Part shown: positions 1 to 36,455 of the stretch, in pieces
Numbering within the stretch: position 1 is the stretch's first letter
Layout of the letters: each line of letters starts with the position of its first letter
IMG/VR virus record: IMGVR_UViG_3300025759_000269
Coordinates: 1 to 36,455 of that record
Length of the DNA: 36,455 bases
Direction: 5' to 3' (one strand)
From: a virus
Notes under the pieces: model-generated
What the model was told of the DNA's origin: nothing
Seen by the model: only the letters and a program-made list of their open reading frames with translations
The model's database searches: none
Program-made: the position numbers and the translations under genes

Positions 1-118
1 ACGGGCCGAGGTTCTGCGAGACGCAGACGCGGGCGTTCCTGAGCAGGTTCAACGGGACGTTGACGAACTCAAAGCACTTTTGACTGAAACCCTGCAAACA
101 ATTGGAGGACGCAATGTC
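1..118. repeat. Terminal direct repeat, left copy
   Basis: This stretch is repeated at 36338-36455 with one difference: A at 19, G at 36356. It holds the last codons of the protease and the capsid start. The overlap shows the contig closes into a circle; it is too short and too deep inside genes to look like a biological terminal repeat. Confidence 0.95.
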
Positions 119-121
119 TGA
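2..121 (+). CDS. Prohead protease, C-terminal end (continues from the right edge)
   Basis: The frame entering from the left edge matches codon for codon the end of the protease gene that starts at 35745, and here it reaches its stop (TGA 119-121). The stop overlaps the capsid start by 8 bases, so the two genes are translationally coupled. The only difference between the two copies of this tail is a synonymous Arg codon (CGA at 17-19 against CGG at 36354-36356). The part seen here is 39 residues, charged and mostly helical, lying after the catalytic domain. It is not a separate gene. Confidence 0.93.
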   Translation, partial: RAEVLRDADAGVPEQVQRDVDELKALLTETLQTIGGRNV

Positions 122-1340
122 TTTTGCAGAAATCAAAGGGCTTGTTGAGAAAATCAACCCGACCCTGACCGAACTGCGCGGCGAAATCGACGCGCTCAAA
201 GCTGCGGCACCGACTGATGTCGTGACCGAAGAAAAGCATCAGCGTATGGCTGACGACATCACGGCCAAGCTGGCTGAGATGCAGACCAAGCAAGCCAAGC
301 TGGAAGCGGCCATGAACCGTCCCGGCGCTGGCGAAGGCAAGGGCATGGATGGCGAACTTGAGCAGAAGCACAAGGACGCATTCCGTCAGTATATGGCAAA
401 CGGCACCCTGCCGGACGGCTTCAAAGCAGGTTCCGAAGGCATCGAAGTCAAGGCCATGTCCACTGACGTGAACCCTGATGGCGGCTATCTGGTACGTCCT
501 GAATTGTCGAACACCATCGTCACCCGCGTGTTTGAGACCTCCCCGCTTCGTCAGGTGGCGAACGTGGAGCGCACAGGCGCGAAGTCCATCGACATCCTGA
601 TTGACGACCAAGAAGCGGCGGCTCGCTGGGTCGGTGAAGGTGCATCTGGCGGACAGACCGACACGCCTCAACTTGCTCAGAAAGTCATCGCGGCTCACAA
701 GATTGAAGCCGACCCGCGCATGACCACTGAGATGATTGAGGACAGCTACCTCGACGTTGAGGCATGGCTTGCTGGCAAAGTGGCTGACAAGTTTGCACGC
801 ACTCAGAACACCGCTTTCGTTCTGGGCGATGGCATCGGCAAGCCTCGCGGTTTCTTGACATATGCGGCGGCTGCAACGGCTGGCACATATGAGCGCAATG
901 CAATCACTCAAATCAACATGGGTTCGGCGGCAGCGTTGAACGCAGATGGTCTGATTGAAGTGCAGAACGGCCTGAAAGAAGAATACCAAGCTGGCGCGGT
1001 CTTCGGCATGAAGCGCACCACGTTTGGCGCGGCTCTCCAACTCAAGGGCAGCGACAACTATTTCTTCAGCCCGGTCCTGTTGCGTGACGGCCAAGCCTCT
1101 ATCCAGCTTCTTGGCAAGCCTGTTGTCTTTATGGATGACATGCCCGCGGTTGCTGCAAACGCTCTGTCTGTTGTCTATGCAGACTTCGGTCGCGCATACA
1201 CCATCCTCGACCGCGTTGGGCTTCAGGTTCTGCGTGACCCGTACACCAACAAGGGCTTCGTCACATACTATACAACGCAGCGCGTTGGCGGCGATGTGAC
1301 CAGCTTTGACGCTATCGTTATCGGAAAGGTGGCAGCATAA
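114..1340 (+). CDS. Major capsid protein (HK97 fold)
   Basis: This 408-residue protein builds the icosahedral head shell. Residues 1-100 are charged and coiled-coil-like, as in the delta scaffold domain of HK97-type capsids. A linker near 105-115 is the probable protease cleavage point, followed by the PDGGYLVRPE segment that opens the mature domain in this family. The C-terminal half has the family pattern (GKPRGFL, YFFSP, LLGKPVVFMDDMP, QVLRDPYTNKG). The ATG at 114 is preferred over an upstream TTG at 102 because GGAGG sits at 104-108 with a 5-base spacer. The gene follows the protease with an 8-base overlap and its stop overlaps the next start, so head genes are coupled. Confidence 0.96.
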   Translation: MSDFAEIKGLVEKINPTLTELRGEIDALKAAAPTDVVTEEKHQRMADDITAKLAEMQTKQAKLEAAMNRPGAGEGKGMDGELEQKHKDAFRQYMANGTLPDGFKAGSEGIEVKAMSTDVNPDGGYLVRPELSNTIVTRVFETSPLRQVANVERTGAKSIDILIDDQEAAARWVGEGASGGQTDTPQLAQKVIAAHKIEADPRMTTEMIEDSYLDVEAWLAGKVADKFARTQNTAFVLGDGIGKPRGFLTYAAAATAGTYERNAITQINMGSAAALNADGLIEVQNGLKEEYQAGAVFGMKRTTFGAALQLKGSDNYFFSPVLLRDGQASIQLLGKPVVFMDDMPAVAANALSVVYADFGRAYTILDRVGLQVLRDPYTNKGFVTYYTTQRVGGDVTSFDAIVIGKVAA

Positions 1341-1789
1341 TGGCACAATTTGACATGCGCAATAACGCGGAGTTTGGCCTTGGCCTCTCCGCTACACTGA
1401 GCGGGGCAACCCCGGCAGCAGGCGACTGGATTGATATGCAGGGCTGGGAGGCGCTGACCTTCACAGTGTCCACAGGTACAGTCACAGACGCAGGCACCGC
1501 ATCGGGCTTCTCGTTCGAGGTGCAGGAAAGCGACACGACAGCCGCAGCCGACGCAACAGCCGTTGCCGATGCTGACTTGGTTGGACTGGAAAGCGCCTTG
1601 ACCGTGACCGCAGACACCGACGACGACAAGCTGATTGGCTCAATCGGCTACATCGGCTCGAAGCGTTACGTCCGTATCGTGGCAACTGGGACAACCGGAA
1701 CCAATGCAGCAGTGACCGTCCATGCTCGCAAGGACAAGGGCGCGGTGATGGCAACAGCCACCATCGACAGCGGCACAGCGGCGACCTGA
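1340..1789 (+). CDS. Putative head decoration/auxiliary protein
   Basis: This 149-residue acidic protein is rich in Thr, Ala and Gly, with predicted beta strands and almost no charged helix. It has no signal peptide or membrane segment. It starts on the last base of the capsid stop (TAATG), which points to tight coupling with capsid synthesis. Small beta-rich proteins directly after the capsid gene are commonly decoration or cement proteins, and that is the inferred role; no specific family motif was recognised. A hairpin follows at 1798-1819. Confidence 0.55.
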   Translation: MAQFDMRNNAEFGLGLSATLSGATPAAGDWIDMQGWEALTFTVSTGTVTDAGTASGFSFEVQESDTTAAADATAVADADLVGLESALTVTADTDDDKLIGSIGYIGSKRYVRIVATGTTGTNAAVTVHARKDKGAVMATATIDSGTAAT

Positions 1790-1797
1790 GTTTAGAA

Positions 1798-1819
1798 GCG
1801 GGCGGCTACGGTCGCCCGT
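1798..1819 (+). terminator. Intercistronic hairpin, possible attenuator
   Basis: GCGGGCG (1798-1804) pairs with CGCCCGT (1813-1819) around an 8-base loop: six Watson-Crick pairs and one G-T. There is no T-run after it, so it may be an attenuator or RNA-stability element between the highly needed capsid genes and the genes downstream. Confidence 0.4.
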
Positions 1820-1840
1820 CACTAAGCGCAGGGGCATCCA

Positions 1841-2416
1841 ATGACGAACATCAACTGGTCTGAATTGGTGGACGCCACCGAGGACAACAAACGCGCGGCT
1901 GACATCCTCATTCGCACCGACGACAATATGGAGCGCAGAGCGCCATATAACGGCGGATGGCTTTACCTTGAGGACGCCACCCACACCGTTGACAGCAAGC
2001 AATCCATTACAGCCGACACGCTTACTCATGTGACGATTGACGGCGCAGGCGCGGGCAGCACAACCGACTATCGGCGCGGCATTTCTCTGGACATATTCGG
2101 CAGCAGCACATTGCAGCCGTTTGCCATTGGTGAGGCGTACAACATCAACCTCACATTCCGCATCAGCAAGGCCACCAGCACGGCGACCTTTGCCGAGATA
2201 GATGTGGGTATTGGCTCGGATTACAGCACTATCATCGCGCGTGACCGTCGAGCCTTGACCAAGGGCAGCGGCGTCACCGACTTTCTGTTTTTCAACGGGA
2301 CGCTGTTCGTGACCGCGCCGTTTGCTCAGTATGGGGCGCGGTTCTTTATCAGTTGCTCTGAAGATGTTATGCTTTGGGACAAGGCAATCATGCTGCAAAG
2401 GACGCACAGCCCATGA
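1841..2416 (+). CDS. Hypothetical head-associated protein, beta-rich
   Basis: This 191-residue protein has alternating short polar strands (GGWLYLEDATHTV, YNINLTFRIS, TLFVTAPFAQYGARFF) that suggest a jelly-roll-like fold, but no family was recognised. AGGGG lies 6 bases before the ATG. It sits between the decoration candidate and the head-tail connector genes and ends in an ATGA overlap with the next gene, so a virion role (head surface or fibre protein) is inferred from position and fold only. Confidence 0.5.
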   Translation: MTNINWSELVDATEDNKRAADILIRTDDNMERRAPYNGGWLYLEDATHTVDSKQSITADTLTHVTIDGAGAGSTTDYRRGISLDIFGSSTLQPFAIGEAYNINLTFRISKATSTATFAEIDVGIGSDYSTIIARDRRALTKGSGVTDFLFFNGTLFVTAPFAQYGARFFISCSEDVMLWDKAIMLQRTHSP

Positions 2417-2616
2417 CCAAGGTCAAAATCCTCCGCACATTCCGCATCGCGCTGGACGGCATCACCGTGCAGACGTGGCATCCCGGTATGGAGCGCGACG
2501 TTGACGACAGCACGCTTGCCTTGCTCATTGACCAAGGCGCTTGCGAAATTGTGACGAAGGCGCACGAGGCCGCGCCGGAAAACAAGGCTACACGCAAGCG
2601 GAAGGCCAAGACATGA
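2413..2616 (+). CDS. Small hypothetical protein in head-tail region
   Basis: This 67-residue protein has an N-terminal alpha/beta segment (VKILRTFRIALDG, then a predicted short helix LALLIDQG) and a lysine- and arginine-rich tail. ATGA overlaps with both neighbours (2413-2416 and 2613-2616) show that it is a translated member of the head-tail operon. Small proteins of this size are often found just before the gp6/gp8-like connector gene. The basic tail could contact DNA or other proteins, but that is speculative. Confidence 0.7.
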   Translation: MTKVKILRTFRIALDGITVQTWHPGMERDVDDSTLALLIDQGACEIVTKAHEAAPENKATRKRKAKT

Positions 2617-3254
2617 GGTTCAACCGCAAGTCAGTTACCGTCACGGCATCGACCGACAGCCCGGCCATTTCAATGGCGGACATGAAGGGCTTTCTGCGTG
2701 TTGATGGGACCGCAGATGACGACCAGATTACAGCCTACATCGCCACGGCAACCGAGGCGGTGAAGCAATACCTTCGGCGTGCGCTGCTGACTGAGACATT
2801 CGTGTTCAAAGCAGACGGCTTCACTGAGGCGTACGGCGATGACCGCCTGCTATCGCTTGGGCCAGGCGTGCATACAGCATCGCGTCCCTACATCTTGGGC
2901 GGTGGCGATACTCTGGATCTTCCTTTTGCTCCCCTGCAATCTGTCACCAGCGTTGTGACCTATGACCGCGACAATGTGAGCGCGACCTACAGCGCATCCC
3001 GTTACGGCGTGGACCTGACCAGCGGTCGCATTTACCTCAACGAGGGCGAGACGTGGCCGAGCAATCTGCGGGCGCAGGACGCGGTAGAAGTCACATACGT
3101 TGCGGGCTACGGCTCTGGCAGCATTCCGTCTGCTATCCTTGAGGCAGTACGGCTCTATACCGCATCGCTCTATGACGGGACGTGCGAAGGCATCAACATG
3201 CAGATGAAAGCGCTGTTGGCTTCTTATCGGCGCATGGACGAGCTGGCATGGTAA
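2613..3254 (+). CDS. Head-tail connector protein (phiE125 gp8 / gp6-like)
   Basis: This 213-residue protein forms the ring under the portal. The N-terminal helical domain (MADMKGFLRVDGTADDDQ, then a helix with YIATATEAVKQYL) is typical of gp6-like connectors. A beta insertion contains LPFAPLQSVTSV, and a C-terminal helical part has AVEVTYVAGYG followed by the SIPSAILEAVRLY pattern, as in the phiE125 gp8 family. The start is the ATG of an ATGA overlap with the preceding gene; the frame is open further upstream but that part is not needed. The product should join the portal to the head-tail adaptor encoded next. Confidence 0.85.
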   Translation: MRFNRKSVTVTASTDSPAISMADMKGFLRVDGTADDDQITAYIATATEAVKQYLRRALLTETFVFKADGFTEAYGDDRLLSLGPGVHTASRPYILGGGDTLDLPFAPLQSVTSVVTYDRDNVSATYSASRYGVDLTSGRIYLNEGETWPSNLRAQDAVEVTYVAGYGSGSIPSAILEAVRLYTASLYDGTCEGINMQMKALLASYRRMDELAW

Positions 3255-3604
3255 ATTGCTGCACATCATCCAAGTATAACGCACGGCAGCTACGCGAGGC
3301 CGTGACGTTTGAGCGCGTGACCAATACAGCCGACAGCTATGGCGCACGATTGCAGACGTGGGCAACCATCACAGGCGCACCGACGCGGGCGATGGTTAAG
3401 CCAATGTCGGGCAGCGAGCGGTGGTCATCTGAACGCACAGAAGCGACATCAACGCACAAGATTGTATGCCGCTACTTTGCCGATCTGACGGAAAAGGACC
3501 GCGTGGTTATCAGGAACCGCGCATACAACATCCGCTTCATTGCGAATGTGGACTTTGACGACCAGTGGCTTGAGATAACCGCGCAGCTTGGGGTCGCGGT
3601 ATGA
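3248..3604 (+). CDS. Head-tail adaptor/joining protein
   Basis: This 118-residue protein resembles the SPP1 gp16-like joining family: an N-terminal RVTFER-type strand (here REAVTFERV), a WATITGAPTRAMVKP segment, and C-terminal strands with RVVIRNRAYNIRFI and NVDFDDQWLEI, the usual signature of these small beta-barrel proteins. The ATG at 3248 overlaps the previous stop by 7 bases; a longer in-frame reading from 3182 would lie inside the connector gene and is not supported. It ends in ATGA with the next gene. Confidence 0.82.
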   Translation: MVNCCTSSKYNARQLREAVTFERVTNTADSYGARLQTWATITGAPTRAMVKPMSGSERWSSERTEATSTHKIVCRYFADLTEKDRVVIRNRAYNIRFIANVDFDDQWLEITAQLGVAV

Positions 3605-4059
3605 GCGTCACGCTTCGCCTTGAGGGTTCGGCAGAGTTGCAGGCTGCGTTGCGGCGGGCATCCGGCGAAATCAAGCAGGCCGTTTCGCGGGCGGTCGTCG
3701 GCACGGCTTTGGAGTTGCAAGGCAACATCAAGACCAGCATCGCGCGGGGGCCAGCATCGGGACGGACGTATGAGAAATACAACCCGCGCCGGACGCATAC
3801 AGCATCCGCACCGGGCCAGCCTCCGATGACCGACACGGGCCGTCTGGTCAACAGCATCGAGTTTGACAAGATTGGCGACTTGACGGCGACGGTCGGCAGT
3901 AAGTTGGCATATGCGACTTGGCTGGAATACGGAACATCTCGCATGAATTTTGCGGGTGGCGTTGGCGGGCCGCGTCCGTTCTTCCGTCCTGCCATTGAAG
4001 AAATCCGACCGAAATACATGGCGCGACTTGAGAAGGCTATCAACGGGGCAACGCGATGA
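3601..4059 (+). CDS. HK97 gp10-like tail completion protein
   Basis: This 152-residue protein matches the HK97 gp10-like family: an N-terminal helix with SAELQAALRRAS, then ALELQGNIKTSI, a central PPMTDTGRLVNSI motif, the hallmark YATWLEYGTSRM, and the PRPFFRPAIEE segment before a C-terminal helix. Members of this family complete the head-tail interface or the top of the tail. ATGA overlaps on both sides place it in one translational unit with the adaptor and the terminator-like gene. Confidence 0.88.
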   Translation: MSVTLRLEGSAELQAALRRASGEIKQAVSRAVVGTALELQGNIKTSIARGPASGRTYEKYNPRRTHTASAPGQPPMTDTGRLVNSIEFDKIGDLTATVGSKLAYATWLEYGTSRMNFAGGVGGPRPFFRPAIEEIRPKYMARLEKAINGATR

Positions 4060-4487
4060 ACTTTGCAGGCGTAGCACAGGCAATCCGAGCGCGGCTGGCG
4101 GGCGATGCTACGCTATCGGCGTTGACGACATACGTCGGCTATGACAAGCCGCAGGACACCAAGCCGGAAAGCATGGTTCCTTTTCCGTTCACTGTCATTG
4201 AGGACGTGAGCGCAACGCCTTGGGATACTAAGACCAGCGACGGCGGCGAACAGCTTATACAGGTCACGACCTTTGCGCGGCCTACAGCAAGCCGGAGCGC
4301 AATTGACCTCGCAGACGCAGCGGCGCAGGCGACATATGACGCGCTGCATGATTTTGACTTGGTGGTAAGCGGTTCCAATGTAGTAAATTGCCTGTTCGAT
4401 AGCAGTCCCGGCAACATACCGGACCCAGACGGCTTTACGCGATACAGGCCGCTAACCTTCCGCATTCAATATGACAGCGGCGCGTGA
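4056..4487 (+). CDS. DUF3168-type tail terminator-like protein
   Basis: This 143-residue protein has the layout of DUF3168 proteins: an N-terminal helix (FAGVAQAIRARLAGD), a strand with FPFTVIEDVSATPW, a central strand ending QVTTFARP, and a long helix that contains AAAQATYDAL. These proteins cap the growing tail tube and fix tail length together with the tape measure. It is the last gene before the intergenic promoter at 4485-4526, and its stop codon forms the first bases of that promoter element. Confidence 0.8.
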   Translation: MNFAGVAQAIRARLAGDATLSALTTYVGYDKPQDTKPESMVPFPFTVIEDVSATPWDTKTSDGGEQLIQVTTFARPTASRSAIDLADAAAQATYDALHDFDLVVSGSNVVNCLFDSSPGNIPDPDGFTRYRPLTFRIQYDSGA

Positions 4488-4526
4488 CTTTGCAGATTTG
4501 CAGTTGCGTGGTATAACTTTGCAAAG
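4485..4526 (+). promoter_or_regulatory. Late promoter with TTTGCA operators, upstream of the tail tube gene
   Basis: TTTGCA occurs at 4489 and 4497 (8-base spacing) and again at 4518 inside the perfect palindrome CTTTGCAAAG (4517-4526). TTGCAG (4490-4495) as -35, a 16-base spacer, and TGGTATAAC as extended -10 make a sigma70-like promoter. The first 31 bases match the element at 35662 in 28 positions, so this is a repeated phage control element, probably promoter plus operator. Confidence 0.75.
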
Positions 4527-4546
4527 CCAATGAAAGGGCAAGTACA

Positions 4547-4948
4547 ATGGCAGCAGAAAGTGGACGCGACCTCCGGGTTGAATATGCGTCAGATGGTTCG
4601 ACATATGTAGTCGTGGCGGGCGCTCGAACCGACAGCCTGACATTCAACAACGAAGCAATCGACATCACCGACAAGGATGATGCTGGCGTGCGGACGTATC
4701 TGGATGACGTAGCAGTCAAGTCTATGTCGCTGTCTTGCACAGGCGTGGCGACAGCCTCGACGTTCTCTGCACTTGCGGCAGCGGCAACGGCATCATCGGC
4801 GCTCCATGCGTTTCGCGTGTCGTTCGGCAGTTTTGCAACGTACACAGGTTCGTTCTTCATCACCTCTTTCGAGGCGACAGGCGAGCAGGCCGACACAATC
4901 ACGTTCACGCTTTCGCTGGAAAGCAGCGGCGCGATTACGGCTTCCTGA
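4547..4948 (+). CDS. Major tail tube protein (TP901-1 type)
   Basis: This 133-residue protein polymerises into the flexible tail tube. It has the short beta-sandwich layout of TP901-1-type tail proteins: start GRDLRVEYASDG, a TDSLTFNNEAIDITDKDDAGVR stretch broken by turns, SLSCTGVAT, and a C-terminal FTLSLESSGAIT strand (the motif that closes most tail tube proteins of this family). It has its own promoter immediately upstream, as expected for an abundant structural protein, and an AAAGGGC ribosome site about 8 bases before the ATG. Its stop overlaps the next start (TGATG). Confidence 0.88.
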   Translation: MAAESGRDLRVEYASDGSTYVVVAGARTDSLTFNNEAIDITDKDDAGVRTYLDDVAVKSMSLSCTGVATASTFSALAAAATASSALHAFRVSFGSFATYTGSFFITSFEATGEQADTITFTLSLESSGAITAS

Positions 4949-5307
4949 TGAGCGAAGTATTCAGGGAACTGGCGCTAACGTGGCAGGGTGAGGAATACAC
5001 AATCACCCCGTCACTGGCGTTGCTTCGTCGCATCAAGGCCAAAGGCATTCATGCGCTCAATTTGGCAAACGCCTGCATCAAGGGCGGTGCCGACCCGATT
5101 GACCTGACAGACGTGCATCGGCTTTTCATGGCCGAGGCAGGTGTGAAAGTGTCCGAAGATGAAAGCTATGCCTTCATCACGGGCGGGTCAGAGGAAATGA
5201 TTGAGTTTCAGCTTGCCTTTGTGGCGGCGGTATTGCCGTCGATTGACTTGGGAAAAAAGTCGAAGCCCCAGCCGACGACGCGGAAGAAGGCGAAAGCCGA
5301 GACATAG
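4948..5307 (+). CDS. Tail assembly chaperone, short form (gpG-like)
   Basis: This 119-residue protein is the unshifted product of the chaperone gene. It starts on the last base of the tail tube stop. The N-terminal part has a beta hairpin (LTWQGEEYTITPSLALLRRI) and then helices; the C-terminus is lysine-rich. Chaperones of this kind coat the tape measure protein before tail tube assembly. In phase with its frame lies a double slippery run at 5250-5259, and the -1 frame after it stays open to 5501 and carries a second chaperone domain. The position between tail tube and tape measure genes is diagnostic. Confidence 0.85.
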   Translation: MSEVFRELALTWQGEEYTITPSLALLRRIKAKGIHALNLANACIKGGADPIDLTDVHRLFMAEAGVKVSEDESYAFITGGSEEMIEFQLAFVAAVLPSIDLGKKSKPQPTTRKKAKAET

Positions 5308-5501
5308 ATTTTAACAATCTATATCTGGCAGCGCGGTCATGGGGGATTTCACCATCGGAGTTTTGGCAGATGACATTCTCGGAACTTCTGGCAGAGGCTC
5401 TATCGCGGCAGGATACGCCGCAAAAGACCCGCAAGGGGCATCTATCGCAGGCTGAGATTGACCGCCTGAGCAAGCTACTGGAGCCGACAGATGGCGCTTA
5501 A
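4948..5501 (+). CDS. Tail assembly chaperone, -1 frameshift product (gpGT-like)
   Basis: Reading the gene at 4948 to the slippery run at 5250-5259 and slipping back one base joins it to an open frame that ends at TAA 5499-5501. The added part (about 83 residues) begins with an acidic linker and then has LYLAARSWGISPSEFWQMT and a helix with LSQAEIDRLSKLL. It matches the GTA-type tail assembly chaperone domain (pattern SPxEFWxMTxxEL). No good start codon precedes this domain in its own frame, so the fusion is the best explanation, as for lambda gpG-T. The end overlaps the tape measure start by 11 bases. Confidence 0.82.
5250..5259 (+). promoter_or_regulatory. Programmed -1 ribosomal frameshift site
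   Basis: The run GGGAAAAAAG contains two overlapping slippery heptamers, both in the correct phase of the upstream gene: G GGA AAA (close to lambda GGGAAAG) and A AAA AAG (the strong Escherichia coli type). Slipping back one base leads into the open chaperone extension frame with no stop before 5499. I did not identify a clear stimulatory stem or pseudoknot by eye. Confidence 0.85.
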
Positions 5502-7593
5502 ACCACTCACGGTCAAAATCGGCGCAGACACCACGGCACTTGAGCGCGGTCTTAATAAGGCAGGCCGCAGCATCGCTGGACTTGCCAAGGCTGCGGGCGC
5601 GGCTGGCGTTCTGGTGGCTGGTGCATTGGCGGCAATGACAACGCAGGGCTTGGCAGCGGTTGACGCTCAAACCAAGCTGGCTCGGTCGCTTGATGGCAGC
5701 GCCAATGCACTTCGGGCTGTTCAAATTGCTGCGGGATATGCGGGCGTGTCGGTTAGTGAAGCCAACACAGCCATGCAGCAACTTAACCGCGAACTTGAGC
5801 GGGCTAAGGAAAAGGGAACTCCGGCGCATGACGCGCTTGCCAAGCTTGGCTTGAGGGCCAAGGATTTAGAGGGCCTTGACGCTGATGAGCGCATGGCAAA
5901 ACTGGCAGACCATATCAAGGCGCTAGGCCTGTCATCTGGTCAGGCATCTGACATTCTCAGAGACCTTGGCGTCCGGTCTCGCAACATGGCGCTTCTGCTA
6001 TTGCAGGGCGGCGATGCCATCCGGTCGGCGCGTGAGGAAGTCACAGCGTTCGGCCTCGAACTGACGAAAGCGCAGACAGACAGCATTGAAAGTGCAAATG
6101 ATGCGGTCGCTCGCATGGGGCTTGTGTTTGAAGGATTGCGGAACAAGCTGGCGGTTGAGGTTGCGCCTACGCTGCAAGCGATGGCCGACAGGTTCAACAC
6201 GCTAGCACAATCCGATGCGGTGCAAACAGCTATTGAGAGACTTGCCAGTGCGTTTGGAGCATTGGCTGACACGATTCTCACCGAAGACTTTATGCAGGCT
6301 GCAATCAATGGCCTGTCAGGTATCGCCAACATCGCGGCGGGCGTTGCCGAGGGCATGGTTGCCGTTTCGCAGAACGTGGAAATCGTCACACTTGCCTTCT
6401 CTGGCCTTGCGATTGCCGTTGCTGCGGCGGGCGGCCCTCTGACGGTCGTTGCTGGACTGTTGGCCTTAGCACTTGGCGGCATTGCGGCGTGGCGGTCTAA
6501 GGCCGAGGACATGGAAACGTCCACCTATGATGCGCGAGATGCTCTAGATGAATTAAACAAAAGCATGGGCTTGGTTCCGGGTTCGGCTGAAGCCGCTGGG
6601 CGTTCTGCGGTTGACCTTGCGAGCGACAACTACACGCTTGCTAAAAGCGCACTTGCGGCGGCTGAGGCTGAACTTGCCAAGCGCAGGGCGATGCGTGAGG
6701 AAAAAGCCGCTCCGGGCAAAGTCCGCGGGCCATCACGCGCAAGGCTATTTGAAGCTGAGGATGAGGCAGAGGCAACGCTTGCAGAGGCAGAGGCCGCGCT
6801 TGCAGCCGCGCGTCGTCGCATTGAAAACACAGTATTCGGCGGCGTTTCGGGTTCAAACTACGGCGACAACGTAGCGCCGCCTATTGAACTTGAGCCAATT
6901 GTTGTTACTCCGTTTGAAATTGATGATGGCAAAAGCGGATTAAGTACGGCCGAAAAGCTACGTGAGCAGCTAGAGCAACGCCTTGAGGTTTTGACGCAAG
7001 GGCTTCTGACAGAGCGCGAAGCTGTCGATATGTGGTATGCTGAAGGCATGGCCCTTTTAGATGAAGCCCTCAAGGCGGAAATCATTAAGCAAGCCGAATA
7101 TAACGAGCAGAAAGAACGCCTGGAAAAAGAACATCAGAAGCGCATTAACGCAATCAAGAAAGCAGGCGCTGCGGCTGACCTTGCCACGGTCGCAGGTGCG
7201 GGCGCAGAAATCCTGAACGCTATCGGGCAGAACAACAAGAAGGCGTTGAAGATTGCCAAGGTGTTTGGCGCGGCGCAAGCGTTGATTAGCACTTACGAAG
7301 GCGCGTCCAAGGAATTGGCAAAGGGCGGCATTGCTGGCTTTGCGGCAGCGGCAGCAGTCATCGCTAAGGGTATCGGCTTCGTCAACGCTATTCGCAGCGT
7401 AGGCGACAACGGCTCTACTGGCGGTTCTGGCTCAACAGGCGCGGCATCCGGCACAACATCCGCACCACCGCAGCCAACCCAAACAGTCGCCATCAACCTG
7501 CAAGGCGACACCTTTAGCCGCGCGTCGGTTGAGGGCTTGCTTGAGCAAATTCAATCGCAGCTAGACCGAGGCGGAAGGCTGGTGTTTCAATGA
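5491..7593 (+). CDS. Tape measure protein
   Basis: This 700-residue protein sets tail length and is ejected with the DNA. Its features are typical: mostly alpha-helical and alanine-rich, a hydrophobic N-terminal stretch near residues 25-55, helical repeats with SANALRAVQIAAGYAGVSV, a strongly hydrophobic segment at about 297-333, long charged coiled-coil helices around 380-440 and 490-570, and a Gly/Ser/Thr-rich C-terminal region near 640-670. At about 0.15 nm per residue this implies a tail of roughly 100 nm (rule of thumb). The gene starts inside the end of the frameshifted chaperone gene and ends with an ATGA overlap. Confidence 0.93.
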   Translation: MALKPLTVKIGADTTALERGLNKAGRSIAGLAKAAGAAGVLVAGALAAMTTQGLAAVDAQTKLARSLDGSANALRAVQIAAGYAGVSVSEANTAMQQLNRELERAKEKGTPAHDALAKLGLRAKDLEGLDADERMAKLADHIKALGLSSGQASDILRDLGVRSRNMALLLLQGGDAIRSAREEVTAFGLELTKAQTDSIESANDAVARMGLVFEGLRNKLAVEVAPTLQAMADRFNTLAQSDAVQTAIERLASAFGALADTILTEDFMQAAINGLSGIANIAAGVAEGMVAVSQNVEIVTLAFSGLAIAVAAAGGPLTVVAGLLALALGGIAAWRSKAEDMETSTYDARDALDELNKSMGLVPGSAEAAGRSAVDLASDNYTLAKSALAAAEAELAKRRAMREEKAAPGKVRGPSRARLFEAEDEAEATLAEAEAALAAARRRIENTVFGGVSGSNYGDNVAPPIELEPIVVTPFEIDDGKSGLSTAEKLREQLEQRLEVLTQGLLTEREAVDMWYAEGMALLDEALKAEIIKQAEYNEQKERLEKEHQKRINAIKKAGAAADLATVAGAGAEILNAIGQNNKKALKIAKVFGAAQALISTYEGASKELAKGGIAGFAAAAAVIAKGIGFVNAIRSVGDNGSTGGSGSTGAASGTTSAPPQPTQTVAINLQGDTFSRASVEGLLEQIQSQLDRGGRLVFQ

Positions 7594-8408
7594 GCGTTGT
7601 CATTCAATCCGGTTTTAACGGAAACCTAGAGCCTATCGACCAACCGCGCATTTGCTTTGACACCCACACGGCAACGCCTACAGCCACCAGCACGGCCACA
7701 GGGGCTGATGTGGATTGGCTTGTTGATGGCGAGACGTGGAGCGTATGGGAAGGCGGCGGCACAGGCCAGACAGTCACTCTGACGTTCTCAGGGCCGCTCA
7801 CCACGGGCTATGCAGCGATTGCGGCGCACAACCTTGGCAGCACTGGCGCAAGCGTGGCGCTGCAAGCCACAACAGACGGCGTGGTTTGGTCTGGTATTGT
7901 TTCATCGCATGACCCGGCAGACGACAGTGCAATCGTTTGGCTGTTTCGCAACACGTCATATCGCGGCGTTCGGTTTGTCATTTCTGGCGGTTCGGCTGCG
8001 CCGCAGATTGCCGTTGCGCAATCGGGCGAGGTTCTGGAAATGCCGCAGCTATCGGTGTTCACAGGCTTGCCTATCAGTGAGAGCAAGCAGGTTCGGTATC
8101 GCCATCAGCAAAGCATCAGAGGCGACGTTCTGGGCCGCGCTGTTGAGGGCGCAGACCTGCAGTTTGACCTGACCGTGCAAAACTTGCCTGAGACATTCCG
8201 AGCGGCGGCGGGTGATGTGACGTGGAATGGCTTTATCAACCACGTTGACAACACTGGGCCGTTCTTCATTGCCGCCAAGCCGTCTAGCTATCAAGATGAT
8301 GTTGCCTACGCGCGGGCGATGGAGCGGCCACGGTTCAACCGTGAGCGGGCCAATCTCAACAACAGCGGCGCAGTGACGTTCCAGTGCATGGGGTATGCAG
8401 CGCCATGA
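7590..8408 (+). CDS. Distal tail / minor tail protein
   Basis: This 272-residue protein lies directly after the tape measure, the normal place of the distal tail (Dit-like) protein. Residues 60-150 look like a discoidin-type beta sandwich (GQTVTLTFSGPLTTGYAAI, then RNTSYRGVRFVISGG), which may be a carbohydrate- or surface-binding module. Residues 170-272 resemble the ring-forming part of minor tail proteins (a helix followed by GFINHVDNTGPFFIAAKPS). ATGA overlaps on both sides show coupling. The assignment rests mainly on gene order and fold pattern. Confidence 0.65.
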   Translation: MSVVIQSGFNGNLEPIDQPRICFDTHTATPTATSTATGADVDWLVDGETWSVWEGGGTGQTVTLTFSGPLTTGYAAIAAHNLGSTGASVALQATTDGVVWSGIVSSHDPADDSAIVWLFRNTSYRGVRFVISGGSAAPQIAVAQSGEVLEMPQLSVFTGLPISESKQVRYRHQQSIRGDVLGRAVEGADLQFDLTVQNLPETFRAAAGDVTWNGFINHVDNTGPFFIAAKPSSYQDDVAYARAMERPRFNRERANLNNSGAVTFQCMGYAAP

Positions 8409-10183
8409 CTAAGACCGTCCAAGTCCTAGAGTTGCGGCAAAAGCGTTGTGACCTGCGCTTCGGCGTTGGAACCTGCACAGCCACAGGCACACCCAAGTGC
8501 TTCCAGACGTACAACACCTGCGGCGCTAAGGACGTGTTCAACCTCGACGGCGAGTTGCGCTGGTATTTCACGCGACCGGGCGACCCGGCACCGCTCACGG
8601 CTGGATTGCCAAGCGCCGATGAGTGGTATGGGCCAGCCATCCCTATCCTGCGCACGGTCAGGACCGAACCAACACGGCTTAATCTTGGTGCAGTGCGTGA
8701 GGGTGAAAGCCCGTTCGGCTTGCGCGGGACCGTTTCCGTCACGTTAGACGACTTCGAGTTCCGCAACCAGTTTGGCGACTTCTACGCATCCGAGCGCACC
8801 GTGCAGGGCAGTATCGGACGCTTACTCTTGGCATGGCTTGGCGAGGCCGTGCCGCAGTTGGAGATGTATCTCTACACGGGCAAGGAAGGCGACAGCTTGG
8901 CGGCGATGACAGTGCGCCGCTATGACGTGACCAACATCAACCCTCCATCGGGCGGGGCGTGGACCATCACAGGGCTAGACCCGCTTGGCAGGGCGGAGCG
9001 CAAGAAAGCGCAGTTCCCCCGCGCAACCGACCTACGCTTGCAGTCTGACATTGATGCAAGCACGACCAGCATCACAGTCACCGGGACCGAAGACGACGTG
9101 TCGGATAGCTTCGGCAATGATGGGCTATTCTATGGCCGTCTGAGCGGCGAGGTAATTAGCTACACGGGCTATACAGGCAGCGCGGGCGTCTGGTCACTCA
9201 GCGGCGTTGTCCGTGGCGCTCTGGGAACGACAGCGGACGAGCATAGCGCAGATGACGGTATGCAGCGCGTCGGGCATTACGACGATATTTTATACTGGGA
9301 AATGGTCTATGACCTCCTGAGCAATCACACGACTATCCCGGTAAGCCTCATACCTTACGCAACCGATTGGACCAGTGAGGGCGAAAGTTGGCTTTCGACG
9401 CTGAAGGGAACAGGCTCATTTACTGAGCCGCGTCCAGTGTCCGAGATATGCGCAGAGGCCATGCGTGACGGGATGTTTTCCATCTGGTGGGATGAGCGGG
9501 ACCAAGAGATTAAGTTGCTTGCGTTGCGACAGCCGAGCCAACCGCCAATCACCTTGACCGAGCGCAACGCGATTGTTTCCAGCGCACTTAAGCGCACGCC
9601 TGACGACCGCAGAACGCGGGTGACGATTTACTACGGGCGCAAAGACCCGACAGAAAGCCTGACCGACGCGAAGAACTATTCAACGCAGCGGATACGCATC
9701 GACGCCGAGGCCGAGAGCGCGAACTTCGCGGACGGCACTGTCCGAAACCTTGAATGGTATTCGCCGCTTCTGCGCACTGACCTGAACGCGGTATTGGTGC
9801 AGGCCTCATTCCTGCAACGCTATAGGACAACTCCGCAATATCTGGAATTGCAGTTAGCCGAAAAAGACGCCACGCTTGCTGTTGGCGATGTTATGTTCGT
9901 GACCAGCTATGACGCGATTGACACGCTAGGCAATCCTGTCACCGAGCCGTGGCAGATTATCGAGTGGGAAGAACTGGAACCCGGCTTTTCCTATCGCGTT
10001 CTGGCGCAGTCATTCATCCTGTTTGAGCGGCCTTCGTTTATTTTGCCTGACACTGACCCAGACACAGGATTGTCGTGGCCTGACTTCGCAACCGCGACTG
10101 ATGCGCAAAAGGAAAATGCGTGCTACATTACCGAGAACACGGGCCTGATGCCGGATGGCTCAACGGGCTATGTGATACAGTGA
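8405..10183 (+). CDS. Tail tip / central hub protein with N-terminal cysteine cluster
   Basis: This 592-residue protein is the probable baseplate hub under the distal tail ring. The N-terminus has four cysteines at 15, 24, 32 and 39 (CTATGTPKCFQTYNTC), a spacing known in tail proteins of several siphoviruses. A beta-rich region follows (TRLNLGAVREGESPFG, then a YGRLSGEVISYTGY segment), then a mixed region ending with a barrel-like part around TPQYLELQLAEKDATLAVGD and PWQIIEWEE, as in hub proteins. The start at 8405 is the ATG of the ATGA overlap. The cysteines could bind metal or an Fe-S cluster as in lambda gpL; that is an inference. Confidence 0.68.
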   Translation: MTKTVQVLELRQKRCDLRFGVGTCTATGTPKCFQTYNTCGAKDVFNLDGELRWYFTRPGDPAPLTAGLPSADEWYGPAIPILRTVRTEPTRLNLGAVREGESPFGLRGTVSVTLDDFEFRNQFGDFYASERTVQGSIGRLLLAWLGEAVPQLEMYLYTGKEGDSLAAMTVRRYDVTNINPPSGGAWTITGLDPLGRAERKKAQFPRATDLRLQSDIDASTTSITVTGTEDDVSDSFGNDGLFYGRLSGEVISYTGYTGSAGVWSLSGVVRGALGTTADEHSADDGMQRVGHYDDILYWEMVYDLLSNHTTIPVSLIPYATDWTSEGESWLSTLKGTGSFTEPRPVSEICAEAMRDGMFSIWWDERDQEIKLLALRQPSQPPITLTERNAIVSSALKRTPDDRRTRVTIYYGRKDPTESLTDAKNYSTQRIRIDAEAESANFADGTVRNLEWYSPLLRTDLNAVLVQASFLQRYRTTPQYLELQLAEKDATLAVGDVMFVTSYDAIDTLGNPVTEPWQIIEWEELEPGFSYRVLAQSFILFERPSFILPDTDPDTGLSWPDFATATDAQKENACYITENTGLMPDGSTGYVIQ

Positions 10184-10190
10184 GGGACTA

Positions 10191-10706
10191 ATGGCAAGTT
10201 GGACAAGTCAAAGCACATCAAGCCTGCTACCGGGCGAGCCGTGGACCAGCGCCAAGGCTCTAGCGGCGTTTGAGAACCCAGAGGCGATTGCCGAGGGGGC
10301 GAGCGGAGCGCCAAAGATTTTGACAGCCGCAATGCAGCCTCCGACTGCCGGATCAAACACTATTCGCGGCATTCAAGCTATATCGGCGACGTACACTTCG
10401 CCAGCATCATCAGCCAACGCGGAACTGTTCGAGGGAAGCATTGTTGCGCTGGTGGGCGGAACCGTGCGCGTCCGGTCAACCGTCGGAACAAGCGGGACCG
10501 TCACAACCATCAATGTGCAATATCTCAAAAATGGCGTTGCATTCGCCACGTTTACGTCTGCCGGAACAGCATCGGCAGACGTGTCCGTTGTTTTGGGGGA
10601 CCAAATTAGAATTAGTGCAACCGTCAATGGTGGCGGTTCCACCGGAACAGTATCTTTGTCAGACATCCGCATCGAGAGCGGTACATCTAACTTTGCGGTG
10701 GCGTGA
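10191..10706 (+). CDS. Hypothetical tail/baseplate protein
   Basis: This 171-residue protein has a short N-terminal region (LLPGEPWTSAKALAAFENPEAIAEG) that recalls phage tail proteins with a disordered collar-binding part, followed by a beta-sandwich-like domain with alternating Thr/Val strands (SIVALVGGTVRVRSTVG, VTTINVQYLKNG, DQIRISATV). It lies between the hub and the fibre cassettes, so a baseplate or fibre-base role is inferred. No family was recognised. The stop overlaps the next start (TGATG). Confidence 0.55.
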   Translation: MASWTSQSTSSLLPGEPWTSAKALAAFENPEAIAEGASGAPKILTAAMQPPTAGSNTIRGIQAISATYTSPASSANAELFEGSIVALVGGTVRVRSTVGTSGTVTTINVQYLKNGVAFATFTSAGTASADVSVVLGDQIRISATVNGGGSTGTVSLSDIRIESGTSNFAVA

Positions 10707-11050
10707 TGTTTCAGAACCTCAAATATGTAAATGACCTAAATTGGATACAGGCCGAATACACGAGCGGCGAAGGTTGCGCGTGCCTTGAGCCGGGCGACCC
10801 GCTTTATGACCGTGCGCTGTCAGGCGAGTTTGGCGCTATCGCAGCTTACGACGGACCGAGCGCATCCGACATTGTGGCGGCTGAGGTTAAGGCTCTGCGC
10901 GATAAGATGTTGAGCGCCTCCGACTGGACGCAAGTGCCGGATGCGCCTGTTGATGCCGCTGCGTGGGCCACATATCGCCAAGCCCTGCGCGACATTCCGC
11001 AACAAGCTGGCTTTCCTGAAAACATCACATGGCCGGAGGCACCAGCATGA
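10706..11050 (+). CDS. Tail assembly chaperone-like APC protein, copy 1
   Basis: This 114-residue protein has the phage tail APC domain in its C-terminal half: a helix with LRDKMLSASDWTQVPDAPV, then WATYRQALRDI and a closing ITWPEAP. Proteins of this family accompany fibre genes and are thought to help fibre folding or attachment. The N-terminal half has a CAC motif and an acidic loop. A GTG at 10703 is possible, but the ATG at 10706 overlaps the previous stop. A second APC protein is encoded at 15617, also in front of a repeat-containing fibre gene. Confidence 0.75.
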   Translation: MFQNLKYVNDLNWIQAEYTSGEGCACLEPGDPLYDRALSGEFGAIAAYDGPSASDIVAAEVKALRDKMLSASDWTQVPDAPVDAAAWATYRQALRDIPQQAGFPENITWPEAPA

Positions 11051-11154
11051 GCATTTGGGACCGGGTGACGAACCTTGATTTACTCCGCAAGGAAATCAAA
11101 CGCCTTGAGGCTGAGTTAAAGCGGGCGCAGGCCAAAGCGGCGGCGGATGAATAA
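11047..11154 (+). CDS. Tiny coiled-coil protein
   Basis: A 35-residue frame begins in an ATGA overlap with the APC gene and ends with TAATG into the fibre gene. The product is almost one amphipathic helix with leucines in a heptad-like pattern (LDLLRKEIKRLEAELKRAQ). Precise coupling at both ends makes it a likely real gene. Small coiled-coil peptides next to fibre genes may act as trimerisation or adaptor segments; this role is not shown by the sequence. Confidence 0.65.
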   Translation: MSIWDRVTNLDLLRKEIKRLEAELKRAQAKAAADE

Positions 11155-12158
11155 TGGCTGCTTGGGATATTACCCAATACACCTACAGTGGAACAACGCT
11201 TGATATAAGCGGGCAAACTGGCGGGCCAGAGGATATTGTCCTAAAGGATGATGGCGCAAAGGCGTTTGTCCTAGACAATACTGGCGACACTGTTTTGGAA
11301 TACGCGCTTTCAACAGCGTGGGATATTTCAACGGGAACATTTACAACCAGCGTTAGTATTTCCGGTCAGGAACTCGCAGGGCAAGGGCTTGCGTTCGGCA
11401 ATAGCGGCGCAAAGATGTATGTCGTAGGCGCGGCTGGCGATGATGTAAACGAGTACGACTTAAGCACCGCTTGGGATGTAAGTAGCGCGACGTTTAATCA
11501 GCTTTTTGACATATCTGCTCAAGATACAATTCCAAAGAGTATAAAATTCAACACTGCCGGGACCAAGATGTTTGTTCTTGGAAATTCTGGCGACGATATT
11601 AACGAATACACGCTATCAACGGCGTGGGATGTTTCAACGGCGTCTTTTGTTGATGCGTTTAGCATTGCATCGCAAACGACAACGCCGGAAAGCATGGCTT
11701 TTGGCGACAGTGGGTCAAAAGTATACGTTGCTGACGAAACAACGATTTACCAATACGACTTAAGCACAGCGTTTGATATATCAACCGCGTCTTATGTAGA
11801 CAGCTTTGACGTATCGGGCCAAGACACCAGCGTTCAGGGCGTTTTCTTTCGGACAAACGGAAACAATTTCTACACGTCTGGCGCGACAGGCGATGCAATT
11901 TACCAATATATTCTGGTCACAACCATATCAGCAACCGCAGCAATAGCAGGCACATCAACGCTTGCTGCAATTCCGGCAGTCATCAGCGGCATTGCTTCTA
12001 TAGCGGGTGACGGTGCGCTGTCTGGTGTCGGAGCGGCAATACCGCCTGCGCCCAGCCGTGCAGTAGATGAGGCAAGCGCGGGCGGGACAAACGCGGCTTT
12101 GTCGGTATCGCTAAATTCTGCTATAACCGTACCAGCCAACCCGACGAGGAACACATAA
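11154..12158 (+). CDS. Repeat-propeller tail fibre, candidate receptor-binding protein
   Basis: This 334-residue protein contains four clear copies and one degenerate copy of a unit of about 51 residues with the core YxLSTAWDxSTxxF, then SxSISGQ, then GxKMYVxGxxGDxxxEY. Such WD/NHL-like repeats fold as propeller blades. The C-terminal 90 residues change to an Ala/Ile-rich repeat (SATAAIAGTSTLAA, ASIAGDGALSGVGA) like the fibre at 16104, and then a low-complexity end. The APC protein upstream and the BppU-like protein downstream suggest a host-recognition fibre held in the baseplate. The receptor is unknown. Confidence 0.65.
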   Translation: MAAWDITQYTYSGTTLDISGQTGGPEDIVLKDDGAKAFVLDNTGDTVLEYALSTAWDISTGTFTTSVSISGQELAGQGLAFGNSGAKMYVVGAAGDDVNEYDLSTAWDVSSATFNQLFDISAQDTIPKSIKFNTAGTKMFVLGNSGDDINEYTLSTAWDVSTASFVDAFSIASQTTTPESMAFGDSGSKVYVADETTIYQYDLSTAFDISTASYVDSFDVSGQDTSVQGVFFRTNGNNFYTSGATGDAIYQYILVTTISATAAIAGTSTLAAIPAVISGIASIAGDGALSGVGAAIPPAPSRAVDEASAGGTNAALSVSLNSAITVPANPTRNT

Positions 12159-12159
12159 G

Positions 12160-12483
12160 ATGGCGTTTAACCTAAAGCAAAACGACACATCACCGTCAAT
12201 TCAGACAACGCTTTTGGACGGAAACGGGCTGGCTGTTGATATTACGGGCAACCTTGGAGTGACGTTTCACATGCGCAACGCGGCTGGCACAGTCATCATT
12301 GACACAGCCGCAACTGTTGTGACGGCGGGTTCTGGTATCGTGCGATACGATTGGGACGCGGCAGATACCGCAGCGGCTGGGACGTTTCAGGCTGAGTTTG
12401 AAGTGACATATTCGGACGGCAAAATCGAGACATTCCCGAACGCCAGCTACATCGAAGTCATCATAACTGATGACATTGCATGA
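12160..12483 (+). CDS. BppU-like baseplate Ig-domain protein, copy 1
   Basis: This 107-residue protein looks like the N-terminal domain of upper baseplate (BppU) proteins: LKQNDTSPSIQTTLLDGNG, then VTFHMRNAAGTVI, VRYDWDAADTAAAGTFQAEF and FEVTYSDGKIETFPN. That beta sandwich anchors fibres to the baseplate in lactococcal and Bacillus phages. Here it is encoded alone, without the fibre part. A paralogue sharing LKQNDTSP and the TYSDG/TFLDG-xIETF motif is encoded at 17126, in the same position behind a repeat fibre gene. Confidence 0.72.
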   Translation: MAFNLKQNDTSPSIQTTLLDGNGLAVDITGNLGVTFHMRNAAGTVIIDTAATVVTAGSGIVRYDWDAADTAAAGTFQAEFEVTYSDGKIETFPNASYIEVIITDDIA

Positions 12484-12553
12484 ATTAACGTCAGGCTTGT
12501 GATAAGTTTGGCAAAACCCCGCCCGCTGGGCAACAACTGAGAGGACTGTCCCA
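12484..12553 (+). promoter_or_regulatory. Intergenic region with possible degenerate late promoter
   Basis: The end of the preceding gene and this gap contain TGACATTGCA (12471-12480; compare TGACTTTGCA in the other two elements) followed by TTGTGATAAG and TTTGGCAAA, which resembles the TGGTATAAC and TTTGCAAA parts of the 4485 and 35662 elements. Spacing differs, so this is only a tentative relative. A GAGAGGAC ribosome site serves the gene at 12554. Confidence 0.35.
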
Positions 12554-12982
12554 ATGTCGAAGGGCAACACATTCGAGAACGACCTGCTGGAGTTGATCTT
12601 CAACGCCACAGCCATCGCCAACATCGCAGACAATGCCGGAACGTCGCCGCTGACGAACCTGTACGTTGCGCTGCACACATCTGACCCCGGCGAAGCTGGC
12701 AACCAGACCACGAACGAGTGCGCATACACCAGCTATGCTCGTGTCGCAGTGGCTCGGACTTCTGGAGGCTGGACCATCACGGCCAACAGCGTGTCCCCAA
12801 CAGCCAACATCGATTTCCCGGCAGCGACAGGTGGCACTGAGACAGCAACGCACGTCTCAATCGGCACCGATAGCACCGGGACAGGCAAGATCCTCTACTA
12901 CGGGGCAATCACGCCGAACATCAGCATCTCGACTGGCGTCACACCGCGCATCGGTACTGGCACCACGATTACTGAGGACTGA
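12554..12982 (+). CDS. Marine-phage tail fibre-type protein
   Basis: This 142-residue protein belongs to a widespread family of phage structural proteins recognisable by the start NTFENDLLELIFNATAIANI, the LYVALHTSDPGEAG core and the AYTSYARVAVARTSGGW segment. Family members occur in many marine tailed phages and are annotated as tail fibre or appendage proteins. It is followed after three bases by another gene of the same kind, so the three genes at 12554-13685 form one appendage block. Confidence 0.75.
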   Translation: MSKGNTFENDLLELIFNATAIANIADNAGTSPLTNLYVALHTSDPGEAGNQTTNECAYTSYARVAVARTSGGWTITANSVSPTANIDFPAATGGTETATHVSIGTDSTGTGKILYYGAITPNISISTGVTPRIGTGTTITED

Positions 12983-12985
12983 TAA

Positions 12986-13324
12986 ATGGTCAAACTCGTC
13001 AACCGCGCCAAGATGGGCACTGCCACTACTGGCACGGGAAGCCCAATCACGCTTGGCTCTGCTGAGAGCGGCTATCAGTCATTCGCTGATGCTGGCGTCG
13101 GCGACGGGGAGACTGTGCGTTACGTCATTGAGGACGGTACGGCTTGGGAGATCGGAACAGGCACTTACACGGCGTCTGGAACCACTCTGAGCCGTACTGT
13201 CACTGAAAGTAGCAACTCAGACGCAGCTATCAACCTGTCTGGGAATGCTGTGGTGTATGTCTCTGCTACTGAGAGCGATGTGACGGGCCGACCTTTCGCA
13301 ATGTCCATTTTATTTGGAGGCTGA
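12986..13324 (+). CDS. Marine-phage tail fibre-type protein
   Basis: This 112-residue protein has the well-known pattern NRAKMGTATTGTGSPITLG, then GYQSFADAGVGDGETVRY, VIEDGTAWEIGTGTYTASG and TLSRTVTESSNS. Proteins of this kind, alone or as domains of longer fibres, are very common in marine podoviruses and siphoviruses. The domain is beta-rich and probably sits at the fibre base. Its end overlaps the GGAGG ribosome site of the next gene. Confidence 0.75.
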   Translation: MVKLVNRAKMGTATTGTGSPITLGSAESGYQSFADAGVGDGETVRYVIEDGTAWEIGTGTYTASGTTLSRTVTESSNSDAAINLSGNAVVYVSATESDVTGRPFAMSILFGG

Positions 13325-13325
13325 C

Positions 13326-13685
13326 ATGGCCGCACCGAACCTTCTGAACCCGAACACCATCCTTGGCAAAACCGCAGTACAAGCAGTGACCACATCTGCA
13401 ACGGCAGTCGTGACCAACGCCTCTGCCAGTGGCAAGGTCTTTAAGGTGAACGCCATTATCGCTGCGAATGTTGATGGAACCAACGCTGCGGACATTACGG
13501 TTGATTTGTTTCGTAGCAGTGTGGCCTACCCTATCGCCAGCACGATTACAGTCCCTGCCGACGCGACCTTGGTGGTCCTGACAAAAGAGAATCCGTTGTA
13601 CCTTGAAGAGGGGGATGCTCTGCGGTGCAATGCAAGTGCTGCTGGGGATATTGTCGTGACTTGCTCTTACGAAGAGATAAGCTGA
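13326..13685 (+). CDS. Marine-phage structural protein
   Basis: This 119-residue protein shows the family pattern PNLLNPNTILGKTA, GKVFKVNAIIAANVDGTNAA, ADITVDLFRSS, PADATLVVLTKENPLYLEEG and a C-terminal CSYEEIS. It is frequent in marine phage genomes beside the two previous families. The ATG at 13326 is chosen because GGAGG lies 5 bases upstream (13316-13320). An in-frame TTG at 13314 would precede that ribosome site and is less likely. The function is structural by association. Confidence 0.75.
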   Translation: MAAPNLLNPNTILGKTAVQAVTTSATAVVTNASASGKVFKVNAIIAANVDGTNAADITVDLFRSSVAYPIASTITVPADATLVVLTKENPLYLEEGDALRCNASAAGDIVVTCSYEEIS

Positions 13686-13686
13686 T

Positions 13687-15000
13687 ATGTCTAGCCTGTT
13701 TGACAATGGCGGGTTCATAGGGGTGACCGCTCCTTTTGGGACTAAGTTTCAAAGTGTAATTCAAAATGGACTACAGTTATGGCTGGATGCAAGTAGCCCA
13801 AGTAGTTACGGGCCTGAAAACTTTATCCCGTACTCAGCAGATATTACTCCTTCATCATATCCAGATTGGGAATCATTTGATGGAGTAGTAACTTCTGTTG
13901 CTACCACAGGGGTTGATGGACAAAATGATGCTTTTACGCTGACTGATAGTGATGCAAGTTCTGCTTCAGGTATATACGTAGTAGATGATAACAATGATGC
14001 GATATACGAAACTGTCCAAACAATGACAGTAATATGCCATGTCAAAAAGAACACTGGCGGTCCGTGGGCAGCTATCCAAATTTATTTTCAAGATACCCCT
14101 AGTTCTACTAATGGAACTGTCTATACACTTTATTTAAATCCCGATAATGGTGATTTTGTTGAATCTAATGCAACAAATACGCAAGTTGTTTCTGATGGAG
14201 ACTGGTGGCGTGTTATGTTTGAGATTCAAACTGAAGGTGCTTCATATGATAGGATGATTTGTAGAATTTATCCAGTAATAGGGTCAGCAGGTGCAAGTCT
14301 TGTGGTAGACCCTACTGCCACTGGTTCAAACACGTTCTGGAATCCACAGCTTCAACGGGGGACAATAAGTGACTACACTATCCCTGTTAAGACTGGTTCC
14401 ACTGCAATTAAACGTGAAGAGCGTTGGTATGATCTAAGTGGAAGCTCTTTAAATGTTAATTTGAACGGAACATCATTTACTACAGATGCAAGTGGCGGCA
14501 TTGTATTCGGGAGTGGAGATACTGCTACCATACCTTCTGGTCTTACCTTTTCTGGTTCAGGTACCGGATACACAATTTCTGTGTGGCTGAAGCATACCGG
14601 AACCGTGAGTACCGCAAGAATCCAGCGTTATTTTGGTCTAGGACCCAGTGCGGCGATTTTAAGACACAGCAATGCAACAAATTCCAATTTACACGCTTAT
14701 TCGTTTGATTCTGGAGGTACAATCCAGCAAATAAATATAGACAATCAAGTGTTCACCAATGAATATTACAATTTTGTTAGTGTTTATAATGGTTCTTCAA
14801 TAGCTGTGTATAAAAACGGTTCCTCTGTTGGAAGCGTAGCAGCAACATTTACTCTGAGAACACCAACGACTGCAAGCCTGTCAAGCGCAACGGAGTATTT
14901 TGAAGGAAATATGTACTCCGTCCAATACTATAATCGCCCGCTATCAGGCGCGGAAATAACCCAAAACTATAACGCGCTTAGACAAAGGTTTAATCTCTAA
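13687..15000 (+). CDS. Lectin-like tail fibre, candidate receptor-binding protein
   Basis: This 437-residue protein has two jelly-roll-like parts. Residues 50-240 resemble a carbohydrate-binding module (MTVICHVKKNTGG, then GDWWRVMFEIQTEG). Residues 245-437 match a concanavalin/LamG-like domain (WYDLSGSSLN, TISVWLKHTG, VYNGSSIAVYKNG, VQYYNRPLSGAEITQNYNA). Base composition drops to about 40 percent GC, far below its neighbours, which suggests recent acquisition from another source. It is the best candidate for binding cell-surface glycans. It is coupled to the next gene by TAATG. Confidence 0.75.
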   Translation: MSSLFDNGGFIGVTAPFGTKFQSVIQNGLQLWLDASSPSSYGPENFIPYSADITPSSYPDWESFDGVVTSVATTGVDGQNDAFTLTDSDASSASGIYVVDDNNDAIYETVQTMTVICHVKKNTGGPWAAIQIYFQDTPSSTNGTVYTLYLNPDNGDFVESNATNTQVVSDGDWWRVMFEIQTEGASYDRMICRIYPVIGSAGASLVVDPTATGSNTFWNPQLQRGTISDYTIPVKTGSTAIKREERWYDLSGSSLNVNLNGTSFTTDASGGIVFGSGDTATIPSGLTFSGSGTGYTISVWLKHTGTVSTARIQRYFGLGPSAAILRHSNATNSNLHAYSFDSGGTIQQINIDNQVFTNEYYNFVSVYNGSSIAVYKNGSSVGSVAATFTLRTPTTASLSSATEYFEGNMYSVQYYNRPLSGAEITQNYNALRQRFNL

Positions 15001-15602
15001 TGGGTGTATGGAATTTAGACGCACAGTTTCTTTCCAAAGCGCCAACAACGGTGTTTACCGACACCTTTGAAACATTCACAGGTTGGGTTATTGTCGGTAC
15101 CGGCGTTGTCTCACAGTCAAGCGCTCAGGCGTATGAAGGTTCATTTTCAGCGTTAAAAAGCACCAGCGGCGATCCAAATGGCGCTTATAAGCTACTTACA
15201 GAAACAGTTAATAGGCATTACCTCATGGATGTTTGGCTTTACTCAGTTGAACCGAGAGCTGGCGGTGCCGCAGACAGAATTTCTGTTGTAGACTCTTCTG
15301 GCGATGGGTATGGGTTTTTTACTACAGGCACTACTCTCCGCGTAGAGCGCCGAGATTCGTATAGTGGAGTGGAGATAACCTCCACTACCTTCACTCGCCC
15401 CAGTAATGCTTGGTATAGATTGAGCTTACAGGCATTTCCTGATAATACATTTACCCTCCTTGCAAGAGACATTTCTGGCTCCGTGTTGGGTTCACTCACT
15501 ACCAGTGCAGATGCGACCCACAGTGGTCCGTTTGACCGAGTGGCAATTCTCGGTGGCAGCGACTTCCATGTGGACAACCTAGTAGTAAAGAAGTTTAGCT
15601 AA
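15000..15602 (+). CDS. Second lectin-like fibre or fibre tip protein
   Basis: This 200-residue protein is beta-rich and resembles a single jelly-roll binding domain: FTDTFETFTGWVIVGTG, a YEGSFSALKS segment, YLMDVWLYSVEP, then RPSNAWYRLSLQ and a C-terminal DFHVDNLVVKKF strand (a typical last strand of carbohydrate-binding modules). It starts on the last base of the stop of the lectin fibre gene, so both are made together and may form one adhesive complex. GC content lies between that of the low-GC gene and the rest of the genome. Confidence 0.6.
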   Translation: MGVWNLDAQFLSKAPTTVFTDTFETFTGWVIVGTGVVSQSSAQAYEGSFSALKSTSGDPNGAYKLLTETVNRHYLMDVWLYSVEPRAGGAADRISVVDSSGDGYGFFTTGTTLRVERRDSYSGVEITSTTFTRPSNAWYRLSLQAFPDNTFTLLARDISGSVLGSLTTSADATHSGPFDRVAILGGSDFHVDNLVVKKFS

Positions 15603-15616
15603 AGCGGAGAGCGCTA

Positions 15617-16093
15617 ATGACCTTATATTCACGACCACCACGCTACCCCGCACCGCTGCCTGACAGGATTAGGCTGTCCAGCGGCATGACCCGCACAGAC
15701 CCCTCGACGTTTACGCCAGAAGAGATTGCGGATGCAGGGTATGTGGAGGCTCCGGTAGCTCCAGCCTACGAGTATCCGAACAAGCTGGAGTGGACTGGCA
15801 GCGATTGGGTTGTGTCTCCTCCGAGTGAGGCTGATACAGCAAGGCAGTGGGACGTAATCCGCCAACAGTGTAAGCAGATGCTTTCCAGCTCCGACTACAA
15901 AGTTATTAAGGCTGTTGAAGTAGGAGAGGCTCCTGATCCAGTGTGGGTTGCGTACCGACAGGCTCTAAGAGACATCTACAACGACACGCACAGTATCGAC
16001 CCGTGGAATGTTCAGTGGCCTATTAGGCCGGATTCGGTTATGCTTGACGACTATGGCAACAGCGATGTTGAAGCGCCCATACAGACGGAGTGA
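15617..16093 (+). CDS. APC-domain protein, copy 2
   Basis: This 158-residue protein has a phage tail APC domain at its C-terminus: a helix with VIRQQCKQMLSSSDYKV, then WVAYRQALRDIYND and WNVQWPIRPDS. It corresponds to the protein at 10706 (both have AYRQALRDI or TYRQALRDI). The N-terminal part has a helix FTPEEIADAGYVEAP and a WTGSDWVVSPPSE stretch often seen in fibre-associated proteins. It precedes a repeat fibre gene, repeating the order of the first cassette. Confidence 0.72.
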   Translation: MTLYSRPPRYPAPLPDRIRLSSGMTRTDPSTFTPEEIADAGYVEAPVAPAYEYPNKLEWTGSDWVVSPPSEADTARQWDVIRQQCKQMLSSSDYKVIKAVEVGEAPDPVWVAYRQALRDIYNDTHSIDPWNVQWPIRPDSVMLDDYGNSDVEAPIQTE

Positions 16094-16103
16094 GTAACAA
16101 CTG

Positions 16104-17129
16104 ATGCTCGGATTTTCACCATTAGCTGCTGCACCCCTGGCGGATGATGGGGAAGTCGGCGTAATTACTGAAGCCATCGCGTCCATTGCGGGCGCGGCAA
16201 CGGTATCTGCACAAGGACAGTCTGTTGTTACCGCCAGCGCATCTATTGCAGGGGCGACAAGTGTGTCCGGGCAAGGTGCGGCGATTAACACAGCTACGGC
16301 TTCAATCGCTGGCTCTGCGACTGTCTCTGGTCAGGGTAAGGTCGTTTCGGAGGCCAACGCGACCATATCTGGTAGCGCCGTCACGTCGGCTGATGGCGCG
16401 GCTATCGCAACGGCGGTTGCGTCAATCAATGGCGCTGCGAGCGTAAGTGCTGAAGGCGAACAAACAGCTACTTCAACGGCGTCTATATCCGGGCAGGCTA
16501 CTGTTTCTGCGCAGGGCGAGGAAACTGGCGCGGCCACCGCAACGATTGCAGGTTCTGCGACTGTTTCAGGGCAAGGCGCAAGTATTGCTGAAGCCATAGC
16601 GGATGTATCGGGGCAGGCTGCGGTCAGCGCGGAGGGGCTGTCCACAGCGGAATCTATAGCCACAATCTCTGGAACGTCTACCGCCACATTTGTCGAGGCG
16701 GGTGTTTCCATTGCCACAATAACGGGTAGCGGGACACTCAGCGCAGTCGGTCAGCGCATCATTGCTGCGAACGCAAACGTGCAGGGCAGCGCGACGGTCT
16801 CTGGCGCTGGCTCAAGCGTTTTCACAGCCACATCCGCCATCGCCGGGCAATCTGTTGTCGCGGCTAGTGCAAGCGCCATCAGTACGGCATCTGCAAGCCT
16901 GTCCGGCATCGCTCAAGTATCGGCAAGCGGCCTGTCTATCTTCGCCGCCGTGAGTTCTATCACAGGAACAGCTGTTGTGGTATGTATTCCGGCAGGTGGT
17001 GGGCGTCCTACGTTTGTACCGAACACTAACAACGATGCTCAGTGGATTAACGTATCGAACAGCGCACGTTGGAGGAACGCATCAAATGACGCAGCGTGGC
17101 TTGATACGTCAACGAGGTTTGGAACATGA
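16104..17129 (+). CDS. Repeat-rich tail fibre protein (20-residue repeats)
   Basis: This 341-residue protein consists mainly of about 13 copies of a 20-residue unit with consensus ASIAGSATVSGQG followed by seven variable residues (about 26-283); one copy is 18 long. The regular Ile/Val and Gly spacing suggests a stacked beta structure, either a solenoid or a trimeric beta fibre shaft. A C-terminal tip follows (GRPTFVPNTNNDAQWIN, then RWRNASNDAAWLDTS). The C-terminus of the propeller fibre at 11154 carries a short version of the same repeat. The end is in ATGA overlap with the BppU-like gene. Confidence 0.65.
   Translation: MLGFSPLAAAPLADDGEVGVITEAIASIAGAATVSAQGQSVVTASASIAGATSVSGQGAAINTATASIAGSATVSGQGKVVSEANATISGSAVTSADGAAIATAVASINGAASVSAEGEQTATSTASISGQATVSAQGEETGAATATIAGSATVSGQGASIAEAIADVSGQAAVSAEGLSTAESIATISGTSTATFVEAGVSIATITGSGTLSAVGQRIIAANANVQGSATVSGAGSSVFTATSAIAGQSVVAASASAISTASASLSGIAQVSASGLSIFAAVSSITGTAVVVCIPAGGGRPTFVPNTNNDAQWINVSNSARWRNASNDAAWLDTSTRFGT
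16179..16952 (+). repeat. Degenerate 60-bp tandem repeat array in the fibre gene
   Basis: The DNA under the 20-residue protein repeats has a 60-base period over about 13 units; recurring words include TCTGGTCAGG/TCCGGGCAAGG and GCNTCNATNGC. The copies have diverged in sequence but kept length, with one 54-base unit near 16659-16712. Such arrays can change copy number by recombination and so alter fibre length. Confidence 0.75.
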
Positions 17130-17458
17130 CAGACACAGCATACCTTAAACAGAACGACACATCGCCCACACTTGACGCCATCCTGACGGATGCAAACGGC
17201 ACGGTTGTGGATGTGACTGGGGCGAGTGTGCGCTTCCATATGCTCAAAATTGGCGCGACAACGCTCAAGATTGATGCGGCGGCGACGGTGGTGGATGGCT
17301 CCGCTGGTCACGTCCGTTATACGCTACAAGCCGGGGATACAGACACGCCGGGCAGCTATAAAGCCGAGTACGAGGTGACATTCCTCGACGGCAGTATTGA
17401 GACATTCAAGAACACGCCGGACCAGCTTCGGGTCGTTATCACACCTGAGTTGGGATGA
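17126..17458 (+). CDS. BppU-like baseplate Ig-domain protein, copy 2
   Basis: This 110-residue protein is a paralogue of the one at 12160: LKQNDTSPTLDAILTDANG, VRFHMLKIGATTLKI, VRYTLQAGDTDTPGSYKAEY and EVTFLDGSIETFKN match in the same order. The domain is the N-terminal anchor of upper baseplate proteins, again without a fibre part. It closes the second APC-fibre-BppU cassette and is coupled by ATGA to the fibre gene upstream and to the lysis-region gene downstream. Confidence 0.72.
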   Translation: MTDTAYLKQNDTSPTLDAILTDANGTVVDVTGASVRFHMLKIGATTLKIDAAATVVDGSAGHVRYTLQAGDTDTPGSYKAEYEVTFLDGSIETFKNTPDQLRVVITPELG

Positions 17459-17745
17459 TGAACCGGATTGCCTACATCCCATATCGCCTAGCGTATGACC
17501 TCGTTAGCCTGTTCTCGCGGATGCTCAACGCCATTTTCTTTGGTGGCAGCACGGCACAGACGCTATCGGCGCGGGCCTATATCGACGGTCAGGATAGCCT
17601 GTTCTGGGAGCGTTTCGGACAAGCAATAAACCTGCTATTCTTTTGGCAGGAAAACCACATCGCGGATGCGTGGGCGACTGAAGTCGAGCGGGCGCGATAC
17701 ACACTCGAACGACTAGAGGCGTCCTATGACCGAGAACATCCTTAA
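17455..17745 (+). CDS. Hypothetical protein at the start of the lysis region
   Basis: This 96-residue protein has an amphipathic N-terminal region (IAYIPYRLAYDLVSLFSRMLNAIFFGG), then TLSARAYIDGQDSLFWERFGQAINLLFFWQ and a charged C-terminal helix. Similar small proteins with the ARA(Y/F) and (W/F)WxxxxxxIDxLFFW pattern are often found just before the endolysin of tailed phages; their function is not known to me. Start codons at 17455 and 17458 are both possible. It overlaps the BppU-like gene before it and the holin-like gene after it. Confidence 0.6.
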   Translation: MMNRIAYIPYRLAYDLVSLFSRMLNAIFFGGSTAQTLSARAYIDGQDSLFWERFGQAINLLFFWQENHIADAWATEVERARYTLERLEASYDREHP

Positions 17746-17962
17746 ATTCTGGCCTATCATCGTTGGCTTTATTGGCTTCTTGGTCTGGCTCATTCGCCTC
17801 GAGAGCCGCAGCATCGAAAACACCAAGGAAATTCGCCGTCTGTGGCATCAGCGCAAGGAAGACATGGACCTTGCGAAGGCAGCGCGTGATGACACTAACG
17901 CTATGCTCGCCGAGATACGCGACGACATTAAGGCTTTAATTGCGAAAGTGGGGTCGAAGTGA
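17726..17962 (+). CDS. Holin-like small membrane protein
   Basis: This 78-residue protein has one hydrophobic segment at about residues 8-24 (WPIIVGFIGFLVWLI), followed by a long charged coiled-coil helix up to the C-terminus. Single-span proteins with a cytoplasmic or periplasmic coiled coil next to the endolysin are typical of phage holin or lysis accessory genes. It overlaps the endolysin start (GTGA) and the previous gene by 20 bases. The holin function is inferred from location and topology; it could also be an accessory lysis factor. Confidence 0.6.
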   Translation: MTENILKFWPIIVGFIGFLVWLIRLESRSIENTKEIRRLWHQRKEDMDLAKAARDDTNAMLAEIRDDIKALIAKVGSK

Positions 17963-18573
17963 GACGCTACAGCAAGCGCAGCCTGAGCAGTCTCAAGGGC
18001 ATTCATCCCGACCTGCGGCGGGTTATTGACCGCGCATTGCAGGAAAGCCCGCTGGACTTCATCGTGATTGAGGGGCTGCGGACCATGCAGCGACAGCGCG
18101 AACTGTATGCGTCTGGCGCGTCTAAGACGATGAACAGCCGCCACCTGACCGGACACGCGGTTGACCTGCTGCCCATTGGCAAGGATGGCGCGGCGTTCGC
18201 TTGGCCGCTCTATGACAAGCTGGGGCCAGCGGTGAAGGCTGCGGCGGATGCGGAGGGCGTCAAGATTGATTGGGGCGGCGATTGGACGAAGTTCCGAGAC
18301 GGTCCTCATTTCCAGCTAGATTGGGACGCCTACCCGACCGAAGAATGGGTGACGGACGACGAAGCTCCGAAGCCCCGCAACAAAGCGCAGTCAACAACGC
18401 TACAGGCAGCCGCAGGGGCCGCTACAGCGGGCGCAGGAGGCATTGCTACGGTTCTGGGCAGTCTGGACCCCGTGGCGCAGTACATCGTGCTGGGAGCGGC
18501 TGCTATCGCGGGTCTGTTCCTGCTTTATATTGTCAGGGAGAGACTGCGCAGGTGGTCTCAGGGCGACCGATGA
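17959..18573 (+). CDS. Endolysin, M15-type zinc peptidase with C-terminal membrane segment
   Basis: This 204-residue enzyme should cut peptide cross-bridges of murein. The M15 zinc site is visible: SRHLTGHAVDL gives His62 and Asp69, and GPHFQL gives His117. After about residue 135 there is a Pro/Lys linker, an Ala/Gly-rich stretch, and a hydrophobic segment at about 172-192 followed by RERLRRW, so the protein is probably membrane-bound by its C-terminus. No N-terminal signal is seen. The start is a GTG in GTGA overlap with the holin-like gene. Membrane attachment is unusual and may hold the enzyme until holin triggering. Confidence 0.85.
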   Translation: MRRYSKRSLSSLKGIHPDLRRVIDRALQESPLDFIVIEGLRTMQRQRELYASGASKTMNSRHLTGHAVDLLPIGKDGAAFAWPLYDKLGPAVKAAADAEGVKIDWGGDWTKFRDGPHFQLDWDAYPTEEWVTDDEAPKPRNKAQSTTLQAAAGAATAGAGGIATVLGSLDPVAQYIVLGAAAIAGLFLLYIVRERLRRWSQGDR

Positions 18574-18764
18574 TGCTCCGGCTCAAACTATGGCTCGCAG
18601 CGGCTGGCGCATTCATTGTGGCACTGTTCGCGGCATACTGGAACGGTAAGAGCAAGGCGAGGGATGAGGGATATGCAGACACGCGCAAGCGCATGGACGA
18701 AGTTGGCCTTGGCAATGACCCTGATGCTGCTAGGCGCTTCTTGCACGAGCGCGGTGAGCGATAG
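18570..18764 (+). CDS. Inner-membrane spanin-like protein (Rz-like)
   Basis: This 64-residue protein has an N-terminal membrane segment (LWLAAAGAFIVALFAAYW) and a short charged periplasmic part ending DAARRFLHERGER. It starts in overlap with the endolysin stop (ATGA; a second ATG follows at 18573). A lipoprotein gene begins inside it in another frame. This arrangement, together with its position after the endolysin, is that of Rz/Rz1 spanin pairs, which fuse inner and outer membranes at the end of lysis in Gram-negative hosts. The periplasmic helix is short for an Rz. Confidence 0.65.
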   Translation: MMLRLKLWLAAAGAFIVALFAAYWNGKSKARDEGYADTRKRMDEVGLGNDPDAARRFLHERGER

Positions 18765-18891
18765 TGCCATCTGCGATGCGACATCCGCCAGCCGAACGGC
18801 ACATGCAGCCGCGCTTGCAGAGGATGGTGGTGATAGGTCAGTGATTACAGGCGCGTATCTCATTCAACAATTAGACGCGGCTTGTCAGTAA
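18664..18891 (+). CDS. Outer-membrane lipoprotein spanin-like protein (Rz1-like)
   Basis: This 75-residue frame begins inside the Rz-like gene (+1 frame) and continues past its stop. It carries a lipoprotein signal: charged start, hydrophobic LALAMTLMLLGAS, and Cys27 as lipid anchor (GASC; Gly at -3 is not the usual Leu). The mature part has only about 49 residues. AAGG at 18654-18657 precedes the ATG at 18664; an ATG at 18673 is an alternative. Nested reading frame and lipobox fit an o-spanin. Confidence 0.65.
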   Translation: MRDMQTRASAWTKLALAMTLMLLGASCTSAVSDSAICDATSASRTAHAAALAEDGGDRSVITGAYLIQQLDAACQ

Positions 18892-18953
18892 TTGCGCCGA
18901 GTGGCGTAGTCCGAGCCTGCCGGATGCAGGTATCGTGTACCCCAAACGCGATG

Positions 18954-18988
18954 AACCCCGGCAGCGCCTCAACTGCCGGGGTTTTTTT
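18954..18988 (+). terminator. Rho-independent terminator after the lysis operon
   Basis: AACCCCGGCAG (18954-18964) and CTGCCGGGGTT (18973-18983) form a perfect 11-base-pair stem with an 8-base loop, followed by a run of seven T (18982-18988). It ends the rightward late operon exactly where the leftward genes converge. Confidence 0.93.
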
Positions 18989-19187
18989 ACCTTTCTGGCC
19001 TCGCCACCGGGCGCGGCGAGGCGCTCAGCAGAGTTGACCGCTCGCACAGTACCGCCACGTCGTCATAGGACGCATCAAGAATGGCTTGCATGGGTTGCAG
19101 CGCCGCGCTGCACTCTGCCTCGCTGGGAAACAGAAGGCGGCTCTCTACGTCGCCGTACAGCGCGATGAGGATGGTCCACAGTTTCAT
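18987..19187 (-). CDS. Small hypothetical protein of the leftward operon
   Basis: This 66-residue leftward protein has a short hydrophobic start (KLWTILIALYG) and a helix FPSEAECSAALQPMQAILDA. The last residues are Pro/Arg-rich and overlap the T-run of the lysis terminator on the other strand. Its ATG overlaps the stop of the upstream gene by ATGA. No family was recognised. The start could be a signal-like peptide, but there is no clear cleavage site. Confidence 0.65.
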   Translation of the reverse strand: MKLWTILIALYGDVESRLLFPSEAECSAALQPMQAILDASYDDVAVLCERSTLLSASPRPVARPER

Positions 19188-19420
19188 TTATCCATCTCCT
19201 GCGCATCCCGAATGGCAGTGGCCTTGTATTGGCACCAATCCGGCGTTTCGTTTGTTTCGATTGGCAACTTGCGAGACTTGCCGTCCTCGGTCTCGTTCCA
19301 AACGCACGTCCCGCCGATGTAGCCGCGACAGCAAAAGCCACCGCTCAGGCACTGGGCGACCAGAGCGCCAGGATTGTCTTTGCGCTCAATTACGACTGGT
19401 CCGAATGTGTATTGGGTCAT
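19184..19420 (-). CDS. Small cysteine-containing hypothetical protein
   Basis: This 78-residue leftward protein has five cysteines (at 24, 30, 31, 39 and 63; CLSGGFCCRGYIGGTC in the middle) and an otherwise polar sequence, so metal binding or disulfides are possible. It has an AAAGGAA site before the ATG and ATGA overlaps with the gene on either side, which shows one leftward transcript. No family was recognised. Confidence 0.68.
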   Translation of the reverse strand: MTQYTFGPVVIERKDNPGALVAQCLSGGFCCRGYIGGTCVWNETEDGKSRKLPIETNETPDWCQYKATAIRDAQEMDK

Positions 19421-19632
19421 AGTTCCGCGTTCCTTTTCATCATTGCATGAAATTTGTCATCTTCCGCCATCTCCTGCATGGCAGCAGCTTCTTCGTCATT
19501 GGCGCGGGCGCAGGTATCGCAGGCCCAACGGTTGCGCTCGTATTCGGTCAGGTCGTCCTCGCTGAAATCACTCTCGCAATAATCACAGCGGAACGTCTCG
19601 TCGAAAGCGGGCGGGTAGAGCCAAGAAGCCAT
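19417..19632 (-). CDS. Small zinc-ribbon-like protein
   Basis: This 71-residue leftward protein has paired CxxC motifs (CDYCESD and CDTC, 20 residues apart) that fit a zinc ribbon, then an acidic helix with EEAAAMQEMAEDDKFHAMM. Its ATG at 19632 is preceded by GGGGG about 6 bases upstream and overlaps the stop of the 30-residue gene before it (TAATG), so the longer upstream extension is not used. Phage zinc-ribbon peptides can bind RNA polymerase or other host proteins; here that is a guess. Confidence 0.7.
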   Translation of the reverse strand: MASWLYPPAFDETFRCDYCESDFSEDDLTEYERNRWACDTCARANDEEAAAMQEMAEDDKFHAMMKRNAEL

Positions 19633-19724
19633 TACATCCCCCATCCGTAAGCGATGAACATCAGCAGGAACGGCAGGGCCATCACGCATATTGCGCCGAG
19701 CAGGTCTTCGATAAAGTTTCTCAT
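19632..19724 (-). CDS. Tiny membrane protein (30 residues)
   Basis: This leftward 30-residue frame encodes a short charged start (MRNFIEDL) and one hydrophobic span (LGAICVMALPFLLMFIAYG). It begins in ATGA overlap with the upstream gene and ends in TAATG overlap with the next gene, a precise fit that supports translation. A single-span micro-protein in an early phage operon may act on a host membrane protein or in superinfection exclusion; no function can be assigned. Confidence 0.65.
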   Translation of the reverse strand: MRNFIEDLLGAICVMALPFLLMFIAYGWGM

Positions 19725-19927
19725 GCCGTCCACCCAGCTTGTTGAACCGCGCGTTGCGCCTTGATGCGCTCACGCATTTCTTCGCGCGTGCATCCGTGGT
19801 CGATGATGTGGTCTATATCTGCTGCCATCTCGCGCAGCGCGGTTACGTTTGCGCCTTCGCGGTTGCCGGAGCGTATCGCGTCGTAAATAGCGCGGTTGAG
19901 CGTCCTCATGTCGTTTGCGTGTGTCAT
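19721..19927 (-). CDS. Small helical hypothetical protein
   Basis: This 68-residue leftward protein is mainly alpha-helical and charged (LNRAIYDAIRSGNREGANVTALREMA, then a helix with CTREEMRERIKAQRA, not contiguous). A strong AGGAG site lies 9 bases before the ATG at 19927, so translation of the five-gene block starts here; the four genes after it overlap stop to start. No known family was recognised. Confidence 0.7.
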   Translation of the reverse strand: MTHANDMRTLNRAIYDAIRSGNREGANVTALREMAADIDHIIDHGCTREEMRERIKAQRAVQQAGWTA

Positions 19928-19999
19928 GTGTTGTTTCTCCTTTTATTGCGCCGGGGTCTTACGCGACCGGGCCAGTATCGACCGCAGCCCCGACGATAA

Positions 20000-20040
20000 C
20001 CGCGCTCATCGCGGCTATGGGTGGCGGGGCCGAAGCCCCG
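20000..20040 (-). terminator. Hairpins after the first leftward gene
   Basis: Read leftward, CGGGGC-TTCG-GCCCCG (20025-20040) is a hyperstable UUCG tetraloop hairpin just after the stop at 20046. A second hairpin, CCGCG-N5-CGCGG, lies at 20000-20014. There is no T-run, so this may be an attenuator or processing signal that lowers expression of the five genes downstream. Confidence 0.5.
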
Positions 20041-20045
20041 TTGTG

Positions 20046-20327
20046 TTAGGCGGCAAGCGCGGTGGCGTTGAGGTATGCGGCGCGGTCCTGTGCCTCGAGG
20101 CGGGCAATCTCGGACAGGTTGCGGTAGTTTTCGCCGCCGTTGTTTGCATCTGCAAATGCCTGCGCTTCCTCGGATGTGTCAAAGTAAAAGCGGTTTAAGG
20201 TAACAGAGCGTGCCGCGTATGCTGCGCCGCCGAAGGCAGTCGAAACCATCTTTGCCTCGAAAGTCATGATGGCAACTACGTTGTCAAAGGTTACGTTGTC
20301 GGTTGTGGCGAAGGCGTATGTGGTCAT
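20046..20327 (-). CDS. Hypothetical protein, first gene of the leftward block
   Basis: This 93-residue leftward protein starts at the ATG at 20327, with AGGGA about 8 bases upstream; an in-frame earlier ATG at 20384 would reach into the operator region and is less likely. The sequence is soluble, with a beta start (TYAFATTDNVTFDNVVAIMTF), a Gly/Ala-rich middle and a C-terminal helix. It is next to the divergent control region, so it is probably an early protein. No family was recognised. Confidence 0.65.
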   Translation of the reverse strand: MTTYAFATTDNVTFDNVVAIMTFEAKMVSTAFGGAAYAARSVTLNRFYFDTSEEAQAFADANNGGENYRNLSEIARLEAQDRAAYLNATALAA

Positions 20328-20379
20328 GGTCGTTTCCCTATCTAATGGCGCGGTGGCCGTTGTTGATAGGTAGAGATTA

Positions 20380-20440
20380 CGCATTGCCGGATGCGATGTA
20401 AACAGAAAAATTGCGCTTTACAAAAAATAATTTGCGCAAT
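20380..20440. promoter_or_regulatory. Divergent control region with inverted repeats (operator candidate)
   Basis: Between leftward and rightward early genes there is ATTGCGC (20410-20416) inverted as GCGCAAT (20434-20440), the latter inside the palindrome TTGCGCAA, and a second inverted repeat CGCAT (20380-20384) with ATGCG (20391-20395). The spacer is A/T-rich. This should hold the two early promoters and the binding sites of the Cro-like protein encoded next. Exact -10/-35 boxes are not clear. Confidence 0.65.
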
Positions 20441-20451
20441 AAGGTGCTGGC

Positions 20452-20682
20452 ATGGAAACAGCACAGACACAATTAAAGACTTGGGTTCAGCGCGAAGGGC
20501 GCAAATTGTCATGGCTTGCACAGCAAGTTCCGGTTGGCAGTTCGCACCTTTCACGTTGGATGCAGGGCCACGTCGTGCCGCGCGAGATTTACCGCGTGCG
20601 CTTGGCGCAGATAACAGGACTTAACATCGCTGGTGACGCAGAATGGCGTGCTGGCCTCAACGAAGGGAAAGACCATGACTGA
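20452..20682 (+). CDS. Cro-like helix-turn-helix regulator
   Basis: This 76-residue protein has a helix-turn-helix of the Cro/XRE type: LKTWVQREGRKLSWLAQQV, then VGSSHLSRWMQG as recognition helix, and REIYRVRLAQITGL. It is the first gene of the rightward early operon and lies beside the inverted repeats at 20380-20440, its likely operators. A short AAGG site lies about 9 bases before the ATG. No CI-type repressor with a dimerisation domain was found in the window. The end overlaps the next gene by 8 bases. Confidence 0.78.
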   Translation: METAQTQLKTWVQREGRKLSWLAQQVPVGSSHLSRWMQGHVVPREIYRVRLAQITGLNIAGDAEWRAGLNEGKDHD

Positions 20683-21295
20683 CACTAAACACCCGAACAT
20701 CGCAGCAGCACTGGCCGCAGCGCAGGCGCAGATGGGCAAGGCGCTGAAGTCGGCGCAAAACCCGCACTTCAAAAGCAAATACGCTGACCTTGCAAGCGTG
20801 GTTGATGCCTGTATGCCTGCGCTTAACGCTAATGGCATCGCTGTCATTCAGCCGATGACAGAGACCGAACTTGGCCGCTCAGTCGTGACCAAATTCATTC
20901 ACGAAGGCGGCGACGTTCTCGAATGCAGCATCCCGCTCATCGTGGGCAAAAACGACATGCAGGGGCTTGGCAGCGCCATCACCTACGCACGTCGGTATGG
21001 CCTGATGGCATTGGCTGGCATCGCACCGGAAGACGATGACGGAAATGCCGCAGCAAAGGCAGCACCTCGCACCATCAGCGCAGACCAATTCATTGCGCTA
21101 CGCGATACCGCAGAGGAAGCGGGCGTTCCCGCAGCTAAAATCTGCGCGGCATATGGCGCACCATCGCTGGAGCAATTCCCGGTGGACGCTTTCGACAGGG
21201 CGATGAAGAAGCTGTCTGCGACCATCGCGGCAAACGCGGAGCAGAACCAGCCTGCACTTGGTGACGTTCTCGCGGAGGCATTGGGCAATGAGTGA
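20675..21295 (+). CDS. erf: ERF-family single-strand annealing protein
   Basis: This 206-residue protein is a recombinase that anneals complementary single strands, used in phage recombination and concatemer formation. The ERF pattern is visible: NIAAALAAAQAQMGKALKSA, then NPHFKSKYADLASVVDAC, LNANGIAVIQP, and QGLGSAITYARRYGL, the strongest family motif. The C-terminus carries a helical part ending in an acidic tail (DVLAEALGNE) that may bind SSB or exonuclease. The ATG at 20675 is chosen over an earlier TTG because GAAGGGA precedes it. It is coupled to the exonuclease gene. Confidence 0.9.
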   Translation: MTDTKHPNIAAALAAAQAQMGKALKSAQNPHFKSKYADLASVVDACMPALNANGIAVIQPMTETELGRSVVTKFIHEGGDVLECSIPLIVGKNDMQGLGSAITYARRYGLMALAGIAPEDDDGNAAAKAAPRTISADQFIALRDTAEEAGVPAAKICAAYGAPSLEQFPVDAFDRAMKKLSATIAANAEQNQPALGDVLAEALGNE

Positions 21296-21890
21296 GCAGG
21301 GAGGCCAGGAATGGCTGGCCGAGCGTGCGGGGCGGGTAACCGCCTCGGCACTGTCGAATGTGATGATGGCAAAGACAGCAGCCGGATACCAAAACTATAT
21401 GGCGCAGCTTGTATGCGAGCGCCTGACAGGCCAGCCTGTTGAGACGTTCAAGAGCGCGGCGATGGAACACGGCAACGACACCGAACCGCAGGCGCGGGCG
21501 TTCTATGAACTAGAGATAGGCAACGAGGTGACCGAGGTCGGGTTTATCCCGCACCCGGTCATTGAGTGGTCCGGCGCATCACCGGACGGTCTGATTGGCG
21601 ATGACGGGCTGGTGGAGATAAAGTGTCCCCAACCCGCCAAGCACATCAAGAACCTGACAGGCGGCAGCATCGACAAAGGCTATATGCTGCAAATGCAGTG
21701 GCAGATGGAATGCACCGGACGGACGTGGTGTGACTTCGTTTCGTTTAACCCGTCATTTCCTGAGCATCTGAAAATGCAGGTGACGCGCGTTGACGCCGAC
21801 CCAAAGCTGCAATCTGAATTGCGCGAAAAAGTGTCTGACTTCGTGCAGCAGGTTCAAAGCAAGTTGGCCGAATTAGAGGCGCGGGCATGA
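21288..21890 (+). CDS. YqaJ/lambda-type exonuclease
   Basis: This 200-residue nuclease should resect DNA ends to feed the ERF annealing protein. It has the PD-(D/E)xK core of YqaJ and lambda exonuclease: start GGQEWLAERAGRVTAS, a MEHGNDTEPQARAFYE helix, SPDG with Asp100, and LVEIKCP with Glu110 and Lys112. Then comes YMLQMQWQMECTGR, the usual motif after the active site. The start at 21288 overlaps the ERF gene by 8 bases. Together they form a two-component recombination system (SynExo type). Confidence 0.9.
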   Translation: MSEQGGQEWLAERAGRVTASALSNVMMAKTAAGYQNYMAQLVCERLTGQPVETFKSAAMEHGNDTEPQARAFYELEIGNEVTEVGFIPHPVIEWSGASPDGLIGDDGLVEIKCPQPAKHIKNLTGGSIDKGYMLQMQWQMECTGRTWCDFVSFNPSFPEHLKMQVTRVDADPKLQSELREKVSDFVQQVQSKLAELEARA

Positions 21891-22339
21891 AGACAATTCG
21901 CGTCTTAACAGAACACGAAGCGCAACGGGTGGCTGGTATGATTACTGGCCTCCCTCTGCCGTTCACAATCACCATCGGCGATGGCGATAAGCGCACGCTG
22001 TCCCAAAACAGCCTTTTGCACAAATGGTATGGCGACATCTCCAAACACGTCGGAGACATGACGGCGGCACAAGTCAAAGGACAGTGCCACGTTGCCTACG
22101 GCGTGCCAATTCGCAGGCGAGATCCGATATGGTCACGGGTATGGGAGCGGATGTTTGACGGCTTAACATACGAACAGCAATGCTTTCTATTCGAGCGTGG
22201 CATTCTGGCGATGACGCGCGAAATGAGCGTCAAAGAACTGACCGAATACATGGATGCGGTGCAAGGTCATTACCGAGCGCAAGGCGTGCCGCTGACAGAC
22301 CCAGAGATACTGAAGTATGAGAACGAGGTGCTGAGATGA
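21887..22339 (+). CDS. NinB-like recombination protein
   Basis: This 150-residue protein resembles NinB/YbcN-type proteins, which bind single-stranded DNA and assist phage recombination. The pattern KRTLSQNSLLHKWYGDI (compare RSLDQNxxxHxxL in the family), a helix with MTAAQVKGQCHVAYG, and LTYEQQCFLFERG plus TEYMDAVQGHYRAQG are seen in order. It is placed between the exonuclease and DUF551 genes with ATGA overlaps on both sides, as expected for a member of the recombination operon. Confidence 0.75.
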   Translation: MKTIRVLTEHEAQRVAGMITGLPLPFTITIGDGDKRTLSQNSLLHKWYGDISKHVGDMTAAQVKGQCHVAYGVPIRRRDPIWSRVWERMFDGLTYEQQCFLFERGILAMTREMSVKELTEYMDAVQGHYRAQGVPLTDPEILKYENEVLR

Positions 22340-22563
22340 AATGGCAATCAATAGAAACAGCGCCGAAAAAATCAACCGATCCTGACGTTTCCTTTGGGCC
22401 GATGGTCATCTTGGCAAGCACGAACGGCCATCGCGCTATTGGATATTGGTCAGATGGATACGGCGTGCGGCGCGAAGGATGGGTGAATCCGCACGATCAC
22501 CAAGTAATGAATTATTGGAACGCATTTACCCACTGGATGCCACTACCGGAGCCGCCGAGATGA
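22336..22563 (+). CDS. DUF551 protein
   Basis: This 75-residue protein matches DUF551: the start WQSIETAPKK, a MVILASTNGH segment, a WSDGYG loop and the hallmark FTHWMPLPEPP at the C-terminus. DUF551 proteins are very common in phages and prophages and have no established function. Its ATG and its stop overlap the flanking genes. Confidence 0.85.
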   Translation: MKWQSIETAPKKSTDPDVSFGPMVILASTNGHRAIGYWSDGYGVRREGWVNPHDHQVMNYWNAFTHWMPLPEPPR

Positions 22564-22910
22564 ATTTGACCGGACAACAGCCATCACAGAAGCCGCAGAG
22601 GGTTAAGCCAAACCCGGCTTATCTGGCCAAGGTGCGCGAACTGCCCTGCATCATCTGCACAGCCTACGGCCTGCCACAGCAAAGCCCGACCACGGCACAT
22701 CATCCGATCCATGACCGATACGCCACGCGCAAGGTGCCTGACGAGATGGCTATCCCTTTGTGCAATGGTTGCCATCAGGGCGACTTTGACACGTCTAAGG
22801 TCGCAGTGCATCGGGAACCTGCCAAGTGGAAACGGCTTTACGGGCCAGATCACACCTACATCGCAATCACTCAAGACATGATTGAAGCAAGAGAGGCAAA
22901 CACAATATGA
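22560..22910 (+). CDS. HNH-like / DUF968-type DNA-associated protein
   Basis: This 116-residue protein has a zinc site and a histidine-rich core: LPCIIC (CxxC), TAHHPIHDRY, and IPLCNGCHQGDFD with a second CxxC followed by His. The layout (VRELPCIIC, then AHH, then LCxxCH, then HREPAKWKRLYG) fits the DUF968/Ref-like HNH proteins of phage recombination regions, which cut DNA with RecA or act on recombination structures. The start at 22560 overlaps the DUF551 stop. A nuclease role is expected from the family but not proven. Confidence 0.75.
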   Translation: MNLTGQQPSQKPQRVKPNPAYLAKVRELPCIICTAYGLPQQSPTTAHHPIHDRYATRKVPDEMAIPLCNGCHQGDFDTSKVAVHREPAKWKRLYGPDHTYIAITQDMIEAREANTI

Positions 22911-23113
22911 CCGAGACACAGACCGCGCAGATATTGGCGCACCTTAAGACAGGCCGCAGCATCACGCCGATTGACGCGCTAGACTGGTTTGGCTGCTTCC
23001 GACTTGGGGCGCGTATCTATGACCTCAAGCAGGACGGCCACAATATCTACAGAGAGATGGTTGAGACCGACAGCGGCAAGCGTGTTGCGTCCTATACGCT
23101 GGTGAAGCCATGA
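22907..23113 (+). CDS. Small winged-helix protein
   Basis: This 68-residue protein looks like a compact winged helix (HTH_39-like): QTAQILAHLKTGRSITPIDAL as helices 1-2, FGCFRLGARIYDLKQDG as recognition helix, and a beta wing HNIYREMVE with VASYTLVKP. Small proteins of this type are common next to phage methyltransferase or recombination genes and may regulate early genes. Overlaps with both neighbours show it is part of the same transcript. Confidence 0.75.
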   Translation: MTETQTAQILAHLKTGRSITPIDALDWFGCFRLGARIYDLKQDGHNIYREMVETDSGKRVASYTLVKP

Positions 23114-23952
23114 CAAAGCTGCGCGTCTTGGACCTGTTTAGCGGCATCGGAGGCTTCAGCCTGGGCCTTGAGCGGACAGGCAGTTTTGAGACCATCGCGT
23201 TCTGCGAATACGAACCATTCCCCCGCGCTGTCTTGGCGAAGCACTGGCCTGATGTGCCATGCTTTCCAGACGTGCGAACTCTGAAAGGGACCGACATTGA
23301 CGGAACAGTTGACGTTATTTGCGGCGGATACCCATGCCAGCCATTTTCCACCGCCGGGCAGCGAAGAGGCAAGGAAGATGACCGCCATCTCTGGCCGGAA
23401 TTTAGTCGGCTCGTGGCTGAACTCCGGCCCTCTTGGGTCATTGGAGAAAATGTTGCTGGCCACATCAGCATGGGCCTCGACGACGTGCTTTCTGACTTGG
23501 AGGGACAAGGTTACGCCTGCCGGACGTTTGTTATTCCAGCTTGCGCCGTTGACGCACCGCACAGAAGAGACAGAGTTTGGACTGTGGCCTACTGCGCGCA
23601 GTTGCAGCGCGATGGAAGCAGAAAACATCGGAAACAGGGTAAACGACAAGTTTCCAAATCTGGAGAGCGAGGTGGCGCGGAGTTTGTGGCCAACACCAAC
23701 AACCCGAGATTACAAGGGCGGTCGCAAGCCAGAGACGCTAGAGGCAAGTGGTCGTGGCGCAACGAACAGCCTGAACGACGCTCTGACCTGCCAAGGGCAG
23801 CATGGCTCTTTGAACCCGACGTGGGTCGAGTGGCTAATGGGGTTCCCAGAAGGGTGGACCGACTTAAAGCCCTCGGAAATGCCGTCGTCCCGCAAATCCC
23901 AGAAATGATAGGCCGAGCAATACTGGCGGCAGAACTGGAGGCCAGCCAATGA
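23110..23952 (+). CDS. DNA cytosine-5 methyltransferase
   Basis: This 280-residue enzyme transfers a methyl group from S-adenosylmethionine to cytosine. Motif I is DLFSGIGG (8-15), motif IV GGYPCQPFS with catalytic Cys76, motif VI ENV (113-115), motif VIII HRRDRVW (151-157), a short target-recognition region (about 160-235), and motifs IX-X with RLKALGNAVVP (to 261). It is short for the family but complete. It may protect phage DNA from host restriction. A second long frame (23297-23908) lies entirely inside this gene. The gene overlaps the winged-helix gene before it and the RusA gene after it. Confidence 0.93.
   Translation: MTKLRVLDLFSGIGGFSLGLERTGSFETIAFCEYEPFPRAVLAKHWPDVPCFPDVRTLKGTDIDGTVDVICGGYPCQPFSTAGQRRGKEDDRHLWPEFSRLVAELRPSWVIGENVAGHISMGLDDVLSDLEGQGYACRTFVIPACAVDAPHRRDRVWTVAYCAQLQRDGSRKHRKQGKRQVSKSGERGGAEFVANTNNPRLQGRSQARDARGKWSWRNEQPERRSDLPRAAWLFEPDVGRVANGVPRRVDRLKALGNAVVPQIPEMIGRAILAAELEASQ
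23297..23908 (+). CDS. Nested gene inside the methyltransferase gene (+1 frame)
   Basis: This 203-codon frame is wholly inside the methyltransferase gene. It starts at a TTG with AAAGGGA 6 bases upstream. The product has motifs that I know from free-standing phage proteins: GPLGSLEKMLL, CFLTWRDKVTPAGRLLFQLA, HRTEETEFGLWPTA, SLWPTPTTRDYKGG and the end LNPTWVEWLMGFPEGWTDL. The methyltransferase frame over the same DNA also has its normal motifs VI to X. Function is unknown. Either both frames are made, or the shared family comes from overprinting; the motif match argues against a chance reading frame. Confidence 0.65.
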   Translation: MTEQLTLFAADTHASHFPPPGSEEARKMTAISGRNLVGSWLNSGPLGSLEKMLLATSAWASTTCFLTWRDKVTPAGRLLFQLAPLTHRTEETEFGLWPTARSCSAMEAENIGNRVNDKFPNLESEVARSLWPTPTTRDYKGGRKPETLEASGRGATNSLNDALTCQGQHGSLNPTWVEWLMGFPEGWTDLKPSEMPSSRKSQK

Positions 23953-24350
23953 AATGCCTGACAATCAAGCTACCGTTCCCCCCGGCCATCCTGAACCCCA
24001 ACGCGCGACCGCATCACCTGCGCTTGGCGGCTGAGAAAAAACGTTATCGCCAGCACTGCGGTTGGGAGTGCAAGACGTGGGGCGTCAATCGGTTCAAAGC
24101 GGACCAGATACATCTACAAATCGAGTTTCACCCACCGAACAACCGACGCAGGGACCGCGATAATCTCATTGCCGCATTCAAGGCGGGCCAGGACGCGCTG
24201 TCCGATGCGCTGGGCGTGGATGACAGCCTGTTCCATGTTTCATACGCGCCAATACAGCCTCCAGACGCAGCGAAGCTGGGCTACGTCATCGTGCGTATCT
24301 CGGACATGCCGCTGGTCGCTGAGGTGCCGTTTGAGGGGTGGATAAAATGA
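23949..24350 (+). CDS. rusA: RusA-type Holliday junction resolvase
   Basis: This 133-residue enzyme should resolve four-way DNA junctions formed in recombination and replication. RusA features: the start LPFPPAILNPNARPHH, and RRRDRDNLIAAFKAGQDAL with Asp69 and Asp71, then LGVDDS with Asp91, which correspond to the three acidic catalytic residues of Escherichia coli RusA. Together with ERF, exonuclease and NinB it completes the recombination set. The ATG overlaps the methyltransferase stop, and the gene is followed at once by a strong hairpin. Confidence 0.9.
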   Translation: MKCLTIKLPFPPAILNPNARPHHLRLAAEKKRYRQHCGWECKTWGVNRFKADQIHLQIEFHPPNNRRRDRDNLIAAFKAGQDALSDALGVDDSLFHVSYAPIQPPDAAKLGYVIVRISDMPLVAEVPFEGWIK

Positions 24351-24383
24351 CAAGCGGCCCTTACCGTGAGGCAGGGCCGCTTG
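24351..24383 (+). terminator. Perfect inverted repeat after rusA
   Basis: CAAGCGGCCC (24351-24360) and GGGCCGCTTG (24374-24383) are perfect 10-base arms with a 13-base loop, beginning one base after the rusA stop. Only GAAAATT follows, so it is an imperfect intrinsic terminator, possibly a partial attenuator that separates recombination from replication genes. Confidence 0.6.
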
Positions 24384-24488
24384 AAAATTCGCTGGTGAGG
24401 CGATATAAGCGAAGCACGTCAATGCTGAGAATGTTGTAACACCGGGTGGTGCCGTGTTCAAGTCTCAGCCCGAAAAGTGAAGGGCAAA
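24384..24488 (+). other. Intergenic leader with second stem-loop
   Basis: After the hairpin there is GCTGAGA (24424-24430) paired with TCTCAGC (24463-24469), enclosing a small CACC-GGGT-GGTG hairpin. TTCAAGTC looks tRNA-like, but no cloverleaf can be drawn. The stretch could be a structured leader of the DUF1376 gene or a small RNA. No reading frame is seen in it. Confidence 0.4.
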
Positions 24489-24950
24489 ATGAAATCAGAC
24501 AGATGGTATAAGCGCGACCCGCGCGACTTCCTTGAGGGCGTTCAAGGCATGGGGCCAGAACTGATTGGCGCGTATGCCGTCATTCTAGACATACTGTACG
24601 CAAGGCATGGAGAGATGCCGCGAGACGACAGGCACCTGGCTGGCGTTTTGGGCTGTTCAATCCGCAAGGCGCGGTCTCTGACTGAGCAACTTTTGGCGGT
24701 TGGAAAGATTAAAATCGAAGGCGGAAACATCGTCAACGAGAGGGCCTTGCGCGAAATAAAAGAGCGCGAAACCAACGCGAAACCAACGCGAAACGATTAC
24801 GAAAACAGGGGTGCATCTAATGAAAGCAGCAACTTAGCGCGACAGAGAAGAGAAGAGAAGAATATAACCCCCCTTACCCCCCAAGGGGGGCTGAGACGAA
24901 AAGCTGGTGTTCCTCAAGGTGTAATTAAACTTTTGAACGGAGATGGATGA
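24489..24950 (+). CDS. DUF1376 replication-associated protein
   Basis: This 153-residue protein has the DUF1376 start WYKRDPRDFLEGVQGM, then LIGAYAVILDILYARHGEMPRD and LAGVLGCSIRKARSLTEQLL (a winged-helix-like module), then a charged region (EIKERETNAKPTRND, RQRREEKN, PLTPQGG). DUF1376 proteins are found in phage replication modules and probably bind the origin. The C-terminal part is encoded by repeated DNA that looks like the origin itself. GAAGGG lies 4 bases before the ATG; a GTG at 24477 is an alternative. It is coupled to the next gene. Confidence 0.82.
   Translation: MKSDRWYKRDPRDFLEGVQGMGPELIGAYAVILDILYARHGEMPRDDRHLAGVLGCSIRKARSLTEQLLAVGKIKIEGGNIVNERALREIKERETNAKPTRNDYENRGASNESSNLARQRREEKNITPLTPQGGLRRKAGVPQGVIKLLNGDG
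24751..24890. other. Candidate replication origin within the DUF1376 gene
   Basis: GCGAAA occurs at 24751, 24766, 24777 and 24788; the last three are 11 bases apart, with two full GCGAAACCAAC units. Next come a purine run made of GAGAA/GAAGA units and AATATAA (24841-24867) and a perfect 8-base-pair hairpin CCCCCCTT/AAGGGGGG (24868-24890). Iterons, strand-biased tract and hairpin in an initiator-like gene resemble the lambda-type layout. Confidence 0.5.
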
Positions 24951-25483
24951 TGGACTTCAACGAAAGAAAGCGACAGGCGCAGAAAATGTTGATAGATTTT
25001 CTCAGCGTATTTTCAGCGCCTAGGGGGCTGGATGAAAGTCAAATGGCAAACCGCATCACGCAGATTGCCGACGCCTTTGCCCGAAGGATGCCGACGAAAT
25101 CAGATTACGAGGCGTCGGTGCAGGCTGTTCTGCGCAAGGTGATGGATACTCACCTTAGCAACACATGGCCTCCGCAGGCCGCGTTCGTTATGGCCATGCC
25201 AAACCGAGAACTGCGCGAGTTTCAGGCGCAGGAGACGTTTAAGCCAGATGATCCGATGCAGCACGCTATTAATCGCATGGAGGCGGGGCAACACGTTCCA
25301 GAGCCTGTCCTTTGGGGCGCTACGTCTGGCCAACTGCCTCACAGGCATCTTGACCGATACCGCAACGCATCAGTTTTGAACTGGATGAGCGTTTACGGGT
25401 CAGACGCCGCAGAAAAGATGAGGGCGAGATATGGCGAGATTGTTAACGCATACTTTCCAGAGAGGGCAGCAAATGGGCGTTGA
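24947..25483 (+). CDS. Putative replication accessory protein
   Basis: This 178-residue protein is helical and soluble. The segment NRITQIADAFARRMPTKSDYEASVQAVLRK followed by NTWPPQAAFVMAM, in separate pieces, resembles the helicase-loader (lambda P-like) pattern in which a WPxPxxF motif follows helices, and the position after an origin-binding-like gene fits. There is no Walker motif, so it is not a DnaC-type loader. The assignment is tentative. ATGATG at 24947 overlaps the previous stop; either ATG may be used. Confidence 0.5.
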   Translation: MMDFNERKRQAQKMLIDFLSVFSAPRGLDESQMANRITQIADAFARRMPTKSDYEASVQAVLRKVMDTHLSNTWPPQAAFVMAMPNRELREFQAQETFKPDDPMQHAINRMEAGQHVPEPVLWGATSGQLPHRHLDRYRNASVLNWMSVYGSDAAEKMRARYGEIVNAYFPERAANGR

Positions 25484-26156
25484 GGCAATTCCGTTCAACA
25501 AGGGACAAGTTGGAAAGTCGCGGGCTTTGATTGTTTGCGATGATTGCTCCCATTCGGTTGAAGTTCCGTGCTCATATCTCAACGCAACAGGCCCAAAGGG
25601 CCATCAGCCAAACGTCTCACAAGCGCGAGGCAGAGCACTCGGTATGGGCTGGACATACGTTAAATCGAAACTGCGCTGCCCAACATGCGAAGAAAAAAGA
25701 AAGGTCGTTCCAATGAAATTCAATAAGCAGCCAGCAGCGCCAAAAGAGCCGACAAAGCGCCAGCGGATTGAAATCTTTACTATGCTCGCCGAGTGCTACG
25801 ACATTGACGCTGGCCGCTATCAAAGGGGCGATACTGATGAGACAATCGCAGATGTGTTGGGCGTAATGCCCGGATGGGTGTCTCAGATAAGAGAGGCTGA
25901 GTTTGGGCCTGACGGCGGGAATCAGGACATTGAATCGCTCGCGGCAAAAATCGACGATATGCTCAAAGAAATGGAGGGCATTAAGGGCGACTGTTTGGCC
26001 ATTCAAAAGGACGCAGAGTCAATCATTAAGATGGCAAAAACAGCACTAGACAGCAATGAAAAGAAATTGGCCGAGGTGTCGGTTATGAAGTCCGAACTTG
26101 AGCAGATTAAAAAAGCGGTTGGGCCGCGCACGCTTAAAGCTGCGGGGTGCAAGTAA
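25473..26156 (+). CDS. Zinc-finger and coiled-coil protein
   Basis: This 227-residue protein has an N-terminal zinc ribbon with CDDCSHSVEVPC and RCPTCEEKRK, a helix-turn-helix-like middle (ETIADVLGVMPGWVSQIREAEFG), and a C-terminal coiled coil of about 80 residues (LAAKIDDMLKEMEGI, AKTALDSNEKKLAEV). It may bind DNA and organise the replication region. GAGGG lies 6 bases before the ATG at 25473, so the longer frame from 25431 is not needed. No known family was recognised. Confidence 0.65.
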   Translation: MGVEAIPFNKGQVGKSRALIVCDDCSHSVEVPCSYLNATGPKGHQPNVSQARGRALGMGWTYVKSKLRCPTCEEKRKVVPMKFNKQPAAPKEPTKRQRIEIFTMLAECYDIDAGRYQRGDTDETIADVLGVMPGWVSQIREAEFGPDGGNQDIESLAAKIDDMLKEMEGIKGDCLAIQKDAESIIKMAKTALDSNEKKLAEVSVMKSELEQIKKAVGPRTLKAAGCK

Positions 26157-26299
26157 TGCAATTTTCGCACTGGACGGATGAGGACATCATCGACCGCTTT
26201 CTTGAAGGCATGAACTTTGGTCGGCTGGCACGCATGACTGGCCGCACCATACCTGAAATCAAACGCATCATCACAAGGAGTGAACCATGCAACAGCTAA
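26156..26299 (+). CDS. Mini helix-turn-helix protein
   Basis: This 47-residue frame starts in TAATG overlap with the previous gene and extends 13 bases into the ssb gene. It has one trihelical motif: HWTDEDIIDRFLEGMNFGRL, then ARMTGRTIPEIKRIITR. The WTDED start and the spacing resemble the short DNA-binding part of GcrA, an alphaproteobacterial cell-cycle regulator, but also generic HTH/SANT proteins. It might regulate early genes. The GcrA resemblance is weak and based on pattern only. Confidence 0.6.
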   Translation: MQFSHWTDEDIIDRFLEGMNFGRLARMTGRTIPEIKRIITRSEPCNS

Positions 26300-26670
26300 C
26301 AATCGCAGGCAACGTCGGCAAAGATGCTGAACTTCGCCGCACAGGCAACGGCGATGCCGTTCTCGGATTTTCCGTAGCAGTGGACAACGGCAAGGACAAA
26401 AACGGCAACAAGCGCGACAGCACATGGTTTGATTGCAGCATCTGGGGCAAGCGGGCCGAAAGCCTTGAGCGGTATATCACCAAGGGAACAAAGGTGGTTC
26501 TGACTGGGCGTCCGACAGCGCGAGAACACAATGGCAAGGCGTATCTGGGCATCAGCGTCAACGACCTGACGTTTATGGGGGGCAACAGCCAAGGCGAGCG
26601 GCGTCAGGACAGCTACCAAGCGCCGCAACAGCCTGCGCAACAAGGGTTCGATGACGAGATACCATTCTGA
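26287..26670 (+). CDS. ssb: Single-stranded DNA-binding protein
   Basis: This 127-residue protein is an OB-fold SSB: start QQLTIAGNVGKDAELRRTGNG, then VLGFSVAVDNGKDKNG, DSTWFDCSIWGKRAESLERYI, KGTKVVLTGRPTAREHNGK and the flexible Gln/Pro-rich linker ending in the acidic tip DDEIPF. The tip is the docking point for recombination and replication partners such as the ERF, exonuclease or helicase encoded around it. AAGGAG lies 5-6 bases before the ATG. Confidence 0.93.
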   Translation: MQQLTIAGNVGKDAELRRTGNGDAVLGFSVAVDNGKDKNGNKRDSTWFDCSIWGKRAESLERYITKGTKVVLTGRPTAREHNGKAYLGISVNDLTFMGGNSQGERRQDSYQAPQQPAQQGFDDEIPF

Positions 26671-26724
26671 TGCTTTGCAAGTTTGCAGGTCAGTTTGCAG
26701 TTTTGCAGATTGCACCCTGACCTG
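26671..26724 (+). promoter_or_regulatory. Four TTTGCA boxes with inverted repeat (operator candidate)
   Basis: TTTGCA occurs at 26674, 26682, 26694 and 26702, two pairs of boxes each with 8-base spacing, as in the late promoters at 4485 and 35662. CAGGTCAG (26686-26693) and CTGACCTG (26717-26724) form a perfect inverted repeat around the second pair. No good -10 box is seen, so it is probably a regulator binding site, perhaps controlling the helicase operon. Confidence 0.6.
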
Positions 26725-26742
26725 TGAATGATAGCATCAGAA

Positions 26743-26796
26743 CGCACGGCCTAGGTTAGCTACCGAACACCGGCCCTCCTCCCGGCTGGCCGTGCG
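26743..26796 (+). other. Structured leader of the helicase gene
   Basis: CGCACGGCC (26743-26751) and GGCCGTGCG (26788-26796) are perfect 9-base arms enclosing 36 bases that include GGT-TAGCT-ACC. A strong AGGAGG site follows near 26817-26823. The hairpin lies in the untranslated leader of the helicase-methyltransferase operon. It may be a terminator, an RNA-stability element or a regulatory leader; no riboswitch class was recognised. Confidence 0.45.
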
Positions 26797-26826
26797 CGAA
26801 ACAGGGGAGAAGCGATAGGAGGTCGC

Positions 26827-28215
26827 ATGTCATTACAGGAATACCGTCAATTCATCGCATCACGAGCGGTAGCGCAGACGATGCAGGGCTTTGCGCCGAA
26901 GCCAATCAACGACATGGCAAAGCAGCATCAGATTGCCGCGCTGGAATTTGCGCTTAATCGCGGCAAGAGCGCGGCATTTCTTGATACCGGGCTTGGAAAG
27001 TCATTTATTGAATTGGAGTGGGCGCGGCAGGTATCCGAGGAAACCGGAAAGCCTGTGCTAATCCTCACACCTCTGGCCGTTGCTGGTCAGATGGTCCGAG
27101 AGGGCGTTAAGTTTGGCATTGAAGCCCGCCAGATCCGCGAGCAGCACGAAGTCGGCGCAGGCGTTATGGTGGCGAACTATGAGCGTTTGCCAAAGCTGGA
27201 CCCATCGTCGTTTGGCGGCGTCGTTCTGGACGAGAGCAGTATCCTTAAATCGTTTGCTGGCCGTACTCGCAACCTGTTGATGGAGGCGTTTGATGGTCTG
27301 AATTACAAACTGGCCGCGACCGCTACGCCTTCACCGAATGACCACATGGAACTTGGCAACCATGCGGAGTTTCTTGGCGTGATGAGACAGCAAGAAATGC
27401 TGTCAAAATGGTTTATCAACGACACCAGCACGGCATCGCAGGAATGGCGGTTGAAGGGTCACGCGCAAGAGGACTTCTGGTCATGGGTGGCGTCATGGTC
27501 ACGCTGCGCAACGCTGCCATCGGATCTAGGCGGAGACAATACAGGATATGTGTTGCCTGATATTGACCGACGCTTGCATCAAGTCGCAGCCGACCGAATG
27601 GCAGACGCAGAGCAAGGTATGCTGTTTCGTATCCCAGAACTCAGCGCAACCAGCTTTCACCAAGAGAAGCGCCTGACCATGCAAGACCGTTGCGAACGCG
27701 CTGCGGAACTTGCGAGCCACGATAAGCCGGTCACGGTCTGGTGCGAAACGAACGAAGAGAGCGCCTTGCTCGCGAAGATGATTGACGGGGCCATTGAGGT
27801 CAGGGGAGACCAAAAGCCGGAGGAAAAAGAGGCTCGGCTGTTGGGCTTTGCCGATGGTCAATATCGGGCAATCGTGACTAAACCAAAGCTTGCAGGCTTT
27901 GGCGTGAACTGGCAACATTGCGCACATGCCGTCTTTGCGTCAATCTCGTTCTCATATGAGCAACACTATCAGGCAGTGCGGCGGTCGCATCGATTTGGGC
28001 AAAAGGAGCAAGTCAGGAACGATATAGTTATCGCAGACACAGAAGCCGCTATTTGGCGAGCCATTCACGGCAAGGCCGAAAAGCACGAAGAAATGAAGCG
28101 CCGCATGTCAGACGCTATGCGCCGCGCACAATCAGAAACTCAAACCCGCGTGAAGTATGACCGTCCTCTGGACCTCGCATTTCCGCACTGGATTAAGGAA
28201 GAAACCAATGACTAA
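26827..28215 (+). CDS. SNF2-like DEAD/DEAH helicase
   Basis: This 462-residue ATPase shows helicase motifs: Walker A DTGLGKS (53-59), an LILTPLAV motif Ia, the DES form of motif II (LDESS, 134-138), motif III ATATPSPND (164-172) and motif VI QAVRRSHRFGQ (382-392), which is typical of SNF2-type proteins. The residues between (about 190-290) form a phage-specific insert. Its stop overlaps the next gene, an N4/N6 methyltransferase, so both may act on phage DNA together. AGGAGG lies about 4 bases before the ATG. Confidence 0.9.
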   Translation: MSLQEYRQFIASRAVAQTMQGFAPKPINDMAKQHQIAALEFALNRGKSAAFLDTGLGKSFIELEWARQVSEETGKPVLILTPLAVAGQMVREGVKFGIEARQIREQHEVGAGVMVANYERLPKLDPSSFGGVVLDESSILKSFAGRTRNLLMEAFDGLNYKLAATATPSPNDHMELGNHAEFLGVMRQQEMLSKWFINDTSTASQEWRLKGHAQEDFWSWVASWSRCATLPSDLGGDNTGYVLPDIDRRLHQVAADRMADAEQGMLFRIPELSATSFHQEKRLTMQDRCERAAELASHDKPVTVWCETNEESALLAKMIDGAIEVRGDQKPEEKEARLLGFADGQYRAIVTKPKLAGFGVNWQHCAHAVFASISFSYEQHYQAVRRSHRFGQKEQVRNDIVIADTEAAIWRAIHGKAEKHEEMKRRMSDAMRRAQSETQTRVKYDRPLDLAFPHWIKEETND

Positions 28216-29203
28216 GCAACCAGAATATCAGGGCAACGGATGGGCCATCCACAACAGCGATTGCATCGAAGGTATGCACGCGATGCCGCAGAACAGCGTC
28301 GATTGCGCCATCTTTTCCCCGCCGTTTGGAGACCTTTTCGTTTACTCAGACAGTGAGCGCGACCTTGGCAACGCCGGAGAAGGCAATGCGTTTATGGAGC
28401 AATATCGGTTCTTTGCAGAGGCATTGACGCGCGTTCTTCGACCTGGACGGATTGCCTGTGTTCATTGCACAGACCTGCCGATGAGGAAGGGCAAGCACGG
28501 CGCTATAGGATTGCAAGACTTCTCTGGCGACCTTATCAGGGCGCACAGCGATGCGGGGCTGGTATATCATGGCCGCGCAACAATCTGGAAAGATCCTGTT
28601 GTGGAAATGCAGCGCACCAAGGCCATTGGCTTGCTCTACAAGCAGATCCGCAAAGACAGCGCAATGAACCGCGTTGGGATGCCTGATTACATGCTATTCT
28701 TTCGCAAGGACGCGCCGAACGAGCGGCCTATTCAACACGCAGCACCGGGTGACAAAGAGGCCGTCAAGATTGCCAAGGAATGGCTGGAAGAACTTACACG
28801 GCAAGGGCTTTGCGCCAACACGCCGCCAGATGAAGTGTTGGCCGAACTCATCAAAGACGCAGAGTTTGACGTGATGGAGTGGCAGCGGGTGGCAAGCCCG
28901 GTCTGGATGGACATTCAGCAAGGCAACGTCCTCCGAAATTACCGCGATGCCAAGGGAGCCAACGACGAAAAGCACGTTTGCCCGCTCCAGCTTGACGTTA
29001 TCCGCAAGTGCCTGCGTCTCTATACGCGTCCCGGCGATGTTGTGATGGACCCATTCAACGGCATAGGCTCGACCGGATACGAGGCGGTCAAGGCACGCCG
29101 AAAGTATATCGGCTTTGAACTCAAGCCGGAATATGCCGCCCAAGCCAACAAGAACCTTCAAGACGCCGAACAGCATGGCGCAGACCTTTTCGCAGCGGAG
29201 TAA
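28208..29203 (+). CDS. N4/N6-type DNA methyltransferase
   Basis: This 331-residue enzyme methylates an exocyclic amino group of adenine or cytosine. Motif IV is SPPF (37-40), and motif I (DPFNGIGSTG, 281-290) is near the C-terminus, followed by RRKYIGFELKPEYA, so the order is that of class beta. The region 90-270 between them should choose the target. SPPF rather than DPPY makes both m4C and m6A possible. It is coupled to the helicase gene by an 8-base overlap, an arrangement that also occurs in other phages. It may protect against host restriction. Confidence 0.9.
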   Translation: MTKQPEYQGNGWAIHNSDCIEGMHAMPQNSVDCAIFSPPFGDLFVYSDSERDLGNAGEGNAFMEQYRFFAEALTRVLRPGRIACVHCTDLPMRKGKHGAIGLQDFSGDLIRAHSDAGLVYHGRATIWKDPVVEMQRTKAIGLLYKQIRKDSAMNRVGMPDYMLFFRKDAPNERPIQHAAPGDKEAVKIAKEWLEELTRQGLCANTPPDEVLAELIKDAEFDVMEWQRVASPVWMDIQQGNVLRNYRDAKGANDEKHVCPLQLDVIRKCLRLYTRPGDVVMDPFNGIGSTGYEAVKARRKYIGFELKPEYAAQANKNLQDAEQHGADLFAAE

Positions 29204-29207
29204 ACCC

Positions 29208-29804
29208 ATGATTACAGCATACAGCGTCAAGCCCCGCATCTCTCGCATTCAAGAGAGCAAGCCGAAGCCGCAATTCGCCAACCTTGATGAACTCATCGCC
29301 GCGATGAAGGAGGATGCCAAAGAAATCAGCAAACGGCACAACAAAGAGCGTCCACCAGTGCAAGAGGCGCGTGGACCAATCGCAGAGGCTAGGGTGTTTG
29401 ATTTTGTCAGAGAGAACCCCGGCGCATCGGTTCACGAGATAGCAGCGCATTTTAACCGTGAGCCGAAATCTATCGCCAGTCTTCTGAGCCGGATGGAGGA
29501 ACGCAACACCGTTAAGGCGTCAATGCGCAAGAACCCAACGACAGGGCGACCAATGAGATGCTTCACAATTGCGCAGGAGCCACAAGAGAAAATCGGAGTA
29601 AGGCTCAGTCCGGTGCGGGATAAGCTGGTGGCGTTCATCAAGGCAAACCCCGGATGCACCACGGCAAATGTCGCAAAATACATGGAGTGCAGTACAAAAT
29701 CGGCAGCGGACAAAATCGCCTTTGCACGAAAGACAATCAACATTGTTTCGAAGCGCACGGGGCCAAGCGCAAACGCGATGTCAGCGCATTGGGTGGAAGA
29801 ATGA
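29208..29804 (+). CDS. Double winged-helix DNA-binding protein
   Basis: This 198-residue protein has two helix-turn-helix segments: residues 60-115 (VFDFVRENPGASVHEIAAHF, then IASLLSRMEERNTV and a wing with TGRPMRCF) and about 135-185 (LVAFIKANPGCTTANVAKYM, then AADKIAFARKTINIV). The first 50 residues are basic and probably disordered. The tandem winged helices suggest a transcription or replication regulator, perhaps of the late genes further right. No specific family was recognised. Confidence 0.7.
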   Translation: MITAYSVKPRISRIQESKPKPQFANLDELIAAMKEDAKEISKRHNKERPPVQEARGPIAEARVFDFVRENPGASVHEIAAHFNREPKSIASLLSRMEERNTVKASMRKNPTTGRPMRCFTIAQEPQEKIGVRLSPVRDKLVAFIKANPGCTTANVAKYMECSTKSAADKIAFARKTINIVSKRTGPSANAMSAHWVEE

Positions 29805-29995
29805 CCACCACAACTCGCATCATACGCAGCACCATCCCCGGCGAAAGCAGCGGCAACTATGGCTATGTGGCGTTGGTCACCATGCCAGCCGCACCGTGGG
29901 AGCAGCCAGTGAGCAAGGACGAGGCTTGGAAACAAGCCCGCGAGTTGGGCGCATACGTCAGGACCAATCACCCAGAACCGAAGGTGAAGAAATGA
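29801..29995 (+). CDS. Small hypothetical protein
   Basis: This 64-residue protein is soluble, with a beta start (TTRIIRSTIPG), a YGYVALVTMP strand and a basic C-terminal tail. Start and stop overlap both neighbours by ATGA, which shows it is translated in the same unit. No family was recognised. Confidence 0.7.
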   Translation: MTTTTRIIRSTIPGESSGNYGYVALVTMPAAPWEQPVSKDEAWKQARELGAYVRTNHPEPKVKK

Positions 29996-30231
29996 CACTC
30001 CCAGAAGGACGCAAGCCACTGTTGTGGAGCGATATGGAATTTGCCATGCCCGTCAAAGCGGACAAATTCAACTGCCTGTCAGGGCATCCCTCAACGTGGG
30101 AGCAGGAAGTCGAGCAGCTACGCGCTCACATCAGCGCGGCGCTTGATTGCCTTGAGGCATCGAAGTTCACGAATGCAGAACACGCGCGGGCAAAGGACAT
30201 TCTGCGCAGTGCTTTAGGTGACGGCCAATGA
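29992..30231 (+). CDS. Small hypothetical protein
   Basis: This 79-residue protein has a polar N-terminal half (LLWSDMEFAMPVKADKFNC) and a helical C-terminal half (EVEQLRAHISAALDCLEA, then HARAKDILRSALGDG). It overlaps the flanking genes by ATGA. No family was recognised. The helical part could be a protein-binding hairpin. Confidence 0.68.
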   Translation: MTLPEGRKPLLWSDMEFAMPVKADKFNCLSGHPSTWEQEVEQLRAHISAALDCLEASKFTNAEHARAKDILRSALGDGQ

Positions 30232-30563
30232 CCCGCCTCGCACTCGCAGCCATCCTTGCGACCAGCGCACACGCCGAACCCGTCAATCTGACCAACGCCA
30301 ACATTGAAGGTGACAAGGCAGAACTGCGGATGGAAAGCCCGACGATGGGCGTTCTGACGTATCACAACACAGCACAGCAGCGAAGCGCCAACGGAACGTG
30401 GGAAGTCGCAAGCGATAGCGTTCTATGCCTGTTGAACATCACAGTGGCAGGCGCTGAGACTGCAAGCGTGCAATGCGCAGAAGGCTGGACAGTTGAACCT
30501 GAAACAGCAGAGGTGCCAGATGGGGAGACGTTCCATTTCATTGTGATGTGGCCGCAGGGATAA
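30228..30563 (+). CDS. Exported hypothetical protein
   Basis: This 111-residue protein begins with a signal peptide (MTRLALAAILATSAHA, predicted cut before EPVN), so the mature 95-residue protein is expected in the periplasm. It is beta-rich (SPTMGVLTYHN, SVLCLLNITVAG, TFHFIVMWPQG) with two cysteines that may form a disulfide. A secreted protein in an early or middle phage operon could alter the cell surface or block superinfection. It overlaps the previous gene by ATGA. Confidence 0.7.
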   Translation: MTRLALAAILATSAHAEPVNLTNANIEGDKAELRMESPTMGVLTYHNTAQQRSANGTWEVASDSVLCLLNITVAGAETASVQCAEGWTVEPETAEVPDGETFHFIVMWPQG

Positions 30564-30589
30564 CACATAGGTCAGCGGACGGAGCCGGG

Positions 30590-30715
30590 ATGGTCGCACA
30601 TGGTCAAAGTCATGGTTTATCCCAATCATCCGCAGCACCGGCCACGGTCCCCACAGGCGACCTTGACCTTGCCGAGGTGACGGTGCAACCAGAACATGAT
30701 ACAGTCCAAACATGA
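30590..30715 (+). CDS. Small hypothetical protein (41 residues)
   Basis: A 41-residue frame starts at an ATG with GGAG 5 bases upstream (30581-30584) and ends in ATGA overlap with the following small gene. The product is polar and probably unstructured in part (SSAAPATVPTGDLDLAEVTV). The ribosome site and the coupling favour a real gene; no family was recognised. Confidence 0.5.
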   Translation: MVAHGQSHGLSQSSAAPATVPTGDLDLAEVTVQPEHDTVQT

Positions 30716-30888
30716 CGCCAGAGCAGGAACACCAGATACAGAACGCCATCGCTCGCATCAAAGAGTTGCGGGCGCAGGGCTATTCCGACCCGAATGCTGC
30801 ACTGACTATTCGAATGGAAGGCTATGCAGAGGCGGCAAGGATTGAGGCGTTTCGGAGGTTAAATGAAGGTAAACAAGGTGAAGATTGA
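30712..30888 (+). CDS. Small helical hypothetical protein (58 residues)
   Basis: A 58-residue frame begins in ATGA overlap with the previous small gene and ends 26 bases inside the PLD-like gene. It encodes two helices (EHQIQNAIARIKELRAQGY and ALTIRMEGYAEAARIEAFRR). The GGAGG at 30855-30859 inside it serves the next gene. It is translated if the ATGA coupling is real, which the tight packing suggests. Confidence 0.6.
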   Translation: MTPEQEHQIQNAIARIKELRAQGYSDPNAALTIRMEGYAEAARIEAFRRLNEGKQGED

Positions 30889-31510
30889 GCCGAGCGAATT
30901 GCGCGTCAAAAAGTGGAAAGACATCAAGTCGGTGCGGGTTAAATACAACCGCGCGGCAGAACTTGCGGTCAGGACAGCGCAAGCCCTCAAGGATGGCGAC
31001 ACGATACACGCCTTATTGTCTGGAAACTTCATTTTCGGAGACTTCCTTGAAGCGTTGGCGGTAGAGAACTGCGTCAAGTTTAAGAGCATGACGCTTTCAA
31101 CGCTGGCAATGTCAGATGAAAACGTAATCAGTCTGGAAAACCTACTCGCAAGCGGCCTACTTGGACACTTGGACTTGATTGTTTCAAGCTACTTCTGGTC
31201 ACACAACCGACACAACGCCGCATTCATCTACGAAACCCTTTGCGACCCATTCGGCACACGGGTTGCAGTCGCAGGCATTCACACCAAAATCGCCATGATT
31301 GAAACTGACAAGTCAAAGCTGGTCATTCACGGGTCAGCTAACATGCGGTCATCGCGCACGATTGAGGCCATTACCATCGAAGCAAACCCTGACCTATACG
31401 ATTTCCACAAATCATGGCATGATATGATATTGGAGGACTACGCGGTCACACGCAAAGAGCGCCGGGCCTCAAACCTTTGGGACTTGATTGGAGACACGAC
31501 CAATGAGTGA
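30863..31510 (+). CDS. PLD-like (HKD) protein before the terminase genes
   Basis: This 215-residue protein has one PLD-type signature: IHTKIAMIETDKSKLVIHG, with His140 and Lys142, followed by GSANMRSS (157-164) and a C-terminal YDFHKSWHDMIL segment. One HKD motif per chain means it should act as a dimer, as bacterial Nuc-type nucleases do. Related proteins are seen near the terminase genes of other phages. It may cut DNA, or have lost activity, because the spacing between Lys and Asp is longer than usual. A strong GGAGG site precedes the ATG. Confidence 0.78.
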   Translation: MKVNKVKIEPSELRVKKWKDIKSVRVKYNRAAELAVRTAQALKDGDTIHALLSGNFIFGDFLEALAVENCVKFKSMTLSTLAMSDENVISLENLLASGLLGHLDLIVSSYFWSHNRHNAAFIYETLCDPFGTRVAVAGIHTKIAMIETDKSKLVIHGSANMRSSRTIEAITIEANPDLYDFHKSWHDMILEDYAVTRKERRASNLWDLIGDTTNE

Positions 31511-31613
31511 GAACAATACCGGACGCATGACGCGCCAGACAGCCGCAGCACGCCGCGCATCAGCAGCACGCACCGCAGCGTTCAATGCTGGACAGGCAGA
31601 TACGCCGTTCTGA
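31503..31613 (+). CDS. Tiny basic protein before the small terminase
   Basis: This 36-residue frame overlaps the PLD-like gene stop by 8 bases and ends 8 bases before the terminase start. It is rich in Ala and Arg (MTRQTAAARRASAARTAA) and should form one basic helix, able to bind nucleic acid. Coupled position supports it; no family was recognised. Confidence 0.6.
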   Translation: MSENNTGRMTRQTAAARRASAARTAAFNAGQADTPF

Positions 31614-31621
31614 GGTAATCC

Positions 31622-31987
31622 ATGCCGCGCCAAGCTAGAGTTTTGTCAGATGAAGAAATAGAGCAAGTTGAGAAACTTGCGGCTATGCTTACGCTTGAGC
31701 AACTAGCTGATTTCTTTGGAATATCGCAGCGCACATTCAACAACATTAGGGAGCGCCAGCCAGAGGTTGATGCAAACTATAAAAGGGGCCGCGCAAAAAC
31801 AATCGGCAAAGTCGCGGATAGCCTCATTCAAGACGCGCTAGATGGAGACACCACATCCCGCATCTTTTTCCTAAAGACCCAAGGGGGATGGCGCGAGACA
31901 ACAAAGATTGACCACACCAGCAGCGACGGCAGCATGTCACCCAAGGAAATCATCATCCGCGCAGCCAATGTCGAAAGCGACGATTGA
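31622..31987 (+). CDS. terS: Terminase small subunit
   Basis: This 121-residue protein should recognise phage DNA for packaging. It has an N-terminal helix-turn-helix (LEQLADFFGISQRTFNNIRERQ split over two helices), a helix with KRGRAKTIGKVADSLIQDAL and a FFLKTQGGWRE motif common to small terminase subunits of this type. The next gene, the large subunit, starts inside its end (20-base overlap). A GAGGT site lies about 5 bases before the ATG. Confidence 0.85.
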   Translation: MPRQARVLSDEEIEQVEKLAAMLTLEQLADFFGISQRTFNNIRERQPEVDANYKRGRAKTIGKVADSLIQDALDGDTTSRIFFLKTQGGWRETTKIDHTSSDGSMSPKEIIIRAANVESDD

Positions 31988-33194
31988 CCTACCGCCAAAG
32001 TTGGCGGACGTTTACAGCCCGCCGCGCGGCTCAGTGAAATACAGGGCAACCTACGGCGGACGAGGCAGCGCCAAATCATTCACAGCCGCACTCATGGCGG
32101 CAATCTGGGGCTATGCGACACCGATGCGCGTTCTGTGTGTCAGGGAGTTTCAGGCATCCATCCCTGAGAGTTTCCACGCAGAACTTAAGGCGGCGATTGC
32201 ATCACAGCCTTGGCTTGAAGCGCATTATGACGTGGGTCGGGATTACCTGCGCGGGGCCAACGGGTCCGAGTTTATCTTTCGCGGCCTTCGCAGAAATGAG
32301 CAAAGCATCAAGTCGCTTGCCAAGGTGGACCTGACGATTGTCGAGGAAGCCGAGGACGTGCCGGAAACGTCATGGCTTGCACTTGAGGCAACCGTATTCC
32401 GACAGCCTAAGTCCGAACTCTGGGCCATCTGGAACCCCCGCACCGATGGCAGTCCGGTTGACCGTAGGTTCCGCAAAGAGCCACCAGAGAGCGCGTTGAT
32501 TGCCGAGGTGAATTGGAACGACAATCCGTATTTCCCTGACGGCCTCAAGGCATTGCGAGAGCGCCAGCAGCGGCTACTTGACCCAGCGACCTATGCCCAT
32601 GTTTGGGAAGGCGCGTATCTCGAAAACAGCGATGCGCAGGTGTTCGGCAGCAAAGCGAAGGTAGAACCGTTTGAACCCAGCCCGCGCTTGCCTGAGTGGC
32701 AGGGGCCATTTTACGGAGGCGACTTTGGCTTCTCACAAGACCCGACGGCAGCGGTGGAGTGCTGGATACGCGGCGATAACTTTTATATTCGCAGGGAAGC
32801 GTTCCGCACGGGCTTGGAATTGGACGACACCGCGCCGTTTGTTATTGGCGCGATACCGGGTTTTGAACGGGAGGTGAGCCGATGGGACAGCGCAAGACCG
32901 GAAAGTATCAGCCACTTGAACCGTCACGGGCTACCGATGGCAAGGGCCGTGACTAAGTGGCCTGGCAGCGTTGAGGACGGCATTGCATGGCTCAGGTCAT
33001 GGGGGTCTATCATAATCCACCCAGAATGTGCTAATATGCAGCGCGAGGCGCGGCTGTATAGCTACAAGACAAACGAGAACGGCGACGTGACAACAAAGAT
33101 TATCGACGCTCACAACCACGGATGGGACGCCGTGCGCTATGCCGTTCAACCCATGATTCGAGGCGGCTCGGACCAAGTATTCGGAGTGCTATAA
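31968..33194 (+). CDS. terL: Terminase large subunit
   Basis: This 408-residue motor and nuclease packages DNA through the portal. Walker A is GGRGSAKS (30-37), Walker B LTIVEEAE (122-129), and the coupling segment follows as LWAIWNP (151-157). The nuclease domain shows GGDFGFSQDPTA with Asp252 and, near the end, AHNHGWDAVRYAV with the last Asp. It resembles the PBSX/Terminase_3 group. The start at 31968 is inside the small-subunit gene; the longer frame from 31908 is not needed. The TAA overlaps the portal start (TAATG). Confidence 0.95.
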   Translation: MSKATIDLPPKLADVYSPPRGSVKYRATYGGRGSAKSFTAALMAAIWGYATPMRVLCVREFQASIPESFHAELKAAIASQPWLEAHYDVGRDYLRGANGSEFIFRGLRRNEQSIKSLAKVDLTIVEEAEDVPETSWLALEATVFRQPKSELWAIWNPRTDGSPVDRRFRKEPPESALIAEVNWNDNPYFPDGLKALRERQQRLLDPATYAHVWEGAYLENSDAQVFGSKAKVEPFEPSPRLPEWQGPFYGGDFGFSQDPTAAVECWIRGDNFYIRREAFRTGLELDDTAPFVIGAIPGFEREVSRWDSARPESISHLNRHGLPMARAVTKWPGSVEDGIAWLRSWGSIIIHPECANMQREARLYSYKTNENGDVTTKIIDAHNHGWDAVRYAVQPMIRGGSDQVFGVL

Positions 33195-34747
33195 TGGCAG
33201 TGTGGCCTTTTAAGCGAACAGAAGAAAAGGCGCACCCAGCAGGCGGCGCACTGATGATTGGCGGCGGGCCAGCTTGGGCGCGTAAGGACAAGAGCCAGCA
33301 ATACATCAGCGAAGGCTATCAGCTTAACGTCATCGTCTATCGCGCGGTCAATGAGATTGTCAGAGCGGCAACCTCTATCAACCTTGAACTATACAACGGC
33401 GAAGATGCTATTGAGCAGCACCCGGTTCTAGACTTGCTCAAACAGCCGACGCCGGGCGGCACATGGCAAACGTGGCTGACCGAAATGCTGGTGAACCGAA
33501 TGCTTCTGGGTGAGATGGCCGCAGCATCGGACAACCCGCGACAGCCGACCGAGATATGGCCGCTGATGCCGATGAATATCGCGGTCGTTCCCGGCGCGTC
33601 CGGTCTTGCGCGGCAATACATCTACGAAGTGAACCGCAAGAAGACGGTCTTCGAGGTGGACCAAATTACCGGGCAGTCTGACCTGCTATTCGTCAAGACG
33701 TACAATCCATCCGACTATTGGCGCGGGCAGTCTCCGCTCATGGCGGCGGCAATCGCTGGCGATACGCACAATGCCGGGATGCGGTGGAACTATTCGCTGT
33801 TGAAGAACAGCGCACGGCCATCTGGGCTTATCCGGTTCAAGACAGGCTATCCGTCCGGCGAGATGATTAACCGGATGCGCGAGTATTTCAAGGCGCGGAT
33901 GCAAGGGGCCGAGAACGCGGGCGAGATACCGATGTTGGCCGACGATGCCGAATGGCAGCAGCTATCGCAGTCGGCACGGGACATGGACTTTTCCAACACT
34001 ATGCGCGAGACGGCTAAGTATGTCGCAGCCGCGCTTGGCGTTCCGTTGCCGCTTATCGACAACGACGCCAGCACGTTCAACAATCTAGAACAGGCCAAGG
34101 AACGGCTCTACACCGACACCGTTATTCCGTTGATGCGCGATGTGTTGGCCAGCCTGAACACATGGCTTTTGCCGCGCTATGGCGACGGGCTGGAACTGCG
34201 TCTAGACTTCGACACTATCCCTGCCCTTGAGGCGTTGCGCGAGCGGATGTTTCAACGTGCCGTCACAGCATACCGCGAAGGCGTGTTGACCTTGCAAGAG
34301 GCGCGGATGCTGATGGGGTATGAGCCGGAAGCCGATGGCGAGTTTAAGCCAACACCGGGCGCGTCATTTGACCTGCCTGCCGAAGACATCAAGGCGCTGG
34401 CCTATGGGCTTGACCTAGAGACCAAGGCCGACAGCTACGCTCCGAATGATGGCATGAAGCAAGAAGCCAAGCGCGGGCTGGAATGGCGGCGCGAGTTTAA
34501 CCGGGGCGGCACCGAGGTGGGCGTTGCGCGAGCGCGTGACATATCGAACGGAAAGAACCTAAGCGCCGATACCGTCAAGCGGATGAACAGCTACTTTGCG
34601 CGGCATGAAGTGGACAAGGAAGGCCAAGGATGGTCGCCGGGTCAATCGGGCTACCCAAGCGCGGGCCGCATTGCGTGGGCGCTTTGGGGCGGCGATGCAG
34701 GCAAGTCTTGGGCGGCGAAGATTGTCAGGCAAATGGACGATGAGTGA
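33194..34747 (+). CDS. Portal protein (HK97 type) with C-terminal extension
   Basis: This 517-residue protein forms the 12-fold ring through which DNA enters. The HK97 portal pattern is clear: YISEGYQLNVIVYRAVNEIV, LLKQPTPGGTW, NPSDYWRGQSPL, LLKNSARPSGLI, and AALGVPLPLIDNDASTFNN followed by EQAKERLYTDTVIP. After about residue 413 it carries an extra domain of about 100 residues (RGLEWRREFNRGG, GVARARDISNGKNLS, TVKRMNSYFARHEVDK, AGRIAWALWGGDAGKSWA) that I know from other phage structural proteins but not as part of the basic portal. It overlaps both neighbours. Confidence 0.94.
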   Translation: MAVWPFKRTEEKAHPAGGALMIGGGPAWARKDKSQQYISEGYQLNVIVYRAVNEIVRAATSINLELYNGEDAIEQHPVLDLLKQPTPGGTWQTWLTEMLVNRMLLGEMAAASDNPRQPTEIWPLMPMNIAVVPGASGLARQYIYEVNRKKTVFEVDQITGQSDLLFVKTYNPSDYWRGQSPLMAAAIAGDTHNAGMRWNYSLLKNSARPSGLIRFKTGYPSGEMINRMREYFKARMQGAENAGEIPMLADDAEWQQLSQSARDMDFSNTMRETAKYVAAALGVPLPLIDNDASTFNNLEQAKERLYTDTVIPLMRDVLASLNTWLLPRYGDGLELRLDFDTIPALEALRERMFQRAVTAYREGVLTLQEARMLMGYEPEADGEFKPTPGASFDLPAEDIKALAYGLDLETKADSYAPNDGMKQEAKRGLEWRREFNRGGTEVGVARARDISNGKNLSADTVKRMNSYFARHEVDKEGQGWSPGQSGYPSAGRIAWALWGGDAGKSWAAKIVRQMDDE

Positions 34748-35577
34748 TGGCGCGAAAGCCCGCATTCATCAGCCACAGCCCTGAGCGCGAAGCTGCCATT
34801 CAGTCGCGGCTGTTGAACGTCCTAGAGGCGCGTTTTCGGCGCAAGATTGCAAGCGTGGTGGCAGACGAGAGCCGACGCTATCTGTCAGCATATCGAGAAC
34901 TTGGCTACATCCCCGCACAGTCAGATGAAGACGTGGCTGAGTTTCGGCGCTTGTATGAGCAGATGGGACTAGAGACCGTCCGAACATTCGGGGCGCGTGT
35001 CGTCAGTCAGGGCAAGGCGCTGGGCTACGACCTCGAAGCAAAGCAGGAAGGCGGGTTTGCTGCACTGTTCCGGTCGCTGGCGTTGCTCTGGGTTAATCAG
35101 GAAGCCATCCGGCGGCGCATCACGGGGGTAACTGAAACAACGCGGGCGCGGATTGTCGGCGAGGTTGCACGGGGCCAGCAGGATGGCTTGGGCGTTGCTG
35201 AAATTGCCAAGGGCATCAACAAGCGCGTGCCTGCTATATCGCGGGCGAGAGGTGCGCTCATCGCTCGAACCGAAACGCACGGCGCTGCAAACTTCGCCAT
35301 GCACGAGACCGCCAAGTCCACCGGGCTTGAGTTGGAAAAAGAATGGGTGGCGACCGAGGATATGCGGACGCGAACATTCAACAAAGAAGACCCAGATGAA
35401 TATGACCATATCGCAATGCACGGTCAGAAGAGGGCGATGGATGAGCCGTTTTCTATGCCTTGGATTGGCGGGCCGGACCTGTTGATTATGTATCCCGGCG
35501 AGGCAGGCAAGCCGGGGGCGGCTGTCATAAATTGTAGATGCGCTTCAATCCAGCGCGTGGTCGGGCTTGACGACTAA
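34747..35577 (+). CDS. Mu F-like minor head / head morphogenesis protein
   Basis: This 276-residue protein is a minor head protein that works with the portal. It has the Mu F C-terminal domain: RGALIARTETHGAANFAM, a region with WVATEDMRTRTF, DHIAMHGQK, LLIMYPGEAG and the ending VINCRCAS, which is the family hallmark. The N-terminal 120 residues are helical. A GTG at 34744 is also in frame, but the ATG at 34747 follows the portal stop by overlap. It is followed by a terminator, so the packaging operon ends here. Confidence 0.9.
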   Translation: MARKPAFISHSPEREAAIQSRLLNVLEARFRRKIASVVADESRRYLSAYRELGYIPAQSDEDVAEFRRLYEQMGLETVRTFGARVVSQGKALGYDLEAKQEGGFAALFRSLALLWVNQEAIRRRITGVTETTRARIVGEVARGQQDGLGVAEIAKGINKRVPAISRARGALIARTETHGAANFAMHETAKSTGLELEKEWVATEDMRTRTFNKEDPDEYDHIAMHGQKRAMDEPFSMPWIGGPDLLIMYPGEAGKPGAAVINCRCASIQRVVGLDD

Positions 35578-35623
35578 GGCGAACACCGCCTAACCTGTCC
35601 TAACAATGTTCTCCCTGTCTACT

Positions 35624-35649
35624 AGGCCGCCTTCTGGCGGTCTTTTTTT
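35624..35649 (+). terminator. Rho-independent terminator after the packaging operon
   Basis: AGGCCGCC (35624-35631) and GGCGGTCT (35636-35643) form an 8-base-pair stem (one G-T) with a TTCT loop, followed by a T-run to 35649. It separates the terminase-portal-MuF transcript from the promoter for protease and capsid. Confidence 0.92.
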
Positions 35650-35661
35650 GTGCCTGAGCCA

Positions 35662-35704
35662 TGACTTTGCAACTTTGCAGTTTCGTGGTATATAGTTTGC
35701 AAAG
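35662..35704 (+). promoter_or_regulatory. Late promoter with TTTGCA operators, upstream of protease and capsid
   Basis: TTTGCA at 35666 and 35674 (8-base spacing), TTGCAA as -35, a 16-base spacer, extended -10 TGGTATATA, and TTTGCAAA at 35696-35703. It matches the element at 4485 in 28 of the first 31 bases, and the last part has one additional base. It sits directly after a terminator and in front of the capsid genes. Confidence 0.78.
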
Positions 35705-35744
35705 GCCGTTGTGAAACGTCCGAAGCCCTTAGATGGAGCCTTAC

Positions 35745-36455
35745 ATGCTGCGCAATTACGCACGCAAAGACGGTGGCGAACCGCTTGAAACCAAGCTGGC
35801 GCACGGACTGACAATCAAGTCCGAAGGCGAGAGCGAAGAATATCTTGAAATTATGGGCTACGGCTCAGTGTTCGGCAACCGCGACAACGGCGGTGATATT
35901 GTGATGCCGGGCGCTTTCAAGGAGTGCATCGCATCCGGTCGGCGCGTGAAGATGCTTTGGCAGCACGACGCAAGCCAGCCAATCGGCGTCTGGGATGAGA
36001 TGTCCGAAGATGAGAACGGCCTGCGCATGAAGGGCCGCGTTGCCAAGAAAGGCAAAGGTGGCGAGGTTGCGGAACTCATCAAGATGGGCGCGGTCGAAGG
36101 TTTGAGCATCGGCTATCGTACACAAGAATACGAAATGGACATGGACGAAGGGTCACGCAAGCTGACCAAGCTGGACCTGTGGGAAACCAGCGTCGTGACA
36201 TTTCCGATGAATGAATTGGCTGGCATCTACGCGATGAAAGCCGACGAGATTACACAGCGCGACCTAGAACGCGCGTTCAAGAATATGGGTCACTCGAATC
36301 GCATGGCGAAGGCTATGGCGGGTGGCGCATGGAAGGCACGGGCCGAGGTTCTGCGGGACGCAGACGCGGGCGTTCCTGAGCAGGTTCAACGGGACGTTGA
36401 CGAACTCAAAGCACTTTTGACTGAAACCCTGCAAACAATTGGAGGACGCAATGTC
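35745..36455 (+). CDS. Prohead protease (HK97 type), continues across the circular junction
   Basis: This gene encodes 237 residues up to the window edge, where its last codon is directly followed by the stop seen at 119-121 on the other side of the junction. The protease cleaves the scaffold domain from the capsid protein during maturation. Family features: MGYGSVFGNRDNGGDIVMPG, LWQHDASQPIG with catalytic His74, VEGLSIGYR with Ser121, and ETSVVTFPMN. GGAG lies 6 bases before the ATG at 35745; an in-frame ATG at 35733 lacks a good ribosome site. Confidence 0.93.
   Translation, partial: MLRNYARKDGGEPLETKLAHGLTIKSEGESEEYLEIMGYGSVFGNRDNGGDIVMPGAFKECIASGRRVKMLWQHDASQPIGVWDEMSEDENGLRMKGRVAKKGKGGEVAELIKMGAVEGLSIGYRTQEYEMDMDEGSRKLTKLDLWETSVVTFPMNELAGIYAMKADEITQRDLERAFKNMGHSNRMAKAMAGGAWKARAEVLRDADAGVPEQVQRDVDELKALLTETLQTIGGRNV
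36338..36455. repeat. Terminal direct repeat, right copy
   Basis: This is the same 118 bases as at 1-118, with G instead of A at 36356. It is the overlap end of a circular assembly or a circularly permuted genome. The difference is synonymous in the protease gene. Confidence 0.95.

Follow-up and report, generated by a model that had tools for sequence, protein, structure and literature searches.

On balance, our analysis favours the reading that the TTTGCA boxes of this phage genome form an operator recognized by a single DNA-binding protein, which would control three promoters and most likely repress the late ones. From the sequence we infer both that a single protein binds all the boxes and that it represses the late promoters. 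In the proposed arrangement, the protein would control an early promoter in the ssb/int-alpA/helicase region together with two structural promoters, one for protease-capsid and one for tail tube, and its probable role is to coordinate expression of the capsid and tail genes with that of the early genes. A single regulator would thereby connect the early and late promoters within one genome.

We analyzed a stretch of 36,455 nucleotides, hereafter the window, which is a whole genome carrying a 118-bp direct repeat at its ends (1-118 and 36338-36455, one mismatch). Among annotated phages, those of Roseobacter and Paracoccus are closest to it. Unless stated otherwise, features are given on the plus strand. 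The record is cut inside the prohead protease gene (35745-36455, continuing at the window start), which spans the end junction. Promoter 2 is followed first by this gene and then by the capsid gene (102-1340, major head protein by PHROGs). The tail tube (major tail protein) gene (4547-4948; PHROG 1407, E 1.2e-23) is the first behind promoter 1. The preliminary description had placed two similar sites in front of these genes, and PHROGs confirmed the gene identities.

Comparison of the two late sites (4485-4526 and 35662-35704) showed that 28 of their first 31 bases are identical, and their elements follow the order first described: two TTTGCA boxes with starts 8 bases apart, then TGGTATA, then TTTGCAAA. 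In the tail-tube promoter (promoter 1), box 1 (4489-4494) and box 2 (4497-4502) are followed by the extended -10 TGGTATAAC (4509-4517) and by box 3, the palindromic TTTGCAAA (4518-4525, minus strand), which we read as an inverted half-site over the predicted +1. The protease-capsid promoter (promoter 2), with an intrinsic terminator directly upstream (35624-35649), contains box 1 (35666-35671), box 2 (35674-35679), the extended -10 TGGTATATA (35686-35694), and box 3, again TTTGCAAA over the predicted +1 (35696-35703, minus strand). Box 1 also serves as the -35 hexamer, separated from the -10 by a 16-bp spacer; at the tail-tube promoter, the -35-like TTGCAG occupies 4490-4495. In both TGGTATAAC and TGGTATATA, TG lies one base 5' of a TATAAT-like -10, as in sigma-70 extended -10 promoters. 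A 5' leader hairpin with a GTGA loop (35704-35727; GGCCGTTGTGAAACG...GCC) precedes the protease gene, and among relatives two pairs covary in a compensated manner over seven leaders, with all cells paired.

The occurrence of the boxes in the window was then compared with expectation. TTTGCA alone was not enriched (32 found vs 36 expected). The pair TTTGCA-N2-TTTGCA was found four times on one strand vs 0.05 expected; none of 100 dinucleotide shuffles reached four, and Markov simulation gave an expectation of 0.017. Two of the four pairs make up a third site (26674-26715), absent from the preliminary description, which lies directly after the ssb stop codon, between ssb and the helicase gene. 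It holds five direct boxes, with starts at 26674, 26682, 26694 and 26702 and TTGCA at 26710 (offsets 0, 8, 20, 28, 35). The first four boxes (26674-26709) are upstream of the -35, while the predicted core of promoter 3 (26710-26737) consists of TTGCAC (the fifth box, serving as -35), 16 bp, and TAGCAT (-10), a spacing retained in G025, L196 and L195. The array offsets are retained in G025, L196-L199, G028 and L189, and G025 keeps them although its flanks differ.

The int-alpA RNA (26744-26807) was identified behind promoter 3 as a full-length member of a known RNA family (Rfam RF02996), scoring 43.9 bits against a gathering threshold of 35.8 over model positions 1-71 of 71. It starts 7 bp after the -10, so its 5' end falls on the predicted promoter 3 start and independently supports transcription initiation there. 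Nine further records contain the RNA, mostly with boxes upstream, and its occurrences include G002, G013, G028, G038-G041, G044 and a contig of a metagenome-assembled genome (MAG). The literature searched contained no earlier description of TTTGCA boxes, including those before int-alpA RNA. As the third array is predicted to drive an early operon, the original proposal of a phage-specific late promoter under one protein needs amending: a phage-associated promoter of the extended -10 type that serves both the capsid and the tail-tube operon and recurs in relatives is supported, while use of the term in a late-only sense is not.

To follow the sites in relatives, we scanned IMG/VR for two boxes plus TGnTATA and obtained 105 stretches, which, after removal of near-duplicates, gave 29 distinct sites with a downstream box-like element. 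The late sites follow a constant layout, in which two direct boxes with 8-bp spacing are separated by 6 bp from TGnTATA, and one or two inverted boxes lie downstream of it. The gap between box 2 and TG was 6 bp in 26 of the 29 sites; the presence of TGnTATA in all 29 is a consequence of the pattern design. The base n was evenly spread (C8, T7, G7, A7), and this randomness is characteristic of an extended -10 and not of shared ancestry alone. It also bears on whether the late sites could be sigma-54 promoters (-24 GG, -12 GC), with the TTTGCA at +1 serving as the -12 element. Site 2 does show the TGG-N10-GC spacing, but site 1 has 9 instead of 10, and with a random base after TG the GG is not conserved over the 29 sites, which makes this reading extremely improbable. 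The inverted half-site GCAAA occupied at least one of two downstream positions in 21 of 21 clear sites vs 0.26 of 21 after downstream shuffling, a figure that shows position and does not prove presence, since the list had been pre-filtered for a downstream element.

The late-promoter version recurs in IMG/VR ahead of genes for the protease or the tail tube. Phages with the motif have homologous but distant structural modules, with capsid identity to the window ranging from 98% down to 34% by direct frame comparison, and most of these phages carry the same late element before the protease, down to the 34% level. When tail-tube homologues were collected by protein sequence alone, ignoring DNA, 26 of 34 retained the site; loss of the boxes from close relatives, which would have spoken against the original proposal, was thus not what we observed. 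The site therefore offers a searchable, geometry-defined promoter for the capsid and tail operons of uncultivated phages. A reversed control pattern gave no matches in 37 contigs. Many loose-pattern matches falling within coding or AT-rich regions, among them L008, L021 and L041, are probably due to chance, and no paired boxes were found in the isolates CRP-831, Shpa, RcapNL, pCB2047-A and three Manatee Spring phages.

The strict pattern was absent from 84,980 bacterial genomes, except for two window-like phage contigs (L144, L145) in one MAG labelled Verrucomicrobiales. Elsewhere in its 5.9 Mb, that MAG held no box pairs, and four-box arrays were found in none of 56 relatives; on these grounds the two contigs look mis-binned, and Verrucomicrobia were rejected as host. 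The same search bears on whether the site is a temperate-phage immunity operator: the strict site occurs in bacterial genomes only in the phage contigs of this one MAG, and neither a cognate repressor nor such a prophage was found.

Several relatives provide natural operator swaps on a constant core promoter. The early locus of L195 (L195:560-730) has flanks 92-96% identical to those of L196-L198, but its boxes are replaced by AAGCATTGCGCTATCGCTTTGATGC, the -10 is untouched, and no TTTGCA is present. In G030 and G031, whose capsid protein is 78-80% identical to that of the window, TGTGATATAT of the tube promoter is immediately preceded by a GCATCAAGTTGATGC palindrome. Their protease promoter retains box 1 and the downstream TTTGCAAA and also contains ATGCCCA and TGGGCAT arms. 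The tube promoter of G034 retains TGTGATAA without any boxes. In the swapped relatives, then, the operator alone changes while the predicted core promoter stays; the extended -10 of the tail-tube promoter is likewise retained where boxes are swapped. The replacement of the boxes by other operators on the same -10 is as expected for the target of a regulator, and the pairs L195 vs L196-L198 and G030/G031 provide a means to find the missing one.

The position of the boxes suggests how such a regulator might act. The late operator would be composite: its direct boxes cover the -35 and the spacer, its inverted boxes cover +1 and the bases past it, and the two groups flank the extended -10. Because the late boxes cover the -35, the spacer and +1, repression is favoured as the simplest reading: bound protein would keep RNA polymerase off the late promoters, and its removal or dilution would lift the block. 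Box pairs about two helical turns apart in the early array (20-22 bp) or three in the late sites (about 32 bp) would place bound units on one helix face. The boxes of promoter 3 speak against the preferred reading, as their position upstream of the -35 is typical of activator sites; activation is therefore allowed there, and the protein may activate or autoregulate at this promoter.

Activation at the late promoters was considered as an alternative, with a phage protein on and upstream of the -35 that would recruit host RNA polymerase. The -35 elements are poor at all three promoters, and the box-free int-alpA promoter of L208 has a consensus TTGACA -35, which suggests that boxed int-alpA promoters need help; both points, like the upstream boxes of promoter 3, agree with activation. 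However, a half-site covers +1 at the late promoters, an extended -10 would be expected to function with no activator, and the box-free tube promoter of G034 retains its TGTGATAA. We therefore consider activator sites unlikely at the late promoters and keep repression as the preferred reading.

We next considered which phage protein could bind the boxes. The helix-turn-helix (HTH) proteins at 20452 and 26156, put forward earlier as possible regulators, were discarded: both are absent from G028, which has the same sites as the window and 98% of the capsid protein sequence in common with it. In place of the XRE gene at 20452, G028 has a ribbon-helix-helix (RHH) gene preceded by its own TTTACG repeats, and the protein at 25431-26156 has no relative in any contig, G028 included. 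The third protein suggested, a tandem winged-HTH protein (29208-29804), is a doubtful candidate. Its family is the only detected sequence-specific DNA-binding family common to the close TTTGCA relatives of the window, and its two winged-HTH domains match the paired boxes, so that each domain would read one direct box. In G002 and L069/L196-L199 the early array lies directly before its gene, and weak homologues occur in the further TTTGCA phages L076, L019 and G029. Yet the L195 protein is near-identical in the DNA-binding domains although the boxes in the promoter of that gene have been replaced, L191 and L194 have the gene without visible boxes, and no homologue was found in the long TTTGCA contigs G008, G021 and G013 or in any INPHARED phage. 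We consider it quite improbable that this protein is the binder.

Other families were also rejected. The HTH_3 family has no member common to the TTTGCA phages, and DnaA domain IV proteins were found only in G025, G041, phiGT1 and MW202613. GapR-like proteins are not known to be sequence-specific, and although widespread in these phages they are absent from the window. Small GapR-like proteins (PF10073, according to the record's own note) were seen near ssb in phiGT1 (L216:28154-28384), G028, G025, G002, G021, G019, L195 and L197. Overall, no DNA-binding protein common to all TTTGCA phages was detected, which counts against a model with one shared regulator.

This negative result would be explained if the binder were a host protein exploited by many Rhodobacterales phages, each of which would need the operator alone. 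The phage phiGT1, a lytic podophage infecting Sulfitobacter (PMC10386132), has unrelated structural genes and carries two intergenic TTTGCA clusters of three boxes each (L216:34365-34392 and 35446-35472), where 0.02 pairs are expected. Four-box arrays are also present in further unrelated phage contigs. These occurrences make a host protein a serious, though not the preferred, possibility. Against it, a phage-encoded partner explains operator swaps between near-identical phages more easily, and the known alphaproteobacterial candidates, PraR and PhaR, do not fit. PraR, CdxA and TgrL are conserved alphaproteobacterial host XRE regulators with phage homologues, including in phiCbK (PMC10688885, PMC4149787, PMC5527310). 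A TTGCAA motif, resembling the boxes, has been reported for R. leguminosarum PraR (PMC4149787), but its SELEX consensus CAAC-N5-GTTG (PMC5527310) is absent from the three window sites and differs from a TTTGCA direct repeat. The PhaR operator is TGCRNYGCASMA (PMC6201568), and the window boxes are 8 bp apart, not 6 as in that sequence. Tentatively, HK97-type siphophages and a P22-like podophage, unrelated to each other but all infecting marine and saline Alphaproteobacteria, might time early and structural genes through a common TTTGCA array and a common regulator, either encoded by the host or freely exchanged. Should the binder come from the host, phage timing would depend on host physiology in Rhodobacterales, which can be tested directly with phiGT1 and its Sulfitobacter host. 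On a contig of 75 kb, a further four-box array (L233:2821-2857) separates two divergent genes without assigned function.

Comparison with known systems showed partial likenesses. Repressors of the mycobacteriophage L5/BPs type use dispersed operators and stoperators, asymmetric single sites of about 13 bp. Shared with the arrangement proposed here are many identical sites over early and late regions for one phage protein and close relatives that differ in operator, whereas in the window arrays of 6-bp boxes are built into promoters; no integrase or immunity repressor was shown for this phage. RHH proteins bind cooperative arrays of tandem 8-bp (MetJ) or 7-bp (omega repressor) boxes, and the window sites resemble these in their short direct or inverted boxes with a period of 7-8 bp; in contrast, the RHH gene of G028, L197, G025 and G019, which the window lacks, adjoins its own TTTACG repeats. 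The gene transfer agent (GTA) of Caulobacter is a phage-like element of Alphaproteobacteria whose structural cluster is likewise controlled by a dedicated regulator, its promoter being activated by GafY/GafZ, but the GafZ element GCGCCCG-CTGGCGC between -10 and -35 and the need for IHF (PMC11150451) are unlike the window sites. Separately, a divergent early-control locus with the XRE gene and an ATTGCGC/GCGCAAT inverted repeat was observed at 20340-20682 of the window, and G028, L221, L197 and G025 have an RHH gene with TTTACG repeats in its place.
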